DNA from: Bacteroidia bacterium
GTDB taxonomy: Bacteria > Bacteroidota > Bacteroidia > Bacteroidales > GWA2-32-17
Assembly: GCA_016218155.1 (NCBI GenBank)
Contig: JACREQ010000058.1
Coordinates: 1-64,000 of the forward strand
Length of the DNA: 64,000 bases
Direction: 5' to 3'
The notes under the pieces are model-generated. The model had not been told where the DNA came from, did no database searches, and saw only the letters and a list, made by a program, of their open reading frames with translations. Below are positions 1 to 64,000 of the stretch, one piece after another. The translations under genes and the position numbers were made by a program. Every line of letters begins with the position of its first letter. Positions within the stretch are counted from its first letter, which is position 1.

Positions 1-109
1 TTCAGTTAACCGTTCTTTTTGAGTTTGAAAGTGTGTTATGGAATTTTGGCTGGTTTTCCGGCTGGTTAAGGATATAACCTCTTTGTAATAGCTTGAAAAA
101 CAATATACA

Positions 110-143
110 GGAGAGCTTGGTTCTTGAGCCTCTCTCTCCGCGG
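110..143 (+). other. Sequence resembling the 3' end of a tRNA-Ser (possible attachment-site relic)
   Basis: The stretch from about 119 to 143 (GGTTC, then AGCC, then CTCTCTCTCCGC) looks like the T-loop and 3' acceptor strand of a tRNA-Ser. GGAGAG at 110-115 can pair with CTCTCC at 134-139. No D-arm or anticodon arm can be drawn upstream, so this is not a functional tRNA. Duplicated tRNA 3' ends are often left at the edge of integrated elements, but no integrase is visible in this window. The call rests on resemblance only. Confidence 0.22.
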
Positions 144-163
144 ATAAGAGAATTAAAATTGTG

Positions 164-201
164 AAAAACCCCAGAAAAACATCTGTTTTTCTGGGGTTTT
201 T
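164..201. terminator. Perfect 17-bp bidirectional terminator hairpin
   Basis: AAAAACCCCAGAAAAAC at 164-180 and its exact reverse complement at 185-201 enclose a 4-nt loop (ATCT). The arms end in A-runs and T-runs, so the hairpin would terminate from either side. It lies about 50 bp beyond the stop of the minus-strand SprB-repeat gene and can also end whatever is transcribed rightward from before the window. Confidence 0.85.
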
Positions 202-251
202 TGTTTGTGGGTGTCCTTTTGCTTTTACACAAAAGTTTTCAACTATTTTTT

Positions 252-3200
252 TTAGTCTTTTATAAACTTTTTTACAAATTTTTCTCTCTTTTGATTTTCA
301 GCAGTTATAAAGTAAATTCCACTTGTTAATTTTTCAATATTAATTTGCTGAGTTGAAGAATTGGAAATATTCTTGATTATTAATAACCTACCTGTCATAT
401 CTTGAATATATATAGTTTCTAAAATATTATTTTCTGAAGCCATAACAAATATTTCAGTTGAAGCAGGGTTGGGGTATAACGAAATTTGGTTATTTAATCC
501 TTGATAAGGTGAACCCAAAATTTTGATCGTATTTATTGTAGTATTTGTTTTTACTGGTGCATTATAATCAAAATAAATATCTGCAGAATTTTTTATCTGT
601 GCTCCATCGTTTAATAATGGGTTTTGGTTAATAGAATAACATACTAGACCACAGCTTAATAATGGCTCCCAGTTTTCAGGATATAAATGAATATTATTAA
701 AAGTAAATTTTAGTACCCTGTTCTCGTTCATTTCTGCAATGTAATTTTTATTTGAAAACCCAAGTCTTAATGTTGATAAATCAAGATCACTATCTATTGT
801 ATCAATTATAACAACATTTTGTGCAAAATAATTTCCTATATTTTGAAAATGTATTATATAGTCAAGAACAGAATCTGAATTGCTTATGTAACCTTGGCTA
901 CCAACTCCTTTTGGAAATACTTCTTTGTAGTTGGGGTCAAATGGACCAATAACAACAATTTGTGTGTCATTAACATTATTCCATGGGGAATAATCTGAGA
1001 GCCAATTATTCATAGGTGGATTATATGCTGTAGTATCCCAGAAATTAACTGTAGTATTTATAGGAATATTTGTTGGAACAAAATAATTTGAAAGTAACAT
1101 TGTACCTTGACCTGGTAAAAGGGTTGGGAATCCTGAAGTAATATTATACCAATTAGGTTCGTTTATAGGATCGGGTTGGTTTAAAGCTACTGGGCTTGTT
1201 GAGAGATATTGAAGCTGTCCATCATTACTGTTTGATAATTGAATATTAGACTCAGGAACTGTTCCATCATTTTCAACAATTATAGAATGGTAATAATTGT
1301 TTCCGGGTATTGCAGGATTAAAATTGGTAGTTCTTATATGAATATCATGTAATGGATTTATATAATTCGCAAAATTTATGGTGTCAGCACAGCCAGAGCT
1401 TGCAGTAACTGTTAATGGAATTGAATTATTTTGACATGATGCCAGTGGATAAATATATTGTACTACTTCGGATATTGTATAACTTCCTGTAGGAACTTTA
1501 AATGAATAATACCCTTGGTTATTGGTAAAACTATATCCAAAAGGTGAACAATGTACCATAATATTTTGAACAGAATCTTCGCCAGTATTATAAATACAAT
1601 TTGTATTATTATCAACAAATACTCTTCCTGTAATTGTGCAATAACAGCTATCATTATTATGGTTATAGTCAACATAAGTTTGTTCCCATTTACTACAACC
1701 ATTTGCATCTATAACATTGCACCAGTAAAACCCTTTTTCTAGTCCGTTAATAGTTGCAGTATTCTGACCATTTGACCATGAAAAACTATAAGGGGGAGTA
1801 CCTCCGGTAGGATTTGCAGTAATGCTTCCATCATGATTGTACAAACATGTTGCTGCTGTAACATTAAACCCAATATGAACAGGACTTAATAAAATCAGAT
1901 TCTGACATCTTGTAAACGTACATCCAATATTGTCTGTAATTGTACATATATAGTAGCCTGGAGATAAATTTGAAATAGTAGAAGTATTTGCTCCATTACT
2001 CCATAAATATGTAAAAGGAGGTTCGGTACCATTACCAAATAATGTAATACTTCCATTATTATTTATCGGACAAGTTGGGGAAATTGCACTTGGATTACTA
2101 TAAAAATCACTCAAAGGATAAATTATTGCAGTTCCGGTTCTTTCACAACCAACAGCGTCTGTTACTTTAAATGAATAATTACCTGCTGGCATATTAATAA
2201 TTGAACTTCCTGTTTGTAGAGGTGATGTAAACCATACAATTGAATATGGTAAAGTTCCACCATTGATGTTTAACGTTACACTTCCGGTAGGAGTAGTGCA
2301 TGAGCTGGGAGTCGCACTATAATTTACAATTATTGGAGTATTTATTCCAATATAAATGTAATTATTTTTTGTGCATTGATTAGCATCTGTCACGGTTACT
2401 TGCAGATTTGTGTTTCCAGCTAAGTTGTTTATTGATTGTGAAGTTGCTCCATTGCTATAAATATATGTATATGGTGGAGTTCCTCCCGAACCAAAAGTAA
2501 TTACACTACCATTATTATTAGTACAAGTTGCATGGGTTATACTTGTATTTGCGTTAATTATTGTAGACTGATTAACGCTAAAATATTGAGATGAAGTGCA
2601 ATTTTGAGCATCAGTAACAGTCAGGTTATAATATCCGGAGGTTAAATTACTAATTGTAGAAGTACTTAAGCCATTTGACCAAAGAGTGCTGTATGGTGCT
2701 ATTCCACCAGTAATATTTGTTATAGTAGCTGTACCATTTGTGCAATTTGCATCCGTAGTATTTACATTATAATGAATTGGAGTTGTTTGGTAAATTGAAA
2801 TATTAGTATCAGGATAAAAATAGCCACAACCATTAATGTCTGTAACATATGCACAATAAGTACCTAGAGATAAAGTCATAGGATTACCGCTTCCAACCAA
2901 TGGACCCGGGCTCCAATTATGTCCTTCATACCAGGTTACAGATGCAGGCATATTTCCGCCATCAATAGTTATGTTTATGGTTCCACTTGTATTTGGGCAA
3001 ACAGGATTTGTTATAACAAGAGGGTAATCCGTTAAGAATGGACGTACTATACCTGTATTAAGTAAAAGATCGTTACCGAAATTATCATGAATATAAACAT
3101 ATGCCCCACTTGAGATATTATACATTGTATCTGTTAAAATTAATACATTTGAATGCGTCCCATTTCCATATTCAAAAGTAAGGGGGGGAGTTAGTCCAGA

Positions 3201-3356
3201 AGTTATTGTAGTAACTAATATTCCATCGCTATTACATGGCTGTTGTAATACAGTACAGAAACCTGTTTGAGCTTTTGCACTATTATTTGCATAAAATGTT
3301 ACAACAATTATTAGAATAACCGTTGTGCTTTTTAAAAAATGTAGTAGTGATTTCAT
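252..3356 (-). CDS. Secreted SprB-repeat protein with T9SS C-terminal sorting domain
   Basis: This is a 1034-aa surface or secreted protein. Residues 1-30 form a signal peptide ending near AKAQ. Residues about 119-560 hold six repeats with a Cys, a short Asn/Gly/Ser stretch, a GG-x-PPY-type turn and W-S-N-G, which is the SprB repeat pattern of Bacteroidota gliding adhesins. A CNA-B/carboxypeptidase-regulatory-like beta domain follows (about 570-660). Next comes a region starting DPNYKEVFPKG (about 803-945) that matches the DUF7619/DUF11-like family. Residues about 955-1034 are a T9SS type A sorting domain starting with SLYPNP. The export route is therefore the Sec system followed by T9SS. The ligand cannot be told from sequence. 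It is at most a third as long as classical SprB adhesins and has no gliding genes beside it, so an adhesive or matrix role is an inference. Confidence 0.85.
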   Translation of the reverse strand: MKSLLHFLKSTTVILIIVVTFYANNSAKAQTGFCTVLQQPCNSDGILVTTITSGLTPPLTFEYGNGTHSNVLILTDTMYNISSGAYVYIHDNFGNDLLLNTGIVRPFLTDYPLVITNPVCPNTSGTINITIDGGNMPASVTWYEGHNWSPGPLVGSGNPMTLSLGTYCAYVTDINGCGYFYPDTNISIYQTTPIHYNVNTTDANCTNGTATITNITGGIAPYSTLWSNGLSTSTISNLTSGYYNLTVTDAQNCTSSQYFSVNQSTIINANTSITHATCTNNNGSVITFGSGGTPPYTYIYSNGATSQSINNLAGNTNLQVTVTDANQCTKNNYIYIGINTPIIVNYSATPSSCTTPTGSVTLNINGGTLPYSIVWFTSPLQTGSSIINMPAGNYSFKVTDAVGCERTGTAIIYPLSDFYSNPSAISPTCPINNNGSITLFGNGTEPPFTYLWSNGANTSTISNLSPGYYICTITDNIGCTFTRCQNLILLSPVHIGFNVTAATCLYNHDGSITANPTGGTPPYSFSWSNGQNTATINGLEKGFYWCNVIDANGCSKWEQTYVDYNHNNDSCYCTITGRVFVDNNTNCIYNTGEDSVQNIMVHCSPFGYSFTNNQGYYSFKVPTGSYTISEVVQYIYPLASCQNNSIPLTVTASSGCADTINFANYINPLHDIHIRTTNFNPAIPGNNYYHSIIVENDGTVPESNIQLSNSNDGQLQYLSTSPVALNQPDPINEPNWYNITSGFPTLLPGQGTMLLSNYFVPTNIPINTTVNFWDTTAYNPPMNNWLSDYSPWNNVNDTQIVVIGPFDPNYKEVFPKGVGSQGYISNSDSVLDYIIHFQNIGNYFAQNVVIIDTIDSDLDLSTLRLGFSNKNYIAEMNENRVLKFTFNNIHLYPENWEPLLSCGLVCYSINQNPLLNDGAQIKNSADIYFDYNAPVKTNTTINTIKILGSPYQGLNNQISLYPNPASTEIFVMASENNILETIYIQDMTGRLLIIKNISNSSTQQINIEKLTSGIYFITAENQKREKFVKKFIKD

Positions 3357-3438
3357 ATAAATAAGGTTGGTAATAAAATATTATTAATATTTAATTTCTT
3401 TATTATATAAAACAAATAAAAAGGTAAATGGTTGCCTG

Positions 3439-3473
3439 TGAAAAACAATAATATATTAAATTATTGTTTTTCA
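3439..3473. terminator. AT-rich 13-bp terminator hairpin
   Basis: TGAAAAACAATAA at 3439-3451 is the exact reverse complement of 3461-3473, with a 9-nt loop. It starts 14 nt beyond the stop codon of the minus-strand gene at 3487 and gives a U-rich 3' arm on that strand. It probably ends the SulP/117-aa transcript. Confidence 0.6.
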
Positions 3474-3486
3474 GAAGTATATTTTA

Positions 3487-3840
3487 TTATTCCTTCAAAT
3501 CAATAGTGAGTTCTTTACTCATAACATATGATTTTATAGAAGAAAATGGTATTACTGTAATTCCTGATACAGTAGCTTTTGTGTTATCAGTATAATAATA
3601 CAGAAAAATTGAAGTGGCTGTTAATTCTACTTTTGTTTTATCACCACTATATGTAGCATAAGTATATCTGCTGGTGCCATCAGTATAGAAAGTTTTTGAG
3701 TTATTTAAATATACATTATCAAATTTGGTAACTCCTGCTTTTGTCATTGAGGTTTCGAAATCAAGTTTTGTAACCTGTGCAAAACTGTTAATACAGATAG
3801 CTACAATAATTGCTGATGTTAAGAAGAATGATTTTTTCAT
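3487..3840 (-). CDS. Small secreted protein of unknown function (117 aa)
   Basis: I do not recognise a family. Residues 1-22 are a clean Sec signal peptide ending SFAQ, so the mature protein of about 95 aa is periplasmic or outer-membrane associated. The mature part is rich in Thr, Tyr, Lys and beta-branched residues and is probably a small beta-sheet domain. It contains no cysteine. The start follows the SulP stop codon by 28 bp on the same strand, so the two are likely cotranscribed. A strong AT-rich hairpin follows the stop. Confidence 0.6.
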   Translation of the reverse strand: MKKSFFLTSAIIVAICINSFAQVTKLDFETSMTKAGVTKFDNVYLNNSKTFYTDGTSRYTYATYSGDKTKVELTATSIFLYYYTDNTKATVSGITVIPFSSIKSYVMSKELTIDLKE

Positions 3841-3868
3841 TGTTTTGTTGTTTAAAGTGTTTAGAAAT

Positions 3869-5587
3869 TTATTTAGAATCAGAATTTTCGAATTTTAATT
3901 TTTCCTGCATTTCTGCATCTGTTAATGTATGAACAATTACATCATGTATAGAATCTCTTCTGCTAACATGTCCTAATAAATGTTCGACATCTTCGAATCT
4001 TAAAATATCACGAACCTCGGAATGGGCTTCGGCTACTTTAAATGAAATACCCTTAGCAGCAAGATTTTCATAAAATCTTTTAATAAGTCTTGCGCCACTA
4101 GAATCAATATATGCAGATGTACTTAAATCAAAAATTACAACTTTAATTATTGATTCTTCTTTAAGTATTCTTTCCCAAATAACATTATATACATTTGAGA
4201 CATTAAAATAAACTAAAGGAGATTCTACTCTGAATAACAAAACACCAGGTAAGATCTCATTATCAGGATGTCTTTTTATATCGGTATAACGATTTGTACC
4301 AGGTATTCTACCTAGTATTGCAATATGTGGACTTGATACGGTTCTGATTATTAATAATAAGGAAGCAAGTGCTGCAATTAAAACACCGTTTAAAATACCG
4401 AAACTTATAACACTTAACAATGCAAGTAAAGCAATAATAAAATCAAACTTATTTACTTTACGCATTCTGTTAAGCTCTTTAAAATCTATAAGCCCAGATA
4501 CAGCAATAAGTACAATTGATGCGAGTATTACTGTTGGTAAATTTTTTAACAATCCTGTAAAAAACAATAAGCAAATACCAATACAAATTGATGCAAACAC
4601 AAGTGCCATCGGAGTTTTAGCTCCGGCTTTTTCGTTTACTGCAGATTGTGATAATCCGCCACTTACCGGGTAACCATGACCAAAAGATGTAGCTAAATTC
4701 GAGAGGCCTAAAGCAAGTAATTCCTGACGTGCGTCAATATCGTAACCATTTTTTTGTGCAATAGCTTTGGCAGCCGAAACACTTTCAATATATGCTAAAA
4801 GAAAACATGCAAATGCAAGTGGAAGCACGCTATTAATATCTTCCCAATTAAAATTAGGAATATGTAATTGAGGTAATCCTGCTGGTATATCTCCAACTGT
4901 TTTAAATCCTAATCCGCCAATAGATGTTAATGTTATTACAATTATTGAAAGCACAACTACAACTAAAGTGACAGGCTTACCAGGTAGAAATTTTTTACCA
5001 AGAATCATCAATCCTATTGCAACTAAACCGAAAATTAAAACATAAATATTTGTATCAGGAATTTGATGATAAATATTAATAACCCTATTGAAAAAATCGT
5101 CGCCCCCACCAGATATTCCTAATAATTTGGGCACCTGTGTTAATCCTATTGTGATAGCAGCACCGGCCTTAAAACCAACAAGTACGGTTTCGCTAATGAA
5201 ATTTATAATACTACTTAAATGTAAAATATAAGCTAAAAAACTCATAGCTGCAAAAACAAGTGCAGTAAGTGAAGAAAGATCAAGCCATCTTTGTGTATCG
5301 CCATTGGATAAAGTTGCAAGGGTTACACCAATTAACATAGAAATTGCAGAAGTTGGACCAATTGCGAGTTGTTTTCCGGTTCCTAACATAGCGTAAAATA
5401 ATCCGCCTAATAAATATCCGAAAATTCCATACTGAGGTGGTAAACCTGCTAGTGTTGCATAAGCCAGCGAAACCGGAATTGCGTATGCTGCTAAAGTTAT
5501 CCCAGCTACCGCATCGTATCCTAAAAGTTTTAAAGTATATGATGGTAACCATTCAAGTGCTGGGAAAAGCTTTTTTATGTTAATCAT
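3869..5587 (-). CDS. SulP-family anion transporter with STAS domain
   Basis: This 572-aa inner-membrane transporter belongs to the SLC26/SulP family of sulfate, bicarbonate or other anion permeases. Residues about 10-420 hold the hydrophobic transport core, including the N-terminal stretch YAIPVSLAYATLAGLPPQYG typical of SulP TM1. Residues about 440-555 form a cytoplasmic STAS domain with the conserved IDSSGARL turn. Length and order are normal for the family. No sulfate assimilation, carbonic anhydrase or nutrient operon adjoins it, so the substrate is not known. It is followed closely by the 117-aa secreted protein gene. Confidence 0.92.
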   Translation of the reverse strand: MINIKKLFPALEWLPSYTLKLLGYDAVAGITLAAYAIPVSLAYATLAGLPPQYGIFGYLLGGLFYAMLGTGKQLAIGPTSAISMLIGVTLATLSNGDTQRWLDLSSLTALVFAAMSFLAYILHLSSIINFISETVLVGFKAGAAITIGLTQVPKLLGISGGGDDFFNRVINIYHQIPDTNIYVLIFGLVAIGLMILGKKFLPGKPVTLVVVVLSIIVITLTSIGGLGFKTVGDIPAGLPQLHIPNFNWEDINSVLPLAFACFLLAYIESVSAAKAIAQKNGYDIDARQELLALGLSNLATSFGHGYPVSGGLSQSAVNEKAGAKTPMALVFASICIGICLLFFTGLLKNLPTVILASIVLIAVSGLIDFKELNRMRKVNKFDFIIALLALLSVISFGILNGVLIAALASLLLIIRTVSSPHIAILGRIPGTNRYTDIKRHPDNEILPGVLLFRVESPLVYFNVSNVYNVIWERILKEESIIKVVIFDLSTSAYIDSSGARLIKRFYENLAAKGISFKVAEAHSEVRDILRFEDVEHLLGHVSRRDSIHDVIVHTLTDAEMQEKLKFENSDSK

Positions 5588-5676
5588 AATTTGTTTTTAA
5601 CAATGTGTTCTTAATTCAAAATTATTATTTAAATGTTAAACTTAAGAAGGATTTGCTTATAATAATTATAAAATTA

Positions 5677-7176
5677 TTAATTAAAAGTGTATTCATATAA
5701 TGAAGCGTCTGGATAGTTTTTTACCATTTTAATTGGAAAATGTATGTTATCTTTTATGAGTATTATTGTATCTTGTTTAATTGTAACTACATTGTTTAAA
5801 AGTCCTTTACTACAAATTAATAAATAACCATTTGGTTTTTCAGTAACAATTCTTTTTATTTCATCAGAAATAAAATTTAAATCACTGTTTTGATCAACTA
5901 ATACTATGTTATTTCTTGGTAAGTTAGACATAAAAGCAATGCAATAAGTACTTTCCCAATTCCAAAAATCAATAATTAACCCTGATTTTATGCTAACATT
6001 TGATTTTACAATATTATTTATTTCATTAGCTTCTTTACTTAATAATCTGGGGATGGGTCTTGCTCCTTTTGAGCTATATGCAAAAGCTAAAATAAAACCT
6101 GTAAAGCCAAAAACTAACGCCATTATAATTTTCTTTTTATTTAATGTATTAAAATAATACCCAAACATTGGAAAACATATTATGAATAAGGTAATTGTAA
6201 ATCGATGCTGTAATAATAGCGAGCCTCTTAATGTATTAAATAAGAAAATAATAAATACTATCGAAAATACAATGCTAAATGTTATTATTGTTTTTTTATA
6301 TTCAATATTTTTATATGTTTTTATTATCGTTTTGATAAAATAAAAAAATGCGATAGGTCCAAATGCAAATATTAATGACAAAGGGTAAAACCAAATTCTT
6401 CTTAAGAAACTTTCTATAGAATCAATTTTATTTGTTTCAGTTGCTAAGTCTGCCCATTTAAAACTATTTAAAAAATATCCGCTATCTAAATAGTTTGATA
6501 TAAGCCATATGCATGGAAAAATTAAAGCTGTGGAATTAAAAACAAGAAAATCTTTTTTAGAATATTTTATTAATATTAAAATTGAAAATAATGTTGAAAG
6601 TATCCATATTTCATATCTAAAACCACCGGCTATACTTGTTATTAAACCTCCTAAAAAAACATATAGTATTTTTTTTTCATCAAGTCCTTTGTATAGTAAA
6701 TTAGCTGATAATATAACAAAGAATAGATAAGGTGTCTCAGCTAAAGTTAATAAGCTAAGTCTAAAAATAATTGGTGAAAGTGAGAATAAAAAACAAAGAA
6801 TTAGAGCAGTGCTTTCATTGTGTAATCTCTTGAAAAAGAAATATAATGGGAAAAGTGTAGCACTGCTCAAAACAATATTTAAAATTAACGGAGTATAAAA
6901 TTGATTGTTTAATATTTTAAGTGCGCTACCCATAAGATAAAAATGAAAAGGACCCCAATTTCCACCTTTTATCCAATATGGATTTTTTAACCAGCCTAAT
7001 GAAATAAAAATTCTTGAAACACCATCTGAATCAACTGTATGAATCAAAGGCAACAAGCAAAGTTTAACGATTAGCAATGATATGCTAAATAGAATAAGCC
7101 TTTTAAAAGTGTCATTAAAATAAAATTGTTTTTCAATTTGTTTGGAATTATTAATTATTAAATTTCCTTTACTCAT
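5677..7176 (-). CDS. Multi-pass membrane glycosyltransferase (GT39/ArnT-like)
   Basis: This 499-aa protein has about ten or more predicted membrane segments and a large loop after the first one. It ends in a soluble domain (about 385-499). The opening (hydrophobic helix, then HTVDSDGVSRIFISLGWLKNP, a loop with an acidic residue) fits the GT-C fold of the PMT_2/ArnT superfamily, which uses lipid-linked sugars at the outer face of the inner membrane. Acceptor and sugar cannot be inferred. Bacteroidota often carry such stand-alone enzymes for glycosylation of secreted proteins or lipids. It stands alone, with the SulP gene 89 bp downstream. The family call is moderate, since the key acidic motifs are weakly defined here. 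Confidence 0.65.
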   Translation of the reverse strand: MSKGNLIINNSKQIEKQFYFNDTFKRLILFSISLLIVKLCLLPLIHTVDSDGVSRIFISLGWLKNPYWIKGGNWGPFHFYLMGSALKILNNQFYTPLILNIVLSSATLFPLYFFFKRLHNESTALILCFLFSLSPIIFRLSLLTLAETPYLFFVILSANLLYKGLDEKKILYVFLGGLITSIAGGFRYEIWILSTLFSILILIKYSKKDFLVFNSTALIFPCIWLISNYLDSGYFLNSFKWADLATETNKIDSIESFLRRIWFYPLSLIFAFGPIAFFYFIKTIIKTYKNIEYKKTIITFSIVFSIVFIIFLFNTLRGSLLLQHRFTITLFIICFPMFGYYFNTLNKKKIIMALVFGFTGFILAFAYSSKGARPIPRLLSKEANEINNIVKSNVSIKSGLIIDFWNWESTYCIAFMSNLPRNNIVLVDQNSDLNFISDEIKRIVTEKPNGYLLICSKGLLNNVVTIKQDTIILIKDNIHFPIKMVKNYPDASLYEYTFN

Positions 7177-7296
7177 ATTTTTTTATTAATTCTAAAAATA
7201 ATTAATTTGTTCAAATGTATTAAATAAATTAATTCTCAAACTAGTTTATCATTTTATATTTAGTATTTTGTATTTATTTTTAGATTCAATATTACT

Positions 7297-7329
7297 GTTT
7301 AAATAATTTATTCATTAAAATTATCTTTG
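7297..7329 (+). promoter_or_regulatory. Bacteroidota house-keeping promoter for the T9SS gene at 7374
   Basis: The -7 element TATCTTTG (7322-7329) fits the TAnnTTTG consensus, and a GTTT-like -33 element lies at 7297-7300 with about 21 nt between. Transcription would start near 7336, leaving a leader of about 38 nt. Confidence 0.5.
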
Positions 7330-7373
7330 TGCAACTTTTATGCATTTGTAACTGTCTAATTTAAAACTAAAAT

Positions 7374-10052
7374 ATGAAAGCAGCATTATTCTTTTGTTTT
7401 AATCTTATTATTCTTAGTGCATTTTCTCAAGTAGGTAAAGATTGTGCAAATCCCAATATTATTAATTCATTACCTTTTTCATTTACTGGAACTACAAGCG
7501 GTTATGGAATGGATTATCAGGTTGGACCAAATAATACTACGTATATGTCAGGTAATGATTATGTATTGCAATTTCATCCAGCTACAAATATGAATATCTC
7601 AATCAATTTATTAAATACAAATTCATTATGTGGTTTGTTCTTATTTAATAATTGTCCTGATGCTCCTGGTGTACATTGCGTTTCATATGTAGAAGCTGCC
7701 AGTGGTAACCCATCTCTGTATAATATTGCAGTTTATAGCGATACAGTATATTATATAATAATTGATACTTATAATGTTGCAAATTTATTTCCATCAACTA
7801 CTTTTAATATTAATGTTGTTGAAGCATTTAGCATCGACCTGGAGGCAGTAATGTTACGTGCACCAAGAACTAGTTGTTCTTTAACTGATACTGCAGGAGT
7901 TGTTTTGTTATACAAAAATATGGGAAACGATACTTTGTATAATGTTCCTGTAGGTTATCAAATTGACAATAACCCACCGGTAATAGAGACCCATTCAGAT
8001 CAGATTTTACCATATCAGAGCTATTACTACACATTTAATACTCGTGCTGATCTTACAATTTCAAATAAAACATATAATTTTAAAATATTTACTGCCTATG
8101 TTGGTGATGTAAATAGCTCTAATGACACCATTTATTTTCCAATAACAAATAACAATAGTGTAAGTACATTTCCATATTTTCAGGATTTTGAATCCAATAC
8201 TGTTGGTTGGACTACAGCTTGGATAGATCAAACTCATCCAGGTTCAAGTTGGCAATGGGGAACACCTGCAAAGACTACAATTAATTCAGCTGCTTCAGGT
8301 ACTAAGTGCTGGGTAACAGATACAATTGGAAATTATTTGTCTAATGAGAATTCATATGTCATAGGTCCCTGTTTTGATTTTAGTTCATTAACTCTGCCTG
8401 TTTTAGAATTTGATTTATGGTATAAAACTGCAACTGCGGATATTGCACAGATTGAATACACAACTGATAATGTTTTTTTTCAAAATATGAACTGGCATAG
8501 ATTAGGTAATACCGGTGACGGAAATAATTGGTATAATACACCATCAGGGTATTCAAGTTCTGGTTGGAATGGATCAAGTGGAGGATGGTTGCATGCCCGA
8601 CATGCACTTGATTCATTAATTGGAAAGCCATTTGTGATTTTTAGAATTGTTTTTAGAGGTGGTGTTAATGGTGTTGATGAAGGAATTGCAATAGATAATA
8701 TTAAGATATCAGAATCACCATTGAATGATTTGTCAGTTGACCAGATTATTGAACCAATTGGAAGTTGCAGATTGACTGTTACGGATTCTGTAAAAGTTAA
8801 AATAATAAATCATGGAATGAATTCTATTCACGATTTTGATGTAAAATGCTCTGTTGATGGTGGTATTACTTATGTTACGGAAACAATTGCAGATACTTTA
8901 GACTTTCAGGAATCAATGATTTATAAGTTTAATTCTACATTCAATTTTGGTGCAGATGGTTTATATAAAGTAATTGCAACAACTGCTTTGCCATCCGAGC
9001 AAAACACTTCAAATGATACCGCTTATGCAGATGTAATGCATTATTCGTTGATTTCTAATTATCCATATGTTGAAAATTTTGAAACAAATAATGGTAATTG
9101 GTATGCAACTGGATTAAATTCTTCATGGCAATGGGGTGTTGTAGCAGATACGGCTTTAACTACAGCATCATCCGGAACACATGCATGGGCAACTAATTTA
9201 ACAGGTTATCATAATCTTGCTGAAAGATCTTATGTTACAAGTCCGTGTATTGATTTAACGTCAATGCAAAACCCTATGTTAAAGATGATGATATGGTATA
9301 AAGAAACATACCCTACATATTGTCAGTTAAAAATTTCAACTGATGGTGGAAATGTTTATTCTGCATTAGGTTCAGCAAGCGATCCAGATTGGTATAATGC
9401 CGGATATTCATGGACATATTCATCATTAGGATGGAAGCAGGTAAAGCATTCTTTAAAAAACTATATTAGTGTGCAAGATGTTAGATTGCAGTTTTATTTT
9501 GAAGGGACTGTACAAAATAAAGGTTTTGCTTTTGACAGTATAGTTATTTGTGATGCCCCATTAGCTTCATTTACAGAAATAAATAATAAAGGTTGGCAGG
9601 TAAAGTTTAATAATACGTCAACACTAATGGATTCTTGTAAATGGGATTTTAATGATGGATCATTTTCAACTGAAATAAACCCGGTACATCCATATGCCAG
9701 TTCTGATACTGTTTTGGTGACTTTAATAGTGTATAATTCATGTGGATCTGATACTATTAAAAAGTGGGTTCACCCAAAATATGTTGGTATAACTGATAAT
9801 CAAATTGAAAGTATGGTTAACCTATATCCTAATCCTGTTAAAGATGAATTAAATGTTGAATTGATGGGAGGAATTGGGAACTGTGTTATAGAAATAAACA
9901 ATGTTCAGGGAGAAACCGTTATTCTTAAAAATATTAATATAATTCAGAAGTCTAAAGTTCTTATTCCAACAAACAAATTAGCTTCTGGGTTGTATTATGT
10001 TAAGATTAGTAGATCGAAAGGTATTCTTAATAGAAAGATTGTGAAATATTAG
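7374..10052 (+). CDS. Multidomain secreted protein with T9SS sorting domain
   Basis: This 892-aa extracellular protein has a signal peptide at residues 1-19 (ending FSQ). Two CARDB-like beta domains are seen (about 155-255 and 450-560). Each precedes a jelly-roll, MAM/concanavalin-like domain of about 170 residues (267-445 and 562-725) with the repeated pattern F-E-x-N-x-G-W, then WQWG. A PKD domain follows (about 731-805, with WDFNDGS and a V-T-L-I-V-Y-N strand). The T9SS type A domain begins NLYPNP near 815. The two MAM-like units align with each other and probably arose by duplication. There is no catalytic domain that I recognise. An adhesive or carbohydrate-binding role is an inference from the domain set. 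Confidence 0.85.
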   Translation: MKAALFFCFNLIILSAFSQVGKDCANPNIINSLPFSFTGTTSGYGMDYQVGPNNTTYMSGNDYVLQFHPATNMNISINLLNTNSLCGLFLFNNCPDAPGVHCVSYVEAASGNPSLYNIAVYSDTVYYIIIDTYNVANLFPSTTFNINVVEAFSIDLEAVMLRAPRTSCSLTDTAGVVLLYKNMGNDTLYNVPVGYQIDNNPPVIETHSDQILPYQSYYYTFNTRADLTISNKTYNFKIFTAYVGDVNSSNDTIYFPITNNNSVSTFPYFQDFESNTVGWTTAWIDQTHPGSSWQWGTPAKTTINSAASGTKCWVTDTIGNYLSNENSYVIGPCFDFSSLTLPVLEFDLWYKTATADIAQIEYTTDNVFFQNMNWHRLGNTGDGNNWYNTPSGYSSSGWNGSSGGWLHARHALDSLIGKPFVIFRIVFRGGVNGVDEGIAIDNIKISESPLNDLSVDQIIEPIGSCRLTVTDSVKVKIINHGMNSIHDFDVKCSVDGGITYVTETIADTLDFQESMIYKFNSTFNFGADGLYKVIATTALPSEQNTSNDTAYADVMHYSLISNYPYVENFETNNGNWYATGLNSSWQWGVVADTALTTASSGTHAWATNLTGYHNLAERSYVTSPCIDLTSMQNPMLKMMIWYKETYPTYCQLKISTDGGNVYSALGSASDPDWYNAGYSWTYSSLGWKQVKHSLKNYISVQDVRLQFYFEGTVQNKGFAFDSIVICDAPLASFTEINNKGWQVKFNNTSTLMDSCKWDFNDGSFSTEINPVHPYASSDTVLVTLIVYNSCGSDTIKKWVHPKYVGITDNQIESMVNLYPNPVKDELNVELMGGIGNCVIEINNVQGETVILKNINIIQKSKVLIPTNKLASGLYYVKISRSKGILNRKIVKY

Positions 10053-10092
10053 AGAATTCTCAAATTACAGGTAATTTTTATTTCATCCATTT

Positions 10093-10185
10093 TGTCATTC
10101 TGTCCGCCGCGGCGGAGTAGTGAAGAATCTAGTGTAGTATTGCGAAATAGATCCTTCATTCCGCAATGCTACATTCAGGATGACA
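10093..10185. repeat. Extragenic repeat with nested GC palindrome
   Basis: The element is a long imperfect hairpin. TGTCATTCTG at 10093-10102 pairs with CAGGATGACA at 10176-10185 (one mismatch), and TGTAGTATTGCG pairs with CGCAATGCTACA further in. Next to the left arm sits the perfect palindrome TCCGCCGCGGCGGA (10103-10116). The outer sequence resembles a GTCATTCTG...GAAGAATCT extragenic repeat that I recall as widespread in Bacteroidota genomes. It lies between convergent genes and may act as a terminator. Confidence 0.7.
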
Positions 10186-10208
10186 AAACACACAGCTTGT
10201 TTTTAGTC

Positions 10209-11489
10209 TTATTTATACCCGTATTTCCCTTTCCACCTTTGAGCAAGAAAAGCTAAAATTTCTTTTTCTTTAGCTGTTGTTTGTGGGTTGTATAAGCAGG
10301 TTCCGGAAATTTTATCCGGTAGAAATTCCAAATCAACAAAATTATTTTCGAAGCTATGAGCATATTTATATTCTTTACCATAGCCAATATTTTTCATTAG
10401 CTTTGTTGGTGCATTACGCAAGTGAAGTGGGACTGGCAAATCCCCAGTTTTCTCAACTAATGCTAATGCAGCGTCAATAGCAGAATACGTTGAGTTGCTT
10501 TTTGGTGAGGTTGCAAGATATACAGCCACTTCAGAAAGTATAATTCTTGATTCTGGCATTCCTATCATACTTACTGCTTCAAAACAATTTGTTGCTAACA
10601 AAAGTGCATTTGGATTTGCAATTCCAATATCCTCAGAAGCCAGAATTATCATTCTTCGTGCAATAAATTTAATGTCCTCGCCACCGGCAAGCATTCGTGC
10701 GAGATAATATACTGCAGCATTGGGATCGCTTCCACGTATTGATTTAATAAATGCAGAAATTATATCATAATGTTGTTCTCCGCCTTTATCATAGATTGCA
10801 ATATTCTGTTGAAGTACATCTACTACATTTTTGTTATTTATTATAACAACATCCTTTTCAAATGCATTTGAAACTAAATCGATAATATTTAATAATTTTC
10901 TTGCATCACCACCTGAAAATCTTAGAAGTGCCTCGGTTTCTTCTAAATTTATTTTTTGTTTTTTTAGTACTGAATCATTTTCTATGGCTCTTTTTGCAAG
11001 ATTAAGCAAGTCTTCTTCTTCTAATGATTTTAAAATATAAACCTGACAGCGTGATAATAATGGAGTAATTACTTCGAATGATGGATTTTCTGTTGTCGCG
11101 CCAATAAGTACAACTGTTCCTTTTTCTACAGCACCAAGTAACGAATCCTGCTGTGATTTACTGAATCTGTGAATTTCATCAATAAATAGGATAGGAGCTG
11201 GGCTATCAAAAAAATGCTTTGATTTTGCTTTCTCAATTACTTCACGAACATCTTTTACTCCCGAATTTATTGCACTTAAACTAAAAAAAGGACGATTTAA
11301 AATATTTGAAATAATATTTGCCAGAGTAGTTTTTCCAACACCGGGAGGTCCCCAGAATATCATTGAATGAATATTCCCGCTTTCTACCATTTTGCGTAAA
11401 ACAGCATTCTCTCCAATTAAATGTTTTTGACCTATGTATGAGTCAAAATTAATTGGCCGCATTCGCTCTGCTAGTGGCTTGTTTGACAT
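10209..11489 (-). CDS. rarA: Replication-associated recombination protein A (RarA/MgsA)
   Basis: RarA is a clamp-loader-related AAA+ ATPase that acts at stalled replication forks. The 426-aa protein has Walker A GPPGVGKT at residues 47-54, Walker B with DEIHRF, a sensor-1 GATTENPSF and the C-terminal MgsA tetramerisation region with the conserved LPVPLHLRNAPTKLMK stretch. Length matches the family. It is transcribed alone and is separated from the acyltransferase gene by 115 bp. A convergent T9SS gene and an extragenic repeat lie downstream. Confidence 0.96.
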   Translation of the reverse strand: MSNKPLAERMRPINFDSYIGQKHLIGENAVLRKMVESGNIHSMIFWGPPGVGKTTLANIISNILNRPFFSLSAINSGVKDVREVIEKAKSKHFFDSPAPILFIDEIHRFSKSQQDSLLGAVEKGTVVLIGATTENPSFEVITPLLSRCQVYILKSLEEEDLLNLAKRAIENDSVLKKQKINLEETEALLRFSGGDARKLLNIIDLVSNAFEKDVVIINNKNVVDVLQQNIAIYDKGGEQHYDIISAFIKSIRGSDPNAAVYYLARMLAGGEDIKFIARRMIILASEDIGIANPNALLLATNCFEAVSMIGMPESRIILSEVAVYLATSPKSNSTYSAIDAALALVEKTGDLPVPLHLRNAPTKLMKNIGYGKEYKYAHSFENNFVDLEFLPDKISGTCLYNPQTTAKEKEILAFLAQRWKGKYGYK

Positions 11490-11604
11490 ATATTCAATTA
11501 CTGATGTTCTGATAACGAATTATGAATGTAAAATTACGAATATTATAATTATGGATTACAAATTATTAATTCTTTGAAAATATCAATTGATTTGTTATTC
11601 GTAA

Positions 11605-12477
11605 TTAGATTTTAGGTTTAATTTTCCACCTTCGATGTGACCATAACCAATCTTCTGGCTTTTTGCGAATTACTGCTTCCAGCTTTTGCATGTAAACTCG
11701 AGTGATTTCTCCATTTTTTTCATTAAGTGGTTCATCAGTAATTTTTGAAAGTTCAACTGTGTAATGACCACGTTTAATTCTTTGAATGTCCAGAAAAACA
11801 ACAGGCAGATTATATAGTTTTGCATAGTTTTCTGGTCCATGTAAGCATGCTGTTTTTTGATTTAGAAAATCAAGCCAATATGCTTTATTTGCGTTTGACG
11901 GACTTTGATCGCCAACCATTGCAAAGAATGCTGGTTTATTCTTATAGCTTTCAAATGATATAGCAGTTACATAAATTGAACAAAGGTGCATTCCATTTCT
12001 TCCTCTGTTTCTTTTCATGTATTGGTCAATATGTTTGTTAGATAATGGTTTGTAAAAGCCAACCGGACTATGTTTTAGATACATACTTGATGCAAGAGCA
12101 GCCCACTCCCAATTGGCATAATGCCCGGTAACTCCAATTACTCCGCGATTTGATTTATAAAGCAAGTCTAAAAATTCCGGATTTAAAACAACTAACCTTT
12201 GTTTAATTTGTTTTTTAGACATTGTAAAACTCTTAATAGACTCAACTGCTAAATCAGAAATATTAAGGTAAACTTTTTTTATGATTTTCTTTTTTTCTTT
12301 TTCAGTTAACCCTTGAAAAGAATTTGAAAGATTTTGATAAATTACTTTATATCTGTATTTAAATACTGAACCAATTAGGAATGCTAAAAATGAAGAAAAT
12401 AAATACAAAACAAAGAAAGGTGTAATGGCAAAAACCAGAACGAAAAAAAGGAATATTATATAAATTATGAAGTTCAT
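11605..12477 (-). CDS. Lysophospholipid/lipid A acyltransferase family protein (LpxL-like)
   Basis: This 290-aa membrane-anchored acyltransferase belongs to the LpxL/HtrB family, which adds secondary acyl chains to lipid A or a related lipid. Residues 3-40 are strongly hydrophobic and include the N-terminal membrane anchor. The catalytic HX4E motif is H119-Y-A-N-W-E124. The protein ends with the WLWSHRRWK motif seen near the C-terminus of Bacteroidota members. It stands between rarA and the TerC gene on the same strand with no tight coupling. The exact acceptor lipid is not deducible. Confidence 0.9.
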   Translation of the reverse strand: MNFIIYIIFLFFVLVFAITPFFVLYLFSSFLAFLIGSVFKYRYKVIYQNLSNSFQGLTEKEKKKIIKKVYLNISDLAVESIKSFTMSKKQIKQRLVVLNPEFLDLLYKSNRGVIGVTGHYANWEWAALASSMYLKHSPVGFYKPLSNKHIDQYMKRNRGRNGMHLCSIYVTAISFESYKNKPAFFAMVGDQSPSNANKAYWLDFLNQKTACLHGPENYAKLYNLPVVFLDIQRIKRGHYTVELSKITDEPLNEKNGEITRVYMQKLEAVIRKKPEDWLWSHRRWKIKPKI

Positions 12478-12529
12478 TTATACAAAGGTAATAAATAAGA
12501 GATTTTAAAATCTAAAGACAAGTAAAATC

Positions 12530-13594
12530 TTATTCCAAATGAATTTCTTCTGATTTCTTTGGAGGAAAAATTACAGATGCTAAAATGCTAATTACTAAAA
12601 TTCCTAATACTACATATAAAGAATGTTCTGTAGTAAACCCAATTTCTTTAAGCCATGAATGAAGAAACATTTTTGTTCCAATAAAAGCTAGTAAAAATGA
12701 CAATCCGGTTTTTAAATAATGAAATAGGTTAATTACATGTACTACCAGAAAAAACAGTGATCTTAATCCTAAGATTGCGAATATGTTTGAAAAGAAAACA
12801 ATATATGGGTCTTTTGTTATAGAGAAAATTGCAGGAACAGAATCAACGGCAAAAATAACATCAGAAAATTCAATAACTAATAAAACAAGAAACAATGGAG
12901 TCATTTGTAAAACTTTTTTTCTTCTGATGAAGAAATTCTGTCCTACATATCTTGGAAATACATTAAAATATTTTGAAGCAAATCTTACAACAGGGTGTTT
13001 CTCTGTATCTATTTTCTCTTCTTTGTTGCGGTTTAAAAACATTTTAACTGCTGTGAATATTAATAATCCACCAAAAATATAAAGTGTCCAGTTAAATTTT
13101 TGAATTAATGCAGCACTTAGAAAAATAAATAAGAAGCGCATAACAATGGCACCAAGAATTCCCCAGAATAAAACTCGTTTATAGAATTTTTCTTTAACAG
13201 AGAATGAATAAAAAATCATAACCATAACAAAAACATTATCAATCGATAACGCATATTCAATAAGGTAGCCGGTTATATATTCAAGAGATAAATTATTATT
13301 ATAAATGGATAAACTTTCTGCGAAGTTACCTGCAACTAATGTTATAGGATGCGAGTTTTGTATTACCTTTTGTTGCAGTTCATCATAGTTGTCAATTCCA
13401 TGAATTACATGTCCGTAATATCTTAATGTAATCCAAAATATTAGTGACAGGCTTATCCAAACAACGCTCCATAAAGAAGCTTCTTTAAAAGATACAACAT
13501 GGCTTTTTCTGCCAATCAAACCTAAATCAGCATATAGGATTAGTATAATAAATAATATAAATCCAGAGAAGAAAAGTATTTCGTTATAATTCAT
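12530..13594 (-). CDS. TerC/Alx-family integral membrane protein
   Basis: This 354-aa protein has about nine membrane segments and the TerC-family hallmarks: an acidic residue in the IEYALSIDNVFVM segment and a second one in LLVIEFSDVIFAVDSVPAIF. Members such as Alx and MeeF export metal ions, mainly manganese, and some were named for tellurite resistance. A ~70-residue loop between the first membrane segments is typical of the long Alx subgroup. No other ter genes are nearby, so manganese homeostasis is more likely than tellurite resistance. That assignment is inferred from family knowledge. Confidence 0.92.
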   Translation of the reverse strand: MNYNEILFFSGFILFIILILYADLGLIGRKSHVVSFKEASLWSVVWISLSLIFWITLRYYGHVIHGIDNYDELQQKVIQNSHPITLVAGNFAESLSIYNNNLSLEYITGYLIEYALSIDNVFVMVMIFYSFSVKEKFYKRVLFWGILGAIVMRFLFIFLSAALIQKFNWTLYIFGGLLIFTAVKMFLNRNKEEKIDTEKHPVVRFASKYFNVFPRYVGQNFFIRRKKVLQMTPLFLVLLVIEFSDVIFAVDSVPAIFSITKDPYIVFFSNIFAILGLRSLFFLVVHVINLFHYLKTGLSFLLAFIGTKMFLHSWLKEIGFTTEHSLYVVLGILVISILASVIFPPKKSEEIHLE

Positions 13595-13650
13595 ATTACA
13601 AAATTGATTATTTAAAACGATTTTTTAAAACGATTTAAATATTATTAATA

Positions 13651-13673
13651 AAAAAAGCTGCCGAAGCAGCTTT
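13651..13673 (-). terminator. UUCG-loop terminator of the kor operon
   Basis: On the minus strand the sequence reads GCTGC-TTCG-GCAGC followed by a T-run (arms 13657-13661 and 13666-13670, extended by A/T pairs). The loop is the very stable C(UUCG)G tetraloop. It follows the korC stop codon directly. Confidence 0.85.
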
Positions 13674-13676
13674 ATT

Positions 13677-14219
13677 TTATTTTTGTTTAATAATTTCCAT
13701 GCCCCGCATAACTCCATTTTTATTCTCTGGAATTAGTCCGTGGTGTCTTTTTGGTAGTGATTTTTCTAATCCTTTTACAATATTTTCAACTAAAATTACT
13801 GGTTTAATCTTTAAATAACCACCAAGCACTATCATATTGAATATTTTCACATTTCCCATTCGATTTGCTTCGTCAGTTGCATCTATTGAATAAATTGTAA
13901 TGTCTTTTCTGGTTGGATGACGAGTAATTCCATTAGGATCATATACTAATATACCACCAGGTTTAACAGTTTTTTCAAATTTATCCATTGATTGTTGATT
14001 TAGTATGATAGCTGTATCAAACTCATTAACAATCGGGGAACTTATCATTTCATTACTTAGAATAACTGTAACATTAGCAGTTCCTCCACGCATTTCTGGT
14101 CCGTATGAAGGCATCCAGCTAACTTCTTGATTTTGCATAATACCTGAATATGCAAGAATTTTACCCATTGAAAGCACACCCTGTCCTCCAAATCCGGCTA
14201 TAATAATTTCTTCTGTCAT
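13677..14219 (-). CDS. korC: 2-oxoacid:ferredoxin oxidoreductase, gamma subunit
   Basis: This 180-aa protein is the gamma subunit of a four-subunit 2-oxoacid:ferredoxin oxidoreductase. The N-terminal GFGGQGVLSMGKIL motif and WMPSYGPEMRGG segment are diagnostic. It helps form the CoA-dependent active complex that converts a 2-oxoacid and CoA to acyl-CoA and CO2 while reducing ferredoxin in the cytoplasm. It is the last gene of korDABC, 21 bp after korB, and a UUCG terminator follows at once. The substrate may be 2-oxoglutarate or branched-chain 2-oxoacids, since kor and vor types are hard to separate by eye. Confidence 0.93.
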   Translation of the reverse strand: MTEEIIIAGFGGQGVLSMGKILAYSGIMQNQEVSWMPSYGPEMRGGTANVTVILSNEMISSPIVNEFDTAIILNQQSMDKFEKTVKPGGILVYDPNGITRHPTRKDITIYSIDATDEANRMGNVKIFNMIVLGGYLKIKPVILVENIVKGLEKSLPKRHHGLIPENKNGVMRGMEIIKQK

Positions 14220-14240
14220 GATTCTTTTTGTTTAATGTTA

Positions 14241-15017
14241 CTAAACTTTTTCTAACTGAGGAACTTTAATGTCACCTAAAGGGTAGAATGGGAACATATT
14301 ATCTTCCATCCATTTATTAGATTGGTTTGGAGTCATTTTCCATCCCGAATTACAATTTGAAACTATTTCAACAAAAGAAATTCCTTTTTTTAGTTTTTGG
14401 TATTCAAATGCATTTCTTAAAGCTTTTTTAGTTTTACGAACCGCATTTGGCGTATGAACAGCCTGACGAGTTGCATAATATACACCTGGTAATTGTGCTA
14501 AAAGTTCAGTGATTTTTAATGGATTTCCCATTATTTCTGTATTACGACCAAAAGGGCATGTTGATGCTCTCATTCCGGGAAGTGTTGTTGGAGCCATTTG
14601 TCCTCCAGTCATTCCATAAATACCATTATTTATGAAAATCATAGTAAAGTTTTCACCTCGGTTACAAGCATGAATTGTTTCAGCTGTGCCAATTGCTGCT
14701 AAATCACCATCACCTTGATAAGTAAAAACAAATTTATCAGGCATTAATCTTTTTACAGCAGTTGCAAGTGCCGGTGCACGACCATGAGCTGCTTGTTGCA
14801 TATCAATATCTAAAAATTCATACGCTAATACAGAGCAACCAACAGGAGCAATACCAACAGTATCAGAATAAATATTCATTTCTTCCAACACTTCTAGCAA
14901 CATACGATGTGCAGTACCGTGTCCGCAGCCAGGACAGTACGAAAGAGGCTTTTCTGTAAAAAGTTTCGTTTTCTTGTAAACGATGTTTTCTGGTTTTATA
15001 ATATCTTTAATATCCAT
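14241..15017 (-). CDS. korB: 2-oxoacid:ferredoxin oxidoreductase, beta (TPP-binding) subunit
   Basis: This 258-aa subunit binds thiamine pyrophosphate. Near residue 30 the segment YCPGCGHGTAHR supplies family cysteines. The TPP motif runs from GDGDLAAIGTAETIHA (starting near residue 100) to NNGIYGMTGGQ. Length fits the short KorB family. It starts 4 bp after korA, which suggests translational coupling, and precedes korC. Together with KorA it carries out oxidative decarboxylation using low-potential ferredoxin, as expected in an anaerobe or microaerobe with a reductive or branched TCA cycle. Confidence 0.95.
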   Translation of the reverse strand: MDIKDIIKPENIVYKKTKLFTEKPLSYCPGCGHGTAHRMLLEVLEEMNIYSDTVGIAPVGCSVLAYEFLDIDMQQAAHGRAPALATAVKRLMPDKFVFTYQGDGDLAAIGTAETIHACNRGENFTMIFINNGIYGMTGGQMAPTTLPGMRASTCPFGRNTEIMGNPLKITELLAQLPGVYYATRQAVHTPNAVRKTKKALRNAFEYQKLKKGISFVEIVSNCNSGWKMTPNQSNKWMEDNMFPFYPLGDIKVPQLEKV

Positions 15018-15021
15018 ATGT

Positions 15022-16104
15022 TTATCCTCCTAAATAAGTAGATTTTAATGCTTCAAATACTTCACCCGGTGAATGAATAACGCCACCAGTTCTTCCAAAA
15101 TGATTTACCGGAACTTTGCATTCAACAGCAAGTTTAATGTCTTCAATCATTTGACCAAGGCTCATCTCTACAGATAAGATACCTTTTATTTGTGAGCTTA
15201 GTTTTTTTAATTCTTCTGATGGGAATGGAAATAAAGTGATAGGACGGAAAAGTCCAACTTTTATTCCTTGTGCACGAGCCATATCAACAGCTTTTTGACA
15301 AATACGTGCACTTGAACCATAAGCTACAAAAAGATATTCTGCATCATCGCATTGTATTTTTTCAAATTTAACATCTTCTTGTTGCATTCTTTTATATTTA
15401 TCTCTGAGTTTGAAAACATGTTGTTCCTGCTCATGAGAATCTAAAAGAAGAGATGTTATAATATTACGTTCGCGGTTGGCTTTTTTTCCAACTGTAGCCC
15501 ATGGACATTGTTTTTCAATTTCCTCAGGTGTACGTCTAGGAATAGGATCAAAAAGCACAACTTTTTCCATCATCTGACCAATAGCACCATCACTTAAAAT
15601 CATAACAGGGTTACGATATTTAAAAGCCATATCGAATCCGATTTTTACAAAATCGCACATTTCCTGAACTGAAGAGGGTGCAAGTACATACATTCTGTAA
15701 TCGCCATGACCACCACCTTTAGTAGCTTGAAAATAATCTGATTGAGAAGGCTGAATAGTTCCTAAACCGGGACCACCTCTAACTACATTTACAATTACAG
15801 CAGGTAATTCAGCACCTGCCAGATATGAAATGCCTTCCATTTTTAAACTAATACCGGGACTAGAAGATGATGTCATTACCATTCTTCCGCAAGATGCTCC
15901 ACCATATACCATATTTATAGCAGCAACTTCACTTTCTGCTTGTAACACAACCATACCTGTTGTTTCGTAAGGTTTTTCGGTCATTAAATATTCCATAATT
16001 TCCGATTGTGGAGTTATAGGATAACCGAAATAACCATCGGCACCAGCTCTAATAGCAGCTTCGGCTACTGCCTCATTGCCTTTCATTAATTTTAATTCGC
16101 CCAT
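15022..16104 (-). CDS. korA: 2-oxoacid:ferredoxin oxidoreductase, alpha subunit
   Basis: This 360-aa alpha subunit contains the pyrimidine-binding domain (GYFGYPITPQSEIMEYL at about residues 25-41) and the C-terminal domain II/III (LFRPITLFPFP). It is often annotated VorB or KorA in Bacteroidota. It lies 25 bp after the ferredoxin gene korD and 4 bp before korB. Unlike longer KorA proteins it lacks a fused gamma domain, which is instead encoded by korC. Substrate preference (2-oxoglutarate or 3-methyl-2-oxobutanoate) is not settled by sequence alone. Confidence 0.95.
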   Translation of the reverse strand: MGELKLMKGNEAVAEAAIRAGADGYFGYPITPQSEIMEYLMTEKPYETTGMVVLQAESEVAAINMVYGGASCGRMVMTSSSSPGISLKMEGISYLAGAELPAVIVNVVRGGPGLGTIQPSQSDYFQATKGGGHGDYRMYVLAPSSVQEMCDFVKIGFDMAFKYRNPVMILSDGAIGQMMEKVVLFDPIPRRTPEEIEKQCPWATVGKKANRERNIITSLLLDSHEQEQHVFKLRDKYKRMQQEDVKFEKIQCDDAEYLFVAYGSSARICQKAVDMARAQGIKVGLFRPITLFPFPSEELKKLSSQIKGILSVEMSLGQMIEDIKLAVECKVPVNHFGRTGGVIHSPGEVFEALKSTYLGG

Positions 16105-16129
16105 TGCTTTCTTTTTTTTCGATTAATTT

Positions 16130-16360
16130 TTAAGCTTCAACTTTTGTGCGATAAACTGTTATTACTCCGTCCGGACATACAATAGCACAGTTTATACAAC
16201 CTGTGCAAGCATCAGGTTTTTCCATATAAGCATATTGATACCCTTTGCCATTTACTTCTTTTGCAAGTAGTATAACCTCCTGTGGACATGCAGGAATACA
16301 AACGCTACAGCCTTTGCATTTTTCAATGTCAACTACTATTGCTCCTTTCACTTTTGCCAT
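16130..16360 (-). CDS. korD: 2-oxoacid:ferredoxin oxidoreductase, delta subunit (2x[4Fe-4S] ferredoxin)
   Basis: This 76-aa ferredoxin-like subunit has two complete CxxCxxCxxxCP motifs: Cys 15, 18, 21 and 25, and Cys 52, 55, 58 and 62. It passes electrons from the TPP site to free ferredoxin. It is the first gene of the korDABC operon and is preceded by a good house-keeping promoter. Size and gene order match Bacteroidota and archaeal four-subunit enzymes. Confidence 0.95.
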   Translation of the reverse strand: MAKVKGAIVVDIEKCKGCSVCIPACPQEVILLAKEVNGKGYQYAYMEKPDACTGCINCAIVCPDGVITVYRTKVEA

Positions 16361-16398
16361 ATTCTTATTCTTATTGAATATTATGATTTAATTTTCCT

Positions 16399-16428
16399 CA
16401 AAATTAATATTTCGCTTTAAAAGGCAAA
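16399..16428 (-). promoter_or_regulatory. House-keeping promoter of the korDABC operon
   Basis: On the minus strand TTTG (16425-16428) is followed after 18 nt by TAATTTTG (16399-16406), matching TTTG-N19-TAnnTTTG. Transcription would begin near 16392, about 32 nt before the korD start. Confidence 0.6.
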
Positions 16429-16537
16429 TATGTTTAATGACAGTGTTTATAAAAAAATATTATACAGATAGATTCTAAATAACATATTAATTGAAAGTGT
16501 CTAAAATACTTAAAGTTGAAAGTTGAAAACGAAAAAT

Positions 16538-17653
16538 TTAATAGTTGTCGGCGATTGAGTTAAGAAATTTCCACCATTCAATTTTGCCTTCTTTTTTCCC
16601 CATTCTAACTATAATAAGATTTTTTGAAGGGCATACATAAATAAACTGTCCGAGGAATCCCTGAGCCAAGTAATTTCCTTTTTTATTTGTTATCCACCAT
16701 TGGTATTGATAGTACCATTTGCTTCCGTTTGTAGTATCGATTTTTGTAGATTCATATATCCAATTTTCAGGTACAATTTGCTTTCCATTCCAGTTGCCTT
16801 TATTTAAATACAATCTGCCGATTTTAGCAAAATCGTTTGCTCGTGCATTTATGCAACAAAATGTTTTTTCTAAACCGTTGTTATTTTTATCGATGCTCCA
16901 ACTTCCATCATATTCCATTCCCAATGGTTTCCATAGTTTTTCCTGAAAGTATTCCGTTACAGTTTTTGTTTTCAGCGACCTTTCTAAAATTAATCCAAGT
17001 AATTGTGCATTACCGCTTTTATATTCAAATTTTTTACCTGGTTCGGATTCCATTCGCATATGGGAAATAGCTCTTCTTAGATTTCTTCCATAATAAAAAA
17101 TTGCAGCATCGCTTACCGGGTTAAAATAGCTTTCATTAAATTTTATTCCTGATGTCATTTGTAATAAATGCTTTATCGTAACATTATCCAGATTTTTATT
17201 TTTTAATTCTGGTATGTAATTTATTATAGGTTCATCAATAGATTTTATAAAACCTTCTTTAATTGCACAACCTATTAAAATTGAAGTTATTGATTTTGCT
17301 ATTGAAAAGGAAGTTGTTATTGATGATTTATTATAACCATTAAAATACTTTTCATATTTTATTGTATCGTTTTGAATAATTAGAAAAGCTACCGTTTTAT
17401 TGGCTTCCAGATATTTGTCAAATGAAATATTATTTTCATTAGCTATTGTTATTAAATCTGGTACTTTTTCATTTTTTGAATTTGGAAAATAAAAAATTAC
17501 AGAATCATTTTTTAATTCCCGTGAAGGGAATTTCTTATAATCCTTTATATCTGCGAAATTGTAAAAAATAAAGCGACTTACCTGACAGGAACTAAATATA
17601 AATAATAGTAATGTACAATATGTTATAACAAAGTAAATATGCCTTTTTGTCAT
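16538..17653 (-). CDS. Lipoprotein serine hydrolase (class C beta-lactamase/EstB-like)
   Basis: This 371-aa protein belongs to the penicillin-binding-protein-like serine hydrolase family. A lipoprotein signal ends at Cys23 (IFSSC). The nucleophile motif SxxK is S117-I-A-K120, and a Tyr lies in the EYKSGNAQLLG segment at the second motif. The fold is shared by esterases, D-aminopeptidases, 6-aminohexanoate-dimer hydrolases and class C beta-lactamases. Nothing here argues specifically for antibiotic resistance. It ends 31 bp before the histidine kinase start region on the same strand order (kinase gene upstream), so weak cotranscription is possible. Confidence 0.88.
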   Translation of the reverse strand: MTKRHIYFVITYCTLLLFIFSSCQVSRFIFYNFADIKDYKKFPSRELKNDSVIFYFPNSKNEKVPDLITIANENNISFDKYLEANKTVAFLIIQNDTIKYEKYFNGYNKSSITTSFSIAKSITSILIGCAIKEGFIKSIDEPIINYIPELKNKNLDNVTIKHLLQMTSGIKFNESYFNPVSDAAIFYYGRNLRRAISHMRMESEPGKKFEYKSGNAQLLGLILERSLKTKTVTEYFQEKLWKPLGMEYDGSWSIDKNNNGLEKTFCCINARANDFAKIGRLYLNKGNWNGKQIVPENWIYESTKIDTTNGSKWYYQYQWWITNKKGNYLAQGFLGQFIYVCPSKNLIIVRMGKKEGKIEWWKFLNSIADNY

Positions 17654-17668
17654 TAAATAAAGATTTAA

Positions 17669-20209
17669 TTATGGCTCAAAATATTTGTTTATTAATTTGC
17701 ATAATTCTTTGTCATTAATCGGCTTTGAAAGGTAATCAGAGCACCCGGCTAACATCGCTTTTTCTTTGTCTTCAGAAAACGCATACGCAGTAATTGCAAT
17801 TATAGGAACTGTTTTATTAATTTTTCTAATCTCAGCAGTTGCTACATAGCCATTTTTTACAGGAAGTTTAATGTCCATTAAAATAATATCAATATGCTCA
17901 TTGTTATTGAATTCATCAATGGCTTTCTGACCGTTACTTGCATAAATAATTTTCGCATTTGTTGCTGCAAAAATTTCTTCTATTAATTTAAAATTTGAAA
18001 GATCATCTTCAGCTACTAAAATTGTTTTATTGTACCAGTTAAAATGTTCTTCTTTAGTATTAAAATCGCTCACAAGTTCAGATTTTGAAGGTTGGTATTT
18101 TATTGTAAAATAAAATGTAGTTCCTTTGTTTAGTTCAGATTTAAGCCATATCTCGCCACCAAGTAATCCTACAAATGCTTTTGTTATTGCCAATCCTAAC
18201 CCTGTTCCAGTTCTGCTGTCATCTGGTTGATTATCTAATTGCCTAAACCTTTCAAAAATCAAATTAATTTTATCTTCAGGTATTCCACAGCCTTCATCTT
18301 TAACATAAAATTCAATTTTATCTGATTTTATTTCATAACCAAATTCAATTGTTCCTTTATTTGTAAATTTTACTGCATTTGTAAGAAGATTTGTTAAAAT
18401 CTGACGAAGTTTAATATCGTCTGTATATATGTCTTTAACTGAACTTGTAGTTGATTTATTTAATGATAATCTAATGTTTTTTGAATTTGCAGAAGGTTTA
18501 ATCATTGTTTCAATATCTTCAAGAATATTATCTAGACTAATGTTACTAAAATAAGGGGTAACAATGCCTAATTCAATTTTTGATATATCAATAATGTCAT
18601 TTATAATACCTAATAATTGATACCCATTAGTATTTATTATCTCTACAAATTTCTGTTTTTTGTCTTCAGGTAAATTTTTCTTTAAAAGTAATTGCGAAAA
18701 TCCAATTATGCCATTCATTGGAGTGCGTATTTCGTGGCTCATATTTGCAAGAAATGCAGATTTTAATCTGTCACTTTCTTCTGCTTTTTCTTTTGCACAA
18801 TTTAATTCTTCGTTAAGCTGCTTGTATTCTTCGTTTTGAGCTTCTATCTCGTCATTTTTTTGAGCTAATAATTTTTCTGCTTGTTTTCTCTTTGTTATAT
18901 TTCTGTTTATACCTCTGTACCCTATTATATTTCTTTTACTATCAAAAACAGGTACCCCATTAGTCTCAAAGGTAAATAAATTGCCATTTTTGTCAATAGC
19001 TGGTGTTTCTAATCCACTGAAAGGTTGCTTAGATTTTACAATATTATCTGATATTATTGAAATTCTTTTAGCATCATCTTGAGGCATAATGTAAAATGGC
19101 GATTTGCCAATTAATTCTGACTGTTTAAAACCTAAAATGTTTTCAACTTGCGGACTTATATATGTGTATACGCCGTCAATATTTGTTTCCCATATAATAT
19201 CACTTGATGTTTCAACAAGATTTCTGAATTTATTTTCGCTTAATTCAATTTTATCTTTTGCTAATTGTAATTCTTCTATTAATTGTTTATATTCTTCATT
19301 TTGTTTTTCAATCTCCTCATTTTTTTGTTTAAGTTCTTCTTCGTATATTATTTGTTCAGTAATGTCTTGTATAGTACCAACTGATCTATATGGTTTTTCT
19401 TCTTTGTTATAAAATGTTTCGCAACGTTCTTTTACATGTTTAACTTTTCCGTCAGACATTAGTAATCTATGAATTATTTCATATGGGCTTTTAGTTTCCA
19501 AAGAGGAAGTATAAGCAATGTTAACTTTAATTCTGTCATCAGGATGAATAGCATTTATAAATGCTTCGTATGTGGCAGCAAATTCCTGAGGTTTTAAATT
19601 AAATATTCTGTAAACTTCATCAGACCAATGAAGAACATTGTTTTCTAAATCTAAAACCCAATGCCCTATATGTGCAATTCTTTGCGCTTCTTTTAGTCTA
19701 GCTTCATTTTCTTCAGTATCTAATTTTATAATATTTAACTCTTCATTTAATTGTTTGTATTCCTCGTTTTGAGATTCTATTTCTTCGGTTTTTTCTTTAA
19801 GCAATAATTCAATTAATTTTCTTTCTGTAATATCTGTAATAGTACCTAACATTTTAATGACATTGCCTTTTGAATCGAAACGAAGTTCACCTAAACCATG
19901 AACCCAAAGAATTTTGCCATTATTTTGCTTTATAATTTTATACTCTTTATTGAATGAGCCTTTTTTAGCTAAAACATCATTTGTAAAATAATCGGTCATC
20001 ATTTTTCTATGATCTGGATGAACAATATTTGCCCAGCCGTCAATAGATCTGACATAATTTTTATCTATTCCAAAAATGTCATCAAGAATTTCTGAACTAT
20101 TCCAAATACCAGTTGCAATATCTAATGAATAGCTTCCAAGTTTTGCAATTTTTTGAGCTTCATTTAGTAAATATTCTTTTTCTTTTAGTTCTTCTTCAAT
20201 ATTCTTCAC
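17669..20209 (-). CDS. Multi-PAS hybrid sensor histidine kinase with receiver domain
   Basis: This 846-aa cytoplasmic hybrid kinase has no membrane segment. Three PAS/PAC units occur at about residues 15-135, 170-290 and 330-445, each ending in an ITE/ITKRK-type linker and followed by a similar short coiled coil with the recurring N-E-E-Y-K-Q-L. The HisKA domain has the phospho-acceptor His492 in MSHEIRTPMNG. The HATPase domain follows, with DEGCGIPEDKI and GTGLGLAI. The C-terminal receiver domain has EDD near its start and the phospho-acceptor Asp779 in LMDIKLP, with K in LSKPIND. No HPt or output domain is fused or adjacent, so the partner is encoded elsewhere. The repeated linker coils suggest duplication of a PAS-coil unit. 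Confidence 0.95.
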   Translation of the reverse strand: MKNIEEELKEKEYLLNEAQKIAKLGSYSLDIATGIWNSSEILDDIFGIDKNYVRSIDGWANIVHPDHRKMMTDYFTNDVLAKKGSFNKEYKIIKQNNGKILWVHGLGELRFDSKGNVIKMLGTITDITERKLIELLLKEKTEEIESQNEEYKQLNEELNIIKLDTEENEARLKEAQRIAHIGHWVLDLENNVLHWSDEVYRIFNLKPQEFAATYEAFINAIHPDDRIKVNIAYTSSLETKSPYEIIHRLLMSDGKVKHVKERCETFYNKEEKPYRSVGTIQDITEQIIYEEELKQKNEEIEKQNEEYKQLIEELQLAKDKIELSENKFRNLVETSSDIIWETNIDGVYTYISPQVENILGFKQSELIGKSPFYIMPQDDAKRISIISDNIVKSKQPFSGLETPAIDKNGNLFTFETNGVPVFDSKRNIIGYRGINRNITKRKQAEKLLAQKNDEIEAQNEEYKQLNEELNCAKEKAEESDRLKSAFLANMSHEIRTPMNGIIGFSQLLLKKNLPEDKKQKFVEIINTNGYQLLGIINDIIDISKIELGIVTPYFSNISLDNILEDIETMIKPSANSKNIRLSLNKSTTSSVKDIYTDDIKLRQILTNLLTNAVKFTNKGTIEFGYEIKSDKIEFYVKDEGCGIPEDKINLIFERFRQLDNQPDDSRTGTGLGLAITKAFVGLLGGEIWLKSELNKGTTFYFTIKYQPSKSELVSDFNTKEEHFNWYNKTILVAEDDLSNFKLIEEIFAATNAKIIYASNGQKAIDEFNNNEHIDIILMDIKLPVKNGYVATAEIRKINKTVPIIAITAYAFSEDKEKAMLAGCSDYLSKPINDKELCKLINKYFEP

Positions 20210-20418
20210 GTATCACTAATTATTAAATAGTTAAGTAGAAATTAAAAAAGCAAGAAATAAATAACTTAATTATACAAATTTAATAAAATTAAATGTTTTA
20301 AAATTCAATTATTTAAATAAAAAATTAACTAAAAAAATAATTTAATCGGTTATAATTCAAAAATATAAGTGTAATATACTGATTAGCAGTCTAAAAAAAC
20401 TTGCTTGCAATACTATAG

Positions 20419-20444
20419 TTGACAATAAAAATGTTCTAACTTTG
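20419..20444 (+). promoter_or_regulatory. Promoter of the MMPL transporter gene
   Basis: TAACTTTG at 20437-20444 fits the Bacteroidota -7 element. TTG at 20419-20421 is a possible upstream element, although the 15-nt gap is shorter than usual. The start codon lies 24 nt downstream. The rest of the 20210-20468 gap is AT-rich and shows nothing else. Confidence 0.5.
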
Positions 20445-20468
20445 CAGCCCTTATAATAATAAGATAAA

Positions 20469-22856
20469 ATGTGGGGTGCTATAGCTAGTTTAATTTTACG
20501 TAATAGGGTAGCCATTCTTTTGGTACTACTTGCTATAACTGTTTTTATGGCTTGGCAGGCTAGTAAAATTGAACTTTCATATACATTTGTAAAGCCCTTG
20601 CCAAGCGATGATCAGGCAATGGTAGATTACTCATCTTTTAAAAGAATGTTTGGTGAAGATGGTAATGTAATGGTTATTGGTCTTCAGGATTCTAATTTAT
20701 TTGAACTTTCTAAGTTTAATGATTTATATGATTTAGGGAAAGAGATTAAAAATATTGTTGGAATAAAAGAAGTACTGTCTGTTACTAACATATACAATAT
20801 TACTAAAAATGATAGCCTGAATAAGTTTGAATTTAATCAGCTTATTAAAGAGAAACCTAAAACACAATTAGAATTAGACAGTATTAAAGAGTTAATTTAT
20901 TCATTGCCATTTTATGATGGATTGGTTATTAATAAAGAAACAAACTCTACTTTAATGGCAATAACCTTTGATGATAAAAAATTGAATTCAAAGGAACGAA
21001 TAAGCATTGTAGAAAGTATTAAAGAAAAAGCTGATAAATTTTCTGCAAAGTATAAAACGAATTTGCATTTTTCTGGACTACCGTATATTCGAACAAAATT
21101 CATGAAAACCGTTTCGAATGAAATGGAACTATTTTTAATTCTTGCAATTGTTGTTACGGCATTAATTCTTTATTTATTTTTCCGTTCATTCAGGGTTGTT
21201 GGGTATTCTTTAGTGGTAGTTGCAATTGGATTGATATGGTCACTTGGAACAATACATTTGTTTGGCTATCAAATAACGATTTTATCTTCAATGATTCCGC
21301 CACTGATTACAGTTATTGGGTTACCTAATTGTATCTTTTTTACAAATAAATATCAGGATGAACTTCGCAGGCATGGTAATAAAATGCGTGCATTAAGCAT
21401 GATGGTAAGAAAAGTTGGACTGTCTAATTTTTTAGCTAATATTACTACTGCGGTTGGTTTTGGAGTTTTTTATTTTACAAACAGCTCTTTACTTGTTGAA
21501 TTTGGTGTTGTTGCTGCAATAAATGTTATAGCATCTTATTTTGTGGCGTTAACATTTTTAACTATTATTTTAAGTTTTTTACCAGCTCCATCATTAAAAA
21601 AGAAGAATCATTTATCCGGAAAACGAATTAATTATATTATTGATAAAGTAAATTTTTTAGTTCATAACCGAAGAACTGCAATTTATATTGTTATTGCTGT
21701 TATTACTGTTATTGGCGGACTTGGAATGTTTAATATTAAAAAAATCGGTTATGTTGTTGACGATCTTCCGAAAAAAGATCCTATATATACTGATTTACGT
21801 TTCTTTGAAAAGAATTTTAATGGAGTTTTACCTTTTGAAGTTTTAATTGATACTAAAAAGGAAAAAGGTGTTTTTGCTGATGATGCTAAAACACTTTATA
21901 AAATTAAAAAACTTCAGAAAGTTGTTAACGAGCATTCCGAATTTTCTAAACCACTTTCTGTTGTTGAGGCATTAAGATTTGCATATCAGGCTTACAATGA
22001 TGGAAAACCTAAATTTTATCAGTTGCCTCCTCCAATGGAACTGAATAAAATGAAAAAATATATATCAACAGTATCTGGTAATGATAGTAAATTTAAAGCT
22101 TTTCTTGATAGTACTAAGCGTTATACAAGAGTCAGCTTTCAGATGGCTGATGTTGGTTCAGTTCGAATAAAAGAATTAATAAACGAGTTAAGGCCACAAG
22201 TGGATAGTATTTTTGATCCAAAAGAATATAATGTAAGTTTTACTGGTCAAAGCGCAGTTTTTTTAAAAGGTAATGATTATTTATTCCGTCATCTTTTTAT
22301 AAGCCTTTTAATCGCTATAGGATTAATATTGCTTATCGGAATGGTACTTTTCCGTTCTGTATTAATTATTGTTTTATCCAAAATACCATGCTTAATTCCA
22401 CTTGTTGTTACAGCAGGAATAATGGGTTATTTTAATATACCATTTAAACCATCAACAATATTAATTTTTAGTATCGCATTTGGCTTAGCATCGGATGGTA
22501 CTATTTATATATTAACTGAATACAGGCAACAGTTAAAAAAAGGTTCAGGATCTGATTCTATTCGTAACACCGTGAAAGAGGTTGGTCTTAGTATGATTTA
22601 TACTAATATTATTTTGTTTTTTGGATTTGCAATATTCATTGTTTCTAGTTTTGGTGGAACGGCAGCTATGGGTACATTAATTTCAATTACTCTGTTAAGT
22701 TCACTTGTAACAAATTTAATTTTGTTGCCTTCAATTTTATTAACTCTTGAGAAGAGGGTTAATACCAAGAATATGCTTAAAGATGCTATCGATCTTGATG
22801 CAGAAGATGAGGAAGGTGATATTGTTGAAGAGCCTCAGGCAGCTGTTGTAAGTTAA
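20469..22856 (+). CDS. MMPL/RND-superfamily transporter
   Basis: This 795-aa inner-membrane protein has the RND/MMPL layout of two halves. Each half has one N-terminal membrane segment (about 12-30 and 402-424), a large extracytoplasmic loop, and five clustered membrane segments (about 215-375 and 600-775). The conserved polar motif of the second half is seen in AFGLASDGTIYILTEY. It belongs to the hopanoid/lipid-exporter-like (HpnN/MMPL) side rather than the tripartite drug pumps, and no membrane-fusion or TolC gene is nearby. The cargo is probably lipidic, as inferred from the family. The C-terminus is acidic. Confidence 0.88.
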   Translation: MWGAIASLILRNRVAILLVLLAITVFMAWQASKIELSYTFVKPLPSDDQAMVDYSSFKRMFGEDGNVMVIGLQDSNLFELSKFNDLYDLGKEIKNIVGIKEVLSVTNIYNITKNDSLNKFEFNQLIKEKPKTQLELDSIKELIYSLPFYDGLVINKETNSTLMAITFDDKKLNSKERISIVESIKEKADKFSAKYKTNLHFSGLPYIRTKFMKTVSNEMELFLILAIVVTALILYLFFRSFRVVGYSLVVVAIGLIWSLGTIHLFGYQITILSSMIPPLITVIGLPNCIFFTNKYQDELRRHGNKMRALSMMVRKVGLSNFLANITTAVGFGVFYFTNSSLLVEFGVVAAINVIASYFVALTFLTIILSFLPAPSLKKKNHLSGKRINYIIDKVNFLVHNRRTAIYIVIAVITVIGGLGMFNIKKIGYVVDDLPKKDPIYTDLRFFEKNFNGVLPFEVLIDTKKEKGVFADDAKTLYKIKKLQKVVNEHSEFSKPLSVVEALRFAYQAYNDGKPKFYQLPPPMELNKMKKYISTVSGNDSKFKAFLDSTKRYTRVSFQMADVGSVRIKELINELRPQVDSIFDPKEYNVSFTGQSAVFLKGNDYLFRHLFISLLIAIGLILLIGMVLFRSVLIIVLSKIPCLIPLVVTAGIMGYFNIPFKPSTILIFSIAFGLASDGTIYILTEYRQQLKKGSGSDSIRNTVKEVGLSMIYTNIILFFGFAIFIVSSFGGTAAMGTLISITLLSSLVTNLILLPSILLTLEKRVNTKNMLKDAIDLDAEDEEGDIVEEPQAAVVS

Positions 22857-22937
22857 TTCGCTTTTTTCTCTTATATTTAATTTTCTTTGAATATTGTTTA
22901 TTCAACCTAAAGTTTTTTTTATTTATAAATAAAATTT

Positions 22938-23143
22938 TACCTTTGCTGATTATTATGCCACAATTATTAATAAATAATACCCGTGTGTTCCTTTGCATTC
23001 AACCGAATTGCAAGGGATGGCATATTTTTACAATTCACCATAATAAGCGATATCATTCTTATCGTAACTGGTAATTAAAAGAGTTTTTATCTCTTTTTTA
23101 CTGAAACCTCTCAGGTTTTCAATTTTCTTAATCAAATTATTTT
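22938..23143 (+). promoter_or_regulatory. Promoter-like element and structured leader before the SpoIIE phosphatase gene
   Basis: A -7-like TACCTTTG lies at 22938-22945 and would give a leader of about 190 nt. The leader contains short inverted repeats, among them GAAACCT/AGGTTTTC near 23102-23119 and GAG-TTTTTAT-CTC followed by T-rich sequence near 23079-23099. This could be an attenuator or a small RNA, but no known riboswitch or ncRNA family is recognised. Confidence 0.3.
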
Positions 23144-24304
23144 ATGGAAGAATTATCTGAATTAATATTGGAGAAATTAAATACACTTGTGATCGTTGTT
23201 AATGATCAGGGTAGTGTTGACTATGTAAGTTCATCGTCATTAAAAATTCTTGGTTTTGAGTCAAAACAATTATTGGGCGATGCATGGTGGAATTTAACAC
23301 GTAACAGTGAAGAAGAAACTGAGATTGTAAAAAATATTACAAGAAAAATGTTTTCTCAATGTCAGAAAGGATTGTATCCACAGCCTTATGAGCGGTTACT
23401 TAAAACTTCCTCTGGAAAAAATAAATGGATACTTTGGAATACAACTGTAGGGCCTTCAAATACTATGGTTGCTATAGGATATGATATAACAGACAGAAAA
23501 ACTTCAGAGCAGAAACTTTTAAAAGCAAATGTTAGTTTAGCACAACATAATGCAGAAATGCTTGAAAGTATTAATTATGCTAAACGAATTCAACAGTCGA
23601 TTTTGCCGGCTAAATGTAAAATCGAACAACTTTTTAATGGTGGCTTTGTTTTGTACAAACCAAAAGATATTGTGAGTGGCGATTTTTACTGGTTTTATGA
23701 AAAACCCGATGCCTATTATATCGCTGCAATTGATTGCACAGGACATGGTGTGCCGGGAGCATTATTGTCTGTACTTGCTCATTCTTTATTAAAAAAAGTA
23801 ATTGAAGGCAGTAATTTGTGTGAACCTGCTCAAATACTTTATGAGCTTGATTTGGAATTACACAGAGAATTAAATTCAGGAAAAGAATTTATGGCTTCTG
23901 ATGGCATGGATATTTCTCTATGCAAAATTTTAAAAGATAAATCGAAAGCAGTTTTTTCAGGTGCATTCCGACCTATGATAATGATTAGAGAGGGTTGCAT
24001 AACAGAGTTTAAAGGAAACAGGAACCCGATAGGGTTTTATGGTGGTGCAGAAAAACTTTTTGAACAAACTGAAATTGATTTGTGTGCAAACGATACATTT
24101 TATATGTTTTCTGATGGTTATATTGATCAGTTCGGAGGCGAAAAATTAAAGAAGTTAAATAGAAGACGCTTTAAAGAGTTGTTACTAACAATGGAAACAA
24201 TGGATATGTCGGAACAGGAAGCATTTTTAGAATATTCAATTAACAACTGGAAGCAAGATTGCGAACAGACAGATGATATTGTTGTGATAGGAATTAGAAT
24301 TTAA
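23144..24304 (+). CDS. PAS domain-containing SpoIIE-type PP2C serine phosphatase
   Basis: This 386-aa cytoplasmic protein joins an N-terminal PAS domain (about 5-118, ending in IGYDITDRK) to a short coiled coil (about 120-150) and a C-terminal SpoIIE/RsbU phosphatase domain (about 185-386). Metal-binding motifs are visible as VSGDFYW, DCTGHGVPGA, an FSDGYIDQ motif and the final TDDIVVIGI. Such enzymes usually dephosphorylate anti-sigma-factor antagonists in partner-switching pathways. No STAS-only antagonist or RsbW-like kinase is beside it, so the target is unknown. The start is placed at ATG 23144 in agreement with the PAS domain. Confidence 0.93.
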   Translation: MEELSELILEKLNTLVIVVNDQGSVDYVSSSSLKILGFESKQLLGDAWWNLTRNSEEETEIVKNITRKMFSQCQKGLYPQPYERLLKTSSGKNKWILWNTTVGPSNTMVAIGYDITDRKTSEQKLLKANVSLAQHNAEMLESINYAKRIQQSILPAKCKIEQLFNGGFVLYKPKDIVSGDFYWFYEKPDAYYIAAIDCTGHGVPGALLSVLAHSLLKKVIEGSNLCEPAQILYELDLELHRELNSGKEFMASDGMDISLCKILKDKSKAVFSGAFRPMIMIREGCITEFKGNRNPIGFYGGAEKLFEQTEIDLCANDTFYMFSDGYIDQFGGEKLKKLNRRRFKELLLTMETMDMSEQEAFLEYSINNWKQDCEQTDDIVVIGIRI

Positions 24305-24401
24305 TATAAATGCTAAACTTCTAATATTTTATTTCAAATTTCAGTTTTATTCTTTTAATTAAATATTATTTTTACAGTCAAAACATAAAAAGATTAATCC
24401 T

Positions 24402-27281
24402 ATGAAAATCCTGAAAAAGATTTTAAAAATTACCGGAATAACTTTCTTAATATTACTTGCACTGTTAATAGCATTGCCTTTTATTTTTAAAGATAAAATA
24501 ATTGAATTTGCCAAAACAGAAATAAACAATAATCTTAATGCTAAAGTTGATTTTGGCGAAATAGATTTAGGTATATTCAGTAGTTTTCCAAATCTTACAC
24601 TAGATCTAAATAAACTTAGTGTGATTGGAGTTGATGATTTTCAGAAAGATACCTTGGTTACCTTTGATTGTCTTTCTACAGAACTTGATTTATTCAGTGT
24701 GTTTGGAGATCAGATAAAAATTAAAGGAATTGAATTAAAGAATCCTAATATTCATGTTAAAGTATTGAAAGGTGGAAAGGCAAACTGGGATATAATGAAG
24801 CCTTCAACTGATACTACCGGAACAACAGATACATCGGCAACTCATTTTAAACTTGCATTAAAAAAGTTTGAAATTATAAATGGTAATGTAGTTTATGATG
24901 ATAATGATTTGGGTTTTTGGATGGAATTACAAAATATGCAGTTTCTATTGAAGGGTGATTTAACTGATGTTTTAACAACACTTGAAACAACAGCCAGTAT
25001 CGATTCTTTATCTGTTGCATATGATGGTATGAAATACATTAATAAATCAAAAGTTAACATTTCTTGTGGGATTGAAGCAGATCTCGAGAAATCAAAATAT
25101 ACTTTAAAGGATAACATTATAAAATTAAACGAACTTGAATTAGGCTTGAATGGTTCAGTGTCAATGCCTGCTGATGATATTGTTATGGATTTAACTTTTG
25201 AAGCAAAGAAAACTGATTTCAGAAATCTTTTGTCAATGGTTCCTGCAGTTTATATGAACGATTTTTCAAATGTTAAAACTACAGGTAAAATCGGATTTAG
25301 TGGTAATGTTAAAGGAATTTATAACGACAGCATTATGCCAGGATTTGGAGTGAAATTATTAATTGAAAATGGTAGTTTTAAATACCCGACTCTTCCTGCT
25401 TCTGTTCAGAATATCAATGTTGATTTGGTTGTTGACAATAAAGATGGACAGCCTGATAATACTGTAATCGATGTTAAAAAATTTCACGTAGAAATGGCAG
25501 GCAGTCCGTTTGATATGCGTTTGCACGTTTCAACACCGGTTAGCGATGCTAATATGGATGGAATGGTAAAAGGCACTTTGGATTTAAATTCAGTTAAATC
25601 TTTTATGCCAGTTGAAGATGCTTCATTAGCCGGAGTAATTAAGGCTGATGTTGATTTTGCCGGACGTATGTCGCAAATAGAACAGGAAAAATATGAAGAT
25701 TTTAAAGCTGTAGGTAAAATTGATCTTTTAGGAATTAATTATACAAGTAAAGATTTATCGGCACCTGTAAATATTGAAACTGCATCTATGGAAGTATCTC
25801 CAAAATATTTTGATTTAAAAAGTTTCAATGCTAAAATGGGAAGCAGTGATTTTGCAATGAACGGAAAAATTGAGAATTTCTTAGCATATGTTTTCAGAGA
25901 TGAACTTTTAAAAGGGGTATTTAATTTTAGTTCAACAAATCTTAACATTAATCAGTTAATGGGAAGTGAAACTACTACAACAACTGAGGCTGCTTCTGCT
26001 GATACATCATCATTAACTGTATTTGAAGTTCCTGAGAATATTGATTTTGTTTTGAACTCATCTATTGGCAATATGTTATATGATAAGCTGGAAATTAAAA
26101 ATACAAAAGGGTCAATAATAATACGTGATGGAAAAGTTGATTTAAACGGATTAAATATGCAATTACTTGATGGCTCAATGTCATTGTCTGGATATTATTC
26201 AACAAAGGGAACACCAAATCCGGATATTGATCTTAAAATGGATATAAAAGATTTTGATGTTCAAAAAACATTTACTGCTTTTAACACTGTTCAGAAAATT
26301 GCACCGATAGCTGAAAAATGTTCAGGTAAGATTTCTATTGGAATTAGTTTTGGAGGAAAATTAACACAGGCAATGTCTCCCGAGATGAAAACAATTAATG
26401 GTTCGGGTGTTCTTAATACCAAAGCTCTGACAGTTAGTAATACTGAGGTTCTTGATAAACTATCACAGGTGCTTAAAACTGATAAATATAAAAAACTCAC
26501 ATTACAGAATACTAATTTAAAATTTAAAATTGTAAATGGCAATATTGAAATAGAACCTTTCGTTACTAAGATTGGAAAGACTGAAATGGAGTTTGGTGGA
26601 AAACAAGGTTTAGATCAGGTAGTTGATTATATTATGAATTTTAAAATTCCTACATCAGAATTAGGTAGTACAGCAAATGAGTTGTTAGGAAACTTATCTG
26701 CTCAGGCAGGAGGTTTAGGAATAAATATTAAAGTTCCTGAATTTATTGATATAAAAGGATTAATTACAGGTTTAATAACAAAGCCTGAAATAAAATTCAA
26801 TTTAAAGGATCAGGCAAAGGGCGCTGTTGATAATGTAAAAGATCAGGTGATTGATAAAGTAAATGAAGAAGTTGATAAAGCAAAAGCTGAAGCAATTAAA
26901 AAAGCGCAGGAGCAAGCAGATAAACTATTGAAAGCAGCAGATGAGCAATCGCAAAAATTAATGGCAACTGCTCAGACAGCAGCAAAGCAAGTTAATGATG
27001 CTGCAAAAGTAGCTGCAGATAAGGTTCGTGCAGAAGGAAATGCAGCAGCTGATAAATTAATAAGTGAAGCTAAAGCAAAGGGACCTATTGCCGAAAAGCT
27101 TGCAAAAGAACCTGCGAAAAAACTTCGTGAAGAAGCCGAAAAGAAAGCTCAGGGTATTCAGGATAAAGCTAAATCCGAATCTGACTTAAAATTACAGCAG
27201 GCACAACAGGAATCAGATAAGTTAAAAGCAAAAGCAAAAGCTGAGGGTGATAAATTAATTGAAGAAGCAAAAAAGAAATAA
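24402..27281 (+). CDS. AsmA-family protein with long charged helical tail
   Basis: This 959-aa protein has one N-terminal membrane segment (about 10-30) followed by an AsmA N-terminal region (LDLNKLSVIG, LDLFSVFGDQIKIKGIELKNP). The AsmA_2 C-terminal region lies around 560-790. AsmA/TamB/YhdP-type proteins are thought to bridge the envelope and move phospholipids. Residues about 805-959 form an unusual tail rich in Ala, Lys, Glu and Asp with heptad-like repeats, resembling apolipoprotein or LEA-type amphipathic helices. The stop overlaps the next start by one base (TAATG at 27279-27283), so the OmpA/PD40 gene downstream is translationally coupled. Confidence 0.88.
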   Translation: MKILKKILKITGITFLILLALLIALPFIFKDKIIEFAKTEINNNLNAKVDFGEIDLGIFSSFPNLTLDLNKLSVIGVDDFQKDTLVTFDCLSTELDLFSVFGDQIKIKGIELKNPNIHVKVLKGGKANWDIMKPSTDTTGTTDTSATHFKLALKKFEIINGNVVYDDNDLGFWMELQNMQFLLKGDLTDVLTTLETTASIDSLSVAYDGMKYINKSKVNISCGIEADLEKSKYTLKDNIIKLNELELGLNGSVSMPADDIVMDLTFEAKKTDFRNLLSMVPAVYMNDFSNVKTTGKIGFSGNVKGIYNDSIMPGFGVKLLIENGSFKYPTLPASVQNINVDLVVDNKDGQPDNTVIDVKKFHVEMAGSPFDMRLHVSTPVSDANMDGMVKGTLDLNSVKSFMPVEDASLAGVIKADVDFAGRMSQIEQEKYEDFKAVGKIDLLGINYTSKDLSAPVNIETASMEVSPKYFDLKSFNAKMGSSDFAMNGKIENFLAYVFRDELLKGVFNFSSTNLNINQLMGSETTTTTEAASADTSSLTVFEVPENIDFVLNSSIGNMLYDKLEIKNTKGSIIIRDGKVDLNGLNMQLLDGSMSLSGYYSTKGTPNPDIDLKMDIKDFDVQKTFTAFNTVQKIAPIAEKCSGKISIGISFGGKLTQAMSPEMKTINGSGVLNTKALTVSNTEVLDKLSQVLKTDKYKKLTLQNTNLKFKIVNGNIEIEPFVTKIGKTEMEFGGKQGLDQVVDYIMNFKIPTSELGSTANELLGNLSAQAGGLGINIKVPEFIDIKGLITGLITKPEIKFNLKDQAKGAVDNVKDQVIDKVNEEVDKAKAEAIKKAQEQADKLLKAADEQSQKLMATAQTAAKQVNDAAKVAADKVRAEGNAAADKLISEAKAKGPIAEKLAKEPAKKLREEAEKKAQGIQDKAKSESDLKLQQAQQESDKLKAKAKAEGDKLIEEAKKK

Positions 27282-29323
27282 TGTTATTATTTTTAAAATT
27301 ATTAAAAAGTGTTTTGTTTATTGTTACGGTATTATTTTTATTATTTACCGGCAATTTGTTAGCCCAGGACGAAGAAGATGTTTGTCCTGAGGTTGATAAG
27401 AAAGCAAGAAAAACATTTGAACAAGCTCGTGATAATTTTAAAAAAGGTAATCCCGATTTAGGCTATAAATTATTAATTGAATCAACAAAACTTGATGAAA
27501 GCTATGCTGCTGCTTACTTAATGTTAGCAGATATTAATAATTCCAAGTCGGAAAGGACAAATGATGCTTCACAGTCTTTGCAATTTAGAAACAGAGCTAT
27601 AGACTATTTTAAAAAGGCAGCCGAATATTGTCCTGCAATTGATAACTACAGAGCAAGCTTTGAAGTTGGTAAACGATATTACATTTCAAAAGATTTTAAA
27701 AACGCTCAGATTTATATTGATAAATTTATTGCTAATAGTAAGCAATCGCCATTTAAACCTGAAGCAGAAGTAATAAGCAAGCATGTAAAAACTTATAATG
27801 AATTAATGGCAAAACCAGTTCCTTTTAATCCTGTAAAGGTTAAAGGACTGAATTCTCCTGATGATGAGTTTTTACCATTAATAAGTCCTGATGGTGAAAT
27901 TGCTTTTTTTACACATCGATTTAATAAGAGAAATGATTTAGGTACAACATTACGTACTGATGAATTCTCAATGGCTGAAAGGACAAGTAAAACCGGAGCT
28001 CTTGAAGAGTCATTTGGTAGTATAAAGGCTATGACTGCTCCATTTAATGATAAAAACAACAGTCAGGGAGCAATTTCTATTTCGATTGATAATAATCACT
28101 TGTATTTAACAATATGCGAAAATAATTTGTATTGTGATATATGGGTGTCTGATTATGTAGATGACGAATGGTCTGCATTAAAGAATATGGGAGCTGCAAT
28201 AAATGGTCGGCGTTCATGGGAAAGTCAGCCGTCAATATCATCTGATGGAAAAACTATTTATTTTTCAAGTATTCGTCCTGGTAATCTTGGATTTGATTTA
28301 GACGATCAGTCCACCCAAACAAGTGATATATGGATGTCAAAAATGGGCGATGATGGAAATTGGAAACCTGCTGTTAATCTGGGTAATGTTATAAATAGCC
28401 ATGGAAACGAAAAATCTCCATTTATTCATAGTGATAGTCAGACTTTATATTTTTCGTCAGATGGACGAGATGGAATAGGAGGGTATGATATTTATTATTC
28501 AAAAATGAAACCTGATGGTAAATGGACTGAGCCGAAAAATATCGGATATCCTATAAATACAGAAGGTGATGAACTTGGGTTTATTGTTAGTACTTTTGGA
28601 AAGAAAGCATATTTTTCATCTAATAAGTTACAAGGTTCAGAAGGTTGGGATATATATTCTTTCGACTTATATGAAGAAGCCCGTCCAAAAGAAATTGCAA
28701 TTATTAAGGGTGAAATAAAAGACGATCAGGGCGAAGCAGTTCAGGATGCAAAAGTTGAAATTAAAGATGTTAAAACTAACAGGGTAACTGAAGGGGTTGT
28801 AGATAAAATGACAGGAAAATATGCTGTTGCAATTTCTGTTGCCAAACCCGATGATGAGTTAATTATGACAGTTAAGAAAAAAGAATACGCATTTACTTCA
28901 GAATATATAAAAGTAAAAGATATTAAAAAGGAAGAACCTGTTAAAGTTAATTTTGAAGTAAAACCGGTAGAGGTTGGAACAACAGTTAAGCTTAATAATA
29001 TTTATTTTGCATCAAGTGATGCTGTTTTCGAGAAATCCAGCCTTATTGTTCTTGATAATTTTTTGGAGTATTTACAAGAGAATCCTCAGATTAAAATTTC
29101 TATTCATGGACATACCGATAGCGAAGGTGATGATAAGAGTAACCAGGCACTTAGTGAGCAAAGAGCTAAAGCAGTTGGCGAATATCTTATTTTAATGGGT
29201 TTGGATAAAGTTAGAATAGTTTCTGCTCGTGGTTATGGAGAAACTAAACCCGTAGCCTCAAATGATACACCTGATGGAAGAGCTTTAAATCGTAGAACAG
29301 AGTTTGTAATAGAAGCGAAGTAA
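27281..29323 (+). CDS. OmpA-family protein with TPR, PD40 and carboxypeptidase-regulatory-like domains
   Basis: This 680-aa envelope protein begins with a signal peptide (about 1-28). TPR-like helices follow (about 38-150). PD40/WD40-like propeller repeats (about 190-460) show the motif P-x-I-S-x-D-G-K-T-I-Y-F-S-S. A CarboxypepD_reg-like beta domain lies at about 485-560. The OmpA C-terminal peptidoglycan-binding domain (about 570-680) has HGHTDSEGDD and NRRTEFVI. This order matches Bacteroidota proteins such as PorE-like T9SS components and Pal-like anchors. It is translationally coupled to the AsmA gene and ends before a strong bidirectional terminator. A link to T9SS attachment is possible but not shown here. 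Confidence 0.93.
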   Translation: MLLFLKLLKSVLFIVTVLFLLFTGNLLAQDEEDVCPEVDKKARKTFEQARDNFKKGNPDLGYKLLIESTKLDESYAAAYLMLADINNSKSERTNDASQSLQFRNRAIDYFKKAAEYCPAIDNYRASFEVGKRYYISKDFKNAQIYIDKFIANSKQSPFKPEAEVISKHVKTYNELMAKPVPFNPVKVKGLNSPDDEFLPLISPDGEIAFFTHRFNKRNDLGTTLRTDEFSMAERTSKTGALEESFGSIKAMTAPFNDKNNSQGAISISIDNNHLYLTICENNLYCDIWVSDYVDDEWSALKNMGAAINGRRSWESQPSISSDGKTIYFSSIRPGNLGFDLDDQSTQTSDIWMSKMGDDGNWKPAVNLGNVINSHGNEKSPFIHSDSQTLYFSSDGRDGIGGYDIYYSKMKPDGKWTEPKNIGYPINTEGDELGFIVSTFGKKAYFSSNKLQGSEGWDIYSFDLYEEARPKEIAIIKGEIKDDQGEAVQDAKVEIKDVKTNRVTEGVVDKMTGKYAVAISVAKPDDELIMTVKKKEYAFTSEYIKVKDIKKEEPVKVNFEVKPVEVGTTVKLNNIYFASSDAVFEKSSLIVLDNFLEYLQENPQIKISIHGHTDSEGDDKSNQALSEQRAKAVGEYLILMGLDKVRIVSARGYGETKPVASNDTPDGRALNRRTEFVIEAK

Positions 29324-29357
29324 ATAGTTTTCTTATCTCGAGAACTAGACTTATAAT

Positions 29358-29386
29358 AAAAAATCCCGCAATTAGCGGGATTTTTT
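29358..29386. terminator. Bidirectional terminator between the OmpA gene and rplS
   Basis: ATCCCGC (29363-29369) and GCGGGAT (29375-29381) form a perfect stem, flanked by A- and T-runs. It lies between convergent genes and can serve both. Confidence 0.9.
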
Positions 29387-29404
29387 ATTATAACGTGAAT
29401 TTTA

Positions 29405-29785
29405 TTATTCTGCAGGAACAACAACAGCTTTTCCTGTATTAACTCTTCTTTCTTTAATTCTTGCTTTTTTACCTGTAAGTCCGCGTAGATAAAATAATTT
29501 AGCACGGCGTACTTTTCCACTTTTGTTTAATTCAATTTTATCAATAAATGGAGAATTATCAGGGAAAATTCTTTCTACACCAACTCCATTGGAAATTTTG
29601 CGAACTGTAAAGGTTGATTTTACACCAGAAGCTTTGCGCTGAATTACTACTCCGCGAAACTGCTGAATACGTTCTTTATTTCCTTCTTTAATTTTATAGT
29701 GAACAGTGATAGTGTCGCCACTTTTAAATTGTGGTAACTCAACAGCTGTTAACATTTCATTTTCAAATACTTTAACTAAGTCCAT
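29405..29785 (-). CDS. rplS: 50S ribosomal protein L19
   Basis: This 126-aa ribosomal protein sits at the interface of the two subunits. The family core [20 protein letters not shown], then [20 protein letters not shown] and the C-terminal [13 protein letters not shown] are all present. Length is normal for Bacteroidota. In many other phyla rplS is in an operon with rpsP, rimM and trmD. Here it is a single gene, as is usual in this phylum. Confidence 0.98.
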
Positions 29786-29922
29786 CTTGCGTTAATTTCT
29801 AATTGTGATACTTTTTCAAACGGACTGCAATATTACAAAAAATTTTAATTCAAAATACTATATGGATAAAAAATATTTATTCAGACCTAACAGGACTCGA
29901 AGGCTTGTTAGATCTAATGAAC

Positions 29923-29947
29923 AAAAAAGGAGCCGAAGCTCCTTTTT
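29923..29947 (-). terminator. UUCG-loop terminator of the C69 peptidase gene
   Basis: On the minus strand GGAGC-TTCG-GCTCC is followed by a T-run (plus-strand arms 29929-29933 and 29938-29942). It follows the peptidase stop codon at 29951 and uses the same stable loop as the kor terminator. Confidence 0.85.
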
Positions 29948-29950
29948 ATT

Positions 29951-31636
29951 TTAATGTGATCCGCCACTTGGCATTTTAAATTTTTCGCCTTTATCTTTTA
30001 CTATCTGACGATAGTATTCGTCGTTATATCCTGGCTGTTTTACTTTAGGATTTCTTTGTCCGGGAACAACAGTTTTAATATTGCCGTCCATATATTTTGT
30101 AAATAAAAATGCATAAAGCTGTTTCCATCTTTTTACAGTTCCGTTTCCAGCATCAACGCTATAATTAGTAATAAATTCTATAGCTTTTTTAGGATCAGTT
30201 TTATAAAGATCGGCAGCTTGTTTATCAATATTAGGTGTATTATCAATATATTTTGATTCAAGTTCGCGTTGTACCTGTTGAATATCTTGTATCATATCGC
30301 TATAGCGTGTATATGCAAAATTTGAAACCTGATTAAAAACCCAGAATGCAGCATTGTCGCTAAATTCCATCATAGATCCATTACCTACTGCAAATGATTC
30401 AGGAACTTTTGTAATACCACAATACATTGGTGTGTAAACGCATGTATAACTGTCATCAACACCAAACCATAATATGCCACCAATAGGATTAGGTAACCAT
30501 GAACGGTTTTGAGCAACAAATGTAAATCCGGTTTGTTGAGTACTTATAGCTCTTTCGTGTAAATAACTAGTGCTATCAACTTTCCATGTCATTGGTCTCC
30601 AGCGAACAATACATTTAAATGGACCAGCACCAATATCTTGTGTCATATCCATTTTTGTTCCCTGATAATAATCGCGCATTAGTTCCATTACATCGTGAAC
30701 GGATAATTTTTTGTCTGGTTTAATATATAATGGCATACGATTTTTAAGGTCATGCCCCATTGCATATTCTTCGTATTTTCCCATTTCTTTATTAACTCTG
30801 TTAAAGGCGGCCCAAACGCGAGCTTCACAAAAACGAGCACCACCAAAATCTAAAGGTGCATATGTATCAGAAAAACTAAAGTCTTTATCTTCTCCGGTAT
30901 AGTAACCCATCTTTTTTGCAAATGTTATTACATCAGCAGAATGAAATACTGTTTGTTTTGGATCGAAGAAATTATTTTTTTTCTGGAAAGGGAATGTTGT
31001 TATACGTGCATGGTTTGCGTGACCTGATATATATCCATCTGGAATTTGAATAGCTACCCATACTGCACCTTTGCTGTAATCCAATTTACCTTTAGCATCT
31101 TTTTTACCAGGACCTTTACCAATCATTTCTAATATCCAAACTTCATTAGGGTCAGCAATAGAGAAAGATTCACCTGTGCTGTAATAACCATATTCGCTAA
31201 TTAACTCTGAAAATATTTTAATAGCCTCACGTGCAGTTTTAGCTCGTTGTAATGTTGTGTAAATTAATGTACCATAGTCAATTAATCCTGTAGTGTCTTG
31301 TAATTCTTCTCTTCCTGTGTAAGTTGTTTCACCAATAGAAACCTGATATTCGTTTTGATTACCAACTACAGAGAAAGTGTGTTTTACCTGTTTCATTTTT
31401 CCCAGATATTTACCGGTATCCCATTCGTAAATGTCAACTAATGTGCCTTCTGGGTAATCGGCAGCTGGTCTGTAATATAATTCGCCATATAATACGTGAC
31501 TGTCTGCATGGTATGTTACCATTGTAGAGCCGTCTGTAGATGCACCTTTTGTAATAAGAAGGTTAGTACATGAAAATGATGATTGCGAAAATCCTAATCC
31601 TACAACCAGCGATAAAACTAAAATAATTTTCTTCAT
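29951..31636 (-). CDS. Secreted C69-family (U34) dipeptidase
   Basis: This 561-aa protein belongs to the C69 N-terminal-nucleophile peptidases. Residues 1-22 are a signal peptide, and Cys23 immediately follows. In this family that Cys becomes the N-terminal nucleophile after processing. The CTNLLITKGASTDGSTM opening and the later GETTYTGREEL and SIADPNEVWILEMIG stretches are typical. Export suggests periplasmic breakdown of dipeptides for amino-acid use. It is a single gene with its own UUCG terminator. Confidence 0.93.
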   Translation of the reverse strand: MKKIILVLSLVVGLGFSQSSFSCTNLLITKGASTDGSTMVTYHADSHVLYGELYYRPAADYPEGTLVDIYEWDTGKYLGKMKQVKHTFSVVGNQNEYQVSIGETTYTGREELQDTTGLIDYGTLIYTTLQRAKTAREAIKIFSELISEYGYYSTGESFSIADPNEVWILEMIGKGPGKKDAKGKLDYSKGAVWVAIQIPDGYISGHANHARITTFPFQKKNNFFDPKQTVFHSADVITFAKKMGYYTGEDKDFSFSDTYAPLDFGGARFCEARVWAAFNRVNKEMGKYEEYAMGHDLKNRMPLYIKPDKKLSVHDVMELMRDYYQGTKMDMTQDIGAGPFKCIVRWRPMTWKVDSTSYLHERAISTQQTGFTFVAQNRSWLPNPIGGILWFGVDDSYTCVYTPMYCGITKVPESFAVGNGSMMEFSDNAAFWVFNQVSNFAYTRYSDMIQDIQQVQRELESKYIDNTPNIDKQAADLYKTDPKKAIEFITNYSVDAGNGTVKRWKQLYAFLFTKYMDGNIKTVVPGQRNPKVKQPGYNDEYYRQIVKDKGEKFKMPSGGSH

Positions 31637-31753
31637 GATATTTATTGTTGATTATTTTTTAAATAAGATTGACAAAGTTATAAAAAATGTTTTGGCATTA
31701 GCTAACTCAAAATAGCTTATAAAGTATGTTTTTAAAATGAGATTTAGTGTAAT

Positions 31754-32044
31754 TTAAAACAAAACCATTTCATCAATTACTGATTCTCCGGCTTTTTCGT
31801 TTAGTCGTTTTACCAGCTCAGTACGAATCATCATTAATTCCTGACGAAGAATTGAAGAATGAATTTTTACAAATAATTTCCTGTGTTGAATTCTTAATTC
31901 AATTGTTTTTGCTGCAATTTTTTCGCCAACAATCTCGGGCCATGATTTAATAAGTGTAATTTCTGATATCTTACCTTTTAATTTGTAGGCTTCTACATAT
32001 TCGCTAATTACTTCGCTGATTGAGCGTGTGTTATTGCGTCTCAT
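31754..32044 (-). CDS. DUF721 (DciA-like) domain protein
   Basis: This 96-aa protein matches the DUF721 family, of which DciA is the ancestral DnaB-helicase operator or loader. The family pattern is seen in WPEIVGEKIAAKTIELRIQ and in the repeated basic/hydrophobic strands VKIHSSILRQEL. It overlaps the recF stop by 4 bases (ATGA), so it is translated together with RecF. That fits a replication-linked role. Confidence 0.85.
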   Translation of the reverse strand: MRRNNTRSISEVISEYVEAYKLKGKISEITLIKSWPEIVGEKIAAKTIELRIQHRKLFVKIHSSILRQELMMIRTELVKRLNEKAGESVIDEMVLF

Positions 32045-33144
32045 AGTATTGCTCCTTTCTCTAAATTGTAAATAGAGTAATCAGATTTTACAGGTTCAAG
32101 TACTTTCTCAATTCTGTTTTTATCAGTATCCGAAATAAAAATCTGACCAAAGTGCTGTTCTCCTACAAGTTTCATCAATAAGGAAACACGTGTATTATCA
32201 AGTTTATCAAAAATGTCATCTAATAAAAGCAATGGTGTAAAATCATTTTTTTCTTTAATAAAATCAAACTGAGCTAATTTTAATGAAAGTAAAAAGCTTT
32301 TTTGCTGACCTTGCGAGCCATTAGTTTTAACAGGAAATCCATTGATTTTAAACACCAAATCATCTTTATGAATTCCGCATGTTGTATATTGAACTAAATT
32401 ATCTTTTTCAAATGATTTATTTAAAAGTAACTTAAAATCTTCTTGTTCTAATTGTGATTGATATAATAGCTCTACAACTTCATTTCCTCCGGATATGTGA
32501 CGGTAAAAACTTTCAAAAACAGGGCTAAGTTTTTCCAAAAAATCTTTACGTTTATTGTAAATAGGAATACCTAGCTGCGATAATTTTTCGTCGTAAATTT
32601 CAAGAGTTTCTCTATCAGAATTATTTCTTCTTATAAATTCTTTAAGTAATGCATTACGTTGTTTAAGGACTTTGTTATAATTAATTACATCATTCAAGTA
32701 TGTTTTGTCGTATTGAGATATAACTCCGTTAATAAATTTTCTGCGCTCTTCACTTCCTTCCGAGATAAGATTTGCATCGTATGGAGATACTATTACAAGC
32801 GGTAATAATCCTATGTGATCAGATAATCTTTGGTACTCTTTTTTATTTCTCTTAAATTGCTTTTTATCATTTTGTTTTACTCCGCATAAAATATTCTCAT
32901 CTACTTCATTGCGTTCATAAATGCCATTAATTAAAAAAAGATTATCACCGTGATGAATGTTTTCATGATCAGTGTTATTAAAATAACTTTTGCAAAATGA
33001 CAGATAATAAATAGAGTCTAACAGATTAGTTTTTCCGGCACCGTTATTTCCGGCAAAACAGTTTATTTTAGTCGAAAAATCAACTGAAATTTCTTTCAGA
33101 TTTTTAAATCCAATTAAATCTATATGTTTTAAAAAAAGATTCAT
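32041..33144 (-). CDS. recF: DNA replication and repair protein RecF
   Basis: This 367-aa SMC-like ATPase acts with RecO and RecR to load RecA on gapped DNA. Walker A GNNGAGKT lies at residues 32-39, the signature GSQGQQKS near 270 and Walker B LLLLDDIFDKLD near 303. Length is typical. A TAATTTTG element at 33156-33163 on the minus strand would place transcription only a few bases before the start codon. It is divergent from the TPR gene at 33320 and overlaps the DUF721 gene. Confidence 0.96.
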   Translation of the reverse strand: MNLFLKHIDLIGFKNLKEISVDFSTKINCFAGNNGAGKTNLLDSIYYLSFCKSYFNNTDHENIHHGDNLFLINGIYERNEVDENILCGVKQNDKKQFKRNKKEYQRLSDHIGLLPLVIVSPYDANLISEGSEERRKFINGVISQYDKTYLNDVINYNKVLKQRNALLKEFIRRNNSDRETLEIYDEKLSQLGIPIYNKRKDFLEKLSPVFESFYRHISGGNEVVELLYQSQLEQEDFKLLLNKSFEKDNLVQYTTCGIHKDDLVFKINGFPVKTNGSQGQQKSFLLSLKLAQFDFIKEKNDFTPLLLLDDIFDKLDNTRVSLLMKLVGEQHFGQIFISDTDKNRIEKVLEPVKSDYSIYNLEKGAIL

Positions 33145-33255
33145 TTTTGTTAATGCAAAATTAGTAAAAAAGCTGTAATTAAGCTTTAGTAAATATTGCA
33201 GTAGCTTAAGTTAGTTTAACTTTAGTAAAGATTATATAATAACTTTTTCTAAAAT

Positions 33256-33286
33256 TTTCTAAAGTTGAAAATTTTGTGTAGGTTTG
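33256..33286 (+). promoter_or_regulatory. Promoter of the TPR protein-ribH pair
   Basis: TAGGTTTG at 33279-33286 is a -7 element, with TTTC at 33256-33259 as a weak -33 element 19 nt upstream. Transcription would start near 33292, which rules out the TTG start at 33284 and supports ATG 33320. Confidence 0.5.
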
Positions 33287-33319
33287 CGGTTTCAAAAAAA
33301 CGTAGAATACTATAAGTGT

Positions 33320-34015
33320 ATGGCAAACAAAGATAAAGAAGTTCTCGGAAATGACATCGATCAGGTTGGAAATGTTCTTACCAAAACTGAGTTGTATATT
33401 GAGAAAAACCGTAAGGTTCTGATGATAGTTGTTGGTGCAATTATTCTTATTGTTGGTGGTTATTTAGGATATAAAAAACTTTATATTGCTCCAATGGAAG
33501 CTGAAGCTCATGAAGAAATGTTTATGGCTGAACAGTATTTTGCAAAAGATTCTTTTAATCTGGCTTTAAATGGCGATGTTCAATATCCAGGATTTTTAAA
33601 AATTATTGAACAGTATGGTTCAACTAAAGCAGGAAATTTATCTTATTATTATGCAGGAGTTTGTTATTTAAATACTGGCAAATTTGATAAGGCGATAGAA
33701 TATTTAAGCGATTTTAGCACAGATGATAAATTATTATATCCTATTTCGCAAGGTGCTATTGGTGATGCAAATATGGAGCTTGGAAAAACAGAAGAAGCTT
33801 TAGCATTTTATAAAAAAGCGGCTGACGAGCAACCAAACGAATTTACTTCACCAGTTTATTTAATGAAAGTTGGCTTTGTGTTAGAAAAATTAAATAAATG
33901 GGAAGAAGCACTTGCTATTTATGAAAGAATTGAAAAAGAATATAATCGTACAAATGAGGGTAGGAAAATTGAAAAGTATATTACCCGTGCGAAACTAAAA
34001 TTAAATAAATTATAA
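33320..34015 (+). CDS. Membrane-anchored TPR protein (YfgM-like)
   Basis: This 231-aa protein has a short cytoplasmic N-terminus, one membrane segment (about 33-51) and a periplasmic TPR domain (about 65-231), including the helices GNLSYYYAGVCYLNTGKFDKA and EEALAFYKKAADE. The arrangement matches YfgM/ancillary SecYEG translocon-type proteins. I placed the start at ATG 33320 because the reading frame upstream overlaps the promoter. It precedes ribH on the same strand, a pairing commonly seen in Bacteroidota. Confidence 0.88.
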   Translation: MANKDKEVLGNDIDQVGNVLTKTELYIEKNRKVLMIVVGAIILIVGGYLGYKKLYIAPMEAEAHEEMFMAEQYFAKDSFNLALNGDVQYPGFLKIIEQYGSTKAGNLSYYYAGVCYLNTGKFDKAIEYLSDFSTDDKLLYPISQGAIGDANMELGKTEEALAFYKKAADEQPNEFTSPVYLMKVGFVLEKLNKWEEALAIYERIEKEYNRTNEGRKIEKYITRAKLKLNKL

Positions 34016-34021
34016 AAATCT

Positions 34022-34049
34022 AATCCCGATTATATCGGGATTTTTTTTG
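34022..34049 (+). terminator. Terminator-like hairpin between the TPR gene and ribH
   Basis: AATCCCGA (34022-34029) and TCGGGATT (34035-34042) form a stem followed by a T-run of about eight. The ribH ATG lies only 11 nt beyond. No room is left for a separate promoter, so ribH must depend on read-through or on a promoter inside the TPR gene. Confidence 0.75.
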
Positions 34050-34059
34050 ATAAAAAATT

Positions 34060-34548
34060 ATGGTAACAAATTTAAAAGCTCAGTCAAATATCGACGAAAA
34101 TATATTTCCTGATGCAAGCTCAATGAGAATCGGGATTGTAGTAGCAGAATGGAATAGTAAAATAACAGATGCGTTATTAGAAGGTGCATTAGAAACATTA
34201 AAAAAATGTAATACTCCTGATGAAAATATTATTGTAAGGTATGTTCCGGGTAGTATAGAGCTAACAGCAGGTGCTAAAATTCTTGCAGAATTAGCAAATG
34301 TTGATGCAGTTATTAGTATTGGTTGTGTTATTCAAGGAGATACCAAGCATTTCGATTATGTTTGTCAAAGTGTGACACACGGAATTACCGAATTAAATAT
34401 TAAATATCCTATCCCTTTTATTTTTGCTGTTTTAACAACAAATAATTTTCAGCAGGCAATTGACCGGGCTGGAGGGAAACATGGTAACAAAGGTGCAGAA
34501 TGTGCGCTTACTGCTGTTAAAATGGTAGAAATGAGAAGAAGCTTTTAA
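34060..34548 (+). CDS. ribH: 6,7-dimethyl-8-ribityllumazine synthase
   Basis: This 162-aa enzyme makes the lumazine precursor of riboflavin from 5-amino-6-ribitylamino-uracil and dihydroxybutanone phosphate. The family motifs [24 protein letters not shown], and [14 protein letters not shown] are intact, and [10 protein letters not shown] follows near the end. The N-terminal extension of about 20 residues is normal in Bacteroidota. The other rib genes are not in the window. A terminator-like hairpin sits just before the start codon. Confidence 0.97.
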
Positions 34549-34560
34549 AATAATTCGTAA

Positions 34561-35085
34561 TTATTTATTCATATAATCTGCAACCCAGCCTGGGTCTTCC
34601 ATTGAATTTAAAAGCTTATACAAATTTTCACCGAAGAAATAATCATTAATAGTTTTTATTCCAAATTGTCTTAACATATCCATTTGTCCCTCTGATGCCA
34701 TTCTGGGTTTTGCTGCCCAACCTTTTTCGGGTGGTGAACCATCGTAAGGAGGTTCAGAGTATCTTAATTTCCACAATTCATCCAAAATTTCCGGTCCTTC
34801 AATACCTGCATCTTTTAAAAGATTTTTTCCTTCAGCATTTGCTGACGATTGTTGAATACCGACAATTTGATGAAGCCAGTCGCGACGACTTAAAAATGTT
34901 CGTGTAACAACACCTTTATCTGAAATTTCTATAATCGCAAAAGTAATTATACTCTGAAAATTAGGTTGAAGACTTAATCCAAAATATCTTTTTGCGATTT
35001 TTGTACTATCCTGTGAAAATGATTTATTACTGCAAAAATTAAAAACAATAATAAAAACCGAAAAAAATAATATTTTATTAGCCAT
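34561..35085 (-). CDS. Secreted protein of unknown function (174 aa)
   Basis: I do not recognise a family. From the ATG at 35085 the protein starts with a signal peptide (about 1-25, ending KSFSQ). A start further upstream (35175) would run through the secA promoter, so the shorter form is preferred. The mature part contains a beta-rich segment with SLQPNFQSIITFAIIEISDKG and later Pro/Gly-rich turns (EPPYDGSPPEKGW). It is divergent from secA and convergent with ribH, with no operon partner. Confidence 0.65.
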   Translation of the reverse strand: MANKILFFSVFIIVFNFCSNKSFSQDSTKIAKRYFGLSLQPNFQSIITFAIIEISDKGVVTRTFLSRRDWLHQIVGIQQSSANAEGKNLLKDAGIEGPEILDELWKLRYSEPPYDGSPPEKGWAAKPRMASEGQMDMLRQFGIKTINDYFFGENLYKLLNSMEDPGWVADYMNK

Positions 35086-35152
35086 TTGTTCTTTTTTACA
35101 AATGTAAGTTATACAAGTTATTTGCCAAAATTTTATTATTAAGATTTCAAAT

Positions 35153-35183
35153 TTTGTGATTGCCGAAATAGACACTAACTTTG
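35153..35183 (+). promoter_or_regulatory. Consensus house-keeping promoter of secA
   Basis: TTTG (35153-35156), 19 nt and TAACTTTG (35176-35183) match the Bacteroidota consensus exactly. Transcription would start near 35190, 16 nt before the secA ATG. Confidence 0.8.
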
Positions 35184-35205
35184 TTAGCTTTTTAAAAAAT
35201 ATATA

Positions 35206-38200
35206 ATGGCATCATTTAACGATTTATTGAAGAAATTTTTCGGTACAAAGTCCGATAAAGATATTAAAATTATTTTCCCTGTAGTTGAACAGGTTAGACA
35301 GGTTTATGTGACATTGCAACAACTTTCAAATGATGAGTTACGTCAGAAATCTGCTGCTTTAAAAGAGAAGATTCATAATTATTATAAAGCTGAGGAAGAG
35401 GAAATTCAGGAACTTAAAGCAAAAGTTGAAGGCGATGATATTAAGGTTGATGAAAAAGAAAATCTTTATAATCAGATTGATAAGATTAAGAAAGAAATAA
35501 ATAATAAAATTGAAGAAATTTTATTGGAAGTTTTGCCAGAAGCTTTTGCAATTGTAAAAGATACTGCAAGAAGGTTTGTAGAAAATGAAAGAGTAGAAGT
35601 TACTGCTTCTGAATTTGACAGAAACATCGCAGCTCAAAGAAGTAGTGTTGTTATAGAAGGTTCTAAAGCAATCTGGTTAAATAAATGGCTTGCAGGAGGA
35701 AATGAAATTACATGGGACATGGTTCATTACGATGTGCAGCTTATTGGAGGTATGGTACTACATCAGGGAAAGATTTCTGAGATGGCCACAGGTGAAGGAA
35801 AAACTTTAGTTGCAACACTTCCTGTATTTTTAAATGCACTTGCCGGTAAGGGTGTTCATATAGTAACAGTAAACGATTATCTTGCTCGTCGTGATAGTGA
35901 GTGGATGGGACCAATTTATGAGTTCCATGGATTATCAGTTGACTGTATTGATAAACATCAACCAAATTCTGTTGCCCGACGTAACGCATATTTGGCCGAT
36001 ATAACATTTGGTACAAATAACGAATTTGGTTTCGATTATCTTCGTGATAACATGGCAATCGGACCAGAAGATCTTGTTCAAAGAACACATCATTATTCTA
36101 TTGTTGATGAGGTTGACTCCGTTTTGATTGATGACGCAAGAACACCACTTATTATCAGTGGTCCAACTCCTAAGGGTGAAGATCAACTTTTTAATGAGTA
36201 TAAATCAAAAGTTGAAAAACTTTCAAATGCTCAAAAAAATCTTGTTAATGATTTTCTGAACCAGGCAAAAAAACTTATTCAGGCTGGCGATACCGAAAAA
36301 GGAGGTATATTGTTATTAAAAGCTCATAAAGGTTTCCCTAAAAATAAAGCACTTATTAAATTCTTAAGTGAGCTTGGAATGAAAACCTTAATGCATAAAA
36401 CTGAAAATGTATATCTTCAGGAAAATGCTAAAAGGATGCCTGAAATTACTGAGGAATTATTTTTTGTGATTGATGAAAGAAACAACTCTGTTGAGCTTAC
36501 AGAAAAGGGTATCGACTTAATAACAAATACCACTGATGATACTCAAATGTTTGTTCTTCCAGATATCGGAAGCAGAATTGCAGAAATAGAAAAATCAGGA
36601 TTAACAGCCGAACAAAAAATAGTTGCTAAAGATGAAATGATTCGCGATTATTCTGTAAAATCTGAAAGGGTTCATACAATTAACCAGTTACTAAAAGCTT
36701 ATTCAATGTTCGAAAAGGATGTAGAATATGTTGTTATGAACAATGCGGTTAAAATTGTAGATGAGCAAACAGGTCGTATTTTAGAAGGTCGTCGTTATTC
36801 TGATGGTTTGCATCAGGCTATTGAAGCAAAAGAGAATGTAAAAGTTGAAGCAGCTACACAAACCTTTGCAACAATTACTCTTCAGAATTATTTCAGAATG
36901 TACCATAAACTTGCCGGTATGACTGGTACTGCTGAAACCGAAGCAGGTGAGTTGTGGAATATTTATAAACTTGATGTTGTAGTAATTCCTACAAATCGTG
37001 CAATGGTTCGTAAGGATATGCAGGATAAGGTTTATAAAACAAAGCGCGAAAAATATAATGCAGTAATCGAAGAAATTGTAGAGTTAACAAATGCAGGAAG
37101 ACCAATACTTGTAGGTACAACTTCTGTTGAGATTTCTGAATTATTAAGCAGAATGTTAAAACTTCGTGGAATAAAACACTCTGTTTTAAATGCGAAATTG
37201 CATCAACGTGAGGCTGATATTGTTGCTGATGCAGGTAGAAGTAGTGTTGTAACAATTGCTACAAATATGGCAGGTCGTGGTACCGATATTAAACTTAGTC
37301 CTGAAGTTAAAGCTGCGGGAGGTTTGGCTATTATTGGTACTGAACGTCACGAGTCCCGTCGTGTTGACAGACAGTTGCGTGGTCGTGCAGGACGACAGGG
37401 TGACCCTGGTTCATCACAATTTTATGTTTGTCTAGAAGATGATTTAATGCGCCTTTTTGGATCAGATCGTATTGCTAGAATGATGGATAGATTAGGTATT
37501 AAAGAAGGTGAAGTTATTCAGCATTCAATGATAACAAAATCCATTGAACGTGCACAAAGAAAAGTTGAAGAAAATAACTTTGGAATCAGAAAGCGTTTAT
37601 TGGAGTATGATGATGTTATGAATTCACAACGTGAAGTTGTATACAGCCGTAGAAGAAATGCACTTTTTGGTGAAAAAGTGAGTGTGGATATTTCAAATAC
37701 TATGTATGATGTTTGCGAATCTATAGTAGGTCAGAATCATGGTAGTACAACATTTGATAATTTTAATCTTGATTTAATAAGATATCTTGCTACTGAAGCA
37801 CCATTTTCTGAAGCAGAATATAAAGCATTGTCGCCAAATGTGCTTACTGAGAAAATTTACGAACAGGTTTATGATAATTATATTCGTAAATGTCAGCAAA
37901 TGGCAAATCAGGCTTATCCTGTAATAAAAGATGTGTTTGAAAAGAGCGGTCAGGTTTATGAAAATATTGTAGTGCCAGTTAGTGATGGAGTTAGAGTTTT
38001 TCAAATTGTTACTAATTTAAGAAAATCTACCGAATCAAAGGGTAAGGAACTTATTCGTTCATTCGAAAAGATGGCAATACTTATTACTATTGATGAAGCA
38101 TGGAAAGAGCATCTTCGTGAAATGGATGAATTAAAACAATCTGTACAGAATGCTGCATACGAACAGAAAGATCCTTTATTGATTTATAAATTTGAATCAT

Positions 38201-38508
38201 TTGAGTTATTCAGAAGTATGATTGATAAAGCAAATCGTGAGATTGTATCATTACTTACAAAAGGACATATTCCAATTCAGGATCCTGAGCAGGTACGTGA
38301 GGCAAAAGCTCCACGAAAACTTGATATGAGTAAGTTTGATACCAGCAGACCTGATGCTGTTGAAAATTCCGGTGGTGGGCAACCAAAACCAGAAGAGCAA
38401 AAGGTTCAACCAATAAGAGTTGAGAAAAAAGTAGGACGTAATGATCCATGTCCTTGCGGTAGTGGTAAAAAATTTAAAAGTTGTCATGGTGTAGGAGTAC
38501 CTCAATAA
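35206..38508 (+). CDS. secA: Protein translocase ATPase SecA
   Basis: SecA drives protein export through SecYEG. The 1100-aa protein shows Walker A in [11 protein letters not shown], the [19 protein letters not shown] motor motif, NBD2 motifs [15 protein letters not shown] and [13 protein letters not shown], and a C-terminal zinc-binding SEC-C motif with [14 protein letters not shown]. It is longer than E. coli SecA (901 aa) because of an insertion after the DEAD region (about residues 320-420) typical of Bacteroidota. It heads a likely operon with a MORN lipoprotein gene (6 bp gap) and asd (10 bp gap). Confidence 0.98.
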
Positions 38509-38514
38509 GAAACT

Positions 38515-39288
38515 ATGTTACAGAAAAATTACTTTATATATTTTTTGTTTGCAGCTTTAGTATATTTTACTTTAAGTTGTTCTCAGGAAACTGTTACAAG
38601 TAAAGAACTAACTAATATTTCTGGAATAACCTGCACAATAAATGATAGTGTTCCATTTACTGGTATTTGTCGCGATTTATATGATAACGGAGATGTTCAG
38701 TCTGAAAAGACATTTGTTGATGGATTGGCTGATGGAAGTTTTTTAAGGTTTTATGAAAACGGACAGAAAAGTGTTGAAGTTATTTATTCTAAAGGTAAAC
38801 CCATTGGTGGCTATAAACAATACTATGAAAGCGGAAAACTAAAAGCTCAGAAAACAGATGATGGCAAAAAGCAGGTTGTTACCCGTTGGTTTGAAGATGG
38901 AACTAAAAGTGGAGAACAACATATGGAAGATAATGTTCTTACTGGTAAATCTGAGCAATGGTATAAAAATGGTAAATTGGAATTAACATCAACTTACAAA
39001 AATGATAAGCGGGTAGGTCAGTTTAAGGTTTTTTTCGAAAGTGGAAAAGTGAAAATTGAAGGAAATTATGTGGATGGACAGCTTGACGGAAACTGGAAAG
39101 TTTGGAATGAAAACGATCAGGTGATTTCTGACGAAACCTATAAACTTGGAAAGAAAACAGGTATATGGAAATATTATTATGACAATGGAAAACAAAAGTC
39201 AGAAGTTATATTTAAAGATGAACTTGTAAAACAAAATAAAGAATGGGACGAAAACGGAAAACTTATAAATTCATTTTCGGCCGAATAA
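38515..39288 (+). CDS. MORN/YwqK-repeat lipoprotein
   Basis: This 257-aa lipoprotein has a signal peptide ending at Cys22 (FTLSC). It contains about eight repeats of roughly 22 residues with the pattern Y-x-N-G-K-x-x-x-E-x-x-Y-x-x-G, the MORN-like variant found in YwqK. Databases often call this family a toxin-antitoxin antitoxin, but no toxin gene is present. The repeats probably form a long beta-sheet on the envelope. It lies between secA and asd and seems cotranscribed with both. Confidence 0.85.
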   Translation: MLQKNYFIYFLFAALVYFTLSCSQETVTSKELTNISGITCTINDSVPFTGICRDLYDNGDVQSEKTFVDGLADGSFLRFYENGQKSVEVIYSKGKPIGGYKQYYESGKLKAQKTDDGKKQVVTRWFEDGTKSGEQHMEDNVLTGKSEQWYKNGKLELTSTYKNDKRVGQFKVFFESGKVKIEGNYVDGQLDGNWKVWNENDQVISDETYKLGKKTGIWKYYYDNGKQKSEVIFKDELVKQNKEWDENGKLINSFSAE

Positions 39289-39298
39289 AGACTAAAAT

Positions 39299-40291
39299 AT
39301 GAAAGTTGCTGTAGTTGGTGCTACCGGACTAGTTGGAGGTGTAATGCTTAAAGTTTTAGAAGAGCATAATTTTCCTTTGACCGAATTATTACCTGTTGCT
39401 TCAGAAAAATCTGTTGGGAAAAAAGTGCTTTTTAAAGGTCAGGAAATTTCTGTTATTGGCGTAAAAGAAGCGATAAATGCGCATCCTGCTATAGCTATCT
39501 TTTCAGCAGGTTCTTCAACCTCTTCAACATTTGCACCGGAGTTTGCGAAATTGGGAACAACAGTTATTGATAACTCTTCGCAATGGAGAATGTTTCCAAA
39601 TGTCCCATTGATAGTTCCTGAAGTAAATTCACACGTTTTAAGGCACGAAAATAAAATTATTGCAAATCCGAATTGTTCAACAATTCAAATGGTTTTAGCT
39701 TTAGCGCCTTTGCATAAAAAATATAAAATTAAAAGATTGGTGGTTTCAACATACCAGTCGGTTACAGGCACTGGTGTAAAGGCAGTTCAGCAACTTAAAA
39801 ATGAAAGAGCAGGAATTGCAGGTGAAATGGCTTATCCTCATCAGATTGATTTAAACTGTTTCCCACATGGAGGAACATTTTTAGCTGATGGTTGTACAAC
39901 AGAAGAGCAAAAACTGGTAAAAGAAACTCAAAAGATTCTTGGCGATAAAACTATACAGATTACGGCAACTGTTGTTAGAGTTCCTGTAATTGGCGGACAC
40001 TCAGAAGCTGTAAATATAGAATTTGAAAATGATTTTGATTTAGCAGAAGTAAATTCTTTGTTAAAATCAATGCCGGGTATTGTAGTTATTGATAACCCTA
40101 ATGCTAATGAGTATCCAATGCCAATAAACGCAGAAGGAAAAGATGAGGTTTTTGTTGGTAGAATCCGAAGAGATTTGTCGCGTGAGAAGTGTTTAAATTT
40201 GTGGATTGTTGCTGATAATTTAAGAAAAGGTGCAGCAACAAATGCAATCCAGATTGCCGAATTTCTTTATAAACAGGAATGGGTTAAATAA
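39299..40291 (+). CDS. asd: Aspartate-semialdehyde dehydrogenase
   Basis: This 330-aa NADPH-dependent enzyme reduces aspartyl phosphate to aspartate semialdehyde for lysine, threonine, methionine and diaminopimelate synthesis. GATGLVGG (residues 7-14) binds the dinucleotide. The catalytic Cys126 lies in NPNCST, and a conserved His is in VIGGHSEAV. Length is normal. It follows the MORN lipoprotein gene by 10 bp in the secA transcript. Confidence 0.97.
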   Translation: MKVAVVGATGLVGGVMLKVLEEHNFPLTELLPVASEKSVGKKVLFKGQEISVIGVKEAINAHPAIAIFSAGSSTSSTFAPEFAKLGTTVIDNSSQWRMFPNVPLIVPEVNSHVLRHENKIIANPNCSTIQMVLALAPLHKKYKIKRLVVSTYQSVTGTGVKAVQQLKNERAGIAGEMAYPHQIDLNCFPHGGTFLADGCTTEEQKLVKETQKILGDKTIQITATVVRVPVIGGHSEAVNIEFENDFDLAEVNSLLKSMPGIVVIDNPNANEYPMPINAEGKDEVFVGRIRRDLSREKCLNLWIVADNLRKGAATNAIQIAEFLYKQEWVK

Positions 40292-40299
40292 AATTTAAT

Positions 40300-40400
40300 T
40301 GTCATGTTGAGAGAAGCGAAACATCTGGTACCTAATGCTCAAACTAGATTTTACTCCGATGTTGTAGAGTAAGAAAATAGTTCTTCGCTATTCTCATAAT
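40300..40400. repeat. Extragenic repeat (GTCATGTTGAG type)
   Basis: The segment starts with TGTCATGTTGAG, then GAAGCGAAACATCTGG, and runs to a CTTCGC/TTCTCAT end. It resembles an extragenic repeat I know from Bacteroidota intergenic regions. It separates asd from the lipoprotein gene at 40426. No coding capacity is seen. Confidence 0.5.
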
Positions 40401-40425
40401 TTTAAAAGTGTTTTTTAATTAAAGA

Positions 40426-40830
40426 ATGTATAACAAATTTCTCATATTTATTTTCTTAACTGTATTGGTATCGTCCTGTATCGATAATCGTGCGCCAAGT
40501 GGTATAAGCAGTATAGTTTATTATGGCGAAGGAGATTGTATGCCTCCGGTAAATGTTGCTGCCAGAACTTTTGATTTATACAATGGTAATGTGTACGTTG
40601 TTGAAAGAAGTTTAGCGCTTGCTTTTGATGAAAATCATTATGACTCACTTAAAACATTGTCATATGTTACAGAAGCTAAAAATGGTGGATTCTCTTTACT
40701 GGTTCCTCCGGGAAGTTATTATATAATGCCAGATACAATGTTTTATGTCTCTGATGATAATTTTGTTACTGTACATCCTGATGATTTAATCGATCGTGAG
40801 TTCAAGTTTTTTAAGTGTACAACTTTCTAA
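40426..40830 (+). CDS. Lipoprotein of unknown function (134 aa)
   Basis: This short protein has a lipoprotein signal ending at Cys18 (VLVSSC). The mature part (about 115 aa) starts with a flexible stretch and then a beta-rich domain. A segment near the middle (GGFSLLVPPGSYYIMP) resembles a carboxypeptidase-regulatory or transthyretin-like fold, in which a loop PPGSY is common. No further function can be assigned. It is separate from neighbours by repeats on the left and an AT-rich 179-bp gap on the right. Confidence 0.65.
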   Translation: MYNKFLIFIFLTVLVSSCIDNRAPSGISSIVYYGEGDCMPPVNVAARTFDLYNGNVYVVERSLALAFDENHYDSLKTLSYVTEAKNGGFSLLVPPGSYYIMPDTMFYVSDDNFVTVHPDDLIDREFKFFKCTTF

Positions 40831-41009
40831 TATAACTTTCTATATAAAATGAGTATTATTCAACAGAATTTACTCTAATACAGGTAATATTTTTTGTGTA
40901 TTCATTAATTTGTTATAGTTTTATAAACTTTATTTTTTTTAGTTTTAAATTATATATAGAAATTAAAATTTTTCTTTCATTACTTTTATTAGATAATACT
41001 TCATACTAA

Positions 41010-43157
41010 ATGTGTAATCTAAAGCACCAGAAAATAATTATTTGTGTAAATAAACTATTGAAATTTGTTTTTGTATTATCAATTACATCTCTTTTAACAA
41101 ACTATAATCAGGCATACTGTCAAAAAGAGAATTTGTATGGCAAAACGGCATTTAATATGCTTACACTTCTTGAGAAAAATCATTTTAGTCCACAACAAAT
41201 AGATGATGAACTTTCAAAGAAAGTATGGCTGAAATTTATTAACTATTTAGATCCTTATCATTTCGTTTTTCTTGATAATGATATTGCAGCATTCTCAGAA
41301 TTTAAAACATCTCTTTGCAAAGAGACGATGAATCAACGTTCCGATTTTTTGTCAAAGGTTACTTCTGTTTACGAAAAAAGATTAAATGAAACAGATTCTT
41401 TGATAAATGTTATTTGTAGTACTGCTCCAAATTTTAATGAGAAAGATTACATAATTTATTATTTTAATGATACTTTATCATATCCTAAAAACCGTGATGA
41501 GCAAAAAAGAAGATGGGTTAAGTATATTAAGCATAGGGAGCTTAAGTTAATGATTGGTGAGGGGAAAGAATATTCTGATAATCAAATAGACTCTTTATTA
41601 AAAAAAGAACCTGTTTTCAGAGAAAAAGTTAAGAAGTCGCAAAAACGATTTTTTCAACGCATGCTTTTACATCCGTCAGGTTATGAAAGTGTTATTGCTT
41701 CTATTTATATGAATGCTTTTGCTACATGTTTTGATCCTCACACATTTTTCTTTACTCCCAATGATAAAAAGAATTTTGAATCTGCAATATCTCCCAATTC
41801 TCTTTCTTTTGGTTTTACAATTAAAGAAACTACTGATTATGAAATTGAGATTGCAAGTCTTATTCCTGGTGGTCCTGCCTGGAAATCAAATTTAATTCAC
41901 ACAGGTGATGTCTTACTTGAATTGAAATGGGGTGATAAAAAGCCTATAGATTTAACAGGTGCTTCAGAAGAGGAAGTTTACCTGATGCTTAATGAGTCAA
42001 ATACCGATAAGTTAACTTTAAAAATTAGAATGTCAAACGAACTTGTGGAAGAGGTTGTTTTAACAAAAGAAAAAATTAAGTCAGAAGAAAATCTTGTAAG
42101 AGGAATTATTTTAAGTGGCGAGAAAAAGATAGGTTATATTTCTCTTCCAGGTTTTTATACAGAATGGAATAATCAAAATGATCCCGGATGTGCAAATGAT
42201 GTTGCTAAAGAAGTTATTAAGCTTAAACAAAATGGTATTGATGGTTTAATCCTGGATATCCGTTCTAATGGAGGTGGATCAATGACAGAAGCCTTAAATC
42301 TTGCCGGAATATTTATTGATGAAGGTCCATTAGGAATATATTATTCAAGAGGAGCAAAGCCGGTTACAATGAAAGATATGAACAGAGGAACAATATATGA
42401 TGGCCCTTTGGTAGTAATGGTAAATGCTGGTAGTGCATCAGCTTCAGAATTTATTTCGGGTAGTTTACAGGATTATAACCGTGCATTAATTATTGGAAAT
42501 CCAACCTATGGCAAAGGATCAGGTCAGATTGTTCTTCCAAATGATACTGCTACAAATGTTGCAAATAATATTTTTCCAAATTCCGATCCTAAATATGGCT
42601 ATGTTATAACAACAACTTTCAAGTTTTATCGTGTAAAAGGAAATTCGAATCAACTTACCGGAGTCATCCCTGATATTGCTTTACCTGATTTTTATCGTAC
42701 CAATAACGATCGTGAGATTTCAAATAAAAATGCACTGTCAAATGATTCTGTTGTAAAGAAAGTATATTTAACTACTTTACCATCCCTACCGGTTACACAA
42801 CTTGCAGTTTTAAGTAAAAAGCGTTGTGAAAATAATGTATTTATTAAGCAAATGGGTACATTTTTAGATTCACTTAATTCGTGTCTTGATATTAAAAAAA
42901 TTCCTTTAGATATTAATTCATATATTAAGCTTAAAAGAAAAATTTATAATTTTACAAATGCAATTGATACTTTAGAGACTTCCTATAATAATAATGTTAA
43001 ACTAATAAATTACGAACAGAATAAAGAAATATTTAAAATTGATGATTATAACAGAGAGATGAATAAGCAATTTACAGAGTCTCTCGAAAAAGATGCTCTG
43101 CTGGATGAAGCTTATAATATTATTTCGGATTTAATTAACTTCATGAAACAAAAATAA
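41010..43157 (+). CDS. Tail-specific S41 protease (Prc-like)
   Basis: This 715-aa protease has a membrane or signal segment near residues 13-40. The N-terminal helical region is followed by a PDZ domain (about 265-350) and an S41 catalytic core. The catalytic dyad is Ser477 in SASASEF and Lys502 in PTYGKGS, and the 25-residue spacing is the same as in E. coli Prc (Ser452/Lys477). The C-terminal region (about 560-715) corresponds to the DUF3340 helical part. Such proteases trim or degrade periplasmic and lipoprotein substrates. It is followed after 3 bp by the gene at 43161. Confidence 0.93.
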   Translation: MCNLKHQKIIICVNKLLKFVFVLSITSLLTNYNQAYCQKENLYGKTAFNMLTLLEKNHFSPQQIDDELSKKVWLKFINYLDPYHFVFLDNDIAAFSEFKTSLCKETMNQRSDFLSKVTSVYEKRLNETDSLINVICSTAPNFNEKDYIIYYFNDTLSYPKNRDEQKRRWVKYIKHRELKLMIGEGKEYSDNQIDSLLKKEPVFREKVKKSQKRFFQRMLLHPSGYESVIASIYMNAFATCFDPHTFFFTPNDKKNFESAISPNSLSFGFTIKETTDYEIEIASLIPGGPAWKSNLIHTGDVLLELKWGDKKPIDLTGASEEEVYLMLNESNTDKLTLKIRMSNELVEEVVLTKEKIKSEENLVRGIILSGEKKIGYISLPGFYTEWNNQNDPGCANDVAKEVIKLKQNGIDGLILDIRSNGGGSMTEALNLAGIFIDEGPLGIYYSRGAKPVTMKDMNRGTIYDGPLVVMVNAGSASASEFISGSLQDYNRALIIGNPTYGKGSGQIVLPNDTATNVANNIFPNSDPKYGYVITTTFKFYRVKGNSNQLTGVIPDIALPDFYRTNNDREISNKNALSNDSVVKKVYLTTLPSLPVTQLAVLSKKRCENNVFIKQMGTFLDSLNSCLDIKKIPLDINSYIKLKRKIYNFTNAIDTLETSYNNNVKLINYEQNKEIFKIDDYNREMNKQFTESLEKDALLDEAYNIISDLINFMKQK

Positions 43158-43160
43158 AAT

Positions 43161-44210
43161 ATGAAAAAAATATCTAAAATTGTTAAAAATTGCATGTTGT
43201 TATTTTTTATTTTTACAACATCATGGGTATATTCTCAGGATTCTAAATCTGCCTCGGAATATATGGGACAAATAGGAAATCAGCATCAGATAATAATGGA
43301 GAATATCTGGGATTATACCAGTTCTGTATCACATGGTAAAAGTGCCAGAAAGGTAGAGAAACGTAGAAAAGAAGTAATTAAAGCAGTTGAAGATGCACAA
43401 AAAACAGTAGGTAAATTAAAACCCTTTGGTAACGATGCTAGTTATCGCGATTCAGTTTTGTCATATTTGAACATAAGCCATATTGTATTAACCGAAAATT
43501 ATGGTAAAATTGTAGATATGGAAGCCATTGCAGAACAGTCATATGATGCTATGGAGGCATATCTTCTGGCACAGGAAATTGCTAATCAAAAAATGGATTT
43601 AGCTGAAGAAATGATGGTTCAGGAGCAAAAAAACTTTGCTGCTGCTCATAATATAACATTATTAGAGAATAAAGATCCACTTGCAATAAAAATGAAGAAG
43701 GCTAGTGAAGTAATAAAATATTATAATGTAATTTATCTTATTTATTTTAAAAGCTCAAAACAGGAGGCATATCTTATGGAGGCGCTGAATAAAGCTGACT
43801 TAAATTCAATTGAACAAAATAGAACTACTCTTGCAAAATATGCAAAAGAAGGATTAGGAAAACTTGAAGCTGCAAAAAGTTATAGTGGCGATTTGTCTAT
43901 GAATAATGTAACAAAGCAGAGTCTAAAATTTTATATTGATGAGTCAGAAGTTAAAATGCAAAAATTAACTAATTACTATCTAGAGAAAGAAAAGTTTGAT
44001 AAAATTAAATCTGCATTTGATGCAAAGTCACAAAGTTCAAGAACCAAGCAGGATGTTGATCAGTTTAATGCTGCTGTAAATGCATTTAATAAAGCTGCAG
44101 CAGACTCAAATGTTATTAATAACGAACTTAATAATTCCCGTTCCCAGAATAATGAAAATTGGAATAAAGTAGCTCAGGCATTTTTAGATAAGCATGTTCC
44201 GAAAAAATAA
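43161..44210 (+). CDS. Secreted helical protein, LIC11966 surface-protein-like
   Basis: This 349-aa protein has a signal peptide (about 1-27, ending VYSQ) and an almost all-helical mature part. It is rich in Lys, Glu and Ala with heptad patterns (for example SARKVEKRRKEVIKAVEDAQKTVGKL). The pattern fits the LIC11966 family of surface proteins, whose function is unknown. It begins 3 bp after the Prc-like protease gene, so the pair is likely one transcript and the protein might be its substrate or cofactor. That last point is an inference from context only. Confidence 0.65.
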   Translation: MKKISKIVKNCMLLFFIFTTSWVYSQDSKSASEYMGQIGNQHQIIMENIWDYTSSVSHGKSARKVEKRRKEVIKAVEDAQKTVGKLKPFGNDASYRDSVLSYLNISHIVLTENYGKIVDMEAIAEQSYDAMEAYLLAQEIANQKMDLAEEMMVQEQKNFAAAHNITLLENKDPLAIKMKKASEVIKYYNVIYLIYFKSSKQEAYLMEALNKADLNSIEQNRTTLAKYAKEGLGKLEAAKSYSGDLSMNNVTKQSLKFYIDESEVKMQKLTNYYLEKEKFDKIKSAFDAKSQSSRTKQDVDQFNAAVNAFNKAAADSNVINNELNNSRSQNNENWNKVAQAFLDKHVPKK

Positions 44211-44214
44211 CCGT

Positions 44215-44262
44215 TAGTCTGCCGCAGTGCAGAGTTTTCGAGAACTACTGGAATTCCATTTG
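44215..44262. repeat. Extragenic repeat copy
   Basis: The sequence TAGTCTGCCGCAGTGCAGAG followed by TTTTCGAGAACTACTGGAATT is a diverged copy of the one at about 51801-51842 (TAGTCCGCCGCGGTGGAGAG, then TTATCGAGAACTTCAGGAATT). The centre is a degenerate form of the GC palindrome. Confidence 0.6.
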
Positions 44263-44311
44263 TTAATCTCTATATACTTTGTTACAGTAATAACAAAATG
44301 TTATGAATTAT

Positions 44312-46180
44312 TTATTTAATCAGAATTATCTTGAACTTATCTAATAATTTTTCATTTTTAATAATAATAAAATAAGTACCTGTTTCTTCATTTGAAAGAT
44401 TCAGTTTATAATTAGAAATTTTAGAAACTTTATCGGATTTTATTAATCTTCCCATTGAGTTGTATACTTCTATATCAATTTTATGTTGTTTTTCAAAAAA
44501 CTCAATATTGAAAATGTCTTTACCCGGATTAGGATATACTATTGCATATTTCCCTGCAGTAATTTCGTTAATTCCTGATTGGTTAACGTTAAACAGTACA
44601 CTATATGTGTTAATTGTTATACCGTCTTCTGCAATAACCTGAACTGTGGCTGTTCTGTCTGCAATTGTTCCGGTTAAGTTATTTGCCTGAGTTATTTGTA
44701 GTGTGGCATTTGGATTACTTATTGTAGCAGTAACAGTAGGCACAATTGTTGTTCCTGCAGGAAGGTTAACATTATAACTTAATACTGATGAATTAAAAAC
44801 AGGGTTTAATGTGCCTGAACTTGTTTGCAGTGTCATTAAAGAAGCATCAGATGATAAATTATTGTTGTAAATTGTTACAACACTTCCATTAGTTGGAGCC
44901 CATAATACAATATTTGGTGGTAGTGTACATGGTGGATCATTTAATTGAACCTGTCCAACATTAATTACATTTTCAAGTTTGGCAACTCTTATTTCAATTT
45001 TTTGCTTTGTTACACAAATAATCTGAAAGCCCGGCATTTTTTCCTGATTTCTTGTCCAGTTGAATGCTGCATCAGCTGAAAAATTAGTGTATAAATCTCT
45101 TAACGGAGCACCCCAGCTTCCTTCTCCGATGTATACAATGCCATTAGCATCATCTCTTATAAATCCATTGTCGTTTCCGGTAGCAGAAGATGTAACAATT
45201 GGCCATGTAACTTTAATGATATGAGCATGTGATTCTGATATAAGTCTTACTTTATTTAACTGGAATAATGAAGCCCAGCAATTAATTAGTGTTGTGTTTG
45301 GAGTGTAATATGCATGTGGAACAAATGGATAATGGTACTGAACATATTTCCAATATGGTTCACTGCTGTTATTTGTATGCAATTGTAAATCGGTTGAAAG
45401 CCATGATTGTTGCGACACATCACAATTTAGTTCTGTATTTAATGTATATAAACGAAGTAATTTACCGCCAATACTTAAAGAATAGTATGTGTTGTTATTT
45501 GGTACATCAAACATATTATAAACATCATCTGTTAGTTCATGATTACCAAAAGCAGGAACAAGTGGTGTCAGCTGACCGTCTGTTGTCAAAGTGAGCTGCC
45601 AGTCGGCAAACCAATCTGCCCATGCTGCATTTGTTGATGAAATATAAATGTCAGGAATAGAAAAAACATAATCTCCGCTAAATGCAATAAATGAAGGGCG
45701 TATTTTTGATACAAGTCTGTTTGCATCCTGTCTTCTTGTTCTGCACTGACTATATTCAAATTCGCCAATTATTCCAGTTCTGCTATCGCCACCTGAAACA
45801 AAGGTTATAGGAGTATTTGCATTATCGGGTAAGGTTTTAAAAATCATTCTTGTGCTTGTGCCTTCATCATCGTGTATAACAAAGTAGTAAACTGTATTTG
45901 GCGACAATCCTGTAAGTCTTGCAAACCTATTGTTTAAGCCTTTATAATTAACAGATCTGTCAATCATTTTATTTAAAGGGTAGCTTAGGTAATTTGTTCC
46001 AAAGTCTGTTGTACCATAATAAACTATTGCATTTGTAGAAGTTCCAAGATCACTCCAGCCAATTACCATAGTTGTTGATGGGTCATCTCGAAAAGAAAGC
46101 CTGTAGTATTGAGTACCTGCAAAAATATTTGTTGCAAACAATAGCATTATTAACGTAAATATGAATTGTCTGATTTTCAT
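44312..46180 (-). CDS. Secreted metallophosphoesterase with T9SS sorting domain
   Basis: This 622-aa protein has a signal peptide (1-21) and a purple-acid-phosphatase-like N-terminal FN3 domain (about 25-120). The calcineurin-like phosphoesterase domain (about 125-330) has the metal motifs GDSR near 130, SGDY near 165, GNHE near 213 and a SESHAH segment near 315. A cadherin-like beta-sandwich (about 430-530, with YNVNLPAGTTIVPTVTATISNP) follows. A T9SS type A domain begins near 550 with VYPNPGKD. It probably releases phosphate from organic substrates outside the cell. The order of metal motifs is complete. Confidence 0.92.
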   Translation of the reverse strand: MKIRQFIFTLIMLLFATNIFAGTQYYRLSFRDDPSTTMVIGWSDLGTSTNAIVYYGTTDFGTNYLSYPLNKMIDRSVNYKGLNNRFARLTGLSPNTVYYFVIHDDEGTSTRMIFKTLPDNANTPITFVSGGDSRTGIIGEFEYSQCRTRRQDANRLVSKIRPSFIAFSGDYVFSIPDIYISSTNAAWADWFADWQLTLTTDGQLTPLVPAFGNHELTDDVYNMFDVPNNNTYYSLSIGGKLLRLYTLNTELNCDVSQQSWLSTDLQLHTNNSSEPYWKYVQYHYPFVPHAYYTPNTTLINCWASLFQLNKVRLISESHAHIIKVTWPIVTSSATGNDNGFIRDDANGIVYIGEGSWGAPLRDLYTNFSADAAFNWTRNQEKMPGFQIICVTKQKIEIRVAKLENVINVGQVQLNDPPCTLPPNIVLWAPTNGSVVTIYNNNLSSDASLMTLQTSSGTLNPVFNSSVLSYNVNLPAGTTIVPTVTATISNPNATLQITQANNLTGTIADRTATVQVIAEDGITINTYSVLFNVNQSGINEITAGKYAIVYPNPGKDIFNIEFFEKQHKIDIEVYNSMGRLIKSDKVSKISNYKLNLSNEETGTYFIIIKNEKLLDKFKIILIK

Positions 46181-46279
46181 GATTTTTAATTAAGAAGTAA
46201 ATAAATATTTATAAAAATACTTTGTTTTAACTTCTTTTTCAAATGTTTATTAGCATTTTATTTTTGTTGTAAACAATAA

Positions 46280-46304
46280 AGCCAAAGAATTTTCTTTGGC
46301 TTTA
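46280..46304. terminator. Terminator of the polyproline peptide gene
   Basis: AAGCCAAAG and CTTTGGCTT arms surround AATTTT at about 46279-46303. The hairpin directly follows the minus-strand stop codon at 46309 and has a T-rich 3' side on that strand. Confidence 0.65.
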
Positions 46305-46308
46305 TAAA

Positions 46309-46476
46309 TTAGAAAGTTAATTGAGTAGGAGGTTTAATAGGTGGAGGAGGTGGAGGAGGAGGATTTTCTGTTCCAATAGGAGGATCTTCTGTGTTTGCTT
46401 TTATAATGTTTGAAAATCCTAAGTTTATAATAGCAACTATTGCTATTATACTGAAAGTTTTAAGAATGTTTTTCAT
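46309..46476 (-). CDS. Small secreted proline-rich peptide (55 aa)
   Basis: This is a 55-codon frame with ATG at 46476 and TAA at 46309. It has a signal peptide or membrane anchor (about 1-28, with hydrophobic IIAIVAIINLGFSNI). The short tail is TEDPPIGTEN, eight consecutive prolines, then IKPPTQLTF. No known family is recognised. Two features support it as real. A copy of the ECF-like promoter motif sits at the right distance upstream (46504-46531), and a terminator hairpin follows the stop directly. It is divergent from the TPR-CHAT gene. A role as sensor, export signal or protease substrate is a guess. Confidence 0.7.
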   Translation of the reverse strand: MKNILKTFSIIAIVAIINLGFSNIIKANTEDPPIGTENPPPPPPPPIKPPTQLTF

Positions 46477-46503
46477 AATAGATTATTTTTTTAATTACAA
46501 CCC

Positions 46504-46531
46504 ATAGTCGAATGAGATGTAATTAGTAACC
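46504..46531 (-). promoter_or_regulatory. ECF-like promoter motif, copy 1 (polyproline peptide gene)
   Basis: On the minus strand GGTTACTA (46524-46531), 12 nt, TCGACTAT (46504-46511) and then GGG. The -10-like part ends 27 nt before the ATG at 46476. The same two-part motif occurs upstream of the sigma gene itself and two further genes in this window. Confidence 0.75.
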
Positions 46532-46562
46532 ACGATAATCTATTTTTTATTAAAAAATTATG

Positions 46563-46588
46563 TTGAAAGTCTAAATTCCGTATCTTTG
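46563..46588 (+). promoter_or_regulatory. House-keeping promoter of the TPR-CHAT gene
   Basis: TATCTTTG at 46581-46588 is a good -7 element, with TTG at 46563-46565 upstream (15-nt gap). Transcription would start near 46595, 16 nt before the ATG at 46611. So the CHAT gene seems constitutive and outside the ECF-like regulon. Confidence 0.5.
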
Positions 46589-46610
46589 GAGTTGCACTTT
46601 TTATTTGAGA

Positions 46611-49600
46611 ATGAAAGCAATAATGATTTTATTCTTTTGTCTTTTAATTCTTAGTATTAATACTAAGAATATTATTGCGAGAAATATTTATTCTAATAAT
46701 GAAAAGAAAGTTAATAGTTTAATAGAACAAGGAAATATTCGTTTATCTGTTTTTGAAATAGATAGTGCATTGTTTTATTTTACCGAAGCGCTTGTAATCA
46801 GCAAACAAAATAAGTTAAGCAAAAAGGAATTATCTATTCATTTAATAATTTCAAATTGTTATACTTCGATTAAAGAATTTAATAAAGCAAAAGATGAATT
46901 AAATTATTCATTAATTATTTTAAATTCAATTAATGTAAAAAATGAATTAAAATCAGATTACTTTTTTTCATTAGGTTATTATAATTATTGTAAAGGCGAT
47001 TTTGTTGAAGCAGAAATAGCATATAAGAAAGCATTATTTTATAAAAAAGATAATGATTTCTCAATTATTTTGGAATTGGAAAGAAGTTGTTTAAAACAAA
47101 ATAAACTAAAAGATGCGAGTATTTATTTAAATAAAATTGATTTAATTTCAGATTCTTTGTGGTTGATTTATTCAATGAGTTTTGATTATGCATTATTAGA
47201 AATAGCTCAATTGAATTTTAAAAATAATATTTGTAATAATGATATTAACATTCTCCCTTTTTTAAGTATTTTAGAAAAAAAGGATACTTTTTCGAGTAAT
47301 AAAGCTAGAGCATATCATTATCAGTGTTTGGGTTTGGTATATAGGTACTTAGAGGATTATTCAAAAAGCTTGAAGTATCTTAAAATTGCCTACGATGAAT
47401 GTAATGCAATTAATGACGATACTAAATATCTTTCTTTAATTTCACTTAGTCATAATTTGCTTAATATTTATTCTAAAATAAGTGATTTCTCAAAAGCTGA
47501 GATGTTTTATAATAAAATATTATTGTATAAAAAAAGGTTGAGATCATCTAATAATATAGATGATTTTGAATTATTTTGTTCAGTTGGAGTTAATTATTTC
47601 TTAAAAAAAGATTATTTAGAATCTATTAAATTTCTTGATTCGGCTTTGGTTTATTCAAAAAATATTACTCCTGACGCAAAGGCAAACTTGTATGATTATT
47701 ATGCATTAGCATATTCTGCTTTAGGTGAATATTCAAAGAGCAATGAACATTTTAAAAAAGCACTTTTCTTCAGACAAAAACAAAATCCAATAAATATTCA
47801 TAATCTTTCTAAAGACTATCAGAATTATTCTGAACTACTAATGAAAATGGGTAGGTCTAAAGAAGCAATTGCAATGGGGAAAAAGTCATGTAAGCTTATT
47901 CAACAGGTAATGGGACAAAAAAGTAGTTCTAGTTCAATAGCATTAACATCTATTGCAAATATTTATCTGGATAGTAAGGATTATAACAATGCTCTGATAA
48001 ATTTTGATAAAGCTTTGTTAGCTGCAAGTTCAGAATCATTAATAAGCGAGAAAAAATTATTTCCAAAATCGGCTTCTGTTGTATACCCTGTGGCATATTT
48101 AAAAGCATTAAAAGGAAAAGCTTCTGCATTATTTGTTATGAGTAAAGGAAAGGAAGCACAACTTGAAAAAAGCCTTCTTTGTTATAATGAAGCTATTTAT
48201 TTGTTAGAAAAGATAAGAAGTGCAAACCAGTTTGATGAAGATAAACTATTGCTAACAGAAAATGAGAACTCAATTTATAATTCGGCTGTACAGGTTGCAT
48301 ATGAGCTGTATAAAATATCTGGCAAAGATGAATATTTAAACACCGCTTTTAATATTTCGGAGAGAAATAAAGCAACTGTGTTACGTGAAAAAGTTTCATT
48401 GTTAAATAAATTCCCTGAAGGCTCACAACAATACTCACTATATCAGAAGGACCAGAAATTACGAAAAGAAATTTCTAGTCTGGAACGTAAAATACCAATG
48501 TCAAATTCAATAGAGGCATCAAAATTAAAAGAACAGCTTTATAAATTGTATGATGATCAGGAAGCATTCTTCACGATGTTAAAAGATAAATATCCGAAAT
48601 TATACGATTCGTGGATTTCTTCTGAATGTATGAGTATTGCTGCTGTACAAAAAAAGTTATTGAATACTGAAAGTCTGGTTGAATATATTCTTGCAGATTC
48701 AACATTATACACAATAATTATTAGTAAAACCGGAAAAGATTTTATTAAAACGGTTTTACCCGGTAATTTTAAAGAAAATATGTATAAATACATTGATGAG
48801 ATTTCTTGTGCAGGTGCTGATGCCACAACTATTAAAGGTTTTAATTCCTTTATTCAGAATTCTTATAGCTTGTATTCAGTAATACTTAAACCTGTAAAGA
48901 ATCTTATAAAGAAGAACTCACTTATTATTGTTTCTGATGGTGTACTGAATTTATTGCCTTTTGAAACTTTGCTAACAAATAACTATAACAACTCACATGT
49001 AGATTATCGTTATCTGCCATATTTAATAAAGGAAAGATCTGTAAGCTATGCTAATTCTGCTACATTATACTGCAGTTCAGGGAAGACTGATAATAAAACA
49101 CCTAAAAATATTCTTGCTTTTGCCCCAGGTTATACTTCGTCAAATTCGGCAATAGCTGAAGTTGTAACACGTTCATTCTATTCACCGTTAAGGGGAGCAA
49201 AAGAGGAAGTAAATAGTTTTAACGGTATTTTAAATGGCGATTATTTTTTTAATAACGAAGCAACCGAAACAGAATTTAAAAACAGGGCAAATGATTATTC
49301 AATTATTCATATGGCAATGCACGGTCAGGCTGATGCTGATGATTCGGGTAATTCGAGGTTAATATTCGAGAATGGCGGAAAAGGAAATGATGGTTTTCTT
49401 TATGCATGGGAAATTTATAATATGAATTTAAACCCTGATATGGTAGTATTAAGTGCATGTAATACTGGAACTGGTAAACTTAGAAAAGGTGAAGGTGTTA
49501 TGAGTTTAGCAAGATCTTTTTCTTATGCAGGTTGCCCAAGTGTTGTAATGACACTATGGTCTATAAGCGACTTAAGCAGTACTGATTTGATGAAATATTT

Positions 49601-49841
49601 TTATAGTAATTTGTCACTTGGAGATAATAAAGCGGAGGCCTTGCAGAAAGCGAAAACTGAATATATTACTCAAACCAGTCCTATGAAATCTCATCCTTAT
49701 TATTGGGCAGGATATGTTGTTATAGGCGATAAGTCACCGGTTGAAATCGATTCGCATATAAACAAAATGTTTTATACTTCGTCAGTTTCTCTTGCAATAT
49801 TGGCACTGGCTTTTGTTTTTGTTAGAAGAAGATTTAAGTAG
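46611..49841 (+). CDS. TPR-CHAT protein (caspase-like protease)
   Basis: This 1076-aa protein starts at ATG 46611 with a signal peptide or anchor (about 1-22). TPR helices span about 30-460 and a helical linker about 480-680. The CHAT domain (about 685-1040) is a caspase/separase-type cysteine protease. Its dyad is complete: His904 in HMAMHGQ and Cys950 in LSACNTG. A C-terminal membrane segment ends in RRRFK (about 1052-1076). If the N-terminal signal is cleaved, the TPR and CHAT domains lie in the periplasm, and the C-terminal helix anchors the protein. This differs from cytoplasmic TPR-CHAT proteins such as Csx29. A sigma/TPR pair and an ECF-like regulon lie within 4-7 kb, suggesting a signalling role. 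Confidence 0.9.
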   Translation: MKAIMILFFCLLILSINTKNIIARNIYSNNEKKVNSLIEQGNIRLSVFEIDSALFYFTEALVISKQNKLSKKELSIHLIISNCYTSIKEFNKAKDELNYSLIILNSINVKNELKSDYFFSLGYYNYCKGDFVEAEIAYKKALFYKKDNDFSIILELERSCLKQNKLKDASIYLNKIDLISDSLWLIYSMSFDYALLEIAQLNFKNNICNNDINILPFLSILEKKDTFSSNKARAYHYQCLGLVYRYLEDYSKSLKYLKIAYDECNAINDDTKYLSLISLSHNLLNIYSKISDFSKAEMFYNKILLYKKRLRSSNNIDDFELFCSVGVNYFLKKDYLESIKFLDSALVYSKNITPDAKANLYDYYALAYSALGEYSKSNEHFKKALFFRQKQNPINIHNLSKDYQNYSELLMKMGRSKEAIAMGKKSCKLIQQVMGQKSSSSSIALTSIANIYLDSKDYNNALINFDKALLAASSESLISEKKLFPKSASVVYPVAYLKALKGKASALFVMSKGKEAQLEKSLLCYNEAIYLLEKIRSANQFDEDKLLLTENENSIYNSAVQVAYELYKISGKDEYLNTAFNISERNKATVLREKVSLLNKFPEGSQQYSLYQKDQKLRKEISSLERKIPMSNSIEASKLKEQLYKLYDDQEAFFTMLKDKYPKLYDSWISSECMSIAAVQKKLLNTESLVEYILADSTLYTIIISKTGKDFIKTVLPGNFKENMYKYIDEISCAGADATTIKGFNSFIQNSYSLYSVILKPVKNLIKKNSLIIVSDGVLNLLPFETLLTNNYNNSHVDYRYLPYLIKERSVSYANSATLYCSSGKTDNKTPKNILAFAPGYTSSNSAIAEVVTRSFYSPLRGAKEEVNSFNGILNGDYFFNNEATETEFKNRANDYSIIHMAMHGQADADDSGNSRLIFENGGKGNDGFLYAWEIYNMNLNPDMVVLSACNTGTGKLRKGEGVMSLARSFSYAGCPSVVMTLWSISDLSSTDLMKYFYSNLSLGDNKAEALQKAKTEYITQTSPMKSHPYYWAGYVVIGDKSPVEIDSHINKMFYTSSVSLAILALAFVFVRRRFK

Positions 49842-49851
49842 TAAAACTGAG

Positions 49852-50140
49852 TTCTTTCTCGATTTTCTTTGCTCTATCCGCTGCGGCAGCGAAGCGATTA
49901 GGTATTTGTAATTATTTTAAATGGTTTATATCTTCATGTCACTGTTAGTGAGATGGCGGGTCATGCTAGCCATGATGTTCTTCTTTCGTCATTGCGTGCC
50001 ACGACACGCAATCTCATTTGTTACTTCTCGATATGCTTAGCTTCCTCCGCAGCGGCGGAGCGGTGGACGAAGTAGCAACCGGGATTTTCTTTTCACTCGC
50101 TCGCATCTTGCGAGTGAGGCTCCTCACTTCGTATAAATTA
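49852..50140. repeat. Intergenic repeat cluster (49842-50142)
   Basis: This 300-bp gap holds no gene. It contains degenerate GC palindromes at about 49877-49896 (CCGCTGCGGCAGCG) and 50044-50063 (CCTCCGCAGCGGCGGAGCGG). An inverted repeat with arms ATTGCGTG and CACGCAAT lies at 49991-50012, followed by a TTACTTCTCGATATGCTTAG unit and CGAAGTAGCAACCGGG. A short inverted repeat CACTCGCTCGCA/TTGCGAGTG is near 50095-50117. The same units recur at 51.4-52.0 and 61.3-61.7 kb. Confidence 0.8.
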
Positions 50141-50142
50141 TC

Positions 50143-51369
50143 TTAATTACTTGTTTTAAATTTTTCTACTTCTTTAAAAACCCTCATAAAATTACCACCC
50201 CATATTTTAATAATCTGTTCTTCGGTATAGCCACGTTTTACAAGTTCCTTTGTTATGTTTTTCATTTCAGATACGTCGTAACAACCAATAACATCGCCAC
50301 CTCCATCAAAATCAGTTCCTATGCCAACATGATCGATTCCAGCTATCTTCACCATGTGATCAATATGATCAATAACATCTGTAACATTAGCCAAAATAGG
50401 TGGATAATTTACATCAAGCTGATGCCATTCCCTAATCCCGTTTCTTCTTTGTTCATCGTTATAGTTTGCCCAATTGCTGTGTTTAATTTCAAATGCTGCA
50501 TGTGCGCTATCTCTTGCAGGATAAGAAGGCATCTTTTTTACATAATCACTTAAAATACACATTTGAATTACACCACCATTTTTAGCAAGTGCAATGAGCA
50601 TTTCATCTGAAAGATTTCGTGGGTTATCACATAATGCACGGGAGCAAGAGTGAGAAGCAATAACCGGTGTCTTTGATAATTTAAGAACATCGTAAAATGT
50701 GCTGTCGGAAGCGTGTGATACGTCAATCATAATACCCAGATTGTTCATTCTTTTAACAACTTGCTCACCAAATGGGGATAATCCTTTAAATAAAGTAGTG
50801 TCTGTTGACGAATCTGCTATGTGGTTATTTCTTGTATGAACTAATGTTATGTAGCGAATACCTTTTTTGTAGAAATAATCAATATTCTCAATTTTGTCTG
50901 CTAAAGCATAGCCGTTTTCAATTCCTAAATAAATGGCTCGTTTATTTTCTTTTTCTAAACGATAACCATCTTCATGAGTAATCGCAATTTCAGCTTTGGC
51001 AGGATAAGCATTTATTGCTTTATAAACTGCATCAATAATCTGGTTGGTCTGATTAAATGCTTTTTCCAATCCTATGCTATCCTGATTTCCCTGTCCAACA
51101 AATGCTGCAAAAAACGAAGCATCCAGATCACCTGCCTCCATTCGTGGAATATCATATTTGGTTCCTGTTTCTTTTGCATTATGCGATTTCCCAATGTCAA
51201 AGTCTTCACTCATTAATACTAATGGACTGTCGCAATGAGAGTCGATGGTGAAAGCTTTTTTGTGAATAAGTTCAGTTCTTTTTTCTATAGATTTGCACGA
51301 TGTTAATAAAACAAGTGTAGAAATAAGAAAATATATTACGTAAAATGAAGATAATTTAATTGAAGTCAT
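50143..51369 (-). CDS. Lipoprotein membrane dipeptidase (M19 family)
   Basis: This 408-aa zinc dipeptidase of the renal-dipeptidase (M19) family has a lipoprotein signal ending at Cys25 (LLTSC) when started at ATG 51369. The longer frame (start 51432) would begin inside the repeat, so the shorter one is preferred. Metal-binding motifs are visible: HCDSP (HxD), GIENGYAL, DVSHASD, ASHSCSRAL with NPRNLSDE, and GIGTDFDGG. It cleaves dipeptides, including D-amino-acid-containing ones, on the envelope. It lies inside the CHAT-sigma region but has no visible ECF-like motif. Confidence 0.93.
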   Translation of the reverse strand: MTSIKLSSFYVIYFLISTLVLLTSCKSIEKRTELIHKKAFTIDSHCDSPLVLMSEDFDIGKSHNAKETGTKYDIPRMEAGDLDASFFAAFVGQGNQDSIGLEKAFNQTNQIIDAVYKAINAYPAKAEIAITHEDGYRLEKENKRAIYLGIENGYALADKIENIDYFYKKGIRYITLVHTRNNHIADSSTDTTLFKGLSPFGEQVVKRMNNLGIMIDVSHASDSTFYDVLKLSKTPVIASHSCSRALCDNPRNLSDEMLIALAKNGGVIQMCILSDYVKKMPSYPARDSAHAAFEIKHSNWANYNDEQRRNGIREWHQLDVNYPPILANVTDVIDHIDHMVKIAGIDHVGIGTDFDGGGDVIGCYDVSEMKNITKELVKRGYTEEQIIKIWGGNFMRVFKEVEKFKTSN

Positions 51370-51429
51370 AAATAATTTTTTAGTAGGATTGCTTTTCTGA
51401 ATGTAAAAGTATAAAATAAATCTTATTTC

Positions 51430-51549
51430 CATTTTTCGTCATTGCGTGCCACGACACGCAATCTCATATTGCTTTGCTTAATGTGTTACTTTTCGAGTTT
51501 GTTGAGCACTATATGTATTCTGGTTTCGTTACTTCTCGATATGCTTCGC
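51430..51549 (+). repeat. 120-bp direct repeat, unit 1
   Basis: This unit and the one at 51616-51735 agree at 112 of 120 positions by manual alignment. Each holds the ATTGCGTG/CACGCAAT inverted repeat (51441-51462 here) and ends in TTACTTCTCGATATGCTTCG. It overlaps no predicted gene once the dipeptidase is started at 51369. Confidence 0.85.
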
Positions 51550-51615
51550 ACTCGAAGTAGCAACCGGGATTTTTCTGTACCTGTGGTCTGGGTGTAAGGA
51601 CTGATCTCTACTCTA

Positions 51616-51735
51616 CATTTTTCGTCATTGCGTGCTACGACACGCAATCTCATATTGCTTTGCTTATCGTGTTGCTTTTCGAGTTTGTTGAGTACTATAT
51701 GCATTCTGGTTCTGTTACTTCTCGATATGCTTCGC
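51616..51735 (+). repeat. 120-bp direct repeat, unit 2
   Basis: Second copy of the unit at 51430-51549, separated from it by 66 bp. The inverted repeat is at 51627-51648. A degenerate GC palindrome (CCGTAGCGGCGG) follows at about 51741-51752. Confidence 0.85.
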
Positions 51736-51800
51736 TTTCTCCGTAGCGGCGGAGCGGTGGGCTAAATAGCAATATTATTGGTTGAAATTATCAATTATGC

Positions 51801-51900
51801 TAGTCCGCCGCGGTGGAGAGTTTATCGAGAACTTCAGGAATTTTGGTTCTGTTACTTCTCGATACGCTTCGCTCCGCCGCGGCGGACGAAGTAACAACCA
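51801..51900. repeat. Extragenic repeat with nested perfect GC palindrome
   Basis: GTTACTTC and its reverse complement GAAGTAAC (about 51851 and 51890) flank a CTCGATACGCTTCG unit and the palindrome TCCGCCGCGGCGGA (about 51872-51885). A second, imperfect palindrome copy (CCGCCGCGGTGG) lies at about 51804. With the 120-bp units and three hairpins this makes a 600-bp non-coding island. Confidence 0.75.
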
Positions 51901-51914
51901 GGATTTTGTATCTG

Positions 51915-52009
51915 CAGTCAGGTCTTTCGACCTGACTGTTTTAATATTTGAATGTCGGGTCAAAAGACCCGACATCAAATGAATCCTCTGGTCTGTGCGC
52001 TACAGACCA
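51915..52009. repeat. Three consecutive perfect hairpins
   Basis: Hairpin 1: CAGTCAGGTC (51915-51924), loop of 4, GACCTGACTG (51929-51938). Hairpin 2: ATGTCGGGTC (51952-51961), AAAA loop, GACCCGACAT (51966-51975). Hairpin 3: TGGTCTGT (51989-51996), loop of 5, ACAGACCA (52002-52009). They lie just downstream of the stop of the minus-strand TPR gene (52037). No T-run follows on the minus strand, so simple terminators are not a full explanation. Confidence 0.85.
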
Positions 52010-52036
52010 CATTACATAATTTTTGAAAATTGTTAT

Positions 52037-52789
52037 TTATTCTATCTTCTTAATCAATTTCTCAGCCTCTTTTACATAAACTGATTTATTGTCAATAAGT
52101 TTTTGCAAAACCGGAATTGCTTTTTCAGGTTTGTTTAGCTGAATATATGTCAAAGAAAGATACCAAAGGCAATCTTCGTGCATACCATTAGTTTCATCTT
52201 TTGATGCATCAAGTAATAAACTTTCTGCCATGGTAAAATTGCCAAGTTCCATGTACGACAAACCTTTTACCAGATTTACCAATATATTGCTACTGCTGTT
52301 TTCGTGCGAAAGCAGTTTTATACTTTCATCATATTTGCCATTCTGATATGCAATAAATCCTTTTTCTATATTTAATAACGAATCATCTGCAGAACGCGAA
52401 ATTGCATCAATATTTAAAGGTTTATAATACTGTGCATATAATTCCTTATTGGATTGTTTAGAATAAAAAATGTAATAGCCGAATACCGAAATTGAAACAA
52501 TTAATGCAACAGAAGCTGCAATTTTATAAATGAAGAACCTGTTATTTTTTGATTTTTCTATATTCTTTTCAGGAGCCATTGAGTAAAAATATCTTGATTC
52601 GGCATTATTTAATGCCTCCTTAAAATCGGCTCTTTTATTATAGTCATATATAACATTGTTTACTTCATTATATAATGCAAACTCTTTTTCTAAGACTTTA
52701 TCGGTTGATAATTGTTTTAAAAAATCGGTTTTTTCTGTTTCCGACATACTACCATCTAGGTATCTCTCGAATAGTCCATGGTTTTCCAT
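52037..52789 (-). CDS. Single-pass TPR protein with anti-sigma-like N-terminus
   Basis: This 250-aa protein is encoded directly after the sigma gene and overlaps it by 41 bp, so the two are translated together. Residues 1-60 (FERYLDGSMSETEK, then KEFALYNEVNNVI) have the pattern of the cytoplasmic N-terminus of Bacteroidota anti-sigma factors without zinc ligands. One membrane helix follows (about 86-109). The periplasmic part has TPR helices (about 128-250, for example KGFIAYQNGKYDESIKLL). I propose it is the anti-sigma or sensor partner. A simple TPR scaffold remains possible. Confidence 0.7.
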   Translation of the reverse strand: MENHGLFERYLDGSMSETEKTDFLKQLSTDKVLEKEFALYNEVNNVIYDYNKRADFKEALNNAESRYFYSMAPEKNIEKSKNNRFFIYKIAASVALIVSISVFGYYIFYSKQSNKELYAQYYKPLNIDAISRSADDSLLNIEKGFIAYQNGKYDESIKLLSHENSSSNILVNLVKGLSYMELGNFTMAESLLLDASKDETNGMHEDCLWYLSLTYIQLNKPEKAIPVLQKLIDNKSVYVKEAEKLIKKIE

Positions 52790-53345
52790 CGCTTAATTCT
52801 TTTAATAGTGGATCATTATAAATCTTCTTAAATAATTCTTGTTTACACCTTAGTCTTCTGTTTTTTGTAAATTGTTCACTACTCATGTTTAATTTTAGAG
52901 TGACTTCAGTTATTGAATTTCCCTCAATAAATAATCTTAATAGTTCTTTACATTTTTCGCCCAGCTTACTAAAATGCTTTGCTATTAGTCTTTTTCTGTC
53001 TTCATTAGTTATATAACCTATAATATTAGTGTCCGATTCAATTTCTATATTCTCATCAATTATTAATTTTCTTTTAGTGGTTCTTATTTTATCAATCATT
53101 CTTCTTTTACATACGGCTATCAGAAAAGTGATGAATTTATACTGAAGTATTAAAGGAGGATCAGCCATTAAAGCTGAATAAGCCGTTAATAGGCCATCTT
53201 GGAAGATGTCTTTTGCATCATCCTTATTGCCATAATACTTATATAATATAATCTCTTCAATCACCGGGTAATAGTTTTGATATATAAAGTTAAGAACCTC
53301 AGAACTGTTAGACTTTAATCCTTCAATTATTTTGTCATTTGTCAT
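52749..53345 (-). CDS. ECF-like RNA polymerase sigma factor
   Basis: This 198-aa sigma-70-family protein has region 2 at about 15-95 (YYGNKDDAKDIFQDGLLTAYSAL, then ITFLIAVCKRRMIDKIR) and region 4 at about 130-180 (LGEKCKELLRLFIEGNSITEVTLKLNMSSEQF, a helix-turn-helix). It lacks regions 1 and 3, as in ECF sigmas. I start it at ATG 53345 because longer frames would run through its promoter. The ECF-like motif lies 17 nt upstream (53362-53389), suggesting autoactivation. A 41-bp overlap couples it to the TPR protein gene. Confidence 0.9.
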   Translation of the reverse strand: MTNDKIIEGLKSNSSEVLNFIYQNYYPVIEEIILYKYYGNKDDAKDIFQDGLLTAYSALMADPPLILQYKFITFLIAVCKRRMIDKIRTTKRKLIIDENIEIESDTNIIGYITNEDRKRLIAKHFSKLGEKCKELLRLFIEGNSITEVTLKLNMSSEQFTKNRRLRCKQELFKKIYNDPLLKELSDGKPWTIREIPRW

Positions 53346-53361
53346 ATCAGTTCCGTACCCC

Positions 53362-53389
53362 ATAGTCGATGAAAAGTGAAATAGTAACC
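53362..53389 (-). promoter_or_regulatory. ECF-like promoter motif, copy 2 (sigma gene)
   Basis: On the minus strand GGTTACTA (53382-53389), 12 nt, TCGACTAT (53362-53369) and GGGG. The end of the -10-like part is 16 nt before the ATG at 53345. It suggests that the sigma factor drives its own gene. Confidence 0.8.
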
Positions 53390-53434
53390 CCAAAAGTAAA
53401 TAAATATTTTTTTTTATTTTTTTTAAATTTTAAT

Positions 53435-53463
53435 GGTTACTAATTGATATCATCTTCGACTAT
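53435..53463 (+). promoter_or_regulatory. ECF-like promoter motif, copy 3 (gene at 53508)
   Basis: On the plus strand GGTTACTA (53435-53442), 13 nt, TCGACTAT (53456-53463) and AGG. It faces away from copy 2 across a 45-bp AT-rich spacer, so the two form a divergent promoter pair. Confidence 0.78.
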
Positions 53464-53507
53464 AGGAATTATTTAATAGGTATAATTCATTTTAATAACT
53501 TAAAAAT

Positions 53508-53837
53508 ATGGTTATGGCAAATGTATTCAGCAAAAAAGAATGGATTTCTGATTTGGAGTATCAGTCAGAAATTGAAACTACTACCGAATGGTTTAATGTA
53601 GATGCAGTATGCAAATACAGAAATGGCACCGCTGTAATTATTATTGTAAATATTTTGCATGAAGTGCAGAAAATTACAGTTGCCGACAAAGGTTTACTAA
53701 AAGATATTGTTATTAATTTTTTTAGTAATAAGAAAAATAGCGACAATAAATTTAAGATTTTGTATACAAAAGATATTAAAACTGCAAATATTGTATATGA
53801 AAGATTAATGGATCTTTATTTTAATGATAAAGACTAA
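53508..53837 (+). CDS. Unknown protein in the ECF-like regulon (109 aa)
   Basis: I do not recognise a family. ATG occurs at 53508 and again at 53514, giving 109 or 107 aa. There is no signal peptide or membrane segment, so it is probably cytoplasmic. It has mixed alpha/beta character, with a hydrophobic strand GTAVIIIVNIL near residues 44-54 and an acidic, Lys-rich end. It is divergent from the sigma gene and has its own motif copy, which makes a role in the circuit plausible. A regulator or small enzyme is equally possible. Confidence 0.65.
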   Translation: MVMANVFSKKEWISDLEYQSEIETTTEWFNVDAVCKYRNGTAVIIIVNILHEVQKITVADKGLLKDIVINFFSNKKNSDNKFKILYTKDIKTANIVYERLMDLYFNDKD

Positions 53838-53914
53838 TTGTTTAATATTTAAAGTATTTTAAATAAAATATATAAATTGCAGAAATTAAAAATAAATAAA
53901 AAAAACAACAAACT

Positions 53915-54976
53915 ATGTTCTACAACTGCCACATTCATACGTTTAAAGATACCGATGTGCCACGTAAATTTTTACCGTTGGGACTGGTTAGAATTCTTTC
54001 AACTACTGTAGGTTTTAATTTAATCTCAAAAGCATTAAATTACCTGAATCCGTTTTCGGATAAAGATACATATGACAGATATGTGAAATTTGTTAGGATT
54101 GGACGACTTGGCTCGCAGGAAAATATTTTTAACGAATGTAGAAGGTATTATCCAGATGACACAAAATTTGCAATTCTGCCCATGGATATGGCATTTATGG
54201 GAGCAGGCGATGTACCACGAAAATACGACGAGCAAATAATAGAGCTTTCTGATTTAACAAAAAAATATCCTCAGATAATTCCTTTTATTCATATCGACCC
54301 GCGTAGAGAGGGATTTATGGAACTTCTTAAAAAATCTGTTGAAGAGTGGGGAATAAAGGGAGTAAAAATTTATCCTTCACTTGGTATTTTCCCATACGAT
54401 GAAAGGCTTTATCCTGTTTACGAATATTGTGTTAAAAATAATTTGCCTGTAATTACTCATTGCAGTCCTTATAATCCTGTTCATTTTAAAGGAAAGGATA
54501 AAGAATTGCGTACGTTGTTATCAAAATCTAAAATACCTATAGATTATAAAGGTAAAAAACGAAAAGAGCTTTGTGCCAATTTTACTAACCCAAAAAACTG
54601 GGAATATGTTTTAAATGATTTTAAAACTCTTAAATTATGTCTGGCACATTTTGGCTCCTCATATTTCTGGAATGAATATTTAGAAAACCCCGGTAGTAAC
54701 GATAATTGGTTTGTTACAATAAAAGATATGATACCAAAATACGAAAATTTATATACCGATATTTCTTTTACACTTAGCGAACAGGAATATTTCCCATTAT
54801 TAAAAGTATTGTTAAGCGATACTGTGCTTAAAAACAAAATACTTTTTGGCTCCGATTATTATATGGTAGAAACCGAAGCTACCGAACGCCGCTTTGCACT
54901 CGATCTGCGTGCATATATAGGCGAAGAAAACTTTACAGCTATTGCAGTAAATAATCCTAAAGTGTTTTTTGTTTAA
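53915..54976 (+). CDS. Amidohydrolase-superfamily metal-dependent hydrolase
   Basis: This 353-aa protein has a TIM-barrel amidohydrolase pattern. HIHTF (HxH) is near the N-terminus at residues 6-10. PFIHIDPRREG lies near 127, ITHCSP near 183, LAHFGSSYF near 245 and LFGSDYYM near 308 (the terminal Asp). The fold resembles amidohydrolase-2 enzymes (decarboxylases and lactonases of the ACMSD type), but the substrate is unknown. It starts 77 bp after the gene at 53508 on the same strand and may share its ECF-like promoter. It has no signal peptide, so it is cytoplasmic. Confidence 0.85.
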   Translation: MFYNCHIHTFKDTDVPRKFLPLGLVRILSTTVGFNLISKALNYLNPFSDKDTYDRYVKFVRIGRLGSQENIFNECRRYYPDDTKFAILPMDMAFMGAGDVPRKYDEQIIELSDLTKKYPQIIPFIHIDPRREGFMELLKKSVEEWGIKGVKIYPSLGIFPYDERLYPVYEYCVKNNLPVITHCSPYNPVHFKGKDKELRTLLSKSKIPIDYKGKKRKELCANFTNPKNWEYVLNDFKTLKLCLAHFGSSYFWNEYLENPGSNDNWFVTIKDMIPKYENLYTDISFTLSEQEYFPLLKVLLSDTVLKNKILFGSDYYMVETEATERRFALDLRAYIGEENFTAIAVNNPKVFFV

Positions 54977-55394
54977 AATGTAGCATTAAGTTTAAAATGT
55001 ACTTTTATGTAATAACAATTTTCAAATACTTTTATGTATATTTTATTAAAATATTTTGTCTTTCAAATAAAAGTATTGTAAATTTGAAACTTGAACATGA
55101 AAATGTTAGAATACGTTCTTTAAATAATATTTGTAGCGTTTATTGTTATTCTGAAATAAAAATCTCGCAGTTTTTCAAGCATACAGGAATAATAAGTAAT
55201 ACGCCACGCCAAAGGCGTGGGGTTGCTTATTTGTATGCGGGCTTCGCGAGAGCCTTTATTTCATTTAATGTAATTCCCATGCCCTTTTTTTTGTAAAAAA
55301 ATGAAATGACTGGGTTACTTTTTGAATACATAAACGACTATAGTTAGAAAGGAAATTATTTATGTCTTTAATATTAACCCTAAAATTTCAAACT
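54977..55394. other. Non-coding gap with inverted repeats and an ECF-like promoter
   Basis: The 418-bp gap before the tail-fiber gene holds no convincing gene. It contains CCACGCC/GGCGTGG (55204-55210 and 55214-55220) and GGCT/AGCC arms around a TCGCGAG core near 55240-55254, which resemble the repeat clusters at 50, 51.5 and 61.5 kb. The ECF-like promoter copy 4 lies at its right end. Confidence 0.6.
55313..55341 (+). promoter_or_regulatory. ECF-like promoter motif, copy 4 (tail-fiber/GH16 operon)
   Basis: On the plus strand GGTTACTT (55313-55320), 13 nt, ACGACTAT (55334-55341) and AG. It differs from the other three copies at the last base of the first box and the first base of the second. 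It ends 53 nt before the ATG at 55395. Confidence 0.65.
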
Positions 55395-56693
55395 ATGAGA
55401 AAACTATTTTTGATTTCGTTTATCTGTTTAGCTACTACAGCTATTTCTTTTGCACAATTAAAAGTATTAACAAATGGAAATGTTGGTATTAAAAATACTA
55501 ATCCTTCAAGACCATTTCACGTAACTGGTAGCGCAGTTTTCACATCAGGTACAACAATCAGTTCTTTTTCTCCATACATAAGGGGAAAAAACGGTACAAC
55601 AACCGCTTCTTCGCCTGAATATTCTTGGGTAAATGATTCAACAACCGGAATTTTTCATCCTGCAACCAATATTTTAGGTTTCACAATAGGAGGTTCCGAA
55701 AAATTAAGAGTGGAGTCTGATGGGGATGTTTGTATTGGAGTAACATCTTCAAGTAATCAGGGAAAAGTTTATATCCAACAAACCAATTACAATGCTACAA
55801 GTTTGCGAGTTTTTAAAAACGCAACGGGAACATTTGGTTACAATTTTGTTTCTCAAGTTTTAGATACTGCAACTAAATCAATAGTATCACAAATTTCAGG
55901 AGTCGATAAATTCTGTGTTTTTGGAAACGGAAAAACTCAAATTGGTGCCGTTTTTTCTCCAACACCTCATATGTTGACTGTTTGGGGGACTACTTATAGC
56001 TATCAAGGTTATTATAGTTCTGATATTCAATATAAACAAAACATTACCCCTGTTGCAACAGCAATTGACAAATTGAACCAACTTAACGGTGTAAGATATT
56101 CTTATAACAGTGCTGCATTTCCTCAAATGAATTTTCCATCAGGTTTCACTTATGGAGTAATTGCACAGGAAGTTCAAGCAATATTGCCGGAATTAGTTCA
56201 GACCGATTCTACAGGTTATCTTGCTGTAAACTATGATGGATTAATACCAATTTTGATTGAAGCTATAAAAGAACAACAAGTTACAATAAAAAATCAGGAA
56301 TATCGCTTAAATACTGTGGAAACCGACCTTGTTAACTGTTGTAACATTAAACCAAGTAGTACTGAAAAATCAACAATTATTTCTGGTGGTAACGGTGAAA
56401 ATAATTCAATAGAAAAACAAAATGGAAGTTCAAATCCATCTCTATACCAAAATATACCAAACCCATTTAAAGAAAAAACAACTATACGATATTATTTGCC
56501 AAATGAAAGCACCATGGCATCACTCCTTGTTTTTGACATGAACGGAAAACTAATTAAAACATATCCTATTAATTCAACAGGTAATGGAAATATTGAAATA
56601 AATGGAGGCGAACTGCAACCCGGAATGTATATGTACAGTCTTATTGCAAATGGCAAAGAGGTCGATACAAAGAAAATGATTTTAACAGAATAA
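55395..56693 (+). CDS. Tail-fiber/endosialidase-chaperone protein with T9SS sorting domain
   Basis: This 432-aa protein starts at ATG 55395, giving a clean signal peptide (about 1-20, ending SFAQ). The next part resembles phage tail-fiber-like beta repeats. The peptidase-S74-like intramolecular chaperone domain lies at about 205-310 (SDIQYKQNITPV, then GVIAQEVQAILPELV and LIPILIEAIKEQQ). A T9SS type A domain ends the protein (starting near 355 with SLYQNIPNPFKEKTTIRY). Such fusions are found on Bacteroidota surfaces and are probably adhesive trimers. It is the first gene of a probable operon with the GH16 gene 20 bp downstream. Confidence 0.88.
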   Translation: MRKLFLISFICLATTAISFAQLKVLTNGNVGIKNTNPSRPFHVTGSAVFTSGTTISSFSPYIRGKNGTTTASSPEYSWVNDSTTGIFHPATNILGFTIGGSEKLRVESDGDVCIGVTSSSNQGKVYIQQTNYNATSLRVFKNATGTFGYNFVSQVLDTATKSIVSQISGVDKFCVFGNGKTQIGAVFSPTPHMLTVWGTTYSYQGYYSSDIQYKQNITPVATAIDKLNQLNGVRYSYNSAAFPQMNFPSGFTYGVIAQEVQAILPELVQTDSTGYLAVNYDGLIPILIEAIKEQQVTIKNQEYRLNTVETDLVNCCNIKPSSTEKSTIISGGNGENNSIEKQNGSSNPSLYQNIPNPFKEKTTIRYYLPNESTMASLLVFDMNGKLIKTYPINSTGNGNIEINGGELQPGMYMYSLIANGKEVDTKKMILTE

Positions 56694-56713
56694 TCAACTA
56701 AAAATAATAGAAT

Positions 56714-57868
56714 ATGAAAAAGTTGATTTTGTTTTTGTTATTGATTACCTTTGCTTTAACTGCATTAATAAAAAATATGCAAGCGCAATTGATAACTAAC
56801 GATAAAAACTGGAATACAACTCCGGTTTTCGGTGATGAATTTAATGGACCGCGCTCTCCATGGAGTTATTATTGGGTTGATTCTGTTTATCAAAATAAGT
56901 GGCAGGCTGCATATGATGGAAATACCATACATATGCAAGCATCTTGGGAACATGAAGTCTTTAGAAAAGCAAATGCTATAATTGATACAACAAATGGTAA
57001 CGCTATATTGCATGCAGAATACAATGGTGGGCTTATCCCTTGGAGAACATATGATTTAGTGCCGGGTCATAGTCGGGATACTGTAGATACCCTTCTTTAT
57101 TATTGGTCAGGTTCTCTTACATCTGTTCAAACATTTAAATATGGCTATTTCGAGGCACGTTGCAAATTACCTTCAAATAGGGGTGCATTTCCAGCCTTTT
57201 GGTTGTTTAACTGGTATTGTAACGATTGTTACAGAGAAATTGACATAATGGAGCATTCATGGGAACAGTTATTTACATATCAGCATCCGACATCAGATTC
57301 TGCCCGTATTTTTAATGGTGGATTATATTATAGCAATGTTCCTAATGTAATTAATCGTTATGGCGACCATTGTTATTATGTTGCACCACCTGATTCCGAC
57401 ATGTACAGTTGGCATACCTATGCTGCCGAATGGTCCCCTAAAAGGGTTATCTGGTATTTCGATAATAAAGTTATTTCAGAATATCTGGGTGATTCGGTTC
57501 CAGAAAATTATATGAAAATAATTCTTAATTATGCAGTTGACGCTTGGGCTTTAGATTATTATACTAAAATACCTATTCCAAGTGTTATTGCCACATATCC
57601 AAATAATATGACCATTGATTACGTTCATGTAAATCAACTAAAATGTGGTTGCGATACAAATGCAGTAATTCAGAATAATTCCCAATTATTGGCATATTAT
57701 TATAGTGTAAAAAAAACAATTACGATCGATGGTAACGGAACCACTATTGCAGTTCCAGCAAGCAGTAAAGCTGTTTTTAGAGCTACTGATGGCATAACAA
57801 TTAATAAAGATTTTGAAGTGCCATTGGACAGCGAATTGGATTTGATTACTCATCCTTGCCCTCAATAA
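56714..57868 (+). CDS. Secreted GH16 glycoside hydrolase (beta-glucanase/laminarinase-like)
   Basis: This 384-aa secreted enzyme has a signal peptide (1-25) and a GH16 domain (about 35-305). The catalytic motif ExDxxE is intact as E175-I-D-I-M-E180. WSPKRVIWYFDN follows near 237. Family members cleave beta-1,3/1,4-glucans or related galactans. The C-terminal part (about 325-384, with TDGITINKDFEVPLDSELDL) looks like a short beta-stack adhesion or anchoring domain found in Bacteroidota. The enzyme lacks a classical T9SS domain, so that stack may carry the anchoring. It lies in the ECF-like operon with genes 20 bp before and 29 bp after. Confidence 0.9.
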   Translation: MKKLILFLLLITFALTALIKNMQAQLITNDKNWNTTPVFGDEFNGPRSPWSYYWVDSVYQNKWQAAYDGNTIHMQASWEHEVFRKANAIIDTTNGNAILHAEYNGGLIPWRTYDLVPGHSRDTVDTLLYYWSGSLTSVQTFKYGYFEARCKLPSNRGAFPAFWLFNWYCNDCYREIDIMEHSWEQLFTYQHPTSDSARIFNGGLYYSNVPNVINRYGDHCYYVAPPDSDMYSWHTYAAEWSPKRVIWYFDNKVISEYLGDSVPENYMKIILNYAVDAWALDYYTKIPIPSVIATYPNNMTIDYVHVNQLKCGCDTNAVIQNNSQLLAYYYSVKKTITIDGNGTTIAVPASSKAVFRATDGITINKDFEVPLDSELDLITHPCPQ

Positions 57869-57897
57869 ACAAATTATAATATAAAAAAAAGTAAAAT

Positions 57898-58683
57898 ATG
57901 AAAACAAAAATATTTATATTGATTGCTTTAGCAACTTTAAGCTTTCAATTTTCAACTTTCAATTGTTTTTCACAAACAAAGCAAACATTAGCAGACACTA
58001 ACATCATTTTTTATGATTATATTCCTGATGTGGTTTTGTATGGCTCAATAAGCCAAAATGATTCTTTGCGCATTGACTTAAACCAGGATGGTGTTTTGGA
58101 TTTCAGGTTTTATTATACAACTTTTCCATCTCCAATGTACCCTTTTGTAGGTAGTTTAAACAGCAATGTTAATTCATACTTATTCAGTTTGACAAATACA
58201 GATTCGTTAAATAATCCATCCATAAACTGGCATACTGGAAGTGATTTTTGGAATCCCCTTGATTATCCTGATGTATATTGGGGAATTAGAATTACAAATG
58301 GCAGCAATAATTATTACGGATGGATACATGCCCTTGGAGGTGGTACAAAAGCATATACAATGACTATCGATAAATATGCTTTTTGCAAAATTCCAAATTA
58401 TCCATTTCATGTAGGTCAAACAACAGTAAGTACTGGAGTACCAATTATAGAGAACCCTGATAGCACAAATGTATATTTGTCAAACACCAGCATAATTGTA
58501 CAGTCAGGTAAAAGGATAAAGAATGTTACTGTAACAAGTGCTAATGGTGTTGTTGTTGCATTACAAAATAATATTAACTCATATTCTGCAAGTATAAGTA
58601 CAGCAGGTATTGCACACGGTACTTATATTGTGCAAGTACAGTTTAATGATTTAAGTGTTTATACTAAGCAAATTGTTATATAA
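57898..58683 (+). CDS. Secreted beta-rich protein with T9SS-like C-terminus
   Basis: This 261-aa protein has a signal peptide (about 1-25, ending NCFSQ) and a domain of about 150 residues rich in Asn, Asp and aromatic residues (DLNQDGVLDFRFYYTT, then YYGWIHALGGG). The C-terminal 80 residues (starting VPIIENPDSTNVYLS) resemble a T9SS sorting domain that lacks the usual YPNP motif. I recognise no enzymatic domain. It is the last gene of the ECF-like operon, 29 bp after the GH16 gene and just before a terminator. Confidence 0.75.
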   Translation: MKTKIFILIALATLSFQFSTFNCFSQTKQTLADTNIIFYDYIPDVVLYGSISQNDSLRIDLNQDGVLDFRFYYTTFPSPMYPFVGSLNSNVNSYLFSLTNTDSLNNPSINWHTGSDFWNPLDYPDVYWGIRITNGSNNYYGWIHALGGGTKAYTMTIDKYAFCKIPNYPFHVGQTTVSTGVPIIENPDSTNVYLSNTSIIVQSGKRIKNVTVTSANGVVVALQNNINSYSASISTAGIAHGTYIVQVQFNDLSVYTKQIVI

Positions 58684-58693
58684 AGAATAAAAT

Positions 58694-58725
58694 AAGGCTG
58701 TCCGAATTTTTCGGGCAGCTTTTTA
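58694..58725 (+). terminator. Terminator of the ECF-like operon
   Basis: AAGGCTGTCCGAA and TTCGGGCAGCTTT arms (one mismatched/wobble pair) are followed by TTTT. It ends the tail-fiber/GH16/secreted-protein transcript 11 bp after the stop. Confidence 0.85.
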
Positions 58726-58952
58726 ATAAATTATGAAGCAAACATAAATAATAAAGAAAAAAGTTATAAAACAGGAAATAAAAAACTGTTTTATAAACTT
58801 AATAACTTTGTTCCTCCTTTTCAGTTTTGAATCCCTAGTTTATGCCTCACAGTCCTCTTTACAGTTCAGTTTGTAACTAAGCTCATATATCTGTAATAAA
58901 AAATGTAAATATCTGCTTGTAATTTGTTACAGGTATTACTATGTAATTATCA

Positions 58953-58983
58953 TTTGTTATATTAAACTTTATTTATATATTTG
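58953..58983 (+). promoter_or_regulatory. Consensus house-keeping promoter of the barrel gene
   Basis: TTTG (58953-58956), exactly 19 nt and TATATTTG (58976-58983) match the Bacteroidota consensus. Transcription would begin near 58990, which supports ATG 59005 rather than the upstream TTG. Confidence 0.75.
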
Positions 58984-59004
58984 ATTTGTTGTAATCTAAA
59001 TATT

Positions 59005-59655
59005 ATGAAACAAATAATAATTATTATTCTGCTCTTTGCTATAACTTCTATGGCTTTTGGGCAACAATCTAAAATTAATTTAGGAATTGAAGTTGCTCCC
59101 AGCCTGATATTTTTAAGAGGTAACGAAATGTTGGAAAAATATAATGACCCGACATTGGGTTATGCCGGAGGCATTTTTTTACAATATAATGTTTCGGAAC
59201 AGTTTTCACTTGCAACAAATATTGTATTCGAGAAAAAAGGTTGTATTGCAACAGGAACAGAGACAAATGCTATTGGAGATGAAATAGGTAAATTTACTAC
59301 ACGAACAAATTTTAATTACCTGTCGGCACCGCTGTTATTGCGTTATTCATTCGGAAAAAGTACGAAATGTTATATAAATGGTGGTCCGTTTTTCAGCTAT
59401 TTAATAAAAGGTTCGGCAGTTTCAAAAGGTACAAATACACCAAGATCTGTTTTTGATTACACCCCGTTATATAAACATTTAGACCTCGGAATTGCAGCAG
59501 GAGTAGGCGTTTTAATTCCGGCTTCAGAAAAATTGTCCTATGTAGTTGAGCTTAGAAATAACTTAGGTTTATATGATATTAGTGATGGTCCTGTATATAA
59601 TGATGGAAAAATAATAACAAATTCTACAAATTTATTATTTGGTGTTATCTTCTGA
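59005..59655 (+). CDS. Outer-membrane beta-barrel protein (PorT-like)
   Basis: This 216-aa protein starts at ATG 59005 with a signal peptide (about 1-20, ending AFGQ). The mature part has alternating hydrophobic strands and ends in an aromatic residue (GVIF), as in outer-membrane barrels of the PorT/OMP_b-brl_2 family. Strand motifs such as GIEVAPSLIFLRG and LSAPLLLRYSF fit an eight-strand barrel. True PorT is a T9SS component, but many paralogues have no known role. It is the only gene of its transcript as far as can be seen. Confidence 0.85.
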   Translation: MKQIIIIILLFAITSMAFGQQSKINLGIEVAPSLIFLRGNEMLEKYNDPTLGYAGGIFLQYNVSEQFSLATNIVFEKKGCIATGTETNAIGDEIGKFTTRTNFNYLSAPLLLRYSFGKSTKCYINGGPFFSYLIKGSAVSKGTNTPRSVFDYTPLYKHLDLGIAAGVGVLIPASEKLSYVVELRNNLGLYDISDGPVYNDGKIITNSTNLLFGVIF

Positions 59656-59749
59656 TTATTCAATATGGCGGACATCAAAAATATAAAAAACTATTTAGAA
59701 ATTTTAAGAATATTTTACTTTATGTTTTATGATAATGTGTTTTCGTTAT

Positions 59750-59890
59750 TTAGTCAATGCATTGTCTCGATATACTACGCAGACGGAGTACTCGACAAAG
59801 CAAGGAACACGCACACTTACAATGCTAGTTCGAGTAAAATAAATGTAGTGTTAACAAAGTTTATTTTGTATCGAGAACTATTTACAACAA
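59750..59890. repeat. Degenerate extragenic repeat (59656-59934)
   Basis: This gap has CTCGATATACTACGCAGACGG and a TATCGAGAACTA segment related to the TCTCGATATGCTTCG and TTATCGAGAACTTC units elsewhere. An open frame of 83 codons runs across it but has no family likeness and shifts through the repeat, so I do not call it a gene. Confidence 0.5.
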
Positions 59891-59934
59891 GAACTAAATT
59901 TCAAAACAGTTTCTAAATTAACAATATTCAGTAA

Positions 59935-60804
59935 ATGGCATATTATAATTGGGAAAAAATTGTAGCAGGTTATTCTGAAAGCGAATTACAAAGAATATAT
60001 CGCGAAAAGGATAAAGAACCAACCGACAAGGTTGATGCTACTATTGGCGAGATGATAAAAAGAGGTCTGCTTAGCGCAGATTTTAAATTTATTCCCAAGC
60101 CATCCATTGAAGAGTTTATTATAAATATTTCAGAAGTTTCAGGAACAAAATCAAATATTAAAAAAGCAAGATATACAATTGCCATTATAGCAGTATTTAT
60201 TTTAATTGACATTGCAGTTATAGTAATATCAGCAATGCAATACCAACTTCTTGATTCTGTAGAAAAAGGATTACCTGTTACAAACGAAATGATATTTAAT
60301 AATAATATACGGGAATTAGTTGTAATAATTGTGTATTTGTTGGTTTATGTATTTTCAACAATAATATTTCTTAAGTGGTTTAAGTCGGCATATGATAATC
60401 TGCATAAAAGATTTTCAAAATGCGAATATGCAAGCGGATGGGCGATAGGATGGTGGTTTATTCCGGTTGTTTCATTATATAAACCTTATTATATTATGAA
60501 AGAAATGATAACAAATAACAGTATTTTGATTTTGCAAAGAGGAATATCTGTCAGAAAAAACTATAAAACTTATTATTTAGGTTTATGGTGGACTTTGTGG
60601 CTTTTTACGCATATTATTTCTATAAGACCATTTGATATAGATAATCTATATGTTCAGATTTTCTATACAATTCTAACAATTGTTGTGGCATTTTTAGATA
60701 TATTGCTTGTGTTTTTTACAATTTCAATGATTAAGAGATTTTCATATATTGAAGAACTATTATATAAAAGTGAAATAAAAAATAATCAAATTACCATGAG
60801 TTAA
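59935..60804 (+). CDS. DUF4328-family membrane protein
   Basis: This 289-aa protein has a soluble N-terminus of about 75 residues (with a helix EEFIINISEVSG at about 61-72) and four predicted membrane segments (about 83-103, 123-145, 217-240 and 245-268). The core FLKWFKSAYDNLHKRF, then YASGWAIGWWFIPVVSLYKPYYIMKEM fits DUF4328. Function is unknown in the family. It follows the repeat gap and is close to the gene at 60889 on the same strand, 84 bp away. Confidence 0.85.
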   Translation: MAYYNWEKIVAGYSESELQRIYREKDKEPTDKVDATIGEMIKRGLLSADFKFIPKPSIEEFIINISEVSGTKSNIKKARYTIAIIAVFILIDIAVIVISAMQYQLLDSVEKGLPVTNEMIFNNNIRELVVIIVYLLVYVFSTIIFLKWFKSAYDNLHKRFSKCEYASGWAIGWWFIPVVSLYKPYYIMKEMITNNSILILQRGISVRKNYKTYYLGLWWTLWLFTHIISIRPFDIDNLYVQIFYTILTIVVAFLDILLVFFTISMIKRFSYIEELLYKSEIKNNQITMS

Positions 60805-60888
60805 TTACCTCTCTCTAGTTTGTGAGTAACAGACCAAAGGGCAGTTTATAGAAGGCAGAAACAAAAATAATTAACAATAATCAAAATA

Positions 60889-61305
60889 ATGACAGGATTT
60901 CAAATTAGAACAGCCGACAAAACGGTTATCCGTTTTAAATTATATAATGATAATGCACCTGTAACATCTAAAGCATTTTTGACTTTACTGCCGTTTACCC
61001 GCAAATTTTTTCATGCAAGAGTGTCGGGGCAGGAGATATGGGTTGACAATGCACCATCACTGGATATTATTCAAGAAAATGCTTCGGTATTTACCGAACC
61101 AGGCGAAGTTGTGTTTGGTCCATTAAAACCTGCAAGAGCAAAAACATCAAATTGCATGGGTATTTATTATGGAGAGGGCAAGGGACTAGATTGTTGTAAC
61201 ATATTTGCAAAAGTTTATGACGAAGATTTTAGCTTGTTAAAAACACTTGGTGACAATATCTGGAAATACGGAGTTCAGGAAATAATTTTTGAAAAACTTG
61301 ATTAA
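60889..61305 (+). CDS. Cyclophilin-like (DUF3830-type) protein
   Basis: This 138-aa protein has no signal peptide. The pattern VIRFKLYNDNAPVTSKAFL, then ARVSGQEIWVD and GEVVFGPLKPARA fits the DUF3830/cyclophilin-like superfamily, a small beta-barrel. Some members sit in amino-acid or pyrimidine catabolism operons, but no such genes adjoin it. The classical cyclophilin active-site residues are not evident, so peptidyl-prolyl isomerase activity is unlikely. Confidence 0.75.
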   Translation: MTGFQIRTADKTVIRFKLYNDNAPVTSKAFLTLLPFTRKFFHARVSGQEIWVDNAPSLDIIQENASVFTEPGEVVFGPLKPARAKTSNCMGIYYGEGKGLDCCNIFAKVYDEDFSLLKTLGDNIWKYGVQEIIFEKLD

Positions 61306-61794
61306 AAACACATACTCCTTACATTGGTCTGTATCCAATGACCATGGCTAGGTAAAAGAAGTAGGTGCTTTGCAGTTTCATTAGTTCTCGATTAAACTCT
61401 TCGCCGCCGCGGCGGACTAGCATTCTAGCTTGTTCCTCAGCCGCTCTGCGGCTGAGGAACAATTTCTATTTGCAACTTCGAGTAGCAAAGCGTATCGAGA
61501 AGTAAGCAAATGAATTAACAAAATTACATTTTCTTAAGTCAATGACATTGGCCGCGGCGAACTAACATTCGTTTGCTAGTTCGTCCGCCGCGGCGAAGCG
61601 AAGCATGGTCTGTAGTGCACAGACGGTTATACTCTGCATTCTTTTGTCATTGTGTGCCACGACACGCAACTATTATCTTGCGAAGCAAAATCTCCTTTTG
61701 CTTTCAGTTATTCTTATCGTTTTTATTGAAAATTACAGATTGTATTTGCGAATGAATATGTGCAAATTAAAAATTTAGTAACATTGTTTAATGT
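61306..61794. repeat. Intergenic repeat cluster (489 bp)
   Basis: No gene is seen. The region holds copies of the GC palindrome at about 61392-61405 (GCCGCCGCGGCGGA), near 61552 (a half copy) and 61583-61594 (CCGCCGCGGCGA). There is a CCTCAGCCGC/GCGGCTGAGG perfect inverted repeat near 61436-61459. An inverted copy of the TTACTTCTCGATACGCTT unit lies near 61490-61505, and a degenerate copy of the ATTGCGTG/CACGCAAT element near 61649-61669. TGGTCTGT occurs twice, echoing hairpin 3 at 51989. Confidence 0.8.
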
Positions 61795-62847
61795 TTATTT
61801 AACAATAACAACGTCTCCTAAAGCTGAGTATGTTGGTTGAATAATCCAATTCCCTTTTTTATCTATAAAACCCCATTTTCCTTCAAATTCAACGGCAGCA
61901 TAACCATTTTTAAAGTCTCTTGCATTTTCGTATTTTGGTTGAATAATCCATTTGCCCTCATTGTTATAAAAGCCTGTCAGACCTTCTTTTATTCCCCTTG
62001 CTAAACCTTCAGAATATCCGATAATTCTTTCTGACATATCGAAGTCGAATATTTGTCCGGTTTTGTTTACAAATACCCATTTACCATCTTTTCTTACCTG
62101 TGCCATTCCGCTTTCGGTATCAAAATCCATGGCAATGTCAAACAAAGGTTCGATAACCCATTTACCTGTAGTGTCAATAAATCCGATATTATTATTTAAG
62201 GCTCTTGCCCATGCTATACCCGAATAAAAATAACCAACACCTGCAAATTCTGGTTCTATAACAATGTTCCCTTTAGTGTTGATAAATCCAAATTTGTCTG
62301 TTTTTAAAAAGATAGGGGCACGACCTTCTATAAATGGTCTGCACAATTTAATTTCATCGATATTTATTTTAGTCTCGGTTCCGGTAGTGTCAAGAACAAG
62401 AAAAGATTTTCCGGATTTAACAATTGCGTAACCATTGTTAAAGTATGAAGCTTCGTCATATTTAAAAGGAATTGCAATTTTTCCCTGCGAATTTAAATAA
62501 CCCCATTTATTGTTATTTTTAACGGCTACGAATCCTTCTGCATAACCCTGAACTGCACGTCCCATAATATTGTTAAGACTAAATTCTTCTGGTTCAGGTT
62601 TTATGTATTCTCCATTTAATCTGATAAAATCTCCATACTCATATTTAACAAAGAAAACCAATGCAATTCCATTATCAGCAAAATCGTTGCAAAAAGGATA
62701 TTGTGGTTCTATAATTGTTTTTCCGTTAATGTCGGCATATCCCCATAATTTTCCTTTTACTGCTCTGAATTTAAACACGTAAGTTTGAGCATGATTATCT
62801 AATGAAATGTAAATAAGAAGTGTGAATATTATTAATGCCTTAAACAT
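61795..62847 (-). CDS. WG-repeat protein
   Basis: This 350-aa secreted protein has a signal peptide (about 1-20, ending NHAQ). It carries about eight WG-type repeats of 35-45 residues with the pattern W/F-G-[YF]-I-x-x-x-G-x-x-I-I-x-P-x-[YF]. The last four are the most regular. WG repeats probably form a beta-propeller or solenoid whose ligand is unknown. It lies on the same strand 32 bp downstream of the NlpC/P60 gene and may be cotranscribed with it, so a cell-wall-linked role is possible. Confidence 0.9.
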   Translation of the reverse strand: MFKALIIFTLLIYISLDNHAQTYVFKFRAVKGKLWGYADINGKTIIEPQYPFCNDFADNGIALVFFVKYEYGDFIRLNGEYIKPEPEEFSLNNIMGRAVQGYAEGFVAVKNNNKWGYLNSQGKIAIPFKYDEASYFNNGYAIVKSGKSFLVLDTTGTETKINIDEIKLCRPFIEGRAPIFLKTDKFGFINTKGNIVIEPEFAGVGYFYSGIAWARALNNNIGFIDTTGKWVIEPLFDIAMDFDTESGMAQVRKDGKWVFVNKTGQIFDFDMSERIIGYSEGLARGIKEGLTGFYNNEGKWIIQPKYENARDFKNGYAAVEFEGKWGFIDKKGNWIIQPTYSALGDVVIVK

Positions 62848-62879
62848 AACAATAAGTAGTAAATTATTTTGTAAGAATT

Positions 62880-63671
62880 TTAAATATCTCCAATCATATT
62901 CATAACAACTCGTAGCTTATGTGTATATTTATTTAATTCGTTGTTGTATATTCCCTGATGGTCAATGGAATCAATTCTTACTTTGCCAGAAGCATGAATA
63001 ATTTTATTTGGACTTAGCAAAATTCCAACATGAGTAATAATTCCTTCTTCATTATCAAAAAAAGCAAGATCGCCGGGTTTTGTTTCACTTAAAAAATTTA
63101 CAGACACACCTGCAGAAACCTGTTTGCTCGCATCTCTTGGAATAGCTACACCGGCTATTTTATATGTAACCTGAGAAAGCCCGGAACAATCTATTCCGAA
63201 AGGATTTTTGCCACCCCATAGGTATGGCGAATTAATAAAATTTAAAGCTGAATCGCAAATAAGTTCACGTTTCGATTTATTGTTTTGTGTTATTGCCTGT
63301 GTTAATTTAAATACCTTTTGTGCTATGTTAAAAGTTGAATTATTTATATTAAAATTTGGTAATGAACTTCCGGCAGGTAAAATAAATGTATTATTATTAT
63401 CGTCAATAGCATTTGAAAATAGTTCAGGTAATACGTAAACCAAGCCTTGCTCGTTTAATTCATTGTACTGTTTCTCACCTATTTCAACCAGAGTTTTTTT
63501 ATCAATCCAGCCCAAATATCCATCAAATGAGTTTTTAACATTTGCCCAGTTTCCTACAGTGCCAAAGACTTCTAAATGTTCGCCAAACATAATCTGGGTA
63601 AGCATTTCGCTTTTTTCAGAGGCTTCTGGTCGTAATGGAATTACTGCAGAACATGCAATTGCAAATTTCAT
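62880..63671 (-). CDS. NlpC/P60 (C40) peptidase with SH3-like domains
   Basis: This 263-aa protein starts at ATG 63671 (three codons inside the longest frame). The N-terminal ~130 residues have SH3-like beta domains (about 2-60 and 75-125, with LRPEASEKSEML and YLGWIDKKTL). The NlpC/P60 domain (about 135-263) has the catalytic Cys162 in GIDCSGLS, His in ITHVGILL and a final His in IIHASG. These enzymes cut cell-wall peptides at the gamma-D-Glu-diamino-acid bond. No signal peptide is obvious, so it may act on imported muropeptides in the cytoplasm, as YkfC-like enzymes do. Confidence 0.92.
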   Translation of the reverse strand: MKFAIACSAVIPLRPEASEKSEMLTQIMFGEHLEVFGTVGNWANVKNSFDGYLGWIDKKTLVEIGEKQYNELNEQGLVYVLPELFSNAIDDNNNTFILPAGSSLPNFNINNSTFNIAQKVFKLTQAITQNNKSKRELICDSALNFINSPYLWGGKNPFGIDCSGLSQVTYKIAGVAIPRDASKQVSAGVSVNFLSETKPGDLAFFDNEEGIITHVGILLSPNKIIHASGKVRIDSIDHQGIYNNELNKYTHKLRVVMNMIGDI

Positions 63672-63805
63672 GATAATCAAAATTAATAATAAACGAAAGT
63701 AATAATTAAAATTCCAAAATGCAATTCACTACTGTGAACCAAATTCCGAATTTGACTAGAGTATTAGGCTTTCGACATCCAGTTTTTACCATGTAAAATA
63801 AAATA

Positions 63806-63835
63806 ATTGTAATTACACTCTTATTTTTAACTTTG
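63806..63835 (+). promoter_or_regulatory. House-keeping promoter of the gene at 63858
   Basis: TTG near 63807 and TAACTTTG (63828-63835), with about 18 nt between, fit the Bacteroidota promoter. Transcription would start near 63842. Confidence 0.6.
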
Positions 63836-63857
63836 TAGGTTGTGAATTAAAATATTT

Positions 63858-64000
63858 ATGAAACAATTAATAGGCTTTTTGATAAATAACATAAAAAGAA
63901 TTGGAATCTTCTTTTTGTTTTTAATTGCAATAGCATTTATAGTTTGGATAATACCTAAGGAGACCAGATACCGGTTTGAATATCAGAAGGGTAAAGCCTG
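63858..64000 (+). CDS. Start of an HDIG/7TM-HD (PgpH-like) protein, cut by the window end
   Basis: Only the first 47 codons are present and the frame is open to the window edge. One membrane segment (about 15-33) is followed by WIIPKETRYRFEYQKGKAW. In Bacteroidota PgpH-type cyclic-di-AMP phosphodiesterases, the N-terminal helix is followed by an IPKEGKFKYEFQKGKPW-like stretch. That match makes a 7TM-HD-family protein the best guess. The catalytic HD domain lies outside the window, so this rests on the short N-terminus alone. Confidence 0.6.
   Translation, partial: MKQLIGFLINNIKRIGIFFLFLIAIAFIVWIIPKETRYRFEYQKGKA

Follow-up and report, generated by a model that had tools for sequence, protein, structure and literature searches.

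A probable self-activating ECF sigma factor regulon in an uncultured Bacteroidota bacterium and its putative link to a membrane-anchored TPR-CHAT protein

The known systems nearest to the locus described here are DdvS/DdvA of Myxococcus and Craspase. A further point of reference is the RpoE/RseA/DegS switch, in which a one-pass anti-sigma factor is cut by an envelope protease, the trypsin-like DegS, and the sigma factor activates itself. In the excerpted text of PMC4374960, DdvS of Myxococcus xanthus is an ECF sigma factor that is active once its anti-sigma factor has been inactivated and that is required for the promoter PddvS. The PDB entries 8rot and 8rw5 carry the title transmembrane anti-sigma factor DdvA and the molecule name CHAT domain-containing protein. 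Craspase, according to the excerpted text of PMC10028731, comprises the TPR-CHAT protein Csx29, the sigma inhibitor Csx30 and CASP-sigma, and the same text mentions the envelope-stress switch RpoE/RseA/DegS. No description of the module reported here was found in the open-licence literature searched.

The locus lies in a window (the whole stretch of DNA analysed) of 64,000 nt, taken from a genome of 4,783,172 bases in 113 contigs, here called G000. The module comprises a sigma factor, a one-pass membrane anti-sigma factor that includes a TPR domain, a TPR-CHAT protein that is encoded separately and anchored in the membrane, and a secreted poly-proline peptide. Its parts lie as follows:

46276-46305, minus strand: terminator-like hairpin 3' of the peptide gene (-16.3 kcal/mol, z -6.2)
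46309-46476, minus strand: gene for a 55-aa secreted poly-proline peptide with a hydrophobic N-terminus and EDPP...PPPPPP
46611-49841, plus strand: TPR-CHAT protein (Pfam CHAT, 201.4 bits) with an N-terminal signal or anchor and a C-terminal membrane helix
52037-52789, minus strand: membrane anti-sigma-like protein of 250 aa (Pfam TPR_2, one membrane helix)
52749-53345, minus strand: ECF sigma factor of 198 aa (Pfam Sigma70_r2, NCBIfam TIGR02937)

The Pfam scan covered nine proteins around the sigma gene. The sigma factor matched Sigma70_r2 with 31.2 bits (cut-off 24); Pfam gave no separate match to region 4, which binds the -35 element, and the TIGR02937 match (48.8, cut-off 42.9) spans residues 19-161. 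The listed ORF starts with TTG at 53393, and the ATG at 53345 is the more likely start. Sequence searches with the sigma factor returned no PDB match at E 0.01 and no plasmid match. Its C-terminus (..PRW) is kept in the relatives G002, G006 and G072. The anti-sigma gene overlaps the sigma gene by 41 nt (52749-52789), and in the same three relatives its orthologs also adjoin sigma with a 41-nt overlap. The protein has one membrane helix at about residues 84-108, followed by a C-terminal TPR domain (model pLDDT 84.7; TPR match 2xev, E 1.8e-3). An adjacent membrane anti-sigma factor is characteristic of ECF sigma factors and is matched here by the overlapping gene with one membrane helix; binding of sigma by this protein is predicted.

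A sequence-only reading of this DNA had reported four copies of a two-part motif in the window, each in the correct orientation shortly before a start codon, and no further copy. The pattern GGTTACTW-N12/13-WCGACTAT indeed gave exactly four matches in the 64,000 bases, at the claimed coordinates and strands, and none in 100 shuffles; no fifth copy was found with this strict pattern. The distances between the second box and the start codon also agreed with the claim. The two boxes are present, but the conservation is longer than had been described, extending to TGGTTACTAnTT ... TCGACTATnGG. The copies and the genes predicted to be their targets are listed below.

46504-46531, minus strand: candidate ECF-type promoter, copy 1 (exact pattern, 49.7 bits), 27 nt before the start of the 55-aa poly-proline peptide ORF
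53362-53389, minus strand: candidate autoregulatory ECF-type promoter, copy 2 (exact pattern), 16 nt before the sigma ATG
53435-53463, plus strand: candidate ECF-type promoter, copy 3 (exact pattern, 36.4 bits), divergent from copy 2 and 44 nt before the ATG at 53508
53508-53837, plus strand: 109-aa protein, predicted target of copy 3, with no match in Pfam, PADLOC or PHROGs
53915-54976, plus strand: amidohydrolase, second gene after copy 3 (Pfam Amidohydro_2, 68.8 bits)
55313-55341, plus strand: candidate ECF-type promoter, copy 4 (exact pattern, 30.9 bits, the weakest of the four), 20 or 53 nt before the ATG at 55362 or 55395
55395-56693 (ATG also at 55362), plus strand: S74-domain secreted protein, predicted target of copy 4 (Peptidase_S74 54.7; Por_Secre_tail, the type IX secretion tail, 37.0)

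When the window was scanned with a weight matrix, the four copies scored 30.9-49.7, compared with 5.6 for the best stretch unrelated to them; because the ten genomic sites described below were used to build the matrix, the scores of those sites are circular. A two-part promoter that includes the one before its own gene, as is characteristic of an ECF sigma factor, is present at the sequence level. The conserved TCGACTATnGG may mark where the transcript start falls, and transcript 5' ends would be expected just downstream of TCGACTAT. A primary-sigma promoter, whose consensus is TAnnTTTG, was rejected as the identity of the motif, since by eye no such element was seen at the sites; a palindromic operator was rejected because the motif is not a palindrome.

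The four copies are the full set for the window and only part of that for the genome, where the strict pattern occurs ten times, six of them outside the window, compared with zero for the reversed control and a chance expectation of about 0.026. The relaxed pattern GGTTAC-N14/16-CGACTA returned the identical ten copies, again with no match for the reversed control. The boundary of the pattern is sharp, because dropping the last two bases of the second box, which leaves CGAC, brings 14 copies versus 15 in the control; a common motif was rejected on this fall to control level. Occurrence throughout the genome regardless of start codons had been named in advance as an outcome that would speak against the proposal. 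All ten copies in the 4.78 Mb lie upstream of a same-strand ORF, at distances of 16, 20 (or 53), 25 (37 to the ATG), 27, 44, 90, 130, 135, 170 and 205 nt, given as a plain count over same-strand ORFs of at least 35 codons without a random-site background. A sequence model ranked the ten sites at E 3.2e-7 or better, a circular result for the 16 sites from which it was built, and its next listed match in G000 (E 0.09) is the -35 half of the promoter of a paralogous sigma factor.

The predicted targets of the six sites outside the window, by contig of G000, are:

C10: a receiver gene with a LytTR gene after it
C32: a large secreted SprB-repeat protein
C47, two sites: a PAS protein and a 1106-aa metallophosphoesterase
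C59: an HTH gene, followed by a small peptide that resembles a precursor (TIGR04149, below cut-off) and by a radical-SAM maturase
C78: the gene of a 217-aa protein, followed by genes for a Cys-rich peptide, a radical-SAM maturase (TIGR04148, 219 bits against a cut-off of 300) and a pseudo-rSAM protein (TIGR04150, 56.5 bits against a cut-off of 250)

The peptide-modification clusters on C59 and C78 would be co-transcribed from the motif. In searches of five relatives, an ortholog of the 217-aa protein was found in G002 alone; for the HTH protein one was found there too, and a fragmentary one in G003. Behind the HTH gene of G002 come genes for a class I lanthipeptide leader peptide (46.6 bits against a cut-off of 22) and a LanC-like protein. 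RiPP-like clusters headed by small regulators were observed at L105:3779-5946, L106:346-6990, L249:542-2980 and L283:566-6002, the last judged by eye alone; a motif copy precedes such clusters in G000 (C59, C78) and in G002 (C215). PADLOC, run on five proteins, gave one weak match, to the C47 metallophosphoesterase (L104:11440-14760), which also has a partial match to NCBIfam DS8_antiphage (70.7 bits, cut-off 790), and it is possible that this is a defence gene under the control of sigma. Two further stretches were noted. One, at 54997-55296 of the window and L251:1969-2322, is conserved before S74-domain genes and reads as an ORF, and it may be a dispersed non-coding element. The other is a short repeat, with the translation ..RRGGEFIEN.., of which at least two genomic occurrences were spotted by eye, at 51782-51982 of the window and at L104:8279-8509.

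The looser pattern was counted in 149 genomes, namely G000 and 148 relatives, and occurred ten times in G000 and at most four times in any other genome, with up to eight matches in the reversed controls. Sigma factors related to that of the window were found in G006 (57% identity), G002 (44%), G003 (43%, cut by a contig end) and G072 (37%). The second adverse outcome named beforehand, absence of the motif before the same genes in relatives, applied in part to G006: the sigma gene lacks the motif, but GGTTACTATTT...ACGACTAT stands before the gene of a 49-aa secreted poly-proline peptide, divergent from a CHAT gene whose product is 43% identical to that of the window, which is the arrangement of copy 1. 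In G002 a drifted form, GGTAACTWTTT...GTCACTAT versus GGTTAC/CGACTAT in the window, occurs at exactly three places: before the sigma gene, before a gene that diverges from CHAT and encodes a 48-aa poly-proline peptide, and before the gene of an 84-aa HTH protein 69% identical to the G000 target on C59. In G003 it precedes the sigma gene, so that both genomes have an equivalent of copy 2. The drifted pattern, which was written after the sites had been seen, gave three matches in G002, one in G003 and none in the other eight of ten genomes, and its reversed control gave one each in G002 and G006. The strongest evidence that sigma reads the motif is this drift of motif and sigma together at matching genes, which, with the site kept before the G006 peptide, speaks for the earlier proposal of a promoter of this sigma factor including autoactivation.

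Some weaker matches were also recorded. A further imperfect match of the model in G002 (C104, E 1.2e-4) has no start codon nearby in its direction. The G002 ortholog of the C78 target lies near a contig start, and its upstream region contains an N run and GGTTAC without a clear second box. A match in G105 (E 1.3e-4) was taken as chance, the stretch reading through as coding by eye, as was a second relaxed match in G006 (C152), which is inside a 484-aa ORF.

Orthologs of sigma and CHAT were not found in the close relatives G001 and G004, both listed as 100% complete. This absence is real at the syntenic place, because their contigs run through from homologs of 38071-40830 and the dipeptidase (50143) to a homolog of 62880 without the module between them. 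One site nevertheless remains in G001, where the gene behind it corresponds to the C32 target and 278 nt of promoter and leader are 72% alike. Five remain in G004: two are exact, two are degenerate, and the fifth, with a 30-nt core, is the equivalent of copy 4 and precedes a homologous S74-domain gene. Loss of sigma, with the sites as decaying relics, probably explains this pattern best. In G004 (C82, L096:2290-2830) a row of four motif copies, of which two are exact and two degraded, stands before a LytTR gene; one of the four lies in 173 nt that are 77% identical to the promoter and leader region of the C78 target in G000, and no ORF of 40 codons directly follows that copy.

The sites in genomes that lack the window's sigma factor could also mean that they are read by a different, genus-wide paralogous sigma factor, of which the window's sigma would be merely one target. 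A candidate lies at L098:2814-4458 (G000 C44), next to an anti-sigma factor with a fused Trypsin_2 domain (in the G000 copy), and has counterparts in L100, L101, L109 and L110. It is conserved in G001 and G004, and its own promoter has the same -35 half, GGTTACTTTTT, conserved in five genomes together with a distinct AT-rich -10 region; because of this, the -35 half is not specific. That promoter is, however, without the CGACTAT half. G002 and G003, in which the motif and the window-type sigma have drifted together, have the paralog too, and three of the six sites in G001 and G004 are imperfect, as expected of relics, so control by the paralog appears very unlikely. Still less probable is a binding site for an ordinary transcription factor in place of a promoter. 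The strong conservation beyond the two boxes would suit such a site, but the motif is non-palindromic, with two boxes, a spacer varying by one base and a single fixed orientation, it is placed before start codons, and a similar layout is found before many sigma genes of the family. The four motifs are very probably promoters read by the self-activating sigma factor of the window. A further pairing of a sigma factor with a TPR anti-sigma factor, with a small HNH-type protein after it (Pfam HNH match on the L099 copy only), was observed at L099:1659-3195 and L094:3669-5584, and in G006 this set immediately precedes the gene orthologous to the window's sigma.

The TPR-CHAT protein has hydrophobic segments at about residues 1 and 1054, and its hydrophobic start and C-terminal membrane helix imply that the bulk of the protein should face the envelope. 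In an alignment of the window's sequence with 20 of the 49 CHAT loci described below, H901, H905 and C951 are invariant in 21/21 sequences. A weak match (E 0.039) aligns H905 and C951 with a His and a Cys of a CHAT chain from Craspase; the catalytic His/Cys pair of CHAT proteases is present by sequence, and protease activity is predicted. The structure model (pLDDT 81.5, below 50 at residues 953-962, adjoining C951) matches DdvA, separases and Csx29 and has a CHAT fold. The separase match 5fby covers the CHAT part (residues 570-1048; Z 26.2, rmsd 3.3 over 317). DdvA ranks first in Foldseek (E 3.7e-15), with a low TM-score of 0.22, and the 8rw5 chain aligns with Z 22.9 and rmsd 5.8 over 593 residues; the best structural match of the model is 8eex_B of Craspase (Z 31.0, rmsd 10.4 over 462 residues). 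Matches of this type are inflated by TPR repeats, and Foldseek returned low TM-scores. By sequence, only TPR proteins were among the PDB matches listed for the whole protein (27 in one search, the best 60 of 337 in another), and the CHAT domain alone gave eight weak matches, seven of them to CHAT proteins. The poly-proline peptides of G000, G006 and G002 share EDPP, a run of at least six prolines and a hydrophobic N-terminus. With narrow criteria, only the G006 copy of such a peptide was found beside CHAT in the 49 CHAT loci of the wider family. Rfam gave nothing at gathering level in eight sources.

The wider family was surveyed in the best 80 of 391 sigma relatives from one scan, whose rows are not independent because many are close relatives (Aquimarina, Lentimicrobium). 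A -35-like word, GGTWAC or TTACCTTT, lies within 110 nt upstream of sigma in 48 of the 80 loci (24 with GGTWAC, 24 others with TTACCTTT), mostly at 45-63 nt; the words were chosen after the enriched 6-mers had been seen. Among upstream 6-mers of 79 loci, GGTAAC was observed 17 times versus 1.4 in mononucleotide shuffles, and GGTTAC seven times versus 1.1. Because of these 48 loci, self-activation looks family-wide among these sigma factors. The word is present in 33/49 CHAT-linked loci and, since 15/31 loci without CHAT also have it, it is not a marker of CHAT linkage alone.

By tblastn at E 1e-5, 49 of the 80 loci encode a CHAT domain within the stretch that was fetched, as do 27 of the 46 with both 10-kb flanks; in 44 of the 49 it is on the strand opposite sigma. 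As a base rate, ten whole genomes contained 22 matches to the CHAT protein. These counts, with the one prevailing orientation, argue against the CHAT gene being an unrelated neighbour without a role in the sigma switch. A chance neighbour would be consistent with the dipeptidase gene between CHAT and sigma in the window, with their location on different contigs in G002 and with the 31 loci lacking CHAT, many of which are incomplete. CHAT orthologs were found among ten genomes in G000, G002 and G006 only, which are all three with an intact sigma, and none was found in G003 (74% complete, cut sigma). Moreover, the peptide gene adjoining CHAT has the motif of sigma in three genomes. We consider an unrelated CHAT gene unlikely, though less so than either of the other readings of the motif.

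The reading that we favour is that the ECF sigma factor reads the sites and its own gene, that the anti-sigma factor holds it and that the CHAT protein is involved in its release, and we give this explanation as a whole a probability of about 0.87. The position, orientation and rarity of the sites and the change of the motif together with sigma in relatives were seen directly in the DNA. We infer that sigma binds the motif and that the anti-sigma factor keeps it at the membrane; with less certainty, its release would involve the membrane-anchored TPR-CHAT protein, possibly by cutting the anti-sigma factor. In the proposed mechanism, the product of 52749-53345 would recognise the sites as -35 and -10 promoter elements; the anti-sigma factor would hold this sigma at the membrane until the TPR-CHAT protein, acting on the anti-sigma factor as an envelope protease or sensor, sets it free. 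Free sigma would raise its own level, lead to production of the secreted poly-proline peptide, perhaps with feedback on the TPR or CHAT parts, and switch on secreted proteins, regulators and at least two peptide-modification clusters. A Bacteroidota-wide form of signalling, with an envelope-facing TPR-CHAT protein as the first cutter of a separate anti-sigma factor, peptide feedback and activation of RiPP clusters, is a tentative extension that we regard as doubtful.

The self-activating ECF sigma regulon is very probably real and of a known kind. It provides a sharply bounded regulon of ten sites for an uncultured bacterium and a promoter code that follows the changes of its sigma factor; the sigma family in Bacteroidota is often linked to membrane-anchored CHAT proteins, and two of the regulon targets point to the control of modified peptides. 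As in DdvS/DdvA, an ECF sigma factor is combined with a membrane anti-sigma factor. To judge from the PDB names, the CHAT part of DdvA is within the anti-sigma chain itself, whereas in the window the anti-sigma factor (52037-52789) and the TPR-CHAT protein (46611-49841) are separate and a secreted peptide is added. With Craspase, as far as the excerpted text describes it, the locus has in common an ECF sigma factor, a putative inhibitor of it and a predicted CHAT protease that contains a His/Cys pair; Craspase is driven by a CRISPR effector, whereas the CHAT protein of the window has a signal and a membrane anchor. The one-pass anti-sigma factor, the proposed cut by an envelope protease and the self-activating sigma factor are like those of RpoE/RseA/DegS, with a trypsin-like DegS there and CHAT here; the fused Trypsin_2 domain belongs to the anti-sigma factor of the C44 paralog. 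The pairing of sigma with a gene for a membrane-tied caspase-like protease suggests a new layout of a known sigma-release switch, in which the link between CHAT and anti-sigma factor, a single chain in Myxococcus and a CRISPR side-arm in Craspase, takes the form of a module of separate genes.
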